A stretch of DNA of 52,020 nucleotides, taken from an uncultured Lachnospiraceae bacterium. Lineage in GTDB: Bacteria; Bacillota; Clostridia; Lachnospirales; Lachnospiraceae. Below, piece by piece: positions 1 to 52,020 of this stretch. How positions within the stretch are numbered: position 1 is the stretch's first letter; each line of letters starts with the position of its first letter. The notes under the pieces were generated by a model. It had not been told where the DNA came from and ran no database searches. It saw only the letters and a list, made by a program, of their open reading frames with translations. The position numbers and the translations under genes are program-made. Where the stretch lies: the NCBI GenBank assembly GCA_947600145.1, contig CANQGA010000003.1:1-52020 (forward strand). Reading direction: 5' to 3'.

Positions 1-326
1 TTATCGCAGTGGTTGACCGGGATCAGGATCCGTTTCGCGCCGCTTTGGGCCACAGCCAGCGCCATGGCGGGAGTGATCTCTCCATACAGCGCGTCGGCGA
101 TCACGATGCCGATGGGCCCGATGATCACATCCGCCTTCCGGCAGCCCACGATCACCGCGTTCTCACCGGTGGCGGCGTGGTCAGCCCCGGCCCTCAGCAT
201 GGCCGATGCCGCCGCCGAATTTGTCCCGACGGCGGTAATGACCGCGTCCGGCAGGCTCTTTTTCACGGCCGCCACCAGCTGCCGCCCGATGCCGCCGCCC
301 TGGGCGTCAATAATAAGCACATTCAT
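1..326 (-). CDS. DUF3842 family protein (3' end cut by window)
   Basis: Starts at the ATG at 326 and runs off the left edge after 108 codons. It was missed by the ORF track because the stop lies outside. The N-terminus has a nucleotide-binding-like beta strand and glycine loop (MNVLIIDAQGGGIG), followed by GTNSAAASAMLRAGA and a VIIGPIGIVIADALYGEITP segment, a pattern I recognise as the small DUF3842 family of Clostridia. Its biochemical role is unknown; the Rossmann-like start suggests nucleotide or cofactor binding, which is inference. It lies 22 bp downstream of the aldo/keto reductase gene on the same strand, so the two are probably co-transcribed. Confidence 0.85.
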   Translation of the reverse strand, partial: MNVLIIDAQGGGIGRQLVAAVKKSLPDAVITAVGTNSAAASAMLRAGADHAATGENAVIVGCRKADVIIGPIGIVIADALYGEITPAMALAVAQSGAKRILIPVNHCD

Positions 327-348
327 CCTTCCACCGTCCCAGCCCTTC

Positions 349-1470
349 TCAATGGTCAAAACACTTCGAGACCTTCTTCAGGTTCTCGATGACCGGCAGA
401 TGCTGCGGGCATACGCCCTCGCACTGGCCGCAGCCGACGCAGTCCCGCGCCCGGCCGAATTTCAGCGCAAGCACGTCGTAGCTGGCGAAGCTGGAGGTCC
501 AGCCCTTCTCTTCCATATTTTCCCGCTGCACCGCGTTATACAGAGAGAAATACTGGGGGATCGCGATCTTCATCGGGCACCCGGACGTGCAGTAGGAACA
601 GCCCGTGCACGGGATCGCGGTCTGACTGTTGATGATCGCCGCGGCCTTATGGCAGATCTCCTTCTCCTCATCGGTAAGCGGCTTAAAATCATTCATAGAA
701 CTGATATTGTCCTTCATCTGTTCCACGTCCGACATGCCGGATAGCACCACCATCACATGGTCCAGAGAAGCCGCGTAGCGCAGCGCCCAGCTTGGCACGG
801 ACCTGTCCGGATCGTGATCCTTAAACAGCTTCTCCGCCTCCGCCGGGACGCGGGCCAATGTGCCGCCCTTCACCGGTTCCATCACGATCACCGGCTTGCC
901 GTGCTTTGCGGCCGTCTCATAGCAGGCCCTTGACTGGATCCACTCGCTCTCCCAGTCCAGATAGTTGATCTGCAGCTGGACGAACTCCATCTCCGGGTAC
1001 TTCGTCAGAAGCTCATCCAGAAGCTCGGCGGAATCATGGAACGAAAAACCCGCGTGCCGGACAAGCCCCTGGGCCTTCTTCTCCAGAAGCCAGTTGAAAC
1101 AGTCGTATTTCTCATACTTCGGCAGCATTGCGCTCTCGATCCCATGGAGCAGATAATAGTCAAAATACCCGGCGCCGGTCTGCTCAAGCTGCTCGTTAAA
1201 CACCCGGTCCCGATCCTCAAACGAATCGAAAAATCCCGCGTGAAGCTTGGTCGCCAGCGTAAAGCTGTCCCTCGGGTACCGGTCCACCAGCGCCTTCTTC
1301 GCCACGCTCTGGCTGGCGAACCCGTTATACATGATCGCGGTGTCAAAATATGTAAATCCGTTCTCCATGAACAGATCCACCATCTCCTTCACCTGCTCGA
1401 TATCCACGTCGGCCGCGTTTGTCTTATCCAGCGTCGGCATGCGCATCAGGCCAAAACCAAGTTTCTTCAT
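349..1470 (-). CDS. aldo/keto reductase with C-terminal 2x[4Fe-4S] ferredoxin domain
   Basis: A 373-residue protein. The N-terminal 270 residues form the AKR TIM barrel, with catalytic residues visible as the D and Y of YFDTAIMY, the K of ATKLH and the H of YYLLHG. The C-terminal 90 residues carry two cysteine clusters, CTGCSYCTSGCP and CVGCGQCEGVCP, typical of two [4Fe-4S] centres. It is likely a cytoplasmic oxidoreductase passing electrons between ferredoxin-type carriers and a carbonyl substrate; the substrate cannot be read from sequence. I chose the ATG at 1470 over the ORF-track start because AGGAGG lies just upstream and the family begins at this point (MKKLGFGLMRMP). It is a diverged tandem copy of the gene at 1497-2609, which lies 26 bp upstream in the same operon. 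Confidence 0.93.
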   Translation of the reverse strand: MKKLGFGLMRMPTLDKTNAADVDIEQVKEMVDLFMENGFTYFDTAIMYNGFASQSVAKKALVDRYPRDSFTLATKLHAGFFDSFEDRDRVFNEQLEQTGAGYFDYYLLHGIESAMLPKYEKYDCFNWLLEKKAQGLVRHAGFSFHDSAELLDELLTKYPEMEFVQLQINYLDWESEWIQSRACYETAAKHGKPVIVMEPVKGGTLARVPAEAEKLFKDHDPDRSVPSWALRYAASLDHVMVVLSGMSDVEQMKDNISSMNDFKPLTDEEKEICHKAAAIINSQTAIPCTGCSYCTSGCPMKIAIPQYFSLYNAVQRENMEEKGWTSSFASYDVLALKFGRARDCVGCGQCEGVCPQHLPVIENLKKVSKCFDH

Positions 1471-1496
1471 GTTGTTCCTCCTTTTATTTCTTTCAT

Positions 1497-2609
1497 TTAT
1501 TTCAGCATCTCCCCGCACTGCTTCAGGTAATCCACGATCGTAAGATGCTGCGGGCAGGAACGCTCACACTGACGGCACGCAATGCAGTCGGAAGCCCTGC
1601 TGCCTTCCGGAATCCTGCCGTACTGCTCCTTCGCCTGAGCCGTCTGGCCATTGCCCAGCTGCAGGTTGGCGGCGGCGAAGATATCCGGGATGGGGATCTG
1701 CTTCGGACAGCCGTCCGTACAGTAATGACAGGCCGTGCAGGGGATCTCCGCGGAATTGCCCAGGAGCTTCTGCGCCTGGCGGATGATCTTCTGCTCCTCC
1801 TCGTTCAGAGGCTGAAAATCCTTCATATAGGAAATATTATCCTTCATCTGCTCCACGCTGGACATCCCGGAGAGCACGGTGATAATGCCGTCCAGGGACG
1901 CCGCGAAACGGATCGCCCACGACGCCGGGGACATCTCCGGCGCGTAATCCTGCATGAGCTTCCGCACCTCCTTCGGCGGGTTGGCCAGCTTGCCGCCCTT
2001 CACCGGCTCCATCACAACGATGGATTTGCCGTGCCTGCGCGCCACCTCATAGTTGGCGCGGGAGCTGACATTCGGATTGTTCCAGTCGGCGTAGTTGATC
2101 TGGAGCTGGACGAAATCCACCTCCGGATGTTCGTTCAGCAGCTGATCCAGAAGCTCCGGCCCGGAATGGAACGAAAAACCGAAATGCCTGATCAGCCCTT
2201 CCTCCTTCCGCTCCTTGACGAAGTCCCAGATATGATATTTGTCATATCTGGTGTAGGTGTTCGTCATCAGGCAATGGAGCAGATAGTAATCAAAATACCC
2301 CGCGCCGGTGCGCTCCAGACTCTTGTAGAACTGCTCCCTGGCGCTCTTCTCATTATGGCACATCAGAAACGCGTTAAGCTTGGTCGCCAGCGTATAGGAA
2401 TCCCTGGGATAGCGGTCCACAAGCGCTTTCCTGATATCCTGCTCGGAAGTGCCGTAGACAAAAGCGGTATCAAAATAAGTAAAACCGGCTTCCATGAACA
2501 GATCGACCATTTTCTTCACCTGTTCGAGATCGGTAAGCAGAACCTTCCTCGGCAGACGCATCAGTCCGAACCCCAGCTTCGGGGTCTCCCGGCCAAAATA
2601 ATCCTGCAT
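1497..2609 (-). CDS. aldo/keto reductase with C-terminal 2x[4Fe-4S] ferredoxin domain (tandem paralogue)
   Basis: A 370-residue paralogue of the following gene with the same architecture: AKR barrel (YFDTAFVY, ATKLN, YYLLHC), then CTACHYCTDGCP and CIACRQCERSCP for two [4Fe-4S] clusters. The start at 2609 is preceded by GGAGG at 8 bp spacing, whereas the ORF-track start extends into the leader. The two copies probably act on related substrates or form a pair, but nothing here identifies the substrate. The neighbouring operon degrades galactans, so a sugar or sugar-acid carbonyl is possible (inference). A TATAAT -10 box at 2734-2739 suggests this is the first gene of the AKR-AKR-DUF3842 transcript. 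Confidence 0.93.
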   Translation of the reverse strand: MQDYFGRETPKLGFGLMRLPRKVLLTDLEQVKKMVDLFMEAGFTYFDTAFVYGTSEQDIRKALVDRYPRDSYTLATKLNAFLMCHNEKSAREQFYKSLERTGAGYFDYYLLHCLMTNTYTRYDKYHIWDFVKERKEEGLIRHFGFSFHSGPELLDQLLNEHPEVDFVQLQINYADWNNPNVSSRANYEVARRHGKSIVVMEPVKGGKLANPPKEVRKLMQDYAPEMSPASWAIRFAASLDGIITVLSGMSSVEQMKDNISYMKDFQPLNEEEQKIIRQAQKLLGNSAEIPCTACHYCTDGCPKQIPIPDIFAAANLQLGNGQTAQAKEQYGRIPEGSRASDCIACRQCERSCPQHLTIVDYLKQCGEMLK

Positions 2610-2733
2610 GATACCTGTCCTCCTTCCATATCCTGACGCAGACGCGGTCATTCGACCGCATACCCCGTCAGCTTTCCGATGTCCGCCTTGCTCCAGAATT
2701 CATTTTCCCAGTAAAAATCTTCCTGCAGTTCCT

Positions 2734-2762
2734 ATTATAGTCCTTTCTTCTTCTCAATGGAA
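2734..2762 (-). promoter_or_regulatory. putative sigma-A promoter of the AKR operon
   Basis: On the minus strand, TTCCAT, a 17-bp spacer and a perfect TATAAT lie about 125 bp upstream of the first AKR start. The -35 box is poor, so the call rests on the -10 box and its position. Confidence 0.45.
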
Positions 2763-2776
2763 GCAAATTTTTACGC

Positions 2777-2825
2777 AAAGCAGCGGTTAACGCCCCCGCA
2801 AACGGAAAACGCTGACCGCTGCTTT
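2777..2825. terminator. 11-bp stem hairpin downstream of GH53 gene
   Basis: AAAGCAGCGGT pairs perfectly with ACCGCTGCTTT across a 27-nt loop. It lies 33 bp beyond the GH53 stop and upstream of the AKR promoter, where a transcription end is expected. The minus-strand 3' flank (GCGTAAAAATTTG) is not a clean U tract, so it may be a weak terminator or a 3'-end stabilising hairpin. Confidence 0.5.
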
Positions 2826-2857
2826 TCTTACGGCAGAACTGCTTGTCATTCCTTACG

Positions 2858-4567
2858 CTATGCGATCCTGACCAGAGAAAATCTTCGCATCATCCCATAC
2901 ATCGGCGGCGCGTCGATCCGCACGCCCACGGTGACCGTCCCTTCTTTCAACTCCAGATCCCCGATCCTGTAAAGCTCAAAGCCATGCTCCGTCGGATGGA
3001 TCACAAGCTCTTTCTCTTCCTCTCCGTACCGGGCAAACAGACGGACGTCTACTCCCGTAGTATCGGTTCCCTGAAACTCCGCCTGAAGACAGTATCGTCC
3101 CGCTTTCGTCACGACCGTCTCCTGGCTGATCCGAAACGAGAAATGTCTCGCGCATTCTACACGCAGCGCGTTGAGCGGCGGCGCCGGATACGGATCCACA
3201 AACTCGGGAAACAGCTGCGCGATCACTTCCTCTCCGCTGCTCTGGACCTGCCACCTGACCATTCCCTCGTCCCAATTCGGATCCTCCACCAGATTCACGC
3301 TGTCCGAAAGCTTCTTTTCCGCCCGGATCTCCATCTGTACAGGCCATTTCTCTTTTCCCACATATCCATGCACGACCGTGCTTCCGGCTTCCGTGCAGGA
3401 AACCGGACCGTTCTGCTGCCAGACTGCCTTCTCCTTCCGGATGCTTCCGTCCGCCAGCAGTACGGATACCGTCTCCGGCAGGGAAACGGTCTGTCCCACC
3501 TGTACCGCGGCCGGCTGCGGATCATATACCTTTACCCACTTATCCCTCTCCACATGCTCGCAGTCGAAGGAAAAGGCCTCGATCGCCTCCATCGCTTTTC
3601 CGTCCTCGTCCAGGATTCCCATATTGGCGGCCCAGTTGCCCACGCCCGCCTTCGGCGTGCATAAGGGTTCCCAGTAGAAGATCCCCTGTCCCATATGATC
3701 CGGCAGAGACGCCAGGATACTGGTGACCAGCTCGACGACCTGCCTCTGACCATGGGGATTTGCCGGGAATCCCGCTATCTTCTCCTGGATCTCGTCAATA
3801 AAGCCGTCTTCGCACTTTCTCCAGGCATGGGCGGTCTCCACGATCATGACCGGTTTATGATAATCCTGGATCAGCCGCTCCATCGTTTCCTTCAGATCCG
3901 TATACGTACCGTGCCAGAAAGGATAGTAAGACAGACCGATCAGATCAAAATCCTTCAGCCCCTCCTGAAAGGACTTCTCGAACCATTCCTTCAGGTAGAA
4001 ATATCTCCCTCCCTGATCCAGGTGGATCATGATCTTCAGATCCGGATCTCCCGCGGCCTTCGCCCCGTCGATCCCGGCATTGACCAGCTTTACCATCTGG
4101 CTGTAATTGGGCAGCTCCCCGTCCGGGAACATCAGACCGCACCGGATCTCGTTTCCGATCTGCACGACGTCCGGCATAACTCCCTGCTTTTTCAGCTCCA
4201 GGAGCGTATCCTTTGTATAATCGAAAACCGCCGCCTGCAGTTCTTCAAAGGACAGGTTCTGCCAGGCCTTCGGTTTATTCTGATGGCCCGGATCCGCCCA
4301 GAAATCCGAGTAATGAATATCCAGCATGAACTTCATGCCGTGCTCTTTGATCCGCTTTGCCATGGCAATGGTATGCTCCAGGTTGCAGTATCCGCCCGAG
4401 TGCTTAATATTTTCCGGAGTATGCCAGATGCGCAGCCGGATCGCGTTCACCCCATACTTCCCCACCAGATCAAACGGATCCATTACGGTTCCGTCCAGAT
4501 CCTTCGTCTGCATTCCTCCCGCCTCGCACTGGGGCAGGAACGAAATATCCATTCCTTTATAAAACAT
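2858..4567 (-). CDS. GH53 endo-beta-1,4-galactanase with C-terminal Ig-like and beta-sandwich domains
   Basis: A 569-residue protein. Residues 1-340 are a GH53 clan GH-A barrel: GMDISFLPQCE at the start, RLRIW, DIHYSDFWADPGHQNKPKAW, the acid/base Glu in VQIGNE (about residue 141) and the nucleophile Glu in VETAHAW (about residue 242). Residues 350-420 look like a bacterial Ig-like domain. Residues 430-569 form a jelly-roll-like module that could be a galactan-binding domain such as CBM61 (inference). GH53 enzymes cut beta-1,4-galactan of pectin and type I arabinogalactan. There is no signal peptide, so it probably acts on imported oligomers in the cytoplasm. GGAGGG precedes the start. It is the last gene of the galactan operon, 36 bp after the LacI gene. 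Confidence 0.92.
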   Translation of the reverse strand: MFYKGMDISFLPQCEAGGMQTKDLDGTVMDPFDLVGKYGVNAIRLRIWHTPENIKHSGGYCNLEHTIAMAKRIKEHGMKFMLDIHYSDFWADPGHQNKPKAWQNLSFEELQAAVFDYTKDTLLELKKQGVMPDVVQIGNEIRCGLMFPDGELPNYSQMVKLVNAGIDGAKAAGDPDLKIMIHLDQGGRYFYLKEWFEKSFQEGLKDFDLIGLSYYPFWHGTYTDLKETMERLIQDYHKPVMIVETAHAWRKCEDGFIDEIQEKIAGFPANPHGQRQVVELVTSILASLPDHMGQGIFYWEPLCTPKAGVGNWAANMGILDEDGKAMEAIEAFSFDCEHVERDKWVKVYDPQPAAVQVGQTVSLPETVSVLLADGSIRKEKAVWQQNGPVSCTEAGSTVVHGYVGKEKWPVQMEIRAEKKLSDSVNLVEDPNWDEGMVRWQVQSSGEEVIAQLFPEFVDPYPAPPLNALRVECARHFSFRISQETVVTKAGRYCLQAEFQGTDTTGVDVRLFARYGEEEKELVIHPTEHGFELYRIGDLELKEGTVTVGVRIDAPPMYGMMRRFSLVRIA

Positions 4568-4603
4568 TTAAACCCTCCGTCCGCATTTCACAAAATACGG
4601 TTC

Positions 4604-5587
4604 CTACTTCTTCTCCGTCGACTTTCTCATCAGGATCTCATAGTCAAGCATCGTCTTTTTCTGATACTCTCTTCCCTGCAGAAACTGGATCATCTGCTTT
4701 CCGATCACATTGCCTACGATCCGTGCCGAACAGTTTATTACCGTTACCTGCGGCATGAAGCTGTCCAGAGCGGAGCTGTTATACAGCGACGCGACCGCGA
4801 TATCCCCGGGAATGCTGTAGCCCTTGGCCTGAAGCCTTGACATCAGGCTGCTGCACAGGATGTCGTCCCCGCAGATCACGCACTCTATATTCTTATCCAT
4901 CATATCCTGGATCACGGAATCGCACAGATCCTTCCGGACTTTTCCGATATAGACCGCCTGATCCTCTCTCCGGAGCCCGTTTTTTAATATGGCGCTGCAA
5001 AACCCGTTATACCGGCTTCCGTTCACATGGATAGACAGATCGTCCATCACCAGGGCAAACTTTCGGAACCCTTTTCCGATCAGCATGGAGATCAGATTCT
5101 CCGCCGCGCCCTCATTATCGATATCCACCTGAATGACCTCGTCATACTCGCACAGCCCCGTAAGGCCCACCGGACATCCGGCTTTAAGCAGATACTGCAG
5201 CGCCTGATCATTCTCCAGACTGCTGGTCAGCAGGATCCCGTCCACTTTCTTCTGCTCCACCATTTTCCGGATGCTGGAAATATTCTGCGCCATACTGACC
5301 GTGATCATGGTGGTGTAGTCCAGCAGGGCGGTCGTTTCACATATGCCCAGCAGACATTCCAGAAAATACGGGTTCCCATTGACATATATGTCATTCGGAA
5401 ACACCACGCCCAGCGTTCTTGTCGCCGTATCCGTTCTCCTGTTTTCTTCGATGTTCAGTTCCTGCTCTCTCACAAAATTCCGGATCCTGGTCACCGTCTC
5501 CCTGCCGATCCTCCCTTTTCCGGACAATGCCCGGGAGACCGTGCTTTTCGACAATCCCAGTTCTCTCGCTATGTCTTCCTGTCTCAT
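4604..5587 (-). CDS. LacI/GalR family transcriptional regulator
   Basis: A 327-residue protein with an N-terminal helix-turn-helix (MRQEDIARELGLSKSTVSRALSGKG), a hinge helix region around residues 45-60 and a periplasmic-binding-protein-like effector domain. It lies inside the galactan operon, so it is the obvious candidate regulator, with a galacto-oligosaccharide or galactose as probable effector (inference). The ORF track starts at a TTG at 5593; the ATG at 5587 fits better, with AAGGG 6 bp upstream, directly after the TGA of the preceding esterase gene (translational coupling). The inverted repeats around the operon promoter at 14396-14424 could be its operators, but they lack the central CG common in LacI sites. 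Confidence 0.95.
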   Translation of the reverse strand: MRQEDIARELGLSKSTVSRALSGKGRIGRETVTRIRNFVREQELNIEENRRTDTATRTLGVVFPNDIYVNGNPYFLECLLGICETTALLDYTTMITVSMAQNISSIRKMVEQKKVDGILLTSSLENDQALQYLLKAGCPVGLTGLCEYDEVIQVDIDNEGAAENLISMLIGKGFRKFALVMDDLSIHVNGSRYNGFCSAILKNGLRREDQAVYIGKVRKDLCDSVIQDMMDKNIECVICGDDILCSSLMSRLQAKGYSIPGDIAVASLYNSSALDSFMPQVTVINCSARIVGNVIGKQMIQFLQGREYQKKTMLDYEILMRKSTEKK

Positions 5588-5589
5588 TA

Positions 5590-7386
5590 TCAACCCTTAA
5601 CCGTGCGCCCCATATAGGCAATCGTGCCGTCTTCATTCCTGGAGTACCTGCAGAAGAATTCATCCCACACCATCCGGGCCACTTCACGGGTATAGGTATG
5701 CGGCCACCCTTCCACACCGGTAAACCGCACCATCGGCACCTGCTCTGCGTTGCAGGAAATGATGTGGCGGTATATTCCGTTCTCATACCGCTGCGCCTGA
5801 CCCCAGTCTGTATGATTGCGTGCGCACAGTGTCCTGACTCCCGTCAGATTCCTTCCTCCTTCTGTCAGATTCCAGCCTTCGCCCATGTCGAACTCACCCA
5901 TGATGTACCAGACGGGCCTCTCTATACCGTCTTCCGGCACTTTCACTCCCGACCCGGGCAGATAGGACTCCATGCCGCCCACCGGCGCAAATGCCGCAAA
6001 TTTCTCCGGCATCAGCCGCATCAGGCACTGGGTCATCGCCGCGCCGTTGGAATGTCCGGTGAGATAGATCCGGGAGGTATCGATCGGATACTCGCTCTCC
6101 ATCACCTGCAGCAGACGCTTAAAATACAGGACGTCCCTCGCATCGGTATCCTCCTCGGTCACACCGCAGTCCCACCAGTTGGTAGGGCACATCGGCCTGT
6201 GATTCCCTTTGCTGTAAAATCGCTGGTTAAACCGCGGATACGCCGTGGTATACACGACGAAAAAGCCTCTCTCTTCCGCCACCGCGTGCCAGTATGTATT
6301 ATCCGCGAAAAACACCCCGTTACAGGAAAAGCCATGGCTCGCGATCACAAGCGGCAGCTTCCTCTCCGGATCCTTCTTATAAGCCGACGGCTCATAAATA
6401 TGGAACTGCCGTTTCAGCCCTCCGGCCTCGATGTCCCGGCGGATCAGCCCCAGCGTCTCCTCCGTTCCCGCGAACTGAACGTCCCCGTTCCCGCAGTCGC
6501 GCCAGCGCTTATATTGTGTCACGAAGCCCAGCATTCTGTCAACCAGTTCATTTCCCGCAAGCGGATTTTTCTCACTGTACCAGACTCTTTCCGCCCGCGC
6601 TCCCTGAATCGGATGCGCCCCGCCGCCGAACCGCGGGGCCCAGATCTGCGCCGCGTCATTCCGCACAGGCTCCCCTTCGCACTGATTCGCCTCTTTCATA
6701 AAGGCAAGAAGCCGTTTCCCGTCCTCGCTTCCGTCTATGATCCATGCCGGCAAAGAGCACTGCGCCTTCGATACTGACCGGTCGCCATCCGACGGAAGTC
6801 CCCTCAGCAGATGATCCACTTCCTCCGAGAATCCGGATTCCCCGGTCACCGCAAAAGCAGCCAACGTACTCCCATAGAGAATAGAAAACAAAGAGGCCAT
6901 GTAAGCGCCGCTTCCGAATCCCATTGCATAATGGGAGCATACCGTGGGAATACAGTACTGGTTATCCTGGGACTCCAAAAGGATCCTCAGTACAAAATCC
7001 ATGTCCTTTCCGGGTGACTGCCTATTCCAGTCCCCGTCCGGCGCGATAAACACACCTACCGTTTCATATTTCTCCAGAAGTCTTCCCCACTCACAGGTCT
7101 GATACAGCGCTTCCGCCGTCTGCCCCGCCCCCGCAAAGATGAATGCCAGATTTCCCGCGTGACGGGCTGTCGACGGCACATAAAAGCCGTATTCCCGCTC
7201 TTCTCCCTGCTGGTTTCTGACAGAACCATGATAGAATCCGGTATGGATCATACGGTATGGATCCTCCGGATCTACCTGCGGCTGTTCGATCTGTCTGGGC
7301 GGATTCCCGCCTGGCAGCCGCTCCTCCAGCGAATCTCTCAATCTGTTAAAATCCGATTTAAAATAAAAATAATTATAATCAGCCAT
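5590..7386 (-). CDS. two-module alpha/beta-hydrolase esterase (feruloyl/acetyl esterase-like), N-terminal module apparently inactive
   Basis: A 598-residue protein with two alpha/beta-hydrolase-like halves. The C-terminal half (about 310-598) resembles PHB-depolymerase/LpqC/feruloyl esterases: a VIASHG oxyanion region, nucleophile elbow GHSNG (Ser about 445), GEFDMG (Asp about 498) and GWPHTY (His about 562). The N-terminal half (about 40-260) has matching strands, but at the elbow position reads GFGSG, with glycine where the nucleophile serine should be, so it is probably a dead, structural or binding module. There is no signal peptide. Its place between GH35 and LacI genes suggests removal of acyl groups (acetyl or feruloyl) from imported pectic galactan oligomers. 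AAGGAGA precedes the start; it lies 21 bp from the GH35 stop. Confidence 0.82.
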   Translation of the reverse strand: MADYNYFYFKSDFNRLRDSLEERLPGGNPPRQIEQPQVDPEDPYRMIHTGFYHGSVRNQQGEEREYGFYVPSTARHAGNLAFIFAGAGQTAEALYQTCEWGRLLEKYETVGVFIAPDGDWNRQSPGKDMDFVLRILLESQDNQYCIPTVCSHYAMGFGSGAYMASLFSILYGSTLAAFAVTGESGFSEEVDHLLRGLPSDGDRSVSKAQCSLPAWIIDGSEDGKRLLAFMKEANQCEGEPVRNDAAQIWAPRFGGGAHPIQGARAERVWYSEKNPLAGNELVDRMLGFVTQYKRWRDCGNGDVQFAGTEETLGLIRRDIEAGGLKRQFHIYEPSAYKKDPERKLPLVIASHGFSCNGVFFADNTYWHAVAEERGFFVVYTTAYPRFNQRFYSKGNHRPMCPTNWWDCGVTEEDTDARDVLYFKRLLQVMESEYPIDTSRIYLTGHSNGAAMTQCLMRLMPEKFAAFAPVGGMESYLPGSGVKVPEDGIERPVWYIMGEFDMGEGWNLTEGGRNLTGVRTLCARNHTDWGQAQRYENGIYRHIISCNAEQVPMVRFTGVEGWPHTYTREVARMVWDEFFCRYSRNEDGTIAYMGRTVKG

Positions 7387-7407
7387 CCCCGTTCTCCTTA
7401 ATTCCTG

Positions 7408-9549
7408 TTATTCCGCTTCGATACAGTATTCCGGCAGCAGCGCCGCATCCAGAAGTCCGCACCCTTCCTTCACCGGCAGGTCGTAATATACCTCGGTACC
7501 GTAGCTGCAGGGCAGCGGATTATCGCTCGCATAGATCCGAAGGACCAGCTCCTGCGGATAACCGAACCTCCTCAGGGCAAAATGCCATCTCTCGCCGTTG
7601 GTAAACCAGTCGTCCACCAGCCTGCCTTCCTGATACACCTCTGCCCGGTCCCCCACATAATCCACCGAAGCATAGAGCTGATGCACCGCGTCCTTTTGGT
7701 ATCCGCCCATCCTGAGCCGGTATTCCTTCCAGAGCAGCTTCCCCTGGGCGTCGTGTTCTTCGCGTATAAGCTCGGTCTCCGCTGTCGGGTGGGCGGGTTC
7801 GGCCGCAGATACAGTTATATATTCCGCGTCTCCGTGTTCCCGGTAAACTTTTATCGTCTCCCCGGTCGCTTTTGTGAGCAGATATTTCCTGCCGTTTTGC
7901 TCGATCAGGCAGCTGTCTCCGTTCTCCACAATATACAGAGCGCCGTCCATCCGGAAAGCCCTGTTCGCCTCTTCCGTACGCAGCACCACGATATTTCCTG
8001 CCCCGTCTTCCCACTCAAACAGCGGCTTCTCCAGATCGGTGTAGAAAAACACCCTTTCGCCGATCCTGCACAGGATGCCCGCGTTCGTCGTCAGCAGCTT
8101 CTTCTCCCCCACCGGCAGACCGAACGGAATGATCGAACACTCGCCCGTTTTCAGGCTCAGATGCGGGATCGTCACGGTGCCCTTTTCCGTGACCAGATCG
8201 ACGTAGAAATCCTCGTGAGGCTCCATCCTTCTCCTTCTCTGGTGGTTGCTCAGAAACAGGAAGCCCAAACCCGTTTCATGATCCATCCGGACAGCGGCGC
8301 GGATCGTATGCATATCCTCCGGCGACTCCGGCAGCACGCGCGGGAAATGGATCTCCGCGCCGGCCAGGCACTCCCCGAAATCCTCGATCAGGAAATGCTG
8401 CTTTTTCAGCCTTCCGTAGCTTTCATTCAGCTCGCCTGATTCCCGGATACAGGTCTGGAAATCGTAGCTCTTTACCGGAAGATTGTTGTATACGTCCGTT
8501 GCCTGCGATTCCTGCAGCGTACTGTATTTTCCGTCCGGATTGATCCCGCCGTGATACATATAATAGCCGGGCATGTTCCCCCCGCTGCCCAGAATGCACA
8601 GCGCCTGCGCCTCTATGTCCTCCGGCCAGGGATAGGTCCTCCGGTGGCTGGTAGGCTGGATCCCCGCTCCCAGCTCCGCCGTGATCCACGGATACCGGTA
8701 CATATCGTAGCTCATCGTCCTGCCGTCATGGCTCTTGCGGTCCGAACCGATCGTATTATCTATCTTATAGGAGGAGAACAGGAAATTCCTGCTTGCCGGC
8801 ATTTCCTTCGTATGGGTAGCCCAGGGCGCGTCCACATAGCCGCCCAGCGCCGGGAGCGTTTCATCTTCCAGCACATAGGAGCCCCATCCGGTGGCGGAGT
8901 AATAGGGAACCTCGAATCCGGCCTCGATGACCATTTTCTTAAGCATCTTCATGTGGGCCAATCCCTTTTCGCTCTCGGCCGGTCCGCCGCAGTGTCCGTA
9001 CTCGTTCTCCAGCTGTACGCCGATTATGGGGCCGCCGTCCCTGCACATCATCCCCGCGCACTGCTCGCCCAGCTTTCCGAAATATTTCTCCACATATCCC
9101 AGGTATTCGGGTTCATTGACGCGCACCTTATCCGGCCCCATTTTAGCGATCCAGTCCGGAAATCCTCCGTTCCTGCACTCCCCGTGGGCCCAGGGACCGA
9201 TCCGCAGCCATACCTTAAGTCCGGTTTTCTGACACAGTTCCAGAAAATGCCTCAGGTTCCGGCAGCCGGTGAAATCCCACTCTCCTTCTTTCTCCTCGTG
9301 GTGGATCCAGAAAACATAGCTCGCAACGACCTCTATGCCTCCTGCTTTCATTTTTAACAGCTCTTCTTCCCAGCTTTCCGCTTCATACCTGGAATAATGG
9401 AACTCTCCCATGACCGGAAGGATCCTTTTCCCGTTTTTCAGCAGGCTGATATTATCCACCTGATAAAGATTCCCTTCCTTGTCCCTGCCGCTCATAGGGA
9501 GCAGTTCCGGCGCTTTCTTTCCAGAAATGAGATCGATCTGAACGTTCAT
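7408..9549 (-). CDS. GH35 beta-galactosidase
   Basis: A 713-residue protein. The N-terminal barrel shows GH35 signatures: PVMGEFHYSR, YVFWIHHE, RIGPWAHGE, the acid/base Glu in VQLENEYG (about residue 181) and the likely nucleophile in TAELGAG (about residue 289), followed by beta-sandwich domains to the C-terminus. GH35 enzymes release terminal galactose from beta-galactosides. No signal peptide or anchor is visible, so it probably works in the cytoplasm on galacto-oligosaccharides brought in by the adjacent importer and produced by the GH53 enzyme. The start has an AAAGGG ribosome site. It lies between the GH-A hydrolase and the esterase in the same operon. Confidence 0.93.
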   Translation of the reverse strand: MNVQIDLISGKKAPELLPMSGRDKEGNLYQVDNISLLKNGKRILPVMGEFHYSRYEAESWEEELLKMKAGGIEVVASYVFWIHHEEKEGEWDFTGCRNLRHFLELCQKTGLKVWLRIGPWAHGECRNGGFPDWIAKMGPDKVRVNEPEYLGYVEKYFGKLGEQCAGMMCRDGGPIIGVQLENEYGHCGGPAESEKGLAHMKMLKKMVIEAGFEVPYYSATGWGSYVLEDETLPALGGYVDAPWATHTKEMPASRNFLFSSYKIDNTIGSDRKSHDGRTMSYDMYRYPWITAELGAGIQPTSHRRTYPWPEDIEAQALCILGSGGNMPGYYMYHGGINPDGKYSTLQESQATDVYNNLPVKSYDFQTCIRESGELNESYGRLKKQHFLIEDFGECLAGAEIHFPRVLPESPEDMHTIRAAVRMDHETGLGFLFLSNHQRRRRMEPHEDFYVDLVTEKGTVTIPHLSLKTGECSIIPFGLPVGEKKLLTTNAGILCRIGERVFFYTDLEKPLFEWEDGAGNIVVLRTEEANRAFRMDGALYIVENGDSCLIEQNGRKYLLTKATGETIKVYREHGDAEYITVSAAEPAHPTAETELIREEHDAQGKLLWKEYRLRMGGYQKDAVHQLYASVDYVGDRAEVYQEGRLVDDWFTNGERWHFALRRFGYPQELVLRIYASDNPLPCSYGTEVYYDLPVKEGCGLLDAALLPEYCIEAE

Positions 9550-9596
9550 ATTATCCCTTTCTATATGGAAACTTCCGATATTCTTAAACTATAACA

Positions 9597-10631
9597 TCAT
9601 TTATAAAAATCACGTATCGCCTGTTTTACAGCGTCATAGGCTTCCTTCGGCTTTCCGTCAACATCCACGATTCCCCAATAGCACTCGGACGGACAGTCCG
9701 AAGCCCCGCAATGATAGCAGTGACGCGCATCCTTATAGCAGAACAGAAAACTTCCTATGACATAGGGATTCTCCGCAAAGATCTCCAGTCCCCGTCTCAG
9801 ATATTTCGCCTGGACCGCTCTCGTGTGCCCGCCTTCCACTTCATGGAACCAGCTCTTCTCGTAGCATACATCCGGAATACCTGCCGGCAGGACCGAGGCA
9901 TCCGGACGGATACTTTTCACCCGGCCTCCGGAGGAATACCCCCATTCGTTTGCCAGAACGGGAAGGTGGTACCGCTCGTGCAGCGCGTTGATGACGTCGT
10001 TCCAGCTCTCCACCGTACGCCCCTGCCAGGAGCCGAAATACTGATCGTCCCCGATATAGCCGAAGCTGTGTCCCGGCGCATAGGCCAGATCCGCCGCCTT
10101 CAGTCCGTCTTCATGGTAGCGGGACAGATTGATCCCGCATTTCGCCTCCGGATTCTCCCGCACAATGCCTCTGGCCGAAGCCCTGGCCGTCATAGTCGTC
10201 ACTTCCATCGAATAATCCCCTGAAAAAGTAGGAATATCGATCTCGTTCATACACTGCCAGAGATATCCGGCGTTTTCGCCAAGATCCCTGCAGAAAAAGG
10301 CGCAGGTCTCCTCCACGTTCCGATAATACTCTTCGCTTCCCTTTTCGCCGACAAACGCGGGCCAATCGTCATGATAATACGTCTCTTTTTTCACCGGATC
10401 ATAACGATAACCGCCCATTCCCGGCGTAGTTACCATCACCTGAAGTCCCGCCGCGTGCGCCCTGCGGATCTCTTCCCGTCTTTTCAGATACTCTTCATCC
10501 AGTTCCCCGAACATTCTGTCCTTCCACGGGAAGCGGACCCCCATCCTTGTCCAGGCAAATCCGATATCCAGAATATCCCGATACGCGCCCTCGCCGCCAT
10601 ATGCGCAGCAGATCCCCAATACCTTATCCAT
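9597..10631 (-). CDS. clan GH-A glycoside hydrolase, family not assigned
   Basis: A 344-residue single-domain TIM barrel. The acid/base Glu is likely in WQCMNEID (about residue 130) and the nucleophile in VLANEWG (about residue 228), the spacing and context of clan GH-A retaining glycosidases. The C-terminal part has a Cys/His-rich stretch (CYHCGASDCPSECYWG) that could be a surface loop or metal site. I cannot place it in a numbered GH family. No signal peptide is seen. It is the first hydrolase gene after the binding-protein gene, separated from it by a strong hairpin, and probably helps degrade imported galactose-containing oligomers. The start at 10631 is favoured over the ORF-track start because GGAGGT lies 7 bp upstream. 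Confidence 0.75.
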   Translation of the reverse strand: MDKVLGICCAYGGEGAYRDILDIGFAWTRMGVRFPWKDRMFGELDEEYLKRREEIRRAHAAGLQVMVTTPGMGGYRYDPVKKETYYHDDWPAFVGEKGSEEYYRNVEETCAFFCRDLGENAGYLWQCMNEIDIPTFSGDYSMEVTTMTARASARGIVRENPEAKCGINLSRYHEDGLKAADLAYAPGHSFGYIGDDQYFGSWQGRTVESWNDVINALHERYHLPVLANEWGYSSGGRVKSIRPDASVLPAGIPDVCYEKSWFHEVEGGHTRAVQAKYLRRGLEIFAENPYVIGSFLFCYKDARHCYHCGASDCPSECYWGIVDVDGKPKEAYDAVKQAIRDFYK

Positions 10632-10669
10632 TCTCCGCACCTCCATATCATCCTTAATCCACAGGAAAA

Positions 10670-10715
10670 ATACCGCGTCAGGAGAAGCGGCAACAGACCG
10701 GGCTTCTCCTGACGC
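10670..10715 (-). terminator. 14-bp stem hairpin with U-rich tail between binding-protein and hydrolase genes
   Basis: GCGTCAGGAGAAGC and GCTTCTCCTGACGC form a perfect 14-bp stem (10675-10715), followed on the minus strand by GGTATTTTTCC. It sits 17 bp after the binding-protein stop, inside the operon. Such intercistronic hairpins commonly reduce read-through and protect the upstream mRNA, giving more binding protein than downstream enzyme. Confidence 0.8.
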
Positions 10716-10731
10716 TTCCTTAAACTGCTGT

Positions 10732-12351
10732 TTAATTAAGAGTCGCCATGTACTCCTCGAGCTGACGGTTTATTTCGTCCAGAATATCCTGCATGCCCGC
10801 ACTGTCCATGGCCTGACGCAGCGCCTCGATCGAAGCATCCACATCGTCTACCAGACCATTAAGCAGCGGATCGTAGTAACTGCCCATAGCCGCTTCCACA
10901 GCCGCGAACTGCGTGCTCACATTGGTAGGATCAAAGCTGAAGTTCTCATAAGGATGTATATCCTCACGGATATCCGCTTTCCATGTTTCCAGCAATTCCT
11001 TCTGTTTCTCATCCAGAGGCGTCATATCGGCAATGTACTCTTCCCTCCGGATCGTCTCATTGGTCCAGCCCCAGTTGCAGTTGTTATTCACGCCGAAGTT
11101 GCTCTCGTCGATGACTTCATACTGATTGTCGCCTACCGCTCTCCAATGCTTTCCTTCAATACCCAGCATGGCAAGATCCTGAATCGCGGGATTGCAGTAG
11201 AATTCGTTCAGAGCCATCATGGCTCTTTCCTTGTGTTTGCTGCTGATATTGATCCCGATGCCGTTCGTCGTATACTTATTCGGCGCTTTCTGCCGTTCGG
11301 CCAGAGGATCGCATACGGTAATGTTCCACTCAGGATGCTCCGCATTCGCCTGTTTTGCGTAGGTCACGCAGGAGCCCAGGTTCCAGACCATGGTCGCCGC
11401 TCTTCCGGTAAGCAGGCCGGTCTGACGCTCGTCAGCCGAATTCAGCACGTCCGAAGACCAGCAGCCCGCGTCCGCCATTTCTTTCATCTGATGGCAGTAC
11501 TCGCTGAAGCCGTCCCAATCCAGCAGATAATAAACATTCATATCATCCGGCTGATCATAATGGATCATCACGGTTTCTCCTGACTTCGGAGATCCGGCCA
11601 GTCCCGTATAACCCAGGCTTCTGAACCAGGTGTACCAGGGTCCGCCCTGGCCGGCATAAATGCCGTCCGCCGCGCAGGCCAGATAGAACTTACGGATATC
11701 CTCCCAGTTCCGGATATCTGTCATACCGTATTTCTCCAGAAGGTCTCCGCGGACCGCCAGCACATCCTGCCCGAATTCCTGCTGGAAATTGGGGACCATA
11801 TACACCTGTCCGTCAATTGCCGCCTGCTGCCAGGCCACTTCGGGAAGAACCTCCCAGATGCCGGGCGCGTAGGTCTGAATGAATTCCTCCGACAACGGAT
11901 AGAGTCCGCCAAGAGCTACCGTCTGCTGATAATGGCACCAGCCGGGTGCGGTAAAGATCAGGTCGAAATCCTCTCCGCTGGAGAACAGCAGCGAATACTT
12001 GGTATCGTGCTCGCCCCAGGACAGGAAATCAACCGAAATGGAGCAGTTCAGCTTCTCTTCCAGAATCTTATTGATCTCGGCGTACACCTCGTCAAAATCC
12101 GGCGTTCTGTCGCCAATGAGATACATTTTCAGATCCACATGCTCGGACAGATCGATCGCGCCGTCCTCTGCCGCGCTGCTGCCGGAATTATCCGCAGCGC
12201 CGCTGCCGGAGCTTTCCGAAGAACCGCCTCCGGAAGCCGCGGCCGTCGTACTTCCGCCTGCGCTGCTCTGGCCGCTCCCCCCGTTTCCGCAGCCCGCAAG
12301 CAAACCCACTGTCATTGCTGTAGCCAGTAATAACGCCAATCCTTTTTTCAT
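10732..12351 (-). CDS. ABC sugar transporter substrate-binding lipoprotein (LplA-like)
   Basis: A 539-residue extracellular solute-binding protein. The N-terminus is a lipoprotein signal (MKKGLALLLATAMTVGLLAGC, lipobox LAGC), followed by a Gly/Ser-rich linker of about 50 residues that tethers the domain to the membrane. The remainder resembles LplA-type family 1 binding proteins, which run longer than maltose-binding homologues. It lies downstream of its two permease genes, as in lplBCA-type operons of Clostridia. The ligand is probably a galacto-oligosaccharide, inferred from the GH53, GH35 and esterase genes. AAAGGAGG precedes the start. A strong hairpin follows the gene. Confidence 0.93.
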   Translation of the reverse strand: MKKGLALLLATAMTVGLLAGCGNGGSGQSSAGGSTTAAASGGGSSESSGSGAADNSGSSAAEDGAIDLSEHVDLKMYLIGDRTPDFDEVYAEINKILEEKLNCSISVDFLSWGEHDTKYSLLFSSGEDFDLIFTAPGWCHYQQTVALGGLYPLSEEFIQTYAPGIWEVLPEVAWQQAAIDGQVYMVPNFQQEFGQDVLAVRGDLLEKYGMTDIRNWEDIRKFYLACAADGIYAGQGGPWYTWFRSLGYTGLAGSPKSGETVMIHYDQPDDMNVYYLLDWDGFSEYCHQMKEMADAGCWSSDVLNSADERQTGLLTGRAATMVWNLGSCVTYAKQANAEHPEWNITVCDPLAERQKAPNKYTTNGIGINISSKHKERAMMALNEFYCNPAIQDLAMLGIEGKHWRAVGDNQYEVIDESNFGVNNNCNWGWTNETIRREEYIADMTPLDEKQKELLETWKADIREDIHPYENFSFDPTNVSTQFAAVEAAMGSYYDPLLNGLVDDVDASIEALRQAMDSAGMQDILDEINRQLEEYMATLN

Positions 12352-12458
12352 ACTTACCTCCTTTAAAATCTGTACTTCTGCAACCTTTCTTATATTTAAC
12401 CGCCCATCGGACGGATAAATACCGTTCGTTCGGATACCCTCCGGTAAATCCGGCTTCT

Positions 12459-13385
12459 TTATCCTTTCACCGCTCCGATCGTGATGCCCTGGATGAAATA
12501 CTTCTGCGCGATCGGAAACGCCAGAATGATTGGTCCCGTTACCACGATCGTCAGTGCCATCTTCAGCGTCTGAGTAGGAAGCGATATGGCGCTCACCGCG
12601 GATGCGGATACCGCGCCGCTGGCGATCAGTTTCTTATAGGCCTCGATGTTGTTTACCTTCTGATACAGGAAATACTGCAGCGGATACATGGTCTCGTCCT
12701 TGATATACAACATGGCGTTGTACCAGTCGTTCCAGTATGCCAGGGCAATGAAGAGGCCCACGGCCGCCAGCGCCGGTTTGATCAGGGGCATGACCACCTG
12801 AAAGAGCGTTCTGAGTTCTCCGCAGCCGTCGATCTTCGCCGCGTCGATCAGGGAATCCGGAATGCCGATGATATAGCTCTTCATGATCAGCAGATTATAC
12901 ACGCTGAACAAAAGCGGAAGCAGCAGCGCCAGATAATTATCCTGCAGATTCAGCGTCCGCGTATAGAGGATAAATGTCGGCACCAGACCGCCGTTAAACA
13001 GGGTGGTAAAGTAGAAGAAAAAGGAAAACGCATTCCTCCACTCAAAATCCCTTCTCGCCAGCACATAGGCTGTCATGGTCTGGATCATAAGGCCAATGAT
13101 CATGCCCACGATCGTAAGGATGATCGTCGTTGCATAAGCCCGCACGATGACGATCGGCTCCCTGAACACATTCCGATAGGCGTCCAGTGTAAAATCCTGC
13201 GGCAATATGGAGAATCCGTTCGCCGTTATCGCCGCCTCCGAAGAGAAGGAGCCCGAAAATATCATAATGAACGGTATCAGACAAAGAGCCGAGATCATTC
13301 CGCAGAACAGATAAGCCATCGTATGCAGTACGATCACGTCCTTGCCGACTTTTACTTTTCCCAGATGACTTTTAGACTTTGCCAT
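12459..13385 (-). CDS. ABC sugar transporter permease (LplC/CarB-like)
   Basis: A 308-residue polytopic membrane protein with about six transmembrane segments and the EAA-type coupling loop (DAAKIDGCGELRTLFQVVMPLIKPAL) that contacts the ATPase. It ends in the family-typical FPIAQKYFIQGITIGAVKG. It pairs with the upstream permease to form the channel. The ATG at 13385 has GGAGG 8 bp upstream and is preferred to the ORF-track ATG at 13401-13403, which overlaps the upstream stop. No ATP-binding subunit is encoded here, so a shared MsmK-type ATPase elsewhere is expected (established for this class of importer, inferred here). Confidence 0.93.
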   Translation of the reverse strand: MAKSKSHLGKVKVGKDVIVLHTMAYLFCGMISALCLIPFIMIFSGSFSSEAAITANGFSILPQDFTLDAYRNVFREPIVIVRAYATTIILTIVGMIIGLMIQTMTAYVLARRDFEWRNAFSFFFYFTTLFNGGLVPTFILYTRTLNLQDNYLALLLPLLFSVYNLLIMKSYIIGIPDSLIDAAKIDGCGELRTLFQVVMPLIKPALAAVGLFIALAYWNDWYNAMLYIKDETMYPLQYFLYQKVNNIEAYKKLIASGAVSASAVSAISLPTQTLKMALTIVVTGPIILAFPIAQKYFIQGITIGAVKG

Positions 13386-13402
13386 ACTCTCTCCACCTCC
13401 CA

Positions 13403-14338
13403 TCAGAACAGCGTATAGTCTTTGTCATAGATGCTTACCAGCTTGTTGGCCAGCAGAACCGTGATAAAGCACAGGATCGACTGGAAGAGTCCGATCGCCG
13501 CCGACATACCGAAGTTATTGCTGGAAATCAGCGCCCTCATGGCAAGCGTATCGATAACGTCCGTATAGTCGAAGAGCAGGCCGTTATTCCCGACCAGATT
13601 GTAGAACATATCGAAATTCCCGCGGAAAATTCCGCCGATGTTCATCAGGAACAGGATCACCATCGTAGGCATAATCGAAGGAATGGTCACTCTGAAGATT
13701 CTTTGGAACACATTGGCTCCGTCGATGGCCGCTGCCTCGTAAATGGAAGTATCCACTCCCATGATCGCCGCCAGATACATGACCGACCCGTATCCGACGC
13801 CCTTCCAGATATTGAAAAAGAGAAGGATCATCGGCCAGGCCGCCGGCGTCGTATAGAAAGGAATTTTCGTTCCCCCAAGCGCCGTAATAATACGATTAGC
13901 AAAACCGTAATCCGAGCTGAACAGGTTAAAAGCCATCACGCCTACGATAACCCAAGAAATAAAATACGGTAAAAACATCATGGACTGGGATATCTTCTTA
14001 AACCACTTATTATGAATCTCGGTCAGGAATACCGCCACTGCCACCTGCACGGCCGTTCCGCAGACAATAAAGAGAACATTGTACAGAACCGTATTGCGGG
14101 TTACCTTTAATGCCTGGCCGGACTTAAAGAAAAACCGGAAATTCTCGAATCCGTTCCATGGACTTCCCCAAATACCTCCGGCATAATTATACTTTTTAAA
14201 AGCCATCACGATTCCCGTCATAGGGTAGTACGCAAAAACCAGCGTATAGATTACTGCCGGCGCCAGCATCAGAAGGTAAATCCGATACTTAAACAGTTTC
14301 TTCAGAAATTTCTTCACGCTTTTCCATCGCCTCCGCAT
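13403..14338 (-). CDS. ABC sugar transporter permease (LplB-like)
   Basis: A 311-residue membrane protein and first gene of the galactan operon. It has about six membrane segments, starting with YRIYLLMLAPAVIYTLVF, and an EAA loop (EAAAIDGANVFQRIFRVTIPSIMP). It forms the importer channel with the next gene. The start is uncertain: the ATG at 14338 has no good ribosome site, whereas a GTG at 14317 has GGAGG 12 bp upstream; both leave the membrane domain intact. The inverted repeat at 14340-14356 lies directly in front of the start and the consensus promoter is 58 bp further upstream. Confidence 0.92.
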   Translation of the reverse strand: MRRRWKSVKKFLKKLFKYRIYLLMLAPAVIYTLVFAYYPMTGIVMAFKKYNYAGGIWGSPWNGFENFRFFFKSGQALKVTRNTVLYNVLFIVCGTAVQVAVAVFLTEIHNKWFKKISQSMMFLPYFISWVIVGVMAFNLFSSDYGFANRIITALGGTKIPFYTTPAAWPMILLFFNIWKGVGYGSVMYLAAIMGVDTSIYEAAAIDGANVFQRIFRVTIPSIMPTMVILFLMNIGGIFRGNFDMFYNLVGNNGLLFDYTDVIDTLAMRALISSNNFGMSAAIGLFQSILCFITVLLANKLVSIYDKDYTLF

Positions 14339-14339
14339 C

Positions 14340-14356
14340 GCGCAACCATATTGCGC
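14340..14356. promoter_or_regulatory. inverted repeat GCGCAA-N5-TTGCGC in the operon leader
   Basis: GCGCAA CCATA TTGCGC lies immediately upstream of the permease start and downstream of the promoter, where a bound repressor could block elongation or a hairpin could affect initiation. It shares half-sites with the palindrome at 14488-14505. Candidate operator; no binding data. Confidence 0.5.
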
Positions 14357-14395
14357 TTTATTGCCAAGTTTTTGTGCAACTCTAATCTGTTTTTA

Positions 14396-14424
14396 ATTAT
14401 AATCCATTCATTATTTGTTGTCAA
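14396..14424 (-). promoter_or_regulatory. consensus sigma-A promoter of the galactan operon
   Basis: On the minus strand TTGACA, a 17-bp spacer and TATAAT match the consensus at every position. The predicted transcription start is near 14389, giving a leader of about 50 nt before the permease start. A promoter this good usually needs repression, consistent with the flanking GCGCAA repeats and the LacI gene in the operon. Confidence 0.9.
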
Positions 14425-14487
14425 TTTATATATGCTTCAAATATATCCATATATTATTGTGCATTTTTGCTAATTTTCTCGCAAATT

Positions 14488-14505
14488 GCGCAATTTAAAT
14501 TGCGC
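14488..14505. promoter_or_regulatory. 18-bp perfect palindrome upstream of the galactan promoter
   Basis: GCGCAATTTAAATTGCGC is fully self-complementary and carries the same GCGCAA half-site as the repeat at 14340-14356. The two flank the promoter about 150 bp apart, an arrangement seen for paired operators. Candidate regulator site. Confidence 0.5.
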
Positions 14506-14760
14506 TCTTGTCGGTTTTGCCCGGCTTGATGGACGCTAAGACTGCTAAAACGAAATCCAAATTTTTTTGCGGCAAAAAGAACTGGGGAGACTCAAGGATG
14601 AAGTAAACGAATTGTCAGTTGACACGAAAAAAAACTGTACATCCAATTGCTCCGTTGTTTTCTCTATCAATCTATCATTTATATTTTACCGAACAAAATA
14701 TATGGAATAATGTCTGATTTATTATAAAAGCAAAAGGGAATATGACCTTCAGAATGAAAA
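14506..14760. other. AT-rich intergenic region, no gene seen
   Basis: Between the galactan promoter region and the terminator of the Rpn gene. I see no credible ORF, RNA gene or repeat. Short poly-A/T runs and an isolated TTGACA occur near 14620 but no matching -10 box was found. Confidence 0.6.
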
Positions 14761-14793
14761 GAAAAACGGGAATCGCCTGCTGTGGCTATTCCC
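14761..14793 (-). terminator. rho-independent terminator of the Rpn gene
   Basis: On the minus strand GGGAATaGCC and GGCgATTCCC form a stem around ACAGCA, followed by GTTTTTC. It lies about 100 bp after the Rpn stop codon. Confidence 0.7.
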
Positions 14794-14895
14794 ATTTATG
14801 CTACGCCAGTATATATAAAGAGTGTCAGAGACGCCCTTTTGTATTGCGATACTCGTTTTCAATATAATCTGACATACGATACTGCTTACTGAAAA

Positions 14896-15117
14896 CTATA
14901 GTTTCGCTTTAAGTTCCTTCTGCTCTGCCGCCGGAATACCAAGAGCCTCCATCGCTTGCTCCGCTGTCCATTTAGTAGATTTCATTAGGTTCTTGACAGC
15001 AACCAGCCAGGTATTGATCCTCCCTTTCTGCTCTCCTCTGGCTTCCCCTCTGGCTTCCCCTCTGGCTTCCCCTCTGGCCTCTCCTCTGGCCTCGATCCTA
15101 TCCAATACTTCACACAT
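14896..15117 (-). CDS. possible internally initiated C-terminal Rpn product (RpnS-like)
   Basis: Within the Rpn gene an in-frame ATG at 15117 is preceded by AGGAGGT at 9 bp spacing, better than many genuine starts here. It would give a 73-residue protein starting MCEVLDRIEARGE and ending at the same stop. Short products from inside rpn genes have been reported to neutralise the full-length toxin, so this start may be functional. The counter-view is that the motif is a by-product of the codons for EGGPRTM. Confidence 0.45.
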   Translation of the reverse strand: MCEVLDRIEARGEARGEARGEARGEARGEQKGRINTWLVAVKNLMKSTKWTAEQAMEALGIPAAEQKELKAKL

Positions 15118-15819
15118 GGTTCTCGGACCTCCTTCTTTCCTTACCTCATTCGCCGTTTCCTCAAAACGGGGATCTCCCGTCATCACAGTAAATAGTTTGA
15201 ATAACTCGTCATAATGCTTGATCGTATCCATATCCGGAGCCGCAACCGTCTCCGAAGGTTTCTCATAATCGTTCTGCTTCCGCATCTGGACACAGTAATC
15301 AGCCAGATATTTGAAATCGCTCGTAAACATTCCCAGCTGCTCATCAGAAAGCCATGCAATCTCAAACAGATTAATACGGTAATCATTCACATAAGGTTTC
15401 AGATCATCCGGGATCTGGAAGCAGTCATACAAAGTGAGCGGCTTGTTCCAGTGCTTCTTATATCCAAGATATAATACCAGAGTAACAACCGGATAGTACT
15501 TTTTATAGCGAAGCAGCTGGCTCCGGTATGCGGCCCCGTCATAGCCGAGCACACGGATCGGCATATTCCCTTCCGGCTCTGTCTGGTTCTCAATCCCGAA
15601 CAGCGCGATCCGGACGCCGCAGTCCTTCCAGCGCTTAGCGATATCCCGTTCCTCTTCATGAAGTTTCCCATCCGCCTTATACACGGACCGGGGCGTTTCG
15701 TCTTCCAGATCATCTTCTCTCACAAGCCTCCGGCCGCCAAACAGGAGTACGTTAACGATATCAGCAAAAACGTCGTTATACGCTTCCAGCGTCTTCTCAG
15801 TCATATCTTTTCCCGCCAT
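14896..15819 (-). CDS. Rpn family PD-(D/E)XK nuclease (recombination-promoting nuclease / putative transposase)
   Basis: A 307-residue protein of the Rpn/PDDEXK group common in Lachnospiraceae. Recognisable parts are the N-terminal FADIVNVLLFGG, a nuclease core with RIALFGIENQTE (the E-x-Q of the active site) and YRSQLLRYKKYYPVVTLVLYLG, and a variable tail with five EARG repeats. Rpn proteins cleave DNA and some act in phage defence. The ATG at 15819 has GGAGG 9 bp upstream; the ORF-track TTG at 15825 is too close to it. The gene is monocistronic, with its own terminator, between a catabolic operon and a capsule locus. An internal in-frame start is described separately. Confidence 0.85.
   Translation of the reverse strand: MAGKDMTEKTLEAYNDVFADIVNVLLFGGRRLVREDDLEDETPRSVYKADGKLHEEERDIAKRWKDCGVRIALFGIENQTEPEGNMPIRVLGYDGAAYRSQLLRYKKYYPVVTLVLYLGYKKHWNKPLTLYDCFQIPDDLKPYVNDYRINLFEIAWLSDEQLGMFTSDFKYLADYCVQMRKQNDYEKPSETVAAPDMDTIKHYDELFKLFTVMTGDPRFEETANEVRKEGGPRTMCEVLDRIEARGEARGEARGEARGEARGEQKGRINTWLVAVKNLMKSTKWTAEQAMEALGIPAAEQKELKAKL
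15036..15095. repeat. five tandem 12-bp repeats encoding EARG
   Basis: Five near-identical units of the form CTCTGGCTTCCC keep the frame and encode (EARG)5 in the Rpn tail. The 12-bp unit allows copy-number change by slippage without frameshift, just after the internal start. Confidence 0.9.
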
Positions 15820-16034
15820 CAGCAATTCCCTCCCGTTCCAACAGTCTGCCCGCTATCTTTAGTATACTCAAAATTCGCCTCATATGCAAGACTTTTCTCT
15901 TCGCCGAAACCCTCGCCGGATTCCCTCCGGGACGCCTCTCCCACGGCGGCAGCCGCCGGCAGATACGCCGCGCCGATTACCCAACTTGCGCGATTCGTTT
16001 CCTAACGCGCCGGTCAGTCGGAAACGGATTCCTG

Positions 16035-16040
16035 TATAAT
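16035..16040 (+). promoter_or_regulatory. TATAAT -10 box before the priming transferase
   Basis: A perfect TATAAT lies 30 bp upstream of the start codon and just before an AGGAGGAGGG ribosome site. No good -35 box is seen at 16-18 bp, so the promoter may need an activator. Confidence 0.5.
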
Positions 16041-16069
16041 GATAGCAGTACGCAGGAGGAGGGACGCAT

Positions 16070-17473
16070 ATGCGGAAAGGGTTCCTGAGACATCTCGACT
16101 TTTTAGTGGTTGACTGTATAGCCATCGAACTGGCTGCGCTCGGCACTTATGTTGCAGACATCCTGTATCTGAAGACCGGCATGTTCCCCTACCGGATCTG
16201 GGCGTGCATGCTTCCTTTGCTGCATATATGTTTAAGCGTCATCCTGGACGCCTACAACAGTATCCTGCAGCGCGGCTATCTCCGCGAAATGGGCGCCATC
16301 ATCCGCCTTGAATTCGGTATCTTCGCGATGCTGATCTTTTTGTTTTATTTCCTGAACCTGATGCCGACCGTGCCGCAGAGCATCTTCCTCGTATACTTCG
16401 CGTTTGTACTGCCGATCACGCTCTTTATGCGGTTCAGCCACAAATTTTACCTGCATTACCGTTACGTCAATGTCAAATACTCCCGGCAGATCGTCGTCGC
16501 CGCCACCAAAGAATCGGCGACCCGCATGATCGCAGCCATCACCAAATCCCTCATCCGCAACTACCAGTTCTTCGGTCTGGCGATCCTGGATGAGTCGATG
16601 ATCGGCAAACAGATCGGTACCGTGACCGTAGCGGCGGACCGTTCCACCATCATCGAATACGTACACAAAAATGTCGTTGACGAAGTCCTGATCTGCGTCC
16701 CGGACGATTCTTCGATGACGCTTAAGCTGGCGCGGGAGCTTCTCTCCATGGGCGTAACCGTACATATCTACATGGAAGAAATGTACCACACGCTCCCCAA
16801 CCGCAGCATCAGCAATGTGTTCGGATACGACGTTCTGACCACGACCATCAGCCCCGTTACCTTCCGCCAGTCCCTCGCGAAGCGCGTCATGGACGTGGTG
16901 GGCGGCGTTATCGGATGCCTGATCACTATCCTGCTGACCATTATCATCGGCCCGATCATCTTCATCAAATCGCCCGGTCCCATTTTCTTCACCCAGTACC
17001 GGGTAGGCAAGCGCGGGCGTCTGTTTAAGCTGATCAAATTCCGCTCCATGTACATGGACGCGGAAGAGCGCAAGAAGGAGCTGATGGATCAGAACAAGAT
17101 CCAGGACGGCATGATGTTCAAGATCGACAACGATCCCCGGATCATCAAGGGCATCGGAACATTCATCCGCAAAACCAGCCTGGACGAATTTCCTCAGTTC
17201 TTCAACGTCCTGAAGGGCGACATGTCCATCGTCGGCACACGTCCGCCGACCGTGGACGAGTACGAGCGCTACAGCCCGCAGCACAAGCGGCGTCTGTCCA
17301 TGCTCCCGGGCATCACCGGCCTCTGGCAGATCAGCGGCCGCAGCAAGATCACGGATTTTGAAGAGGTCGTCCGCCTCGATACCCAGTATATCGAGAACTG
17401 GAGCATCCTCGAGGATGTCAAGATCATCCTGAAGACAGTGCATAAGGTGTTCCACAGCGACGACGCGTTCTGA
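16070..17473 (+). CDS. priming undecaprenyl-phosphate sugar phosphotransferase (polyprenyl glycosylphosphotransferase)
   Basis: A 467-residue WcaJ/CpsE-type protein. Four membrane segments occupy residues 1-130, a CoA-binding-like domain follows, then a membrane re-entrant helix and the catalytic domain with KSPGPIFFTQYRVG, FKLIKFRSM, RKTSLDEFPQFFNVLKGDMSIVGTRP and LPGITGLWQISGR. It transfers a sugar-1-phosphate to undecaprenyl phosphate, the first step of Wzx/Wzy-dependent polysaccharide synthesis. It is transcribed toward the minus-strand capsule operon, with only 16 bp between the two stop codons, so it is controlled separately. AGGAGGAGGG precedes the start. Confidence 0.95.
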   Translation: MRKGFLRHLDFLVVDCIAIELAALGTYVADILYLKTGMFPYRIWACMLPLLHICLSVILDAYNSILQRGYLREMGAIIRLEFGIFAMLIFLFYFLNLMPTVPQSIFLVYFAFVLPITLFMRFSHKFYLHYRYVNVKYSRQIVVAATKESATRMIAAITKSLIRNYQFFGLAILDESMIGKQIGTVTVAADRSTIIEYVHKNVVDEVLICVPDDSSMTLKLARELLSMGVTVHIYMEEMYHTLPNRSISNVFGYDVLTTTISPVTFRQSLAKRVMDVVGGVIGCLITILLTIIIGPIIFIKSPGPIFFTQYRVGKRGRLFKLIKFRSMYMDAEERKKELMDQNKIQDGMMFKIDNDPRIIKGIGTFIRKTSLDEFPQFFNVLKGDMSIVGTRPPTVDEYERYSPQHKRRLSMLPGITGLWQISGRSKITDFEEVVRLDTQYIENWSILEDVKIILKTVHKVFHSDDAF

Positions 17474-17489
17474 GGACCTTAACGGCCAT

Positions 17490-18575
17490 TCACTTACGAA
17501 CTACGCTCAGCAGAAGCCGCTCCATTTTTCTTACATTCTGCCTGAGGGAGAAATTCTCACGGATCGTCTGATGCGCTCTCTCACTTAACTTAAGACGCAG
17601 TTCCGGATCCGATGCCAGACTCCGGATCCGTTCCTTTAGCATACTGACGTCCCCCGGCGTTATCAGAAAGCCGTTGGCTCCGTCTTCAATAACCTCAGGT
17701 ATGGAGGCTATCCCGGTGCTGATATTGGGGATCCCCCTTGCCATAGTCTCCAGTATACTCATGGGAAGCACCTCCCTGTAAGAAGGAAGGACATGCATCA
17801 TGGCTTTTTTTAAGTACTTCTCTTTTTCTTCCCCATCGGTCCAGCCTATATGGACTACTCTGTTCTGAAGGCCGTATTGTTGAACCACCGCCCTGACCTT
17901 CTCTGTTTCTCCGTCGCCGCAAAGCGCGACACGCACAGAATCCGGAAGCTCGGAATTCAGATCTCTCAGAGCCTCAAGGATATCATACGTGCCCTTCCGT
18001 TCACCCAAACGGCCCATCGTAATAATGTAATCTGCATCCGCGCTGTATGGATTCTCATCTCCTGCGTCGATCGCATTATACAGATAATCAACCCGCGCAG
18101 CAGGCGCTTTCTCCAGAATATCCTTCACCTGAGAACGGGAAAGAACAATATTCAGATTCACCCGGGTAAGTATCTTCCGCACATATTTTTTTCTGCCCGC
18201 GGATAACGTATCGTAGAAATCATTAAATTCCGCGCCATGATGATGAAAAACCACCGGCACTCCGAAAAAATGGCACAGTCTCATCAGCAGCGCTTTCCTG
18301 TAAAAGCTTCCCCGCTCCGACACGTTAAAAAGGACTACATCCGCCTTGCGCCGCAGAAGATATCCCAGGATCCGGAAAAAGGCGGCAGCAAATACCATAA
18401 GCTTCACGGGAGCAGAACCCTCCCTGTGGGTCGCCACATAGAACACCTCGGCCCGGTTCCAGTAATTCGTCTGAAGGTAATTGCGCGAAACAGATACCAT
18501 TCCGCCTTTTACCGCATTCAGATCAGATCCTGCCATCAGAACTCTGATCTTCCTTTTTTTCTTCTTTTTTCTCAT
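17490..18575 (-). CDS. glycosyltransferase family 4 (GT-B)
   Basis: A 361-residue GT-B transferase. The N-terminal half has GGMVSVSRNYL and HHHGAEFNDF. The C-terminal half has GRLGERKGTYDILEAL, HIGWTDG, and the donor-binding E-x7-E motif in SILETMARGIPNISTG with IPEVIEDGANGFLI. It adds a sugar to the lipid-linked repeat unit at the cytoplasmic face. A basic KKKKKRK stretch at the N-terminus may aid membrane contact. Its start overlaps the stop of the preceding TagA/WecG-type gene by 4 bp (ATGA), showing translational coupling. It is the last gene of the capsule operon. Confidence 0.93.
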   Translation of the reverse strand: MRKKKKKRKIRVLMAGSDLNAVKGGMVSVSRNYLQTNYWNRAEVFYVATHREGSAPVKLMVFAAAFFRILGYLLRRKADVVLFNVSERGSFYRKALLMRLCHFFGVPVVFHHHGAEFNDFYDTLSAGRKKYVRKILTRVNLNIVLSRSQVKDILEKAPAARVDYLYNAIDAGDENPYSADADYIITMGRLGERKGTYDILEALRDLNSELPDSVRVALCGDGETEKVRAVVQQYGLQNRVVHIGWTDGEEKEKYLKKAMMHVLPSYREVLPMSILETMARGIPNISTGIASIPEVIEDGANGFLITPGDVSMLKERIRSLASDPELRLKLSERAHQTIRENFSLRQNVRKMERLLLSVVRK

Positions 18576-19351
18576 TTTTGTCTCCTGTATTTTACCGCCA
18601 TCCGGAATATTTTTATATCGTCAATAAAATACCGCTGAAACAACCGTTTGGGGTCTCTTAAAAAACGGTAAAACCATTCCATCCCAATCTTTCCGATCCA
18701 TCTTGGGCAGCGTTTTACCTTTCCCGCCAGAAAATCCATCGTCGCGCCGGCACATACCGATACAACAGCATTGTACTCCCTGTAATGCTCATAAATGAAC
18801 TTCTCCTGTTTAGGGCACCCGAAGCACACGACCAGAATATCCGGAGCAGCCTGGTTGATCAGATCGATGATCCTTGCCAGCTCTTCCGCATCCTTCTCGA
18901 ATCCTAACGGCGGCGAATACGTCCCTGCCACCTTAAGTCCCGGAATCTTTCGCTTCAAATTATCACGGGCCGCTTCAGGAACCCCCGGCATTCCGCCCAA
19001 CAGAAAAACTTTCCAGCCCTTTTTACCGGCCAGCCTGCAAATATCCGGCACAAAATCGGAACCGGCCACTCTCTCTTTGATCTTTTCCTTATACAATCTG
19101 GAAATCCATACCAACGGCATCCCATCGATCAGGGAAAAATCAGCGCGATTGATAATACGTCTTAAGTACTTGTCCGTGTCCGCCTTCACCGCCACATCCG
19201 CGTTGACGAATACTATGTAGGACTTTTTCTTCTCATCAATTCTCTTTTTGACCTGTAAAAGCAATTCCTTTTTTGTAAGATTATCGCACTGAAAATTCAT
19301 TAATCTCACTTTTCCGCGGTTCTCCGCGGACATCGCTTCGTCATGTTTCAT
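18572..19351 (-). CDS. WecG/TagA/CpsF family glycosyltransferase (GT26)
   Basis: A 259-residue protein with the family hallmarks VFVNADVAVKADTD, DGMPLVWISR, FLLGGMPGVPEAA, CFGCPKQEKFI and GATMDFLAGKVKRCPRWIGKIGMEW. Family members add ManNAc, ManNAcA or glucose-type residues to lipid-linked intermediates, usually as the second sugar after the priming enzyme. The C-terminal amphipathic helix probably binds the membrane. I moved the start from the ORF-track position to 19351, which has GGGAGG 6 bp upstream; the longer form would overlap the upstream gene. Confidence 0.94.
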   Translation of the reverse strand: MKHDEAMSAENRGKVRLMNFQCDNLTKKELLLQVKKRIDEKKKSYIVFVNADVAVKADTDKYLRRIINRADFSLIDGMPLVWISRLYKEKIKERVAGSDFVPDICRLAGKKGWKVFLLGGMPGVPEAARDNLKRKIPGLKVAGTYSPPLGFEKDAEELARIIDLINQAAPDILVVCFGCPKQEKFIYEHYREYNAVVSVCAGATMDFLAGKVKRCPRWIGKIGMEWFYRFLRDPKRLFQRYFIDDIKIFRMAVKYRRQK

Positions 19352-19410
19352 CTTCAGCCTCCCTTTTCTGTTGGGTAGTGATTTGTTGGGCAGTGATACC
19401 TGCCTCCTCG

Positions 19411-20511
19411 TCAGTTCCATATGTTTTTCAGGCCCGTCACAGCCGCCCGTCCGATCAGCTCCTGTCCCGCCCGGTTATAATGAATGTCCGTATAGGAGCG
19501 TGTATAGCTTCCCACGTTCTCCGCTGTAATGCCGCTTCCGGAAAGATCCACCAGCCCCAGGTTATTTTCCGCCGCGACCCGGCGGATCACATCATTCAGG
19601 GCCTGGACATCCGCCGTAAAACTCCCGCCGGATGCAGCGGAACCTACAAAAGGATAAGTGAACAGCGTGATGCTGGCATTTGGATAGCGTGTCTTCATAG
19701 CCGCCGCCATCTGCCCATATTCGCTCTGAATGACTGAAAAGTCTTTGCCGGCAAACATGTCGTTCACTCCCATCAGGACAAAGATATCATCCGGCGTTCT
19801 GGCTGCGGTATGCAGAGCCGTACATCTGACCAGACCGGAATCTCCGGCCCCCTGCCGGGAATCCAGATTGATGCCTGTGGCGCTAACGCTGTTGTTGACC
19901 AGAATATTCATGTCGTAAGTCTTCGCGGCTGCAAACCACCACTTCGTCAGAGCCGTATAGGCGTCCCGGTCGTTATCGTCGCTTCTCCAGGCATCAGACG
20001 CCGAAAAGCTGTCTCCCAGGATCGAAAGATAGCGGCCGCTGTGAGACGTTTCCGCCGGCACTGCTCCAGGAATATGCAGATTCAGCAGATCGACCTCACT
20101 GGTATATACATTAAATCCGATCTCGCTCGTTCCTGCCGGAACAGGAATTTCATAAGTCCCTTTTTCGTAGACGCTTTTCGACAGGGGAATATTGGAGCCA
20201 TCGGACGAAGCGGCCCAGACATAATGGGAACCGTCCTTCACGAACGTCACCTCAATGGATGGAACCGGATGAAACTGCTCTGCCGGAACCAGATAATAAT
20301 AGCTCCGACCCGGATCCTCGTCGTTGACTACCTTATGTCCCCAGAGAGACACTGTCTTACCAGCCGTTCCGGATTCCGCCGTAAACACTGCCCTGAAAGC
20401 CGCTCCCACACCGTATATTGCCAAAGCCGCCCCAAAAGACCTTCCCGCCCCGGAAATGGCCAGGACCGCCGCTGTCAGGCAGATCAATTTCTTTTTCCAC
20501 ACCTTTCTCAT
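19411..20511 (-). CDS. secreted SGNH/GDSL-type esterase
   Basis: A 366-residue exported protein with an N-terminal signal peptide (KKKLICLTAAVLAISGAG...). An N-terminal beta-rich region of about 150 residues precedes an SGNH hydrolase domain: block I YLSILGDSFSA (nucleophile Ser), block III LMGVNDMF and block V YTDIHYN (Asp and His). It probably removes or transfers O-acyl groups on the surface polysaccharide made by this locus (inference). The ATG at 20511 follows GGAAGG at 8 bp spacing; the ORF track uses the GTG one codon earlier. It lies downstream of the GH26 gene with 25 bp between them. Confidence 0.88.
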   Translation of the reverse strand: MRKVWKKKLICLTAAVLAISGAGRSFGAALAIYGVGAAFRAVFTAESGTAGKTVSLWGHKVVNDEDPGRSYYYLVPAEQFHPVPSIEVTFVKDGSHYVWAASSDGSNIPLSKSVYEKGTYEIPVPAGTSEIGFNVYTSEVDLLNLHIPGAVPAETSHSGRYLSILGDSFSASDAWRSDDNDRDAYTALTKWWFAAAKTYDMNILVNNSVSATGINLDSRQGAGDSGLVRCTALHTAARTPDDIFVLMGVNDMFAGKDFSVIQSEYGQMAAAMKTRYPNASITLFTYPFVGSAASGGSFTADVQALNDVIRRVAAENNLGLVDLSGSGITAENVGSYTRSYTDIHYNRAGQELIGRAAVTGLKNIWN

Positions 20512-20536
20512 CACGTTTACCTTCCTCTCTTATGAT

Positions 20537-22522
20537 TCACCGAAAAATACCTGATATCTGCCGCTGGTTGACCGCGAACACAGACCTTCTGTCGTTAAAA
20601 AACTTCATGAATCCATCGATCATCTCATGTCCATACAGGCTTCCGTCGCCGTTGACCGCCTTTACATAGGGGACATGGAATAGTTCCTTATTGTTGGTCC
20701 AGGTGAGAAAATAACTGGCTTCGGAATCAGACAGGACATTCAAAACCTTCTCAAACCACTGCTTTTCCGGATTGCCCGAGCGGCCAAGCGCCGTGGCTAT
20801 ATCTCCCTGAGCGGGAACGGTGCGCATGATCCCCGTCTCCGTTACCGCGAAAACTTTTCCGTGCTGTGCGGCAAACTGCTGCGCGGCGGCCACCTCCGCC
20901 GCAAATTTAGAAAACCAGGGGCCGCTGTCCGTCCCCGGATCTTTATAATACATATCAAAGCCTATCACATCCACATAGGCGTCTCCAGGATATCTTTGGT
21001 CATAGACGGCTATGGAAGCGAGGGTGTTATCCCCGTCAGGGCTGTATACATAGATCAGATTGTGAACCTGCTTTGTATCCCGCAGATACTCTACCGTATA
21101 CTGAAACAGCTCCCGATAAGCAGACGCGTCGCAGACAGACGTTCCCCACCAGAACCAGTCTCCCGTTCCTTCATGGAAAGGCCTGAACAGGATCGGACCG
21201 TTCACCTGTTTTGCGTAATCGGCGATCATGTCCAGATAAGCGTTAAATTTACCGTTACAGGCTCCGCCGGGAAGGATCTGACGAACCGCATCACTGCTTC
21301 GGTCTTTGGCGGAAGAAGCCGCGAAATCGTATTTCGCGTAAGAGGGATCCCGCCCCGGTCTGTAACCGGAAGCTTCTGAAACCCGGGTAAAATTAGGCAT
21401 GTGGCAGGAAAGCGTTACCAGAGCCCCTCTGTCTATGGCCGCATTGGCTACCTGGGCGGCCGCCTTCACATTGGCAGCAGCGGTGCCAAGCCTGCTGACA
21501 TCAATGGCAGGCAGCCCGTTCCGCGCGGCGAAACCTCCGTTGTACTGCTCCGCGCTGAATTCCTGTCCGGTCAGGGACAGAGCGTCCATGCCCATGATTC
21601 CCGCATTGGAGCCGGTCATGTCCTCCACATCAGAACCGGTCAGTCCATTCTGGCTGTCAGGAGCCGCTCCGGCCTTGCTCCACAGTTCATCCTGCATTCC
21701 GAATATCACATGATCCGTAGAGCCTAAAGCCCGAAGGTACGCATATGTCCTCACCGCGGCAGCCGTCGCCTGCGGATCGGCCAGGCTCGCCCGGTTTAAA
21801 TCTATCGGCGACTGTCCTCCGCTTTCCGTAACAAGGGTAAGTCCCGAAAGAGACAGAGACGTCCCGTCGCTTCGTCTGACCGTGGAATTAACGGAATAAC
21901 CGTCGCTTACGCTGCCCTGATCATAAGTAAAACAGGGATCCTCAATGGCAATCTCGCCTGCGTAACTGCATCTGCGCCCGACGAAAAGGATCTTGACCTT
22001 CCCCACAGGCTGCTTTACCGCCTGATCAAAGGGAACAGAGCCTTCCCAATGACCGTTTACATTGGCGCCCACCGTGTCGGAAAATGGGATCGACACTGCC
22101 GCACTGCTGTAAAGCTTCCCGCCGATCGTTACGGTTCCTGAAAAATCATCGGAGACAAGCTCAGCCACGGAATTGGATTGGACCCACTCCTGACTGCTCC
22201 CAAGAAGAAGCACCGCCAGCACCTGGATACGGCCGTCAAAGGAAGGCTTCATCCCGCCGGAAGCGGGAAGCAGGACGTTCATAATCAGCGTGATCCCCTG
22301 CCTGGGAGTCTCACTGGTCGTAAGATTCAGATTCCACTCATCATCATCACTGTCCCATGTACTGTCTCTGTTAAAGCCCACCCTGTATGAAGCGGAAATC
22401 TCTCCTTTCGCCGCTTCCACGCTGGTGTTCGGGCAGACCGCCGCCATAAGGAATCCGCCTGCCAGAATTCCACCTGCCAGCCTGCGCAGCCATCTGATTT
22501 TCCTGCCGCTCTTTGTCTCCAT
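20537..22522 (-). CDS. secreted GH26 family glycoside hydrolase (beta-mannanase-like)
   Basis: A 661-residue exported protein with a signal peptide ending near residue 37. Residues 40-200 form a beta-sandwich, probably carbohydrate-binding. From about residue 250 the GH26 barrel is visible: HVIFGMQDE, LSCHMPNF, the acid/base Glu in ILFRPFHEGTGDWFWWG (about 447) and the nucleophile in FAVTETGI (about 560). GH26 enzymes mostly cut beta-1,4-mannans. In the middle of a capsule operon its likelier job is trimming or releasing the cell's own polymer rather than feeding (inference). The ribosome site is weak. Confidence 0.9.
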   Translation of the reverse strand: METKSGRKIRWLRRLAGGILAGGFLMAAVCPNTSVEAAKGEISASYRVGFNRDSTWDSDDDEWNLNLTTSETPRQGITLIMNVLLPASGGMKPSFDGRIQVLAVLLLGSSQEWVQSNSVAELVSDDFSGTVTIGGKLYSSAAVSIPFSDTVGANVNGHWEGSVPFDQAVKQPVGKVKILFVGRRCSYAGEIAIEDPCFTYDQGSVSDGYSVNSTVRRSDGTSLSLSGLTLVTESGGQSPIDLNRASLADPQATAAAVRTYAYLRALGSTDHVIFGMQDELWSKAGAAPDSQNGLTGSDVEDMTGSNAGIMGMDALSLTGQEFSAEQYNGGFAARNGLPAIDVSRLGTAAANVKAAAQVANAAIDRGALVTLSCHMPNFTRVSEASGYRPGRDPSYAKYDFAASSAKDRSSDAVRQILPGGACNGKFNAYLDMIADYAKQVNGPILFRPFHEGTGDWFWWGTSVCDASAYRELFQYTVEYLRDTKQVHNLIYVYSPDGDNTLASIAVYDQRYPGDAYVDVIGFDMYYKDPGTDSGPWFSKFAAEVAAAQQFAAQHGKVFAVTETGIMRTVPAQGDIATALGRSGNPEKQWFEKVLNVLSDSEASYFLTWTNNKELFHVPYVKAVNGDGSLYGHEMIDGFMKFFNDRRSVFAVNQRQISGIFR

Positions 22523-22567
22523 AGTCTTCTAAACGCCCCTTTCAGATTAATTGTCAGAGAATCATCA

Positions 22568-24085
22568 TTACTGCTTTAACAGAACCTTCCGCACGGTTTT
22601 TCTCATTTCCGCAAACTCCCTCGTTTTCAGGGAAAACAGAAGGAACAAAAGATTTGGAACGACGCAGCAGATCAGCCCGCGCAGTATCAGCTCCCCGGCT
22701 CCGTTTAACGTCACCAGCCCGCAAAACGCTTCCGTTACAAGACACGCCATCACCGTCGCCGCCGTATAGACAAGCAGGCGGATCACATACGGTTTCATGC
22801 TGCAGCAAAACAGCTTGCGATGGATCATCCAGGTCTGCCAGGGATACGTGATCACCAGCAAAGACAGGACCGTCGACAGCAAAACGCCTTCCACACCAAT
22901 CACCTGTACCAGGATCAGATTGGCAATTAAATTAAACAGATTCGCTCCATAGGAACGCCACATATCCTCCCTCCAGAGCCCTGCGGCGTCCTTATATGTA
23001 CTCTGAACGATCTTCAGCTGATATACGTAAAAATATACGCAGAACCAGACGACCATTCTCTTTCCGAACATCAGGCTCTCGCCGGCCCAGAGCCGGATGA
23101 ACGGCTGATACAGACAATACAGACAGACCGTACACCATCCGATCAGCCAGGCGTTGATATAGGACAAGTTCATGTAATCTCTGTAATTCTTCTCCGGCGT
23201 CTCCAACACGATACTATTGCCCACCGTTGACTGAATGGAGTTAAATATGACCGCGATAACCGCGATCAGCGCGTCCATAACATAATAATAGTTATTGTAT
23301 TTCGCCAGCACAACCAGTCCCAGGAAGGAAGAGATCACAACGCTGTCCACGGAATTATAGATAAGCGAGGTGATCTTAACACCCAGCAGGGCCCTTGTCT
23401 TCCTGCCAATCTGTCTTTGCGTCTCCTGATCAACCGCCCCCCTGCATTCATACTGCGGGTAATATCGTTTGGCAAGATAGGCCGTGATCAGGTTCGTGAT
23501 GATCGATATCGCGGGAATCACCAGCACAAAGCAGTAGTAATTACGTATCGTAAGCAATATCACAATCTGGATCAGATTCTTCGCCAGGTTCGTGATCATG
23601 CTGACCACCGACGGGATATCGTTCCGCTGATGAGCCGTCAGAACGGAGGCCCGATAGGCAAAGAAGAAATATGTCGATACCGTATCCAGCAGATAGATCA
23701 AAAAGAGGACACGCACATTGACATCGCTCGGCACGCTGCCCGCAATCAGATGGGGAATGAACGGAAACAGGAGCAGCCCGATTCCCAGGATAACACTTCC
23801 CACAATCCTGTATATCTTCCTGTACAATCCCAGCAGCGCGCAGACCGTTTCTTCATCATTCTCTGCCACCGGTTTATACATACTGTATGTAATTGCCATA
23901 CCGAACCCCAGATCCGCCAGGCTCAAAATCCGCAGCACAGAATTGAACAGACTGTTAAGCCCCAGATATTCAGCCCCCAGCGTATAGATCATGACGGTTC
24001 TGGCAATAAATGAAACCACCAGTGTAGAAAACTTATAGACCAGTCCCCACTTGATGTTTCTGGCCGCATTCCTCGTTCTTCCCAT
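22568..24085 (-). CDS. lipid-linked oligosaccharide flippase (Wzx-like, MOP superfamily)
   Basis: A 505-residue integral membrane protein with about 12-14 membrane segments. The opening NIKWGLVYKFSTLVVSFIARTVMIYTLGAEYLGLNSLF and ADLGFGMAITYSMYKP are typical of Gram-positive polysaccharide flippases. It moves the undecaprenyl-linked repeat unit to the outer leaflet, where the Wzy-like polymerase acts. It lies between the glycerophosphotransferase and GH26 genes. Its ribosome site (GGGG) is weak compared with neighbours. Confidence 0.93.
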   Translation of the reverse strand: MGRTRNAARNIKWGLVYKFSTLVVSFIARTVMIYTLGAEYLGLNSLFNSVLRILSLADLGFGMAITYSMYKPVAENDEETVCALLGLYRKIYRIVGSVILGIGLLLFPFIPHLIAGSVPSDVNVRVLFLIYLLDTVSTYFFFAYRASVLTAHQRNDIPSVVSMITNLAKNLIQIVILLTIRNYYCFVLVIPAISIITNLITAYLAKRYYPQYECRGAVDQETQRQIGRKTRALLGVKITSLIYNSVDSVVISSFLGLVVLAKYNNYYYVMDALIAVIAVIFNSIQSTVGNSIVLETPEKNYRDYMNLSYINAWLIGWCTVCLYCLYQPFIRLWAGESLMFGKRMVVWFCVYFYVYQLKIVQSTYKDAAGLWREDMWRSYGANLFNLIANLILVQVIGVEGVLLSTVLSLLVITYPWQTWMIHRKLFCCSMKPYVIRLLVYTAATVMACLVTEAFCGLVTLNGAGELILRGLICCVVPNLLFLLFSLKTREFAEMRKTVRKVLLKQ

Positions 24086-24106
24086 AGTTTTTGTTTCCCC
24101 GATCTC

Positions 24107-25315
24107 TTATTTCCTCTGTCCCCTGATCTTATCTAAAAGCAGATCAGCAAGATAGGCGTCTCCGTGTCCGTCCTCTTCAAGTCCGATCCGGACGCAGAAC
24201 TCCTCACATTTCTCCGCATAATCCTTATAGGAAAACCGCGTGACGGCTTCCTCCAGGCGTTCCTCAGAGGTATTAAACGTAAAGGGAAGCTCCTCCTGCG
24301 TAAAATAAAGCCCTCTGTCCCGGCTGCTGTACTCATCCAGGTCCGGCATATAGGAAAACACCGGTTTTTTGACAAAAACCATGTCAAAGACACAGTCGGA
24401 ATAATCCGAGATCAGAACGTCCGCCGCGGCCAGAAGTTCCTGCACATCCGGATACATGGTTGCGTTTTTCACATCACTGCTGTAGAAAAGAGCACCGGCT
24501 TTCTCCGCAACGGTCGGATGCAAGCGCATCAGCATCACAAAATCCGCTTTTTTCTCCTGCCCCATTGACTTAAAGTAATGTTCGTTCAGCGCCGTCAGGA
24601 TGCGGTGATAATCAAAGCGATAAACCGATATATCCCGATCCACACGGAATGTAGGCGCATAAAGAAGGATCTGTTTCCCCTGTGGGATCGAAAAGAACTC
24701 CCGCACTTTTCTGTCTGCTTCTTCTCTTCCATGATACAATACCGAACATCGGGGAACACTGCATTTTAACACAGGCCCATGATAATAATATGTATTTTGG
24801 TAGTTTCTTCTTCGGAAATCATTGTCCGAATACATTAAATCCGTGATCGAAGCGTCGTACTGCGAGGCTTTCAGGTAGGAAGCGGGAAGGACTTTTTCCG
24901 CGTCCCCTTCGTTCCGCTTAAACCCTACGATGGAATGCCAGGTCTGCAGATAGAACTGTCCTTTTCGTTTGCGCGGCTTATATGCCGTTTTTACGTTATC
25001 GACCCAAACTCCGGCTGTAGACAGTTCATACAGGGCGGCAAGAGAGCCGTAGGGAACCTTCCTCACCCAGGTTGGAATGCTCTCCGCCTCTTCCGATTTC
25101 CCGCCTCCCTTAATGAGCCAGACCAGATCCAGGCTTTCATCCTTCCTATGCAGCGCTTCGCAGATATATTTCGGATCATCTCCGTAACCTCTTCCGTGAA
25201 AATTTTCAAATACGATCTTATTTTCCCGAATCGGAAATAATCGGAAGATGACGGCAATTCTCCCCCTCAGGGCCAGGCGGGTCCGTAGCTGTCGGATTCT
25301 CTCTTTTACGTTCAT
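24107..25315 (-). CDS. CDP-glycerol:poly/oligo-glycerophosphotransferase family protein (TagB/TagF-like)
   Basis: A 402-residue protein of the TagB/TagF family. Signatures include NKIVFENFHGRGYGDDPKYI, YLQTWHSIVGFKR (the acceptor/active site region, degenerate from QTWHGTPLKR), LLYAPTFR, and VLISDYSDCVFDMVFVKKPVF with DEYSSRDRGLYF near the C-terminus. These enzymes transfer glycerol phosphate (or another polyol phosphate) from a CDP donor. It probably decorates the capsule repeat unit with a phosphodiester-linked residue. There is no CDP-glycerol synthetase gene here. Its start overlaps the stop of the upstream GT2 gene by 4 bp. Confidence 0.88.
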   Translation of the reverse strand: MNVKERIRQLRTRLALRGRIAVIFRLFPIRENKIVFENFHGRGYGDDPKYICEALHRKDESLDLVWLIKGGGKSEEAESIPTWVRKVPYGSLAALYELSTAGVWVDNVKTAYKPRKRKGQFYLQTWHSIVGFKRNEGDAEKVLPASYLKASQYDASITDLMYSDNDFRRRNYQNTYYYHGPVLKCSVPRCSVLYHGREEADRKVREFFSIPQGKQILLYAPTFRVDRDISVYRFDYHRILTALNEHYFKSMGQEKKADFVMLMRLHPTVAEKAGALFYSSDVKNATMYPDVQELLAAADVLISDYSDCVFDMVFVKKPVFSYMPDLDEYSSRDRGLYFTQEELPFTFNTSEERLEEAVTRFSYKDYAEKCEEFCVRIGLEEDGHGDAYLADLLLDKIRGQRK

Positions 25316-26409
25316 TGTCTTTCCCTCCTGTTCCTTTGATGCCCATTCCTTTGATGGAAAAACCGCTGTACCTTATCCATAACCAGCGGTACTTTCAATA
25401 ACAAGGCCAAAGCTAAAATTCGACAGGTCTGTCTCTTTTCAAGCGCCCGCCAGATCTCCCGATATAAAAACGGAAGTTTCATCCTGCTGACATCGACGCC
25501 TCCCATGCACCGCGCGAGATCCTGGTTCTTATAACACGCTTCTACGTTCTTTCGCCCTCTGCCTGTAAGGACGCTCCGAGTACCGCCGGTACATTCCTTG
25601 ATTCCCACCGAGACCGACCATACCTTATGGTATTTTAACTGTTCCTGTAAACCCTCCCGTTTTTTATTCGCGAAGCACACATCCAGATTATCGTACAGAT
25701 TCCGGTATTTCCGAAAATAATCCTGCTCAAAAACTTTCGTCATGGATTCCAGACGTTTCCGATAATGATAAAAGCACTGGCTTTTATAAATCTCCACGCA
25801 TTTTGCGTCCAATATACAGGCGTACGTACAGACCATGTCTTCTCCTAACGACACATTCTCATTCACCGCAGCTAGATTCGGAATCAGTATATCCCGACGA
25901 AACCACTTGTTCCAGACATTCGGCCAAACCCCCGGCTGATAAAACTTTCCGGCATAAATCATATGATCACGCAGCTTTTCCAGATTCTTCCCGCGGTAAA
26001 TTCCTTCCGGAACAGCAGCCGTATGCCTTATGGGATATCCTCCGTCATAAAAATAATCTGTAGTCAGAACGTCGGCATTATTTTTCCGAATTCGCTCCAT
26101 CATAGCCTGATACATATCGCTGTCAATCCAGTCGTCGCCGTCAACAAACGTAATATATTGGCCGCTACTAAGCTTTACGCCCGCTTTTCTTGCGCTTACC
26201 AGTCCCCCGTTTGATTTATGAATCACCTTAACACGGGCATCCATTTCGGCATAATGATCGCAGATCGCCGGGCAGCCGTCGGGAGAACCGTCGTCCACCA
26301 GGATGATCTCCATATCCTGAAAGGTCTGCTCCAGAATACTCTCCACGCATTGGCGCAGATAAGGTTCCACCTTATAAACAGGTACGACAACGCTTAAAAA
26401 GGGATTCAT
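25312..26409 (-). CDS. glycosyltransferase family 2 (GT-A)
   Basis: A 365-residue GT-A enzyme. Residues 1-110 show LSVVVPVYKVEPYLRQCVESIL, EIILVDDGSPDGCPAICD, KSNGGLVSARKAGV and the metal-binding TFVDGDDWID. The C-terminal portion is basic and probably membrane-associated. The ATG at 26409 overlaps the TGA of the upstream acyltransferase (ATGA), so the 36 extra residues of the ORF-track version are rejected. It adds one sugar of the repeat unit; donor and linkage are unknown. Confidence 0.94.
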   Translation of the reverse strand: MNPFLSVVVPVYKVEPYLRQCVESILEQTFQDMEIILVDDGSPDGCPAICDHYAEMDARVKVIHKSNGGLVSARKAGVKLSSGQYITFVDGDDWIDSDMYQAMMERIRKNNADVLTTDYFYDGGYPIRHTAAVPEGIYRGKNLEKLRDHMIYAGKFYQPGVWPNVWNKWFRRDILIPNLAAVNENVSLGEDMVCTYACILDAKCVEIYKSQCFYHYRKRLESMTKVFEQDYFRKYRNLYDNLDVCFANKKREGLQEQLKYHKVWSVSVGIKECTGGTRSVLTGRGRKNVEACYKNQDLARCMGGVDVSRMKLPFLYREIWRALEKRQTCRILALALLLKVPLVMDKVQRFFHQRNGHQRNRRERQ

Positions 26410-27392
26410 ACGTCTTTTCCTTTCTTTTTCACAGCGGGGAGGAGCGATATCGCCAGGCAGCCGGCCACAGCCGCCAGGAACACGTCCCACCCATAATAGG
26501 CAAATTCTCTGAAACACAGAGTATACAAAAACACAAACATCATATGCAGGTAATAATTGATCTTACTGGCCCTGTCAAGAAACTTCCAGACCGGCGACGG
26601 CTTCAAAACTACAGCCAGCGCCAGACTGACAATCCCCGCCGTCGCCAGAACCGTCATAAAGTCCGACCACAGGGGGATCCGCAGAGTTCCCGCCAGGAAA
26701 GCCGTCACAGCAACGGCAGCGGCAGCCCTTGCAGATACTGCGGCCTTCCTTCTGGCAAGCCACCCTCCCAGAACCAGATACAATGGCGCCGCAAACATCC
26801 GACCCGATTCGAAGGTGCGCACAATCCCGGTGCGGATCAGGGAAACTGCCGGCAGGCTGGAGGGAGCATCCACGATCTCCGACATGGTCACGCCCATAAG
26901 AAACAAAACTGTGGCCGCCAGAAAGATCGCCCTTGCGGACCTGCCCCGCCGGATCAGAAGGTACAAAATGGCCCCGCCGTAAAACACTGCCAGAAGGTAC
27001 CATAAATGCCAGGAATAAAAGTGGGACCCTCCCAGCACCGTCCCCTGAACCAGCAGGTACAGATCGACCAGAACCCCCTTGCCGTCCGTAAAATATCCGT
27101 AAAAGGTGCACGGCAGGTATACAGCTGTCCACAGAAGATACAGGCGCAGGGCCCGCAGTGCGTACCGCTTCACCCGAAGCGCAAGCTCCTTTCTGCCCTC
27201 CCCTCTCTCCCGAAACAGAAAGAAACCGGTGCATACAAAAAACGTAGGCACGGAAAGGGAAAACAACATCGCTTCACATCTTAAAAAGAGCGCGTTATCA
27301 ATACGTTCAAAGGGACGCGTATGCTGCGCGATCACCACGATCGACATGATCCACTTTAAGAGATCAAGACTGTAATACCGCTTCACCTCCAT
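26406..27392 (-). CDS. acyltransferase 3 family membrane protein
   Basis: A 328-residue protein with about ten membrane segments. The first helix carries SLDLLKWIMSIVVIAQHTRPF, with the conserved His of acyltransferase 3 proteins, and SVPTFFVCTGFFLF and HLWYLLAVFYGG follow. Family members O-acetylate (or succinylate) carbohydrates at or across the membrane. It is one of two acyltransferase 3 genes in this capsule operon, besides an MBOAT/SGNH pair. AAGGAGG precedes the start; the gene overlaps the next by 4 bp. Confidence 0.9.
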   Translation of the reverse strand: MEVKRYYSLDLLKWIMSIVVIAQHTRPFERIDNALFLRCEAMLFSLSVPTFFVCTGFFLFRERGEGRKELALRVKRYALRALRLYLLWTAVYLPCTFYGYFTDGKGVLVDLYLLVQGTVLGGSHFYSWHLWYLLAVFYGGAILYLLIRRGRSARAIFLAATVLFLMGVTMSEIVDAPSSLPAVSLIRTGIVRTFESGRMFAAPLYLVLGGWLARRKAAVSARAAAAVAVTAFLAGTLRIPLWSDFMTVLATAGIVSLALAVVLKPSPVWKFLDRASKINYYLHMMFVFLYTLCFREFAYYGWDVFLAAVAGCLAISLLPAVKKKGKDV

Positions 27393-27403
27393 CGCCGTCC
27401 TCC

Positions 27404-28573
27404 TTACAATGCCTGATCACACGATCTCACCCCGAATCCAGGCTTTGTCTCCCTGCCCCGCAGGATCCGGTCTATGATCTCCAGATAGCGGTCCGCGGAT
27501 TTCTCCACGGAAAAATCGAGGCTCCTGCGTACCAGCTTTTCCCTGTCCGGCTCCCGGGATACCGCTTCCTTTATCCCCTCAGCCAGGGCGCGGCTGTCGC
27601 CTGTCGGAACCAATGTGCCGTAAACACCGTCGCCCAGGATCTCCCTGGGCCCCGAAGGACAGTCCACGCTCACAATGGCACTTCCGCAGGCCATGGCCTC
27701 AATGAGAACCGTGGGAAGCCCTTCAAATCTGGAACTCAGCGCCACACAGTCTGCCGCCGCGAAATAGGCGTAGGGATTTTTCACATATCCCCTGAAATCC
27801 ACCCACTCCTCAATCTGCAGATGTCTGGACAGCTGACGCAGCTCTTCCTCCAGTTCCCCGATCCCCAGAAGGATCAGCCGCCAGTCTCCCTCCGCGCGAA
27901 GCCGCCGCAGAGCCTGGAACATCAGCTGGTGGTTTTTCTGGTAAGATAACCGTCCTGCCAGCACCAGGGTCTTCCACTGTCTGGACGGCGCCAGCCATGG
28001 ATGCCCCGTCTCCTCCCCGGCCATCCGGAAGATCTCGTCAGACACGACCGGATTATATGCTGTAAAAACATGGTTCTCATCCGCTCTGCAGAGACGAATA
28101 TAATCCTCTCGGACCGCCTCCGACACGGCGATTACCCCATCCATGCTTTTGTCCATAAGAGGGAAAAGCCGGCTGCGGATCCTCTGAAAGCTGTGCTTCT
28201 CCTGCGACAGGGTATTATGGATGACCGCCACAACCGGCATCCGGCCGGGATTCAGCCATGACGCGACCATGGCCACCTGACTCATCTCCGCCGTTACGCA
28301 AAGAAGAACGTCAAATTTTCTTTTCGTCATCAGCCGCCGCAGATAAACGACGTTTTTCAGGTTCTTCCGTATTTTGGAAGTCTCGGACACCTTCATATCC
28401 ATCACAGGGATCCCGTCATCCAGCAGTTGCCGCGTCTCCCCGTAATCGTACCTGACGCAGAACGCAACCTTATGTCCCCGGCGGTGAAGCTCATTGGCTA
28501 ACAGCACCGTCATTTTTTCAGCTCCGCCGCCGTCAAAGCGATGCATGAAAATGCAGATCCTCTTTACAGCCAT
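27404..28573 (-). CDS. glycosyltransferase family 4 (GT-B)
   Basis: A 389-residue GT-B transferase. The N-terminal acceptor domain begins RICIFMHRFDGGGAEKMTVLLANEL. The donor domain has LVLAGRLSYQKNHQLMFQAL, VDFRGYVKNPYAYFAAADCVALSSRFEGLPTVLIEAMACG, and DCPSGPREIL, the full GT4 signature with its E-x7-E pair. It builds the repeat unit at the cytoplasmic face. It overlaps the upstream polymerase gene by 10 bp, and GGGAGA precedes the ATG. Confidence 0.94.
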   Translation of the reverse strand: MAVKRICIFMHRFDGGGAEKMTVLLANELHRRGHKVAFCVRYDYGETRQLLDDGIPVMDMKVSETSKIRKNLKNVVYLRRLMTKRKFDVLLCVTAEMSQVAMVASWLNPGRMPVVAVIHNTLSQEKHSFQRIRSRLFPLMDKSMDGVIAVSEAVREDYIRLCRADENHVFTAYNPVVSDEIFRMAGEETGHPWLAPSRQWKTLVLAGRLSYQKNHQLMFQALRRLRAEGDWRLILLGIGELEEELRQLSRHLQIEEWVDFRGYVKNPYAYFAAADCVALSSRFEGLPTVLIEAMACGSAIVSVDCPSGPREILGDGVYGTLVPTGDSRALAEGIKEAVSREPDREKLVRRSLDFSVEKSADRYLEIIDRILRGRETKPGFGVRSCDQAL

Positions 28574-29844
28574 GTACTGGTCTCCCTCTCTTTCTCAATC
28601 TGCTCTTCGAAATGATGTCCCATCATCAGCACCGCCATGGGGACGTTCCCATAAAACAGGAAATACATATTTTCGGAGAAAAAGGTAACAAATAAAAATA
28701 CGCTGATCGTAAAAGCAATGATGCCCAGCGTGGTGTCGCGGGACAGAAACAGCCGGACTCTTAGGACAAACATGGCCAAAAGCCACAAAAGATATCCCCA
28801 GAACCCCTGCTCTATAAACTGCCGCAGGAAGTCATTATGAAGATCGCCCAGGATACTGCCCGAAATCCCCAGATCCAGTTCGCCTGTCTGGATCATCTTG
28901 GAAACATATCCCAGGCCCTGTCCCAGATAAAATGGGCTGAACTCGTAAAGAGAGCTGGCGTTCGTATACACAAGGGCCCTTCCCATGGTGTCGACCCCCA
29001 GCAGATCCATCAGCATCTCATAAAACCCCGACTTGATCATCCAAATATAGACAAAGCCGACAAGAACCAGCAATAGTCCCCCCAGGCTGACAAAGATCTT
29101 CCTGACGCCGTCGCGTGCAGCACGCAGAACCACGCCCGCCATCATCGCGGCGATCAGGGCCAGCAAAGCGCTCCGCTTGAATTCTACAACAAAAAACAGA
29201 GCGGCTGCCGCAAGCGCCAGAATATCCCGCCTGCGGCCCTTGTTGAACAGTATAAAATACACGATATACATACCGAAGGCATAGGTATGTCCAGTCATCT
29301 CCATACGCCTCATCATCACGCCTGTATCCATGGCACCGCTGACGATAAGCGTAATAAACTGACTGACAAACTCGCCTGCCCCTCCCCCTTCGAGCATCGC
29401 CGAGACCATCGTAATGCTGCTGCCCAGGACAAGTGCGATCAGATTATACACGATCCCTTTGTCCCCGAACAGATAGAGGGTCGACGCCGCCGTCATAACA
29501 GCCAGTATCTGATAGACGGAAAAGAACGTGCCGCGGATGATCACGTTGGGCGCTGATCGGTCTATTACCCAGACGATCAGCGAAATGAATATGTTAAGGA
29601 GAAACGGCATGCAGATCCACATCACATATTTCATCAGCAGCCACGCCCGCGGCACCCGGGGATCGACAAGAAATGCCAGGAGCGCAATTCCGATGATGCC
29701 CATGCCGAACAGATACATATACATGAACGTAAATCCGCCGATGGTCACGCCGCCAGAACTCCAGTCCAGCGCATTATACATCAGCGCCGCCAGTACCATG
29801 TAAATGGTAAAAAGCGTTCCCTTTTTTATCTTCTCCCAGGTCAT
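28564..29844 (-). CDS. polysaccharide polymerase / O-antigen ligase-like membrane protein (Wzy-like)
   Basis: A 426-residue protein with about 10-12 membrane segments and a large extracytoplasmic loop late in the protein (about residues 270-345, with GQGLGYVSK and LHNDFLRQFIEQGFWGYLLWL). The HNDFLR-x-GFWG pattern is characteristic of Wzy/O-antigen ligase proteins. It would polymerise flipped repeat units at the outer face of the membrane, with chain length set by the adjacent Wzz-like proteins. AAGGAGA lies upstream of the ATG. Confidence 0.85.
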   Translation of the reverse strand: MTWEKIKKGTLFTIYMVLAALMYNALDWSSGGVTIGGFTFMYMYLFGMGIIGIALLAFLVDPRVPRAWLLMKYVMWICMPFLLNIFISLIVWVIDRSAPNVIIRGTFFSVYQILAVMTAASTLYLFGDKGIVYNLIALVLGSSITMVSAMLEGGGAGEFVSQFITLIVSGAMDTGVMMRRMEMTGHTYAFGMYIVYFILFNKGRRRDILALAAAALFFVVEFKRSALLALIAAMMAGVVLRAARDGVRKIFVSLGGLLLVLVGFVYIWMIKSGFYEMLMDLLGVDTMGRALVYTNASSLYEFSPFYLGQGLGYVSKMIQTGELDLGISGSILGDLHNDFLRQFIEQGFWGYLLWLLAMFVLRVRLFLSRDTTLGIIAFTISVFLFVTFFSENMYFLFYGNVPMAVLMMGHHFEEQIEKERETSTWL

Positions 29845-29864
29845 GGATTCTCCTTACACCGCCG

Positions 29865-31919
29865 TTATCCGGCTTCCTCTATCACCGGCTCTACCTGATC
29901 CAGCGCATGAACCAGAAGCTGCTTGATCCGATAGATACCGGAGGTTCTGGATTCGGCCATCCCGCACTCATACTCAACCTTGCAGTCCGCGGCGGCATTG
30001 TAGCTCTCGGCCTCTTTTTTCAGATACTGCGCGTAATACTCCATCTGCTCCTTCGATATACCCTTTACATAGATGATATACTGTCCCACGCCGTTAAGAG
30101 CAATGAAGCAGTCGTCATTCTTCGGATAAACCTCCTTGACCATGCTGTTAAACTTCAGCATCATCTTATCCATCGCTTCCCTGCCGTAAACGACGTTCTT
30201 CTCCTGGATCCGAACGAGCCTGAGAACGACGCACCCGAAATCGTCGGGAAGTATACGTTCGGCGTAAGTATCCATGTATTTATCACAGCCGGCCCGATTG
30301 GGAAGCTCAAATTTTCTGTCCTGATATACATAGTAATCAACAATATCCCCCAACCGTCCCAGGACGACAGCAGCCGCGCAGAACATGCACAGGAAAATGA
30401 CGACTACCATGGCCGCGTACAAAAGGACCCTCTGATTGGCAATTACAATAATATTGCTGAGCAGACTGATATTGGCGGATCCGCAAAAAGCATTGTACTC
30501 CTTATTTACTTCCATCATGATCTCGTACAGACGATTGGTTTTCTCCACCAGCTCGGAGATCATGGCATCTGCCGTATCCAGAACCTCCTGAGAAGGTGCC
30601 GCATAAGCAACGGTTACAGCCGGACGCGCCTCCGCAGCCGTTTCTCCCGCGCCTTCTGCGGGAGCCTCTGCCACTTCTTCGCTTTCGGCAGGAACCGCTG
30701 TCTCTTCTTCGTCTTCCGCAGGGGCCGCTGTCTTTTCTTCGCCTTCCGCAGGGGCCGCTGTTTCTTCTTCGCCTTCAGCCGAAGCCTCTGCTTCTTCGAT
30801 CCCCTGTATGTTCAGAGCGGTCCCGATATCTGCGCCGTCTCTGTAGATCCCGAGTATGTACTCGCAATAGGCCACCTCAATAAGCGCCCACTCATAGTCT
30901 TCCTGATCCTCGATATAATTCTTCATCAGGACATCGTATTCGACCGTCTGATCGATCCGCTTCTGGTTTTGGTCCCCTCCGTCCCTTGCATCATGAACGT
31001 CGTCCAGAATATACTCATAGGTAATGTCGGTATTTCCGGACTCTCTCATCATCTCCACATAAGAATCGATCACCCGTTCGATCGCGGCAATCTTAGTCCT
31101 GCTGGCGTTATTGTCCAGCCCATAATCCTCTATTCGGTTCTCATACTTGGCAATCAGGGCGTCCCTGTTTTTCGTCACCCTGTTGCTCAGAATATAGGCA
31201 TAAATGTTGGACAGCTCCACATCCTTCAAATAAGAGAATTCCCGATACAGATCCATGAAGGAATAACCGTTCGCCGCCGCGCGGAACGTATTATTCTCAC
31301 TAAAGCCTTCGCTGGTGCTCGCCATGACGCCGTCCAGAGATTTCTCCAGGATCTCCGCCATTTCCAGATAATCGTAATTTCTTTCATTCAGGCCTGAAAT
31401 ATCGTTTGCCGCCATCAGGTTGTTAATATGCTTCTCCCCATAATTCTCAATATAAATATTCAGAAGATTATCCAGTATCTGCCGTGCAAAAGCCTGCGGA
31501 TTATCGGAATCCGACTGACGGGCCGTAAAAGAGACATAATATCTTGTAGGCTGGGAGGTAGACTGCTCGCCGGTAGCATTCACCGCTTCCTGGATCGCCT
31601 TATCCTCATCCGTCACGATCCCCGTTACCGTTACCCGGGAACGCAGCTCATCCAGGTTATACTCGTTGTAATCCAGCCCCATCTCTTCAAAAACACGGGT
31701 CATAGCCTGAGAAGAATAAATCTCCGACACATCGATCTCGCTTCCGTCCGGCGCGTAGCCCTCGGCCGCGCGGTTATTCGTATAACTGATTACCGCGGAC
31801 GCCGTGTAAGTCTGGTTCGACTGCATATACAGAAAGAAAACCAGTCCGGCCAAAAGAGACAAAACGACGATCGGTATTTGATACTTCTTAATATATTCTA
31901 AAATACGAAATCTTTTCAT
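29865..31919 (-). CDS. Wzz-like polysaccharide co-polymerase fused to a degenerate GGDEF-like domain
   Basis: A 684-residue protein. TM1 is at about residues 15-32, followed by a Wzz-like extracytoplasmic region (about 33-490) with helical stretches and a 50-residue acidic insertion of five 10-residue repeats (type APAEGEEETA, about 379-428). TM2 is at about 497-520. A cytoplasmic domain (about 528-684) follows the GGDEF fold: FELPNRAGCDKYM (as in the LPNR start of GGDEF domains), GREAMDKMMLKFNSMVKEV, and the active loop reads NGVGQY instead of GGDEF, with no RxxD inhibitory site. It is therefore unlikely to make c-di-GMP and may sense a nucleotide or act as a protein contact. Its ATG overlaps the stop of the paired Wzz-like gene by 4 bp. 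Confidence 0.78.
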   Translation of the reverse strand: MKRFRILEYIKKYQIPIVVLSLLAGLVFFLYMQSNQTYTASAVISYTNNRAAEGYAPDGSEIDVSEIYSSQAMTRVFEEMGLDYNEYNLDELRSRVTVTGIVTDEDKAIQEAVNATGEQSTSQPTRYYVSFTARQSDSDNPQAFARQILDNLLNIYIENYGEKHINNLMAANDISGLNERNYDYLEMAEILEKSLDGVMASTSEGFSENNTFRAAANGYSFMDLYREFSYLKDVELSNIYAYILSNRVTKNRDALIAKYENRIEDYGLDNNASRTKIAAIERVIDSYVEMMRESGNTDITYEYILDDVHDARDGGDQNQKRIDQTVEYDVLMKNYIEDQEDYEWALIEVAYCEYILGIYRDGADIGTALNIQGIEEAEASAEGEEETAAPAEGEEKTAAPAEDEEETAVPAESEEVAEAPAEGAGETAAEARPAVTVAYAAPSQEVLDTADAMISELVEKTNRLYEIMMEVNKEYNAFCGSANISLLSNIIVIANQRVLLYAAMVVVIFLCMFCAAAVVLGRLGDIVDYYVYQDRKFELPNRAGCDKYMDTYAERILPDDFGCVVLRLVRIQEKNVVYGREAMDKMMLKFNSMVKEVYPKNDDCFIALNGVGQYIIYVKGISKEQMEYYAQYLKKEAESYNAAADCKVEYECGMAESRTSGIYRIKQLLVHALDQVEPVIEEAG
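30637..30786. repeat. five imperfect tandem 30-bp repeats in the Wzz-GGDEF-like gene
   Basis: Five in-frame units related to GCTGTCTCTTCTTCGTCTTC... encode an acidic Ala/Pro/Glu-rich stretch. The three promoter-proximal units (30697-30786) are the most alike, consistent with recent expansion. The repeat would lie outside the cell in the predicted topology. Confidence 0.9.
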
Positions 31920-33394
31920 CTTCTGTTTTCCTCCACCGCTTCCCCTTCTCTGTTCCCTTTGTCTTCTTTCGCGTGTTTCCTTTTTCTGTTTTTCTTCCGC
32001 GCAGTGCCTCCATAGGCTTCCGCCACGTAGGAAGCGGAATCATTTCTTCCCTTCAGCGCTATGATCAGTATGCATAACGCTACGGCGAAAATAACCGCGT
32101 GTATGACGGCGCTCCTGATCTCAGCCCCGGTACTGACCGCGCGGCCGGAAACAACGCTCACATAATCATTGGTCGTCTTCCTGTCATAATCCGCCAGCGT
32201 GTCCTCGAGAAGCTTTGCGAAAACCTGATACTCGCTTTTCAGAGATTCCAGCATCTCTTCTGCCTGCGCGGCCTGCGCGCTTACATCGCCGGCGGCCTGC
32301 ATCTGCGTGATGGCGTAATCATTAGACTGCATATTCCGCTGCCGTTTAGCGGCGGACTGCATGGACTCCTCCGCGTTCTCAGCAAAATAATCGACGCCTA
32401 TCTTTGTTCTGGACATATAAAACTCCCCGTCCAGATCCTCGCTGGGAATCAGTACGATCGTGGCCATATCCCTGTCATATCGGTCAATGGCAGCCAGATT
32501 GATATTGTGGGTCGCGATATCCTTCAGATACGCCTTGTGGGTGATCGTATTATCATAGTTCAGTTTTGCCACGTACTGATCGGCGTTTTTGGCAAGGCCG
32601 TTCGAGAGAATAAACGCCCGAAAGCCTTCCAGCTGTACGTCCCGGAAGGTCTTGACCTTCTCTGTAATAGAATCAAATGTTTCTCCCGTCGTCACAGACT
32701 GAAAAGCGGCAGCCTCAGCCGACATCGCGTAAGCATAATCCGAGATATCTTCCGCCTTTCTGTCAAACAGCTCGACGATATCCAGATAATCCATATTGTC
32801 CAATTCGGAAAAATCCATCGTCAGGACGTTCGTCTTTCTGGAATACGAGTTGATAAATTCGCGGCGGTATACCTGGGCCACCGAATCCACCACGTCCGCT
32901 GGCTTTAAGTGCAGCGTATTATTATCTGCCTCATAGGTCAGCTGGTATTCCGTTGACATGTATACCTGATTGGTAGATATGGAATCTCCGGCATTCAGAG
33001 GCGTTACCTGAAAGCAGCGTTTCAGGTCGTCCGCGGTGACATTTTTCAGATTTCCCTCCGTGATCGCTTTTTCCAGAATCTCGTCGGAAAGAAGCTCTGA
33101 AATATTAAATCTCGTTCTGTTCGGATTCAGGCCGCTGGAAGCTTCCGGATAATTAAATCCGATGATCACCGACGCCAGCATCGCTGTCTGCGTCTGTTCT
33201 GTTTTCAGACAGATCACCCCATACGCTCCCGCGGCTATAACGATCAGTATCAGCCACCTCTTCAATGTGCGGATGCCGTTTCTGATCCGTCTGAGAAGAT
33301 TCTCCTCGTGACGCAGAAAAAGGATCAGCGCGCACAGGATTATCACCGCCGGAATAGCCGCCAAAATATACTCGAAATATCGAATGTTCTCCAT
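31916..33394 (-). CDS. second Wzz-like polysaccharide co-polymerase (no cytoplasmic enzymatic domain)
   Basis: A 492-residue protein with predicted membrane segments at about 7-27, 46-64 and 430-448, a large extracytoplasmic part between the last two, and a basic cytoplasmic tail (RKKNRKRKHAK). It shares layout and scattered motifs with the downstream Wzz-GGDEF-like protein: FNISELLSDEILEKAI against IDVSEIYSSQAMTRVF, and RDVQLEGFRAFILSNGLAKN against KDVELSNIYAYILSNRVTKN. The two are paralogues and probably form a hetero-oligomer that controls polymer length or export. The tail is too short for a BY-kinase. AAAGGAG precedes the start. Confidence 0.75.
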   Translation of the reverse strand: MENIRYFEYILAAIPAVIILCALILFLRHEENLLRRIRNGIRTLKRWLILIVIAAGAYGVICLKTEQTQTAMLASVIIGFNYPEASSGLNPNRTRFNISELLSDEILEKAITEGNLKNVTADDLKRCFQVTPLNAGDSISTNQVYMSTEYQLTYEADNNTLHLKPADVVDSVAQVYRREFINSYSRKTNVLTMDFSELDNMDYLDIVELFDRKAEDISDYAYAMSAEAAAFQSVTTGETFDSITEKVKTFRDVQLEGFRAFILSNGLAKNADQYVAKLNYDNTITHKAYLKDIATHNINLAAIDRYDRDMATIVLIPSEDLDGEFYMSRTKIGVDYFAENAEESMQSAAKRQRNMQSNDYAITQMQAAGDVSAQAAQAEEMLESLKSEYQVFAKLLEDTLADYDRKTTNDYVSVVSGRAVSTGAEIRSAVIHAVIFAVALCILIIALKGRNDSASYVAEAYGGTARKKNRKRKHAKEDKGNREGEAVEENRR

Positions 33395-33413
33395 ATATAA
33401 CCACTCCTTTCTC

Positions 33414-34310
33414 CTATGAACGGCTGATATCTATTACAACAAGCTCCGGCCTGTTGTTGATCCGCGGCAAATGCCCATGACCGCCCAGCCCTCTGCTCAC
33501 GATCAGAATCCCATGCGCCAGGGAAAATTCGCCGTAACAATACTTCGGGAAAAAGCCTTCATCCACATGAAACAGGCCTCTTCCGTCGGGAAGCCGTATC
33601 TGGCCCCCGTGAAAATGTCCCGCGACGCCCAGATCAAAATCCACATCCGCCAGACAGTCGTAATAAAGAGCCGGAAAATGCGTGAGCAGAAGCTTAAAGC
33701 CTTCCTTTTTCTCAAAGGCGGATACGGCATCCCCGGCGACCTCTTCATAATCGTCCGTCTCGGCCGTCACTCCCATGATCTCAAAAGGATTTCCCTTTAT
33801 CGTGGCGCTTACGGAGTTATTATACAGAACTGTCACGCCCTTCTCCCAGAGCGCCGCGTCCAAAGCTACCCGGTGGCTGCCGCCCGCATACTCCAGGGTT
33901 CCCTCATTGTTGCCGAATACGTAATAAACCGGCGCCATTTTGAGAAGCTTTCCGCACAGATCCGTTGCGATCGTTATGTTCGGGTCATCTCCGTTGACCA
34001 TGTCTCCGGCCATTACGATCAGGTCCGGCTCCAGCTGTTCGATCTTTTCCACCAGCTCGCGGTTGGCCCGCCCGAATTCATGGTTATGCAGATCTGCCAG
34101 CAGGACGATCCGAACCGGCTCCTGGATCTTGCCGGAAGTCACCTGGTAAAAGGTCGTCTCCAGGGTATCGTCGTCCGAACATATCCATATAACGATTCCG
34201 AAGGTCAGAACCGCCGCCGCTAAAACCAGAATTACCGAAAGGCAGCCTCCAAAGCGCCGTTTTCTTCTTTTCTCAATTCCATATTTCCCGTCCATCACAT
34301 TCGTTCCCAT
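33414..34310 (-). CDS. membrane-anchored metallophosphoesterase (YkuE/YaeI-like)
   Basis: A 298-residue protein with a single N-terminal membrane anchor (about residues 22-44) and an outward-facing calcineurin-type phosphoesterase domain. Metal-ligand blocks are seen in order: DLHNHEFG, GDMVNGDD, GNNEG, LLTHFP and GHFHGGQ (slightly variant from the usual DxH, GDxxD, GNHE, GHxH set). It may process a phosphate on the polymer or on undecaprenyl-linked intermediates (inference from location). The start is uncertain, because the ATG at 34310 has a close-set AAGGG; the ATG at 34295 is an alternative. It lies 19 bp upstream of the second Wzz-like gene. Confidence 0.85.
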   Translation of the reverse strand: MGTNVMDGKYGIEKRRKRRFGGCLSVILVLAAAVLTFGIVIWICSDDDTLETTFYQVTSGKIQEPVRIVLLADLHNHEFGRANRELVEKIEQLEPDLIVMAGDMVNGDDPNITIATDLCGKLLKMAPVYYVFGNNEGTLEYAGGSHRVALDAALWEKGVTVLYNNSVSATIKGNPFEIMGVTAETDDYEEVAGDAVSAFEKKEGFKLLLTHFPALYYDCLADVDFDLGVAGHFHGGQIRLPDGRGLFHVDEGFFPKYCYGEFSLAHGILIVSRGLGGHGHLPRINNRPELVVIDISRS

Positions 34311-34355
34311 TTCCCTTCATTATCCTGTTCTCTTTTCTTGCCCCTGTCAATGCGC

Positions 34356-35771
34356 CTAAAACTGCGCATAGATAAATGCGCTGTCTCCTATATACGCGAA
34401 CACCGTCGTCAGCAGGATAAAGCAGCAAAGTATCACGCGGCTGCCAAATCTGCTTAAGTCAAGAGGGCGCCAGATATCATTTCCCCGATTATAACGGACG
34501 GCGGCCAGCTCCGTTAGCAAAAGACCCATTCCAAAAATAACGGCATATACATATACATAATAGATTCCCGGGGCCCATGTGAAGATCCGCCGCAGGATCA
34601 GAATCGTCTTCCCGAAATCATTGGCCCTGAAAGGGATCCAGAGAACCGCAACCACACAAAAATTAAGGAACACGGAAAATACATGGCGCGCCTTCCCCCA
34701 CGCCGCTGAGGCTGTTTTCTTTCCCTTCCGTTTTCTCTGAAACACCCTGCTGACAGCCGAAACTGCACCGTGAAGTGCTCCCCACACCACGAAGGACCAA
34801 CTGGCCCCATGCCAGAGGCCGCTTAAAAGCATGGTCAGGAACAGATTCCGATAAGTCCTTGCTTCCCCTTTTCGGTTTCCGCCCAGGGGAATGTAGACAT
34901 AATCGCGAAACCAGCCGGACAGACTGATATGCCACCTTCTCCAAAACTCAGAAGGGTTTGCCGCCAGATAGGGCAGATTAAAGTTTCTCCCCAGATCAAA
35001 ACCGAGGATACGGGCAGCGCCGATCGCCATATCCGAATATCCTGCAAAGTCATAATAGATCTGAAGGGCGTAGGCGAGCACTGCCGTCAGGAGACTGATA
35101 CCGCTGTAAGCGCTCGGAGCGGCGTAAACCGTATCCACGCAGACGCCGAGTCTGTCCGCGACCACCATTTTCTTAAAAAGGCCCATCAGAAACCTCTGTC
35201 CTCCCCAGGACAGGTTCTCCCACGTGAGTTCATGGTCCGTCTCAAGCTGCGGAAAAAAATCGCGGGCCTTTACAATGGGACCTGACACGATCTGCGGGAA
35301 AAATCCGATATACAAAAGCACCTTGCGCAGGGAAGCCTCCGCCTTCATTTTCCCCATATAAACATCGGCCAGATAGCTTATGGCCTGAAAGCTGTAAAAT
35401 GACAGGCCGAGCGGCAGCAGAAGCCCCATCGTCGCCCGGGGAAGCCCAAAGGCTGCGGTAAACGTATCCACGAAAAAATCCGCATATTTGAATATGCCAA
35501 GCACCAGCAGGTCCAGGCAGATTCCCAGGGTCAGCCACATTTTTTTCTTCTTCCCGTTCGCGCCGGACTTCTGGCCGATCTCTAAACCGCACTTCCACAT
35601 AGCGAGGGAAATGCCCGCAAGAAGCGCCAAAAACCTCCAGTCGCCGGCGGCATAGAAAACATAACTGGCTCCCAGCAGGACCAGCTGATGAGTTTTGGCC
35701 CCTCTGGTCAGCTTCATGACCAGAAGAAGGATCAGAAAAAATATCCCGAATCTGACTGACAGAAAACTCAC
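34356..35771 (-). CDS. MBOAT family membrane-bound O-acyltransferase (AlgI-like)
   Basis: A 471-residue polytopic protein with the MBOAT signatures PLGLSFYSFQAISYLADVY, FAGYSDMAIGAARILGF, NPSEFWRRWHISLSGWFRDYVYIPLGG and the catalytic His in LLSGLWHGASWSF. AlgI-type proteins pass acyl groups across the membrane to a partner that acylates the polysaccharide. The start is a GTG at 35771 (not ATG), with GGAGG 8 bp upstream, overlapping the stop of the upstream SGNH-like gene by 4 bp. This coupling and pairing argue for a two-protein acetylation machine. Confidence 0.94.
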   Translation of the reverse strand: MSFLSVRFGIFFLILLLVMKLTRGAKTHQLVLLGASYVFYAAGDWRFLALLAGISLAMWKCGLEIGQKSGANGKKKKMWLTLGICLDLLVLGIFKYADFFVDTFTAAFGLPRATMGLLLPLGLSFYSFQAISYLADVYMGKMKAEASLRKVLLYIGFFPQIVSGPIVKARDFFPQLETDHELTWENLSWGGQRFLMGLFKKMVVADRLGVCVDTVYAAPSAYSGISLLTAVLAYALQIYYDFAGYSDMAIGAARILGFDLGRNFNLPYLAANPSEFWRRWHISLSGWFRDYVYIPLGGNRKGEARTYRNLFLTMLLSGLWHGASWSFVVWGALHGAVSAVSRVFQRKRKGKKTASAAWGKARHVFSVFLNFCVVAVLWIPFRANDFGKTILILRRIFTWAPGIYYVYVYAVIFGMGLLLTELAAVRYNRGNDIWRPLDLSRFGSRVILCCFILLTTVFAYIGDSAFIYAQF

Positions 35772-36778
35772 TGCCCGTTCCTCCCGACTAGTATTTTATA
35801 CAGTTCCTCCGCCATAACACGATGTCCGGCCTCACTGAAATGACCTTTTCCCATCGCCGAATTCATAAAACCGTAAGGGACCGAATAATCCTCCGCGTAT
35901 GCGTCCAGGATCGCCTGGGTGGCGTCCATAAATATGATCCCGTTCTCCCTGCACAGCCTGACAAACACTTCCGTCTCCTCATAACGATCCGGGCTGAGAG
36001 AACCGTCCTCACAAATGGTCACGTCCGGATGATACGCGATGATCAGCGTTCCGCCAAATTCTTCCCGCAGCATTTTAAGGACCTGCTCCAATCGGTCGGA
36101 ATAAGACTCCTCGGCGTCTCCTTCCGCTAGTTCCTCTTCCTCGGACTGTTTCTTTTTCACGGTCTCCGCCTGCCTTTTCAGAATATTCAGAAGCGGCAGC
36201 GCCTCTTTTACCCTCATGGTAAACCGCTTGACCGGAGAAAGCGTCTCCAGTATATTCTCACCGTTCTGGCTTTCATCATATCCTCTCTGGTTCAGCGCTT
36301 CCTCCAGCTCCTCATCGGAAAAAGAGGTTTTGCCGGTCTCGATCACGATCGTCCCTGCATCCGGAAATTCCCCTGTCACAGCCTGAAAGCCGGCGGCAAT
36401 ATCCGGAAAATAATAACCTTCCTGAGACACATTGTATACAAATGACGGGGACAGCATATCATTCAAAAGATCCGTATATCTCTTTCCGTTTTCTACTTCC
36501 TTTCCCTGGGTAAAGGACGCCCCGACAACGACGCAGTATCCTGGCCCGTCCGGAAGACAATCGTTTAGATATCCCTTGCTGTCGACACGATAATGGCCGC
36601 GTCCCTCCATTCCCGCAACCAGCACCGCGCCTGGATCCCAGATGGCCAGCGTCGCGCCGCCTTCCCGATCGATCCATCCGGGCTGGACCTCATACAAAAA
36701 CATAGCCGCATTACATATGCAGAATGCCGTTATAAACGCCGCGACCCATGAAACAGCCTGCCTGACCCATTTTCCCAT
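35768..36778 (-). CDS. membrane-anchored SGNH/AlgX-like protein, partner of MBOAT
   Basis: A 336-residue protein with one N-terminal membrane segment (about residues 8-28). The outward domain has the nucleophile motif VVVGASFTQGKEV and a C-terminal GKGHFSEAGHRVMAEEL with the catalytic His, typical of SGNH-like acyltransferases that work with MBOAT proteins. A charged, likely helical insertion lies around residues 200-235 (KKKQSEEEELAEGDAEES). It is expected to receive the acyl group from the MBOAT and place it on the exported polymer. AAGGA precedes the start; the stop overlaps the MBOAT start. Confidence 0.82.
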   Translation of the reverse strand: MGKWVRQAVSWVAAFITAFCICNAAMFLYEVQPGWIDREGGATLAIWDPGAVLVAGMEGRGHYRVDSKGYLNDCLPDGPGYCVVVGASFTQGKEVENGKRYTDLLNDMLSPSFVYNVSQEGYYFPDIAAGFQAVTGEFPDAGTIVIETGKTSFSDEELEEALNQRGYDESQNGENILETLSPVKRFTMRVKEALPLLNILKRQAETVKKKQSEEEELAEGDAEESYSDRLEQVLKMLREEFGGTLIIAYHPDVTICEDGSLSPDRYEETEVFVRLCRENGIIFMDATQAILDAYAEDYSVPYGFMNSAMGKGHFSEAGHRVMAEELYKILVGRNGQ

Positions 36779-36796
36779 AGAGTTCTATTCCTTCCG

Positions 36797-37894
36797 TTAA
36801 TAAACGTTAAAAAGCCTTTTCATAACGATTCCCATGATCCGTATGCGGTTCGCCAGCCGCAGGATCAGGAGCGGAACGGCAAAGCTCAGCACAACACAGA
36901 TCCCATATGCCGCGATCATCGGCCATCCCAGGCCATTATACAGAACCGTTCCAACAAAAGCGCAACAGAAGGGCTGATGAAGCAAATAAATAACATAAGA
37001 TTTTTTCCCTGCATACACCAGCCAGGAAAGATGTCCCTCCAAATGGACTGCCGCCCGCAGGAAGCTGACGCTCACCCCGAATCTGGCGGCCGCAACCAAT
37101 GTATACCTGACCCATCCAAAGAAACCGCTGTCTCCGATGCCCAGGTTAAAGGCAGCGTTCGCAGCTTCCACTGCCAGTATCGCCCAGGACGCCAGGCAGC
37201 AGAGTCTGACAAGAGGAGCCTTCCCGTAAAGGATATTCCTGTGAGAAAGCAGTACCGCGCCGCACACAAAATAAATAAGGTAACCTGTCAGATAAACCCC
37301 CAAAGCCGGCATATGAATCTCATGAAAATCCGCGTAGCCAAGATACCAGCACAGGGCGGCGGAAACAGGCAGCAGGATCCTCCAGTCGACCGAAAGCCTT
37401 TCGCTTATCGCCTGCCACCAGAATATTCCCAGTGAAAACAGGAATAGCATCCAGATATACCAGAGATGCTGCGCATATGGATTCTCCGCCAGAAACGTCC
37501 TGATCAGATAATCCTTCACTCCGCACGGCGCGTAAGAAGAGCCTTCCAGGATCCGGCTGAAAGCCGGAATCTGGTAAGCAGTCATAAAGCATGCGTATAT
37601 TACCAGACTGTAGACCAGAAGCGGAATCAGAAGAGTCCTGACGCGTCCGGCCGTATATCGGGCTTTCTCTGACAGATGCCGGCTGCCTGAGACAGAATAG
37701 GTAAGACCGGATATCGTCCAGAAAACCGGCATATGAAACAGGTAGATCAGCCTGTATATGTATTCACAGACCATGCTTGACGCCCTCATCTCATCCCGAA
37801 AGGCGTGGCCCAGAACCACAAAAACGATTCCGATCCCCTTTGCCAGGTCTATCCATTCAAAATACTGTTTCGTATCGGTCTTTCCCATCTTCAT
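36797..37894 (-). CDS. acyltransferase 3 family membrane protein
   Basis: A 365-residue protein with about ten membrane segments. The signature WIDLAKGIGIVFVVLGHAFRDE carries the conserved His, followed by FHMPVFWTISGLTYS and LWYIWMLFLFSLGIFWW, as in acyltransferase 3 / Fucose-4-O-acetylase-like proteins. It probably O-acylates a sugar of the repeat unit. The start is ambiguous between the ATGs at 37894 and 37888; the ORF-track start is a GTG. It is the first biosynthetic gene after the LytTR regulator, 66 bp downstream of it. Confidence 0.9.
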   Translation of the reverse strand: MKMGKTDTKQYFEWIDLAKGIGIVFVVLGHAFRDEMRASSMVCEYIYRLIYLFHMPVFWTISGLTYSVSGSRHLSEKARYTAGRVRTLLIPLLVYSLVIYACFMTAYQIPAFSRILEGSSYAPCGVKDYLIRTFLAENPYAQHLWYIWMLFLFSLGIFWWQAISERLSVDWRILLPVSAALCWYLGYADFHEIHMPALGVYLTGYLIYFVCGAVLLSHRNILYGKAPLVRLCCLASWAILAVEAANAAFNLGIGDSGFFGWVRYTLVAAARFGVSVSFLRAAVHLEGHLSWLVYAGKKSYVIYLLHQPFCCAFVGTVLYNGLGWPMIAAYGICVVLSFAVPLLILRLANRIRIMGIVMKRLFNVY

Positions 37895-37960
37895 CCAACC
37901 CCGCACGAAATTTAACCGGATACTATATATGCTTTCCTGCTAATCCGTTTTCAGATCCGG

Positions 37961-38671
37961 CTACTGCCTGCTCCCGAAATAGCGGGCAATCTGGTTCTTA
38001 AACTGCCGGTTGTAACGTCGGCTGAGCGGGATCTGCTTCTGCCCGGTCAGCGTGATATTGTGGTTATCCATCCGCACTACTTTATCAAGATGAATGAGAA
38101 AACTGTTATGGCAGCGGCAGAACTGTCCGCCCGGCATCAGTCCCTCCGCCTGCCTCAAAGACATCCAAAAAAACCGCTCTTCCTGCTCCATCACAAATAC
38201 GCAGCCGTGGTCACGGCTTTCAATGTACTGGATCTCGCCAAGCGGCAGAATCTCTGTCTTTCCTCCCGCGGGGATCAGCACGGCGCGCGCCTGATGGTTC
38301 AGTCTCAGGTCATCGGCGATCGCCTTTTCCAGTACTGCCTCATCCACCGGTTTCAGGAGATACTGAATCGGTCTTACACTATATCCGTCCAAAAGGAAAT
38401 CTGCTGAACTGCTGATAAAGAGAATCGACGTCCTGTCGTCATGCATGCGGAGCTCTCTGGCAAGCTCCAGTCCGGATTTTCCGGGCATCACAATATCGAG
38501 GCAGATAAGATCAAACACTACCCCGGAATGTAACGCCTCCTCCAGACTCTCTGCAGAAGAAAATACCTGCAGCGAATATTCCGTCTCCAGCCGGTTCAGG
38601 ATCTCTCCGCACATACGCGCGTTTTCTTCCCTCACAGGCGCTTCATCTTCACATATGGCAACACGGTACAT
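37961..38671 (-). CDS. LytTR-family response regulator (orphan)
   Basis: A 236-residue regulator. The receiver domain (1-120) has the acidic pair CEDE, the phospho-acceptor Asp in LICLDIVMPGKSG and the Lys in YLLKPVDE. The C-terminal LytTR DNA-binding domain (about 130-236) shows IQYIESRDHGCVFV, FCRCHNSFLIHLDKVVRMD and IPLSRRYNRQFKNQIARYF. No histidine kinase gene is adjacent, so its partner is elsewhere. It is the upstream gene of the capsule operon on the same strand and is the likely controller of it. GGGAG precedes the ATG by 8 bp. Confidence 0.95.
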   Translation of the reverse strand: MYRVAICEDEAPVREENARMCGEILNRLETEYSLQVFSSAESLEEALHSGVVFDLICLDIVMPGKSGLELARELRMHDDRTSILFISSSADFLLDGYSVRPIQYLLKPVDEAVLEKAIADDLRLNHQARAVLIPAGGKTEILPLGEIQYIESRDHGCVFVMEQEERFFWMSLRQAEGLMPGGQFCRCHNSFLIHLDKVVRMDNHNITLTGQKQIPLSRRYNRQFKNQIARYFGSRQ

Positions 38672-38744
38672 GACCTCAGCTCCCGATCCTCACGCCGCAG
38701 ATGTTCTGTCCGGACTTCCGCCGGCGCATAGTAAGGCATATAAA

Positions 38745-38757
38745 GTGATTGTATCAC
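38745..38757 (-). promoter_or_regulatory. extended -10 box inside a 13-bp palindrome before the LytTR gene
   Basis: On the minus strand GTGATACAATCAC is a palindrome (GTGAT-ACA-ATCAC) containing TGATACAAT, an extended -10 element, about 75 bp upstream of the LytTR start. No good -35 box was found. It is a candidate promoter with overlapping operator. Confidence 0.4.
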
Positions 38758-38834
38758 CGTGCATATCCTGCCATGTGTCTCGCTACAGATATTTTAGTGG
38801 TTTTTTTAATATTTTTTTGTATTTTACATCGTAC

Positions 38835-39150
38835 AATCGCGGTAATAATTGATCAGGCACCCGGCCGTCAGGATCTTCCGCTCTTCGCGCGTCAGATGAT
38901 CCAATGTTTCCCCGGATCTTCTCCAGGATCTCACAGACTCTCGCGTTGCCGTTGATCTCTTCGGGAAGCCCGGTCCCCTTCATGCCGATGTCCTCGGCCC
39001 GCACCAGAACCATCGGATTGGACACGTCCACGATGGTCGCCTCGATCCTGCCGAGCCCGGGGATCAGAAGTTCGTCGATCACATTGCCCGTGGGAAGCAG
39101 CTTCCCTGTCTTGGCGCCGGCCGGATTCAGGAATTTCCTTTCAATGCGGG
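38835..39150 (-). pseudogene. prpF-like isomerase remnant joined to an unrelated C-terminal tail
   Basis: The minus strand reads KFLNPAGAKTGKLLPTGNVIDELLIPGLGRIEATIVDVSNP, VLVRAEDIGMKGTGLPEEINGN and CEILEKIRGN, the central segment of PrpF family isomerases (methylaconitate/4-oxalomesaconate type), which are normally about 380 residues. The N-terminal and C-terminal thirds are missing. Just after EKIRGN a different frame reads DHLTREERKILTAGCLINYYRDCTM followed by a stop, which looks like the tail of another gene, perhaps a hydro-lyase subunit. I read this as a deletion scar. The ORF-track 99-residue version is the first part in frame. Confidence 0.7.
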
Positions 39151-39164
39151 TTATACGATATTTT

Positions 39165-39650
39165 TTATAGGCACTTCGTCCCCCGCAGTTTTCTCAGAAG
39201 TTCTACACCTCTCCGGATCTCTTCCTCTTCATGCAGCCCCTTCGCCTCAATGATCCGTTCAACCGCCTGCTCCGGATCCAGAGAATGATACGGATAATAA
39301 AGATTTTTAAGCTCTTCCGGCTTGATGATCTTATATACCTGTCTGCTGCTGATTTCCCGCATATAACACCAATATCGATAGATATAACCGATCCAGTACA
39401 GTTCTTCTGCATGATACTTTATCTTCCCATAATCAGATTCCCCATATTCTGCGGCTATCTCATCGATCAGCGCCTCCGGAGGCACCGATTCAAGCAGAAA
39501 ACCCTCTCCATCCATTCTCCGTGCCGCGTCGGAGTACATAAAACGTCTCAGGAAAACCGGCGAACTGCATTCTGCTCTCTTTTCAGAAAGGGAAAACAGA
39601 CCGGCCTGATATCTGCACAGGCTTAATCCGTATTCATCAAATTTTCTCAT
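39165..39650 (-). CDS. partner protein of the HTH-DUF3990 gene (putative antitoxin), unknown fold
   Basis: A 161-residue cytoplasmic protein with no recognised catalytic motif. It is rich in aromatic residues in its middle (ELYWIGYIYRYWCYMREISS) and has a charged helical C-terminus. The start overlaps the stop of the upstream HTH-DUF3990 gene by 4 bp (ATGA), so both are made together. Position and coupling suggest it neutralises, or works with, the ADP-ribosyltransferase-like protein; this is inference. I cannot assign a family with certainty. Confidence 0.75.
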   Translation of the reverse strand: MRKFDEYGLSLCRYQAGLFSLSEKRAECSSPVFLRRFMYSDAARRMDGEGFLLESVPPEALIDEIAAEYGESDYGKIKYHAEELYWIGYIYRYWCYMREISSRQVYKIIKPEELKNLYYPYHSLDPEQAVERIIEAKGLHEEEEIRRGVELLRKLRGTKCL

Positions 39651-40507
39651 TTTAAAATATCCTCAATATATTGTCCCTGTCCCCGATACTGTCTTCTCGC
39701 AATTTTCACTTTATCAAGATTTACATCCATAAATTCTTTGCCGGAACGCAGATAATATTCTTTTTCCTCTGGCGCTAGATAGCAGTGCTCCAGAATATGT
39801 ACCTGATCAAGCGCCTTTTCAGTGAGGAAGACATATTGATTCCCCAGATTTGTAGCGGAAAGGCAGTGCCCGCATTGGATGTCCGTGATCTCACCCGCTA
39901 TAAAGCTGTCAATAATTTCAAACATTCTGTTATCCGCAATCGGCGCTGTCACATAATCCAGACCATTCATACCGGCAATCAGTTCTGTGAGTGCCGCAGC
40001 CCCCTCAAACGCTTTCAGTCTCCCTCTGAAATACGCGATACTCAGCATCCATTCCCTGTCAACTGTAAATTTTTTACTCTTCAGACCTCTCTTATCGAAT
40101 CGTATCACATACAAAGATGACTCAGGAAAATTAGAAACGAACATCGCCGACTGTTCAAGACTTTCACCGCAATAAAAACCCTGCCCAAAATCATTATTCT
40201 TTCTCGATCTCCCTATGTCCGGTCTCCCTTCCAGGCTGGTCTTCGCGCCATGAAATAATATCTTATGAAACTCATCCGAATAATCTTCCCGATATAACTG
40301 CTCTTTGATCTTATTTAAGCGGATTCCCTTCCGAAAGGCCATACTATAAAATGATGTCAGATTAATCCGGCGTATCCTGCCCGCATCATTCTTCCAGTTA
40401 TTGAGCGTCATCCTGGATACGCCTATCTCATCCGCAATCTCACCCGATGTCATACCCAGCAATTCTTTTACGATCTCTATATCCTCCACGATTCTGTAAT
40501 CCGGCAT
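39647..40507 (-). CDS. HTH domain fused to DUF3990 ADP-ribosyltransferase-like domain (putative toxin)
   Basis: A 286-residue protein. Residues 8-60 are a helix-turn-helix (MTSGEIADEIGVSRMTLNNWKN). From residue 83 it follows the DUF3990 pattern, which belongs with ADP-ribosyltransferase-like folds: LFHGAKTS (His86), SRKNNDFGQGFYCGESLEQSA (Tyr112), EWMLSIAYF, LDYVTAPIADNRMFEIIDSFIAGEI and NQYVFLTEKAL. The His and Tyr fit an H-Y-type NAD site. Toxin-like modification of a host or phage target is likely (inference). The HTH and a palindrome over the -10 box argue for self-repression. GGAG lies 8 bp before the ATG. Confidence 0.82.
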   Translation of the reverse strand: MPDYRIVEDIEIVKELLGMTSGEIADEIGVSRMTLNNWKNDAGRIRRINLTSFYSMAFRKGIRLNKIKEQLYREDYSDEFHKILFHGAKTSLEGRPDIGRSRKNNDFGQGFYCGESLEQSAMFVSNFPESSLYVIRFDKRGLKSKKFTVDREWMLSIAYFRGRLKAFEGAAALTELIAGMNGLDYVTAPIADNRMFEIIDSFIAGEITDIQCGHCLSATNLGNQYVFLTEKALDQVHILEHCYLAPEEKEYYLRSGKEFMDVNLDKVKIARRQYRGQGQYIEDILK

Positions 40508-40529
40508 CTTAAAGGCTCCTCAAACTTAT

Positions 40530-40547
40530 TTGTAAAGTATTTTACAA
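40530..40547. promoter_or_regulatory. TTGTAAA-N4-TTTACAA operator candidate
   Basis: A 7-bp inverted repeat with a 4-bp spacer that covers the -10 box of the toxin-module promoter, 23 bp upstream of the HTH-DUF3990 start. It is the natural candidate site for the HTH domain of the first gene. Confidence 0.65.
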
Positions 40548-40567
40548 TTATTTTCAGCACTTGTCAA
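40539..40567 (-). promoter_or_regulatory. sigma-A promoter of the HTH-DUF3990 module
   Basis: On the minus strand TTGACA, a 17-bp spacer and TAAAAT form a near-consensus promoter about 30 bp upstream of the start codon. Confidence 0.85.
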
Positions 40568-40622
40568 TATTGAAGGAATAATACTTTATATATAAGTTTC
40601 AATAAAATGAATCGGTCGTAAC

Positions 40623-41267
40623 CTACTCTTCTTCTCCGAGAATGCCGATCTTTTTCGATGAGGACGCCGTCCCGGGATCATACTCCAGCAGGCGGAATTT
40701 CCCGTTCTCCAGGGCGATCTGCGCGAGCGCGCAGTTTCCCATCGGTTTCTCCCAGAACCGTGCGACCGGGACGTCCGCCAGAGGATTGAGGATGCTCCGG
40801 CCCGCCCCGCCGTGGGCGACGATCAGGACATGACCGTACGCCGTCTCCAGCGGACGCAGCTTTTCATTCATGAACTCCCATGTCCTTCGGTAGAGATCCT
40901 CAAAGGATTCCGCGGTCCGCGGCGCGGCGTACCGTCCCGGCCGCTCAAAGAGGTCGTGCAGCGGATGAGCTTCGTCCGCCCGGATCTCCTTCAGCATGCC
41001 GCCCTCCCACTGTCCGAAATTCATTTCCTTCAGAAGCGGCTCATCCCACGCCGGGACGTTCCGCCCGTCCAGGATGATCTGACGCGTCTGCCTCGCCCGC
41101 GCAAGGCTTGACGAGAACGCGGCGTCCAGCTCGGCTCCCGAAAGTTTCTCACGAAGCTTTTCCGCCTGTTCCCTGCCCTTTTCATTCAGCTCAATATCCG
41201 TCTGCCCCTGAAGCCGGCCCGCCCGGTTCCAGTCCGTTTCACCGTGCCTTACAAGATAGATGATCAT
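40623..41267 (-). CDS. histidine phosphatase family protein (phosphoglycerate mutase-like)
   Basis: A 214-residue cytoplasmic enzyme of the histidine phosphatase superfamily: LVRHGETDWNRAGRLQGQTD with the phospho-accepting His, SSLARARQT, the acid Glu in NFGQWEGG, and the second His in LIVAHGGAGRS. Relatives act on phosphosugars, alpha-ribazole phosphate or 3-phosphoglycerate; the substrate is not readable. It follows the PfkB kinase gene by 84 bp on the same strand, so a phosphosugar role is plausible. The start at 41267 (GGAGAAAACAGGC upstream) replaces the longer ORF-track version. Confidence 0.93.
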   Translation of the reverse strand: MIIYLVRHGETDWNRAGRLQGQTDIELNEKGREQAEKLREKLSGAELDAAFSSSLARARQTRQIILDGRNVPAWDEPLLKEMNFGQWEGGMLKEIRADEAHPLHDLFERPGRYAAPRTAESFEDLYRRTWEFMNEKLRPLETAYGHVLIVAHGGAGRSILNPLADVPVARFWEKPMGNCALAQIALENGKFRLLEYDPGTASSSKKIGILGEEE

Positions 41268-41351
41268 GCCTGTTTTCTCCTGTTCATACGATCTATTCCG
41301 ATCCGATACCCCGGCGTCGGCGCCGTATCCCCACTTTGTACACACTGCCAA

Positions 41352-42380
41352 TCAACGAAACTGATTCCTGTACCGCTCCATCGGCTTTTTCAGCGAACGG
41401 ATCCCGTCCGTCGCGCCCGTATGCTCCACCGCGCAGGACGCCGCCGCGCAGGCAAAGCGCCCGCACTCCTTAAGCGGCATTCCCTCCGACAGCGCCCACA
41501 GAAACCCGGCCGCGAAGGCGTCTCCGGCCCCGGTGGTATCGACACAGGCCGGTACCGGACAGGCGGGGATCTCGTACAGTTCTTCCCTCGTGCGGATCAG
41601 GCAGCCCCTGCCGCCCCGCTTGATCACCGCGCAGCGTACGCCGGCCTCATTCAGCAGCTCCGCGTTCCGGTACGGGTCGCTCTCGCCCGTCAGCAGCGCG
41701 ATCTCCGCCTCATTGGGGAAGAGAAAATCTATGTAGGGAAGAAAGCATTTGATATCGTCAAAGCGCTCTCCCCGCTTCGCCTTCGTCATATCCGCCGCCA
41801 GGATCCGCCCGGGCTTCTCCCTGATCCTGCGGAATATTTCCGTCATAGCCGGAATATCCAGGGCTGTCGAGACAAAAATGCTGGCGAAACTGACGATATC
41901 CGCATCCTGCGGCATCCGCGCTTCTTTCTGCTCCGCATCCTGCAGCCGCGCGTCATGCGGCTGCGCATTCTCCGGCCGCTCGTCCCGCGGCCGGCGCAGC
42001 TTCCCCAGCACATCCTCCTTCGCAAGTCTCCGCTGGCTGCTGTCCGGATCCGTCAGAAAATACCGCTCGCCCTTTTCATCGATCAGCACGATATTGACGG
42101 AGGTGGCTGTCCCCGGATCCACGATCATATCTTCCGCGGATACGCCGTTATCCTTCAGGAAACTCAGGATCCTCGCCCCTGCCTCGTCGCGGCCGATCCT
42201 GGAGATCAGCCGCACACTCTTTCCGAAGCGTGACAGCACCACCGCCTCATTTAACGCGTCCCCGCCGAAGGTCAGCTTTGTCTCCCGGATCGCCGCGGAT
42301 CCGGTCTGAAACACCGCCGGCGTGACCGGCCTTGCCATCACATCGACGACTGAGTTGCCGATGACCGTTATTCTTCCCAT
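41352..42380 (-). CDS. PfkB family carbohydrate kinase with low-complexity insertion
   Basis: A 342-residue ribokinase-like kinase: N-terminal VIGNSVVDVMARP, the GGDALNEAVVLSRFG substrate loop, NEAEIALLTGE, and the C-terminal signature with the catalytic Asp in DTTGAGDAFAAGF. Such enzymes phosphorylate sugars or nucleosides with ATP. An extra charged, repeat-like stretch of about 30 residues (RRPRDERPENAQPHDARLQD...) near residues 125-155 is not normal for the family and is built from short GC-rich repeats. The start overlaps a 39-codon ORF by 13 bp. Confidence 0.92.
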   Translation of the reverse strand: MGRITVIGNSVVDVMARPVTPAVFQTGSAAIRETKLTFGGDALNEAVVLSRFGKSVRLISRIGRDEAGARILSFLKDNGVSAEDMIVDPGTATSVNIVLIDEKGERYFLTDPDSSQRRLAKEDVLGKLRRPRDERPENAQPHDARLQDAEQKEARMPQDADIVSFASIFVSTALDIPAMTEIFRRIREKPGRILAADMTKAKRGERFDDIKCFLPYIDFLFPNEAEIALLTGESDPYRNAELLNEAGVRCAVIKRGGRGCLIRTREELYEIPACPVPACVDTTGAGDAFAAGFLWALSEGMPLKECGRFACAAASCAVEHTGATDGIRSLKKPMERYRNQFR

Positions 42381-42487
42381 AGCTTCCTGCAGAACTCCTC
42401 GATCGCCTTCTCATTCTCCGGCTTCTGCTTCTGCTTCGGCTCCACGAGCCAAAGCGTCGGCACATCGCCGCTCACGCCCGGAATCAT
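42368..42487 (-). CDS. small ORF overlapping the pfkB-like start (39 residues), possible remnant or leader
   Basis: ATG at 42487 opens a 39-codon frame (begins MIPGVSGDVPTLWLVEPK) ending 13 bp inside the PfkB gene. A purine-rich GGTGAAGGAAG precedes it but sits very close to the ATG. It could be a short protein coupled to PfkB translation, or the tail of a lost gene. No family is recognised. Confidence 0.35.
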   Translation of the reverse strand: MIPGVSGDVPTLWLVEPKQKQKPENEKAIEEFCRKLWEE

Positions 42488-42597
42488 CTTCCTTCACCCC
42501 AATCCAGATTATTTTTGCAGCTCTGCAGTCTATCATACCACATTCGGGACTCCATTTCACTATCTTTTATTTACTGCCGGCCGCTTTTCCGCGGGCA

Positions 42598-42626
42598 TTG
42601 TAAAACCCGATGTTTTATGATATTAT
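42598..42626 (+). promoter_or_regulatory. promoter of the GT2-MarR gene with extended -10 box
   Basis: TTGTAA, a 17-bp spacer and TATTAT preceded by TGA (extended -10). It lies 80 bp upstream of the chosen start. An imperfect palindrome, GTTTTATGATATTATAAC (42612-42629), covers the -10 box and could be a MarR-type operator. Confidence 0.7.
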
Positions 42627-42705
42627 AACTTTAAAGCCGCGAAATCCGCGCCGCCGGGCGGCTCCTGCCGCGGCGCGAAGGGCCGGAGAAGGAGATCACA
42701 AGAAG

Positions 42706-44007
42706 ATGCCGCTGGTAAGCATAATTGTCCCGGTTTATAATGCCGCGAAAACGATCGACCGGTGCGTGAACAGCATTCTGAACCAGGAATACAGGGATTT
42801 TGAACTGCTTCTGCTGGACGACGGAAGCACAGACGATTCGGGGGAGATCTGCGACGCCTTTGCCAAAAAGGATCCGCGCGTCCGGGTGCTTCATAAGGCG
42901 AATTCGGGCGTTTCCGACACGCGCAACCGGGGGATCGCGCGGGCCAGGGGGAAGTATCTGCAGTTCGCGGACAGCGACGACTGGATCACGCCGGAGGCGA
43001 CCAAATTTCTGGTGCAGGCCGTCACCGAACATGGCTGCGATATGGTCATCGCCGACTTCTACCGGGTGATCGGGGAACGGGTCTCCCAGAAAGGGAGCAT
43101 CGAAGAAGAAGGCGTCATGGAGCAGACAGATTTCGCCATCAAGATGATGCAGAAGCCGGCTGATTTCTATTACGGGGTTCTGTGGAACAAGCTGTACAAA
43201 CGTTCCATCATAGAAAAACACCATCTGCGGATGGACAGCTCCGTCAGCTGGTGCGAGGACTTTATGTTCAATCTGGAATACGTCCGGCACGCGAAGACGA
43301 TCTATGCCCTCAGGATCCCGGTGTATTATTATGTAAAGACAAAAGGCTCCCTGGTCTCCCAGGGGATCAGCGTGAAGAAGACGATCCAGATGAAACGCAC
43401 CGTTTTCGCCTGCTACAATGATTTCTACAAGGATGTCTTCGACGATATGGATTACGAAAAGCGGAAAGGACAGGTATACCGCTTTCTGTTCGACGCCGCC
43501 AGCGACGGCAGCGTATCCCCCTTAAACATCCCCGGGACCTACCGGCTGGGCAATGAGCGGACGCGGATCGGCGAAGGCGCTCTGGAAGGGGAAGGCGTTT
43601 TCTTCGACGCCTACCGGGAGCAGAAGCTCCAGGAACGGCTGCTCGATATCGTGGCGCTGCGGAACGACCTGGCCACTGTCGACGTGAAGCTGCTGTATTT
43701 CCTGGGCCAGTCCCATGAGAAATGTACCCTGAAGGAGACCGCGGACATTCTGCATATCACCAGGAGGGAGCTGTCCGCGTCGATCCAGAAGCTTCTCGGC
43801 AAGGAAATGATCGCGGTCATGGAAAAGGACCGCATAAAGGAATACGTCCTGACGCAGGAAGCGGAAAATGTGATGTCCGAGCTTCTGTTCGTCCTGTGCG
43901 ATCTGGAACAGGTCCAGTACGAGGGCTTCTCCCCGGAGGAACGGGCGATGTACGAGAAACTGAACGAGCAAAGGAAACGCAATATCCAGGACGCGCTGAG
44001 GTATTAA
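42706..44007 (+). CDS. GT2 glycosyltransferase fused to a MarR-like winged-helix domain
   Basis: A 433-residue protein. Residues 1-220 are a GT-A family 2 transferase: VSIIVPVYNAAKTIDRCVNSIL, ELLLLDDGSTDDSGEICD, KANSGVSDTRNRGI, QFADSDDWI and a later WCEDFMFNLEY. The C-terminal part (about 340-433) reads as a MarR winged helix: KLLYFLGQ, LKETADILHITRRELSASIQ, the wing KDRIKEYVLTQEA, and GFSPEERAMYEKLNEQRKRNI. A GT joined to a MarR domain is unusual. It could be self-regulating, or the winged helix could be used for dimerisation. The start at 42706 has AAGGAG 11 bp upstream; the ORF-track start extends 32 residues of GC-rich leader. Confidence 0.85.
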   Translation: MPLVSIIVPVYNAAKTIDRCVNSILNQEYRDFELLLLDDGSTDDSGEICDAFAKKDPRVRVLHKANSGVSDTRNRGIARARGKYLQFADSDDWITPEATKFLVQAVTEHGCDMVIADFYRVIGERVSQKGSIEEEGVMEQTDFAIKMMQKPADFYYGVLWNKLYKRSIIEKHHLRMDSSVSWCEDFMFNLEYVRHAKTIYALRIPVYYYVKTKGSLVSQGISVKKTIQMKRTVFACYNDFYKDVFDDMDYEKRKGQVYRFLFDAASDGSVSPLNIPGTYRLGNERTRIGEGALEGEGVFFDAYREQKLQERLLDIVALRNDLATVDVKLLYFLGQSHEKCTLKETADILHITRRELSASIQKLLGKEMIAVMEKDRIKEYVLTQEAENVMSELLFVLCDLEQVQYEGFSPEERAMYEKLNEQRKRNIQDALRY

Positions 44008-44037
44008 ACGAAACCGGACATTGAGAAACTGTTTCCG

Positions 44038-45426
44038 TCAGTTGCATTCCAGCGTGATCGCAGCCGCAAATCCCCCGTAACGGCTGCGGCCGACAACGGC
44101 GGTTCCGTGATGGGAATCCGCGATCTGCCTGACGATCAGAAGTCCCAGCCCGTGCCGCGGCTCTGCCGCGGTCTCATCGCAGGCCATAGAATGCGGCGCG
44201 CTGTTCAGCTTTGCGATCTGTTCATCCGACGCGCCGATCCCGTCGTCCTCTACGTGTATAACACAGCTCTCCCCATTCTTTTCTACAGATACATAGATCG
44301 TACAGCCGTCTTCGTTGTGGACCGCGCTGTTCTGGAGCAGGTTGGCAACCGCTCTCCTTAACAATTCCCCGTCGGCGTTTACCCGGCACACCAAAAGCTT
44401 TTCATCAGTCTCCCATCTGATCGGATATTTTCCGTCCGGATCGGCGTTGGCAAAGTCCGCCGCGGCCTGCCGGACGAGCGCCACCGCGTTCTCTTCCCGG
44501 AGCCTGACCGGCTGCATGTTGTATTCCAGTCTGGAAGCCAGGTTGAGATCGCTGACAAGCTTTCCGATTCGTTCGCTCTGTTTCAGGATAATTTCCGCCT
44601 TATGCCGCTCCTCCTCCGTAAGCCCCGGAGCGGCCTGCAGCTGGTCGGCGTAGCCCATGACCGTGGAGAGCGGCGTCCGGATATCGTGGGAAACCCCGGC
44701 GATCCAGCTGGCCCGGGCGGTCTCCCTCTTCTGCAGCTGCCGCTTCTGCGTCTGCAGGACTTCGGAAGTGGAATTGATATGGAACGCTATCTCGGATAAA
44801 AGCCCTGTCTCCCGGATATAAACCGGATCGCCGGACGGCAGGGCCCGGATCGCGTTGGCAATCGGTTTGACCGATCGGAGCAGCTTCGTACTCGCGGCCA
44901 TATAGATCAGAAGGATCACGGCCACATTCGCGATCACAACAACGAGAGCGATCTGCGGCGCATGGGCAATGAGCTGATAGTCCCAGCTCGGCCACATATG
45001 CTTCCAGAAGCTGGTCTTCGGAAATCCCAGCACCACAAGGCCGGACTCTGTACCGCTCGTGAAAGTCGGATATCCGTCGATATAGCCGCGGGTCAGGCCC
45101 GCAATGTCCGACAGGGTGTAACCTGCGGGTACAGATTTGGGAAGGTTATCGCTGTGCCACACGACCGCCTTTGTATCGTTGTCGATCAGGATCGCCCACG
45201 CGCCGGACAAACGCAGAGTTTCCGCGCCTTCATCGGACAGAAGGACGCCGTTTTCCGTTTCCGTTAAGGCCGCCGCAACCTCTTCCGCCGTTTTCCACGG
45301 CCGGGCGTTCGCCATCTGCCGGGAAACGATCACCGCGAAGATCAGGATATTGACGATGACCAGCAGGATGAAGCTCAGAAGCAATAACCCTACAAAACGC
45401 CGGATCAGCTTGGGTACGCTTTTCAT
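44038..45426 (-). CDS. sensor histidine kinase
   Basis: A 462-residue membrane kinase. TM1 is at about 11-33, an extracellular sensor region at about 34-145 and TM2 at about 155-178. The HisKA segment has GVSHDIRTPLSTVMGYADQL (phospho-His), followed by a HATPase with NLLQNSAVHNEDG, VEDDGIGAS and HGLGLLIV. The extracellular loop of over 100 residues separates it from the short-loop BceS type. It follows its response regulator, whose stop is 1 bp from this start (translational coupling), and is divergent from an ABC exporter operon it probably controls. The start at 45426 has GGAGG 9 bp upstream. Confidence 0.95.
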   Translation of the reverse strand: MKSVPKLIRRFVGLLLLSFILLVIVNILIFAVIVSRQMANARPWKTAEEVAAALTETENGVLLSDEGAETLRLSGAWAILIDNDTKAVVWHSDNLPKSVPAGYTLSDIAGLTRGYIDGYPTFTSGTESGLVVLGFPKTSFWKHMWPSWDYQLIAHAPQIALVVVIANVAVILLIYMAASTKLLRSVKPIANAIRALPSGDPVYIRETGLLSEIAFHINSTSEVLQTQKRQLQKRETARASWIAGVSHDIRTPLSTVMGYADQLQAAPGLTEEERHKAEIILKQSERIGKLVSDLNLASRLEYNMQPVRLREENAVALVRQAAADFANADPDGKYPIRWETDEKLLVCRVNADGELLRRAVANLLQNSAVHNEDGCTIYVSVEKNGESCVIHVEDDGIGASDEQIAKLNSAPHSMACDETAAEPRHGLGLLIVRQIADSHHGTAVVGRSRYGGFAAAITLECN

Positions 45427-45427
45427 C

Positions 45428-46132
45428 TCATTTGTCCTCCACAAGCAGTTTATAGCCGAGTCCCTTGACCGTGACAAGCGATACCGGGGACGAGGGATTC
45501 GCCTCGATCTTCTCGCGGATCCTGCAGATATGCGCCATCAGCGAGTTCTCGTATCCGAACGGATTGTCGCCCCACGCCGCCTCGCACAGCGCGTCGATCG
45601 TGACGATCCGGCCGGCGCCCCGCCAGAGCGCGGAGAGCAGGGCATGCTCCTTGGCCGTAAGCGGAATATGCTCCCCGTCTCGGATCACCTCCGCGCGGGA
45701 GAAATCGATGACGCTGTTTTTCAGCGGGACTACTGTTTTCTCCTCCCTGTAGGTCCTGCGCAGGATCGCGGCGACCCGGTACAAAAGCTCCCTGGGAAGG
45801 AACGGTTTGACCACATAATCGTCAGCGCCGAGGCCAAAGCCTCTGAACTTGTCTTCCTCCTCGCCGCGCGCGGTCAGAAAAAGAACCGGATAATCGCCGT
45901 CCTGCCTCAGCCGTTCCATCAGGCTGAAACCGTTTCCGTCCGGCAGCATGACGTCCAGGACCGCCAGCTCTGGCGAAAACTCCTTCGCCAGCCGGACCGC
46001 CTCGCCCACACTCTTCGCGGCCGCGATATTCTGATAACCGTCGTTTTGAAAAACGGATATAACCAGATCCAAAAGCGTCTGCTCATCGTCCACGATCAGG
46101 ATCCTCCTGTTCTTCAAACCGGACATCTCCAT
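45428..46132 (-). CDS. OmpR-family response regulator
   Basis: A 234-residue regulator. The receiver domain has VDDEQ, the phospho-Asp in LAVLDVMLPDGNG, the Thr in FLTARGEEED and the Lys in VVKPFLP. The C-terminal winged helix has IPLTAKEHALLSAL and ENSLMAHICRIREKIE with LVTVKGLGYKL. It probably activates the divergent ABC exporter operon in response to a membrane-active peptide, like CprR-type systems of Clostridia (inference). AAAGGAG precedes the ATG. Three GTAAGG repeats in the shared intergenic region are candidate binding sites. Confidence 0.95.
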   Translation of the reverse strand: MEMSGLKNRRILIVDDEQTLLDLVISVFQNDGYQNIAAAKSVGEAVRLAKEFSPELAVLDVMLPDGNGFSLMERLRQDGDYPVLFLTARGEEEDKFRGFGLGADDYVVKPFLPRELLYRVAAILRRTYREEKTVVPLKNSVIDFSRAEVIRDGEHIPLTAKEHALLSALWRGAGRIVTIDALCEAAWGDNPFGYENSLMAHICRIREKIEANPSSPVSLVTVKGLGYKLLVEDK

Positions 46133-46232
46133 AGGGATAATCTCCTTTCCTGTTTCCGTTTTCGCGCTTAATTACATTTTCACGCCCCATTATAACATGA
46201 AAACGACGGTTTTTTCTATCGTTCGGTCAAAA

Positions 46233-46286
46233 GTAAGGGAAATGTAAGGCAGAAAGAATTCTGCCGTAAGGCCGGTGAGATACAAT
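46233..46286 (+). promoter_or_regulatory. phased GTAAGG repeats and -10 box of the exporter operon
   Basis: GTAAGG occurs at 46233, 46244 and 46266, start-to-start distances of 11 and 22 bp, so all three fall on one face of the helix, as expected for OmpR-family sites. A perfect GGCAGAA-AGAA-TTCTGCC inverted repeat lies between the second and third copies. TACAAT at 46281 is a good -10 box, but the -35 position is poor, which fits an activator-dependent promoter. Confidence 0.6.
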
Positions 46287-46317
46287 AACGGCAGCAAACA
46301 AAAGGAGGAGTTCCCCT

Positions 46318-47073
46318 ATGAACATCATTGAAACGCAGGGACTGACCAAATCCTACGGCGGCTTTACGGCTGTCTCCGGGATCGATCTTCATATCCCGCA
46401 GGGCTCGGTATACGGGTTTCTCGGTCCCAACGGCGCCGGCAAATCCACCACGATGAAAATGTTTCTCGGGCTTACAAAACCCACCGGCGGTTCCTTCGTC
46501 ATCGACGGAATGCGGTTTCCTGACAGCCGGGTCCAAATTCTGAAAGAGATCGGCTCATTGATCGAAGCCCCCGGCTTCTATGGCAATCTGACCGGCGAAG
46601 AGAATCTGGACATCATCCGCAGGATCCTGGGCCTTCCGCGGTCGTCCGTGTCAGAAGCCCTTGAGACCGTCGGTCTGACGCCGCACAGAAAGCAGCTGGC
46701 GAAAAAGTATTCTCTCGGCATGAAACAGCGGCTGGGGCTTGCGGGCGCGCTGATCGGCAGGCCGCCCATCCTGATCCTGGACGAGCCGACCAACGGCCTC
46801 GACCCCGTCGGCATTCATGAGATCCGAACGCTGATCCGCTCTTTGCCGCAGCGGTTCGCGTGTACGGTACTGGTATCCTCGCACCTGCTTTCCGAGATCG
46901 AACTGATGGCGGATCACATCGGCATTCTCAATCACGGGCGGCTGCTCTTTGAGGGTACGCCCGACGCTTTGAAGCGCGACGCCACATTTCAGGGATACCC
47001 GACCGACAATCTCGAGGACACCTTTCTCGCGCTGATCGACGCCGACAACCGGCAGAGAGGCGGCGCGCGATGA
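46318..47073 (+). CDS. ABC transporter ATP-binding protein (LanF/CprA-type)
   Basis: A 251-residue ATPase with Walker A GPNGAGKST, Q-loop region, signature YSLGMKQRLGLAGAL, Walker B PILILDEPTNGLDPVG and H-loop SSHLLSE. It closely follows the LanF/BcrA pattern of transporters that remove lantibiotics or cationic peptides from the membrane. It pairs with the two ABC-2 type permeases downstream and is divergent from the two-component genes. AAGGAGG precedes the ATG; the stop overlaps the first permease start by 4 bp. Confidence 0.95.
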   Translation: MNIIETQGLTKSYGGFTAVSGIDLHIPQGSVYGFLGPNGAGKSTTMKMFLGLTKPTGGSFVIDGMRFPDSRVQILKEIGSLIEAPGFYGNLTGEENLDIIRRILGLPRSSVSEALETVGLTPHRKQLAKKYSLGMKQRLGLAGALIGRPPILILDEPTNGLDPVGIHEIRTLIRSLPQRFACTVLVSSHLLSEIELMADHIGILNHGRLLFEGTPDALKRDATFQGYPTDNLEDTFLALIDADNRQRGGAR

Positions 47074-47804
47074 GCACGATGAACTTGATAAGACTGGAAC
47101 TTAAAAAAATCAAAAGGACCGGGTTCCTGCCCGCCTTTCTTGGCGGCGGCATCCTGGCCGCGGCGGTTCCCGCCGTGAACACGGCTTTCCGACCGGAACT
47201 GTTCGCCGGCTTAAGCGCCCCGCCGGTCAGCATTCTTCTCGGCGCCAACTGGCAGATGATGTCCATGCTGAATGTCCTGCTGACCGTCGCCGGGGCCTGC
47301 GTCCTGTATCACATCGAGTACGCAGATAACGCCATGAGGAAAATGAGTACGCTGCCGGTCCGGGAAAGCAGTCTGTTCTTCGGAAAGGCCGCCGTGCTGA
47401 TCCTGGCCGGCGGTCTTCTTCTGGCGATCGAGGCGGTCTCCGTTTTCGGCTGCTCCATTTACTGGTTCAGCCGGGCTGCGGCTCCGTCTGCGGAAATCCT
47501 CAAAAGCTTCGGGTTCTTTCTGCTGATGCTGATCCCGACCGCCCTGCTGTCTCTTGCGCTCGCGTCGGCGTGCAGGAATCTGTGGACCTCGCTGGGAATC
47601 GGCGTCGTGTGCGTGTTCGCGGCCACCATGATCCCGGCGCAGAGGTTTGCCCTGACGCTGTTCCCGTTTGCGATGCCATTCCAGATGCCGGGAAATCATG
47701 CGGCTGATGTGATACGAAATTATGCGATTGCCGCCGCGGCCGAAACAATCGTGATCGGCCTGTCAGAGGTTATAATCCTGAAAGTCAGGAGGATATTTGC
47801 ATGA
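47070..47804 (+). CDS. ABC-2 type permease (LanE/CprB-like)
   Basis: A 244-residue protein with six predicted membrane segments, starting LIRLELKKIKRTGFLPAFLGGG, a layout typical of the LanE/LanG-type permeases. With its neighbour it forms the membrane part of the peptide exporter. Translation is coupled to the ATPase by the ATGA overlap. Its last codons (VRRIFA) overlap one copy of a duplicated ribosome-site sequence. Confidence 0.92.
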   Translation: MSTMNLIRLELKKIKRTGFLPAFLGGGILAAAVPAVNTAFRPELFAGLSAPPVSILLGANWQMMSMLNVLLTVAGACVLYHIEYADNAMRKMSTLPVRESSLFFGKAAVLILAGGLLLAIEAVSVFGCSIYWFSRAAAPSAEILKSFGFFLLMLIPTALLSLALASACRNLWTSLGIGVVCVFAATMIPAQRFALTLFPFAMPFQMPGNHAADVIRNYAIAAAAETIVIGLSEVIILKVRRIFA

Positions 47805-47850
47805 GCTTTTATCATTTTCGTAAGTCAGGAGGTCATTTGCATGAGTTTTT
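47781..47850 (+). repeat. 40-bp-period tandem duplication of a ribosome-site/start region
   Basis: AAGTCAGGAGG(AT)ATTTGCATGAG at 47781-47810 and AAGTCAGGAGGTCATTTGCATGAG at 47821-47850 match at 26 of 30 positions. The first copy carries an ATG at 47801 that opens a short out-of-frame ORF (47801-47869, 22 residues) overlapping the true start at 47841. It looks like a duplication that left a decoy start. Confidence 0.85.
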
Positions 47851-48611
47851 TGTCTCTTGTAAGAGTTGAGCATCAGAAAGTGCGCCGCTCAAAAATTTTT
47901 CTGATCCTGATCCTGGCCGCAGTCATCCTCTGGATCCCTTCCGTTCTGAACGCGGATCTCAATTTCGGCATGCAGGCGGTGGGCATATCCCCGGAAAACA
48001 ACTTCTTTATCCAGGGATTTATGGCGATGGCGTGGTTTTTGTTTCCGGCCGCTATGGTCGTAATAACCGTTCTGCAGACACAGACCGAGAGAAACGATCA
48101 CGGCATTCTCAAAATGCTTTCCCTGCCTGTCGGCACCGCGAAGCTCTGCATGGCGAAATTCGCCGTGCTGGTATCCTTCTCGGCCGTCCAGATTCTGATG
48201 TCCGTCGGAATGTACTATATCAGCGCCGCGGCCGCGTCCCATACGCAGGGCTACGCCTTCTGCCTGCCTCCGCTCTTTGTCTTTAAAGAAGCCTGTATGA
48301 TGTGGGCGTCCGCCATCCCGATGCTGGCGTTTTTCTGGCTGCTGGCCGTCTGTATCCGGACGCCGGTCTTCTCCATCGGGATCGGTCTTGCCTCGATCGT
48401 GCCGTCCGTTCTGATGATAAACACAAAAGTATGGTTCGCCTATCCGATGGCCTATCCGTTCTTCGTGACAGCCTCGGAATACGGGAAACTGGCTGCCAAC
48501 CTGGAAACGGCGCCGGTCCGGCTGGTCCCGTGGCTCCCCGCCGCCGCGCTGATCACCGCCGTATGCCTGATCATTTCCTGCCTTTGTTTCGGGCAGGCTG
48601 AAAGGAGATAA
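47841..48611 (+). CDS. ABC-2 type permease (LanG/CprC-like)
   Basis: A 256-residue membrane protein with six predicted segments, beginning MSFLSLVRVEHQKVRRSKIFLILILAAVILWIP. It is the second permease of the exporter. QTQTERNDHGILKMLSLPV after the second segment is typical of the family. Its own GGAGG is the second copy of the duplicated start region. The stop codon lies inside the ribosome site of a 23-codon gene. Confidence 0.92.
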   Translation: MSFLSLVRVEHQKVRRSKIFLILILAAVILWIPSVLNADLNFGMQAVGISPENNFFIQGFMAMAWFLFPAAMVVITVLQTQTERNDHGILKMLSLPVGTAKLCMAKFAVLVSFSAVQILMSVGMYYISAAAASHTQGYAFCLPPLFVFKEACMMWASAIPMLAFFWLLAVCIRTPVFSIGIGLASIVPSVLMINTKVWFAYPMAYPFFVTASEYGKLAANLETAPVRLVPWLPAAALITAVCLIISCLCFGQAERR

Positions 48612-48614
48612 TTT

Positions 48615-48686
48615 ATGAAGAGCAAAATGGAAACCGCGATCAGCGCCGTAGTCATCGTACTGATGGTCGCGCAGAGATCTATTTAA
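48615..48686 (+). CDS. 23-residue hydrophobic peptide closing the exporter operon
   Basis: ATG at 48615 with AAGGAG 7 bp upstream, one of the best ribosome sites in the window, followed by 23 codons (MKSKMETAISAVVIVLMVAQ...). The middle is a single hydrophobic helix flanked by Lys and Arg, so it should insert in the membrane. It follows the second permease by 3 bp and precedes the terminator by 3 bp. It might be a small regulatory subunit of the exporter. It is too short for the ORF track and has no cysteine, so it is not a lantibiotic precursor. Confidence 0.6.
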   Translation: MKSKMETAISAVVIVLMVAQRSI

Positions 48687-48689
48687 CAG

Positions 48690-48734
48690 GATCCGGCCCT
48701 GCGAGACATTTTCTCTGTCCCGCAGGGCCGGATC
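48690..48734. terminator. strong bidirectional hairpin terminator between convergent operons
   Basis: GATCCGGCCCTGCG and CGCAGGGCCGGATC form a perfect 14-bp GC-rich stem with a 17-nt loop in which GACA and TGTC can extend the stem. It separates the exporter operon from the convergent flavin reductase-like gene. Confidence 0.85.
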
Positions 48735-48746
48735 TGCTTTCCCGCA

Positions 48747-49319
48747 CTATTTCTTCATCAGTCCCGCGCCGCTGTGCCATGCCTGGCCGATCTTCTCTCC
48801 CACGGCATAGTAGCCGTTCCGCATCTGGTCGAAAAGGAACGCGTTCAGTTTCCCGGCGTCGATCTTTCCTTTCTCATCAAGCACCTTCTCGTCCGCCAGG
48901 ACATTCTCGATCCGTCCCAGCACGCGCAGGCCGTAAGGCTCGTCTTCCATCTTCACGACGGTACACTCCAGCGTGACCGGATATTCCTCAATGACCGGCG
49001 CGTCCACCCGGCTGCTTTTAACCGCATGAAGACCGGTGCGCTCGAACTTATCGGCCATCTTATTCGCCGTGGCGATCCCGAAGAAATCCGACGCCTCCAG
49101 CGTATCCGTTCCCGGAATGGCCAGCGTGAACGCGCCCCTCGCCCGGATATTCGCGACCGTCTTATGGGCGGCCTCCAGGTTCAGCGCCACCATATCCTCG
49201 GCGCAGATACCGCCCCACGCCATCATCATCTCATCTACGGTGCCGTCCTCATTGTAGGTGCCGATCATGTACGTCGGCATCGGAAACAGATACGGCTGCA
49301 CTCCAAAATCTTTCTTCAT
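48747..49319 (-). CDS. flavin reductase-like domain protein
   Basis: A 190-residue FMN-binding split-barrel protein: PMPTYMIGTYNEDGTVDEMMMAWGGICAEDMVALNLE, HKTVANIRARGAFTLAIPG, DKFERTGLHAVKSSRVDAP. This matches flavoredoxin/flavin reductase-like proteins of anaerobes, which bind FMN and take part in electron transfer. I moved the start to 49319, where AAGGAG lies upstream; the ORF-track extension is promoter DNA. It is monocistronic with a good promoter. Confidence 0.92.
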   Translation of the reverse strand: MKKDFGVQPYLFPMPTYMIGTYNEDGTVDEMMMAWGGICAEDMVALNLEAAHKTVANIRARGAFTLAIPGTDTLEASDFFGIATANKMADKFERTGLHAVKSSRVDAPVIEEYPVTLECTVVKMEDEPYGLRVLGRIENVLADEKVLDEKGKIDAGKLNAFLFDQMRNGYYAVGEKIGQAWHSGAGLMKK

Positions 49320-49380
49320 CGCTTTCTCTCCTTCAAAAATAGAATCGCCCTTCCGCCGTGTTCCGGATACGGACACTGCC

Positions 49381-49409
49381 ATTATAACCGGGACAGTCGT
49401 CAAAAGCAA
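49381..49409 (-). promoter_or_regulatory. sigma-A promoter of the flavin reductase-like gene
   Basis: On the minus strand TTGCTT, a 17-bp spacer and TATAAT, ending about 60 bp upstream of the start. Confidence 0.7.
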
Positions 49410-49430
49410 GGCCTTACCTTTGCGGATCCT

Positions 49431-50741
49431 TTAGTTTTGCCGCTCCCCTCCGCTCATGAATTCTTTCAGTACCCTTCCGTCGGCGTCTTTCAGCTCGATC
49501 CCAAGCGCCCGGGCGAACGTAGGAGCCTCGTCCACCAGATCCGCCCGTTCGAGAACCACATCCGTCCGGAAAGCCGGTCCCTTCGCCGAAAATACCGGCT
49601 GCGGTCCTTTATCCGGCAGATGTCCGTGAGTCGCTTTCCCGTACCGGTAATCCTCGAACCGGAACGATGACACCAGCGGCCTCTTAAGCGACTCTCCGAA
49701 GGAAGTAAAGCCGTCCGTCTCCAGGGCGAAGGCGAAACCGCCTCCCAGATGCTCCTGTCTGCGGATCTCCTCCTCCGTATAAACCTTTTCAAACCCATAG
49801 ACCCCTTCCTCCTCCAGACGGCGCAGCAGCTTATAGGTCTTATCATAGACGTCCCTGTCGTTCGGATCCTTCAGATAGACCAGCGCCTGCGTCCCTCCCG
49901 ACTGGCAGTAAGCCTTCCAGTCCCTGAGCTTCCCGTCCCCGTCCGTCTCGATCAGTCCGGCCTCCGCCAGCAGGACGTTGGGAGAGACGATGCGTTTGAT
50001 ATCGATCTGCCCATGGTCGCTGACCAGAGCCAGATTGGTGCAGTCGGAAAGTCCCGCCTCTTCCACCGCCTCCATCAGTTCCCCGATATAGCGGTCGGTT
50101 TCCTCAACGCCCTTCGTCACCTGGTCATTAAACAGACCGTAATTGTGACGGTACGCGTCGATATTGGCCGGATGCAGCATAAGCAGATCCGGCTGATACC
50201 GGAGGATGAACTCCCTGGCGCAGCGCATGATGAAATCGTCCGTCTGCGGATGGGTGCGGATCCGGATCCCGTGAAGCTGCTCCTCGATGATATCCAGGAC
50301 CTCCTCGGAGGAACCCGCCCTGGCAAACACATGCCGCATGTTCTCATCTCCCGGCTGGGGCCAGTACTCGTCGATCAGATAATCGATCGCCGGGTGGCCG
50401 CCGGTGACCGGCCAGAAAATGGCCGCTGTGGTCAGCCCCGCCCGTTTGGCCGCCGTAAAGAGGTCTTCCTTCCACGAAACGGAGGAATAGAACCATTTCC
50501 AGGGGACCGGAGACGCGCCGGGTATCAGTTCCATATTGCTCAGCACCCCGTGCTTCTCGGGCCACACGCCCGTGACCATCGTCGTATGGCAGGGGTAGGT
50601 GATCGTGGGATAAACGGAGCGGACCCGCTTCACCCTGCATCCGCCTTCCAGATATTTCCGGTAATTCGGCAGTGTTTTCAGATATTCCATATCCTCAAAG
50701 GTCAGCGCGTCTGCCGACAGAACGATCAGTTTCTGCTTCAT
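49431..50741 (-). CDS. alkaline phosphatase superfamily phosphodiesterase (ectonucleotide pyrophosphatase-like)
   Basis: A 436-residue protein of the alkaline phosphatase superfamily. Metal and nucleophile motifs are visible: LIVLSADAL near the N-terminus, the nucleophile Thr in YPTITYPCHTTMVTGVWPEKHG, LMLHPANIDAYRHNYG, and LVSDHGQID for the second metal site, with a C-terminal KATHGHLP. Relatives hydrolyse nucleotide or phospholipid phosphodiesters. There is no signal peptide. The start at 50741 has AAAGGAG upstream. It follows the unknown gene at 50759 by 17 bp. Confidence 0.92.
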   Translation of the reverse strand: MKQKLIVLSADALTFEDMEYLKTLPNYRKYLEGGCRVKRVRSVYPTITYPCHTTMVTGVWPEKHGVLSNMELIPGASPVPWKWFYSSVSWKEDLFTAAKRAGLTTAAIFWPVTGGHPAIDYLIDEYWPQPGDENMRHVFARAGSSEEVLDIIEEQLHGIRIRTHPQTDDFIMRCAREFILRYQPDLLMLHPANIDAYRHNYGLFNDQVTKGVEETDRYIGELMEAVEEAGLSDCTNLALVSDHGQIDIKRIVSPNVLLAEAGLIETDGDGKLRDWKAYCQSGGTQALVYLKDPNDRDVYDKTYKLLRRLEEEGVYGFEKVYTEEEIRRQEHLGGGFAFALETDGFTSFGESLKRPLVSSFRFEDYRYGKATHGHLPDKGPQPVFSAKGPAFRTDVVLERADLVDEAPTFARALGIELKDADGRVLKEFMSGGERQN

Positions 50742-50758
50742 ACTTTTAAACTCCTTTC

Positions 50759-52020
50759 TCAATAAAACTCATCGATTATCTCGCATCTGCCTGACGCCAG
50801 CGCCTCCCTGACCGCCGCGGCGAACAATCGCAGGCCGTCCCATTTATCAAACAATTCGATGGAATCCTGTCGTACCCAGACCGCCCATGTCGTCTTGTCC
50901 AGATCTTCCGGCCTGTCTATGATCTCATCAACGTTCACATACAGGATAAACGTATCATGGTCGTCGGAACACATGGCTATGGCTTCCCCGAGGATCTCCT
51001 CCTGCCACGGATACTTAAAAGATATCCCCCCGCCGATGACATAGCTGCCGTCCCTGTTCATCCTGACCGACAGGATCGGCACCTTGCGCCAGTCCATCTC
51101 TTTCGGCGGAAGCTGATACATATGATTCACGACCTTAAACGTGTCGCGATAATAGAGATAGTCCTCATATCCCCAAAACTCCCTGATCATGTCCCTGGCG
51201 GCCCTGTACTCCGCCGCAGTGATCCTGCCTGCCTTAAAGTCTGCCTTAGAAAGATTCAGTTCCCACAGGTAATCTCTGCAGACATATCCGACAAGGCCGC
51301 CGCTGCCCGTCGGCTCGATCATCCGGCCAAACTCAAACAGGGAATAGGTGTCGTCGATCTTCTTAAGCTTCTTAGGATATTCCAGCTTATCAATATAATC
51401 CAGCATCTCGTCCAGGTGCTTCCTCCAGAAGAAACGCAGGATCCCGCCCAGGGCATTGGTATAATATCTGCCGTCGCGGCCAATATACAGATACTTCGCG
51501 ATATCCGTGCCCCCGCGGTCCCCGCCGGGCTTCACAGGACACAAAGGCGTATAGAAACCATCCGTATGATCGATATCGCGGACATGTATGCCGTCGCCTC
51601 CTCCATACGGCAAACCATAAATGATGTATTCCGCGCGCGGCAGCTTACACGACGTCCAGAAAATATCTTCCCATGTACACGCGACCAGGATGTCGAACGC
51701 GACCTTACTGACCGCATTCCATACCGGCTCCTGCATGGACTCCGCCGTGAGAAAGTACCCGGCCCGCGACCGGTCGATCAGAACCAGCGCATACTTAAGA
51801 TCCGCTGAGAGCTCTGAAAAACAGGTCCTTCTCCCCTCGACGATAATGCTGTACCAGTCGTCTTCCACCGGCTCGATCCCGAACGACTCCTTCAGGATCA
51901 TCCGGCTCTCAGCGTCCCTGAAAGGCGGGCGCTCTTCCGCAGCGCCGCCCGCCATAAGTTCCCTGAACATATCCTCGCTGTAAACGACGGTCCTGCCGCC
52001 CAAACCGGCGGAATCGTTCA
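50759..52020 (-). CDS. unknown protein, 5' end cut by window
   Basis: The frame stays open to the right edge, so the ORF-track TTG start at 52003 is probably not the real one. At least 420 codons are seen. No family is recognised. Features include EDDWYSIIVEGRRTCFSEL, VSKVAFDILVACTWEDIFWTSCKLPRAEYIIYG, a charged middle and C-terminal GGGISFKYPWQEEILGEAIAMCSDDHDTFILYVNVDEI. There is no signal peptide or membrane segment in the visible part. It is on the same strand as the phosphodiesterase gene with 17 bp between them, so probably the same operon. Confidence 0.75.
   Translation of the reverse strand, partial: NDSAGLGGRTVVYSEDMFRELMAGGAAEERPPFRDAESRMILKESFGIEPVEDDWYSIIVEGRRTCFSELSADLKYALVLIDRSRAGYFLTAESMQEPVWNAVSKVAFDILVACTWEDIFWTSCKLPRAEYIIYGLPYGGGDGIHVRDIDHTDGFYTPLCPVKPGGDRGGTDIAKYLYIGRDGRYYTNALGGILRFFWRKHLDEMLDYIDKLEYPKKLKKIDDTYSLFEFGRMIEPTGSGGLVGYVCRDYLWELNLSKADFKAGRITAAEYRAARDMIREFWGYEDYLYYRDTFKVVNHMYQLPPKEMDWRKVPILSVRMNRDGSYVIGGGISFKYPWQEEILGEAIAMCSDDHDTFILYVNVDEIIDRPEDLDKTTWAVWVRQDSIELFDKWDGLRLFAAAVREALASGRCEIIDEFY

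Follow-up and report, generated by a model that had tools for sequence, protein, structure and literature searches.

A 23-codon open reading frame behind a LanFEG/CprABC-like exporter operon of a Lachnospiraceae bacterium is very probably the in-frame deletion remnant of a conserved fourth gene

Directly behind the second permease gene of an exporter operon in an uncultured Lachnospiraceae bacterium lies an open reading frame (ORF) of only 23 codons, and the question raised by this locus is whether such a short frame is a gene in its own right. The stretch of DNA that we analysed, hereafter the window, spans 52,020 nucleotides of one contig. A preliminary description had taken the ORF for a genuine small gene encoding a membrane partner of the exporter, on the strength of its ribosome site, its place in the operon, a single hydrophobic helix and a terminator directly after it. 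Our analysis leads to a different reading, to which we give a probability of roughly 93%: the ORF is an in-frame deletion remnant of the fourth gene of the exporter operon, and the intact protein encoded by this gene is conserved and a companion of the exporter. The features of the locus are collected in Table 1.

Table 1. Features of the exporter locus and of the remnant behind it (window coordinates)
Feature	Position	Strand	Basis and remarks
Histidine kinase, divergent two-component system	44038..45435	-	Pfam HisKA and HATPase_c; homologue upstream on the opposite strand in 68/80 related loci
OmpR-type response regulator	45428..46132	-	Pfam Response_reg and Trans_reg_C; in 67/80 related loci
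Exporter ATPase (LanF/CprA-like)	46318..47073	+	NCBIfam TIGR03740 best, E 1.1e-73; in 76/80 related loci
Permease 1 (LanE/CprB-like)	47070..47804	+	Pfam ABC2_membrane_4; in 77/80 related loci
Permease 2 (LanG/CprC-like)	47841..48611	+	Pfam ABC2_membrane_4; TIGR03733 (MutG) E 2.4e-7
Ribosome-binding site of the fourth gene	48602..48607	+	AAGGAG, 7 nt ahead of the ATG and within the terminal codons of permease 2
23-codon ORF	48615..48686	+	Probable remnant of the fourth gene; three collinear blastn blocks against the G013 gene, and alignment
Deletion junction GCGCCGT	48643..48649	+	Two GCGCCG copies 210 bp (70 codons) apart in G013
Strong hairpin	48689..48735	.	Between the operon and a convergent flavin reductase gene; also conserved behind the gene in G013 and G021

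One ATPase and two ABC-2 permeases are encoded in one operon, which can be classed from its sequences as a peptide-resistance module of LanFEG/CprABC-like type, equipped with a two-component system of its own. The ATPase scores 247.6 bits against the curated cut-off of 309.75 of TIGR03740 (lantibiotic protection ABC ATPase), and permease 2 scores 30.4 bits against the cut-off of 117.2 of TIGR03733; by these scores the exporter genes appear as relatives, and not as members, of the two curated subfamilies. The start of permease 2 carries a peculiarity of its own. A tandem duplication of ~39-40 bp (47780-47869) covers its ribosome site and start, and has created a 22-codon ORF (47801-47869) ahead of the real permease 2 start. 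Two copies of the duplicated unit are present in the window and in the genome of a related species (G013), a further copy in G021, and one in G020 and G019.

The 23-codon ORF runs from an ATG at 48615 to a TAA at 48684-48686, and its product of 23 aa is MKSKMETAISAVVIVLMVAQRSI. As described, its position, length and AAGGAG motif and its immediate placement after permease 2 all match the sequence. The hydrophobic helix is a weaker case: the apolar run covers ~12 residues, with a best 19-residue Kyte-Doolittle mean of 1.55, compared with 1.9-2.4 for the three helices of one full-length relative. Downstream, the hairpin is real and strong (-38.6 kcal/mol, z -7.7); it lacks a T-run and is absent from the output of the terminator scan, so that a terminator role is only likely, and we consider it a probable bidirectional terminator without T-run. 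As a query against its own genome, the 23-aa peptide finds itself as the sole significant match.

The origin of the ORF was revealed by a blastn comparison of window positions 48560-48800 with the corresponding locus of G013 (L005). Three blocks were recovered: 48560-48628 matches L005 2220-2288 (95.7%, E 3e-28), 48627-48649 matches 2347-2369 (95.7%, E 5e-6) and 48640-48800 matches 2570-2729 (92.5%, E 3e-65). The blocks are collinear, and the window lacks 60 bp near codon 7 and 210 bp in the middle of the gene; the 113 codons of the G013 gene, less 20 and 70, leave the 23 codons of the window. The ORF is accordingly made up of the first four codons of the fourth gene, a two-codon repeat footprint (48627-48632), the residues TAISAV and the final 11 codons of the gene. 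Its start resembles that of the full-length gene (MKSK...TAISAV), and its end reads VIVLMVAQRSI, against VVVLMIAQRSI in G021. In G013 the two copies of GCGCCG lie at L005 2362 and 2572, the repeat extending to GCGCCGT if the 3′ copy is taken from G021. In this alignment the gene is seen to have lost 70 codons at a short direct repeat, which fused its 5′ and 3′ ends in frame.

The smaller of the two differences involves a repeat that is found throughout the genus. The fourth gene of G013 encodes 113 aa and carries near codon 7 an in-frame insert of 60 bp related to this hairpin repeat, and the ATGGAA at 48627-48632 of the window corresponds to the repeat-derived end of the insert. The window allele may thus once have carried an insertion like that of G013, of the 39-bp hairpin repeat type near codon 7, whose loss would have left ATGGAA as a footprint. 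The simplest history would place the insertion in the common ancestor, the window lineage then losing both the insert and the core of the gene. The repeat itself, ~39 bp long, consists of the core GCGTCACTGGCGC, an arm and then CATGGAAATAC, and occurs singly or in head-to-tail arrays with a period of 39, at L005 2290-2349 as well as in L016, L017, L018, L026 and other G000 loci. A count by search gave 39 occurrences of the exact core in G000, 96-102 in G010 and G016, and 0 in the reversed control. The arms vary between copies yet pair: across 24 copies, whose left arms come in 19 different versions, 165/192 positions are paired.

This origin alters the weight of the ribosome site, which the preliminary description had read as an argument for a real gene. 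The site overlaps the end of permease 2 (AERR-stop), and AGGAG is found upstream of 64/80 full-length copies of the fourth gene. Being inherited from the full-length gene and overlapping permease 2 codons, it is no independent evidence for the 23-aa ORF. The window does occupy the position typical of the fourth-gene family, with AAGGAG and a gap of 3 bp between the permease 2 stop codon (48609-48611) and the ATG. It has lost about residues 13-82, however, and with them the three transmembrane helices and the invariant residues P17, W18, R24, A30, A34, Y56 and Y76. Behind the homologous operons examined the 23-aa frame is conserved in none, and no relative examined has the 23-aa form, which does not support the ORF as an intact small gene. 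The inherited ribosome site may still direct translation of the remnant, giving a short apolar peptide that would not be a working subunit, and the remnant is probably without function.

The intact gene encodes a protein of ~93 aa, and the full-length proteins of the same genus (G020, G012, G019 and G017) share PW(T/S)ILP.R, WAL, CYA.FM, Y..G...N..MK.C.V.N..Y and similar motifs. A profile search of 397 genomes of the bacterial family gave a match in 24, and each of the 21 strong matches among them stands immediately 3′ of homologues of permease 1 and permease 2; conversely, of the 25 family genomes that have an orthologous permease (at least 46% identity), 21 carry the fourth gene. A scan of public genomes yielded 137 relatives, 80 of which were kept for neighbourhood counts. 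By an automatic test permease 2 is directly upstream in 77 of these 80 loci, most commonly with a gap of 5 bp. Most hosts belong to the Lachnospiraceae or other Clostridia; the gene is also present in Oceanobacillus and on plasmids of Lactococcus, whose copies are annotated as 'hypothetical protein'. The whole module, from kinase and regulator through ATPase and both permeases to the small gene, is present on the Lactococcus lactis plasmid NZ_CP065734.1 (L081, 68806-73571). This plasmid is mobilizable, IS6 elements flank the module on both sides, and genes for abortive infection and for a metal ATPase lie nearby.

No NCBIfam model fits the fourth-gene family. DUF308 (PF03729) is matched weakly by 34 of 44 members (best E 1.2e-5); in the member shown, the match covers the last two helices, about half the protein, and scores 22.3 bits, below the Pfam cut-off of 25. 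Modelled by AlphaFold (mean pLDDT 90, pTM 0.77), the full-length protein has helices of membrane length at residues 2-23 (with a break at the PW motif), 32-58 and 65-89, and a structure search with this model against the PDB found no fold match (best E 2.3). Sequence and model together describe the intact protein as a conserved, predicted three-helix membrane protein that is widespread, unnamed and in no curated family.

A fourth membrane protein has in fact been described for exporters of this type, contrary to the preliminary description, to which no small subunit was known: LanFEG systems with such a protein include NukFEGH, EpiFEG(H) and As-48EFG(H) (PMC4239024). NukH is a non-lipoprotein membrane protein of 92 aa that is found beside a LanFEG exporter and is proposed to bind the lantibiotic (PMC4239024), and on the Staphylococcus epidermidis plasmid pNuk650 its gene follows that of NukG by 6 bp (PMC8765612, table 3). 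The nukacin immunity protein of Staphylococcus warneri and of pNuk650 resembles the fourth protein in place, size (92 vs ~93 aa) and topology; a membrane protein of ~92 aa immediately following the LanG gene is a feature of the full-length relatives, and not of the window remnant. Using the NukH sequence of NZ_OK031035.1 (the stretch of pPI-1, NC_005207.3, that was examined has no annotated nukFEGH), hhalign gave the parent family of the window a probability of 1.4% against NukH, and of 12.6% against NukH combined with a set of small proteins termed here the A3 group. We therefore dropped the assignment of the parent family to NukH, since a profile match of 1.4% is no convincing sequence homology. 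The genetic settings differ as well: nukFEGH sits in a lantibiotic producer cluster, whereas the window-type module carries its own two-component system. With CprABCK-R of Clostridioides difficile and relatives it shares the ATPase, the two permeases and the kinase/regulator pair (PMC5786555). Some CprABC-type operons have an extra lipoprotein or protease, but no three-helix fourth gene is named (PMC5786555).

The A3 group (L011, L012, L013, L077, L078 and L080) comprises small proteins of ~98 aa rich in hydrophobic segments. They come from the same bacterial family and share place, similar size and hydrophobic pattern with the fourth protein, behind more distant permeases (30% identity). The group matches NukH by profile (89.8%), whereas the parent family of the window convincingly matches neither; compared with plasmids, the A3 small protein gave no match. 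It is fair to suppose, by analogy, that the intact gene would work like NukH. Position, topology and this analogy make an accessory peptide-immunity subunit the most likely role of the intact protein, which would lie in the membrane next to the permease pair and assist immunity. It could bind the incoming peptide and hand it to the exporter, as proposed for NukH and NukFEG, or alternatively tune the exporter. The idea of a small membrane partner thus holds for the intact ~93-aa gene at this position and fails for the 23-aa form.

The relatives of the window suggest that this gene is being lost repeatedly. A permease 2 homologue is present in 13 of 26 genomes of the same genus, and G020, G012, G019 and G017 have a full-length gene of 92-94 codons directly 3′ of it, the frame in G012 having an additional in-frame start further upstream. 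In G021, the closest relative (permease 2 98% identical), the gene has lost its start and first half, the leftover frame being TTG-started, and keeps a part of what is lost in the window; neither of these two alleles can be derived from the other. No fourth gene was found in G015 (permease 2 81%), nor behind the permease in the family genomes G308 and G320. In G212, from another genus (permease 70%), there is no more than an ORF of 25 codons, which begins with residues similar to the N-terminus, MVKNKIPAAVHTIMM; this short remnant behind permease 2 of the same exporter (L056) reads MVKNKIPAAVHTIMMIEQTEGFSNL. On this comparison the fourth gene is decaying in the clade of the window through independent lesions. 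It appears dispensable, because it has been lost repeatedly while the exporter genes stay open, and since the other operon genes stay open after the loss, the exporter probably works without the fourth protein.

All the lesions keep the frame (the 60-bp insert, the 210-bp deletion and the TTG frame of G021), which is slightly unexpected for a decaying gene. As evidence of selection we rejected this observation: three such events would occur by chance about once in 27, and the argument is post hoc and too weak. The intact ribosome site, and a frame that none of the clade's indels has disrupted, are nevertheless what one would expect if the deletion had produced a miniature functional single-helix peptide, with the start and end of its parent, still acting on the exporter. 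We think this improbable, as the apolar run of ~12 residues would make a short membrane span, and G021 lost the N-terminus instead and G015 the gene. Compared with G021, moreover, 2 of the 12 C-terminal codons carry non-synonymous changes, while permease 2 has 4 such codons in 256 (p 0.025); the signal is weak, and C-termini vary in the family in any case. An error of assembly hiding a full-length gene is less probable still: this is a draft genome of 325 contigs, but the repeats at the junction are only ~7 bp long, too short to mislead an assembler, and the copy of the nearest relative is also broken, at other breakpoints. ORFs of 20-30 codons are common in the window, and the frame might have arisen by chance or as a new small gene that has nothing to do with the operon ahead of it; this explanation has next to nothing left in its favour, being refuted by the collinear DNA alignment with G013, in which both ends align to the gene in order and in frame with significant E-values.

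A separate alternative concerns the intact parent, which might be the partner of the histidine kinase, in signalling, rather than of the exporter. The kinase and regulator genes do adjoin the module in 67-68 of the 80 loci. Against this, the fourth gene directly follows permease 2 in 77/80 loci, and 11-12 loci have no kinase or regulator match in the DNA examined, some of them cut by contig ends. We regard a kinase partner as unlikely, though to be taken more seriously than any of the alternatives for the ORF itself.

Reading the 23-codon ORF as a deletion remnant removes a false small gene, and illustrates how a gene can be lost while its strong ribosome site persists. Were the miniature peptide real after all, it would represent a natural miniaturisation of a transporter subunit via deletion at short repeats. 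What is new is the parent family, in which a LanFEG-type module is joined by a NukH-like fourth protein that has no name; the 23-aa ORF is unsupported as a gene. The finding draws attention to a small membrane protein that is widespread and uncurated and that goes together with exporters of peptide antibiotics in gut Clostridia, and its carriage on Lactococcus plasmids makes the part that this protein may play in resistance directly testable.
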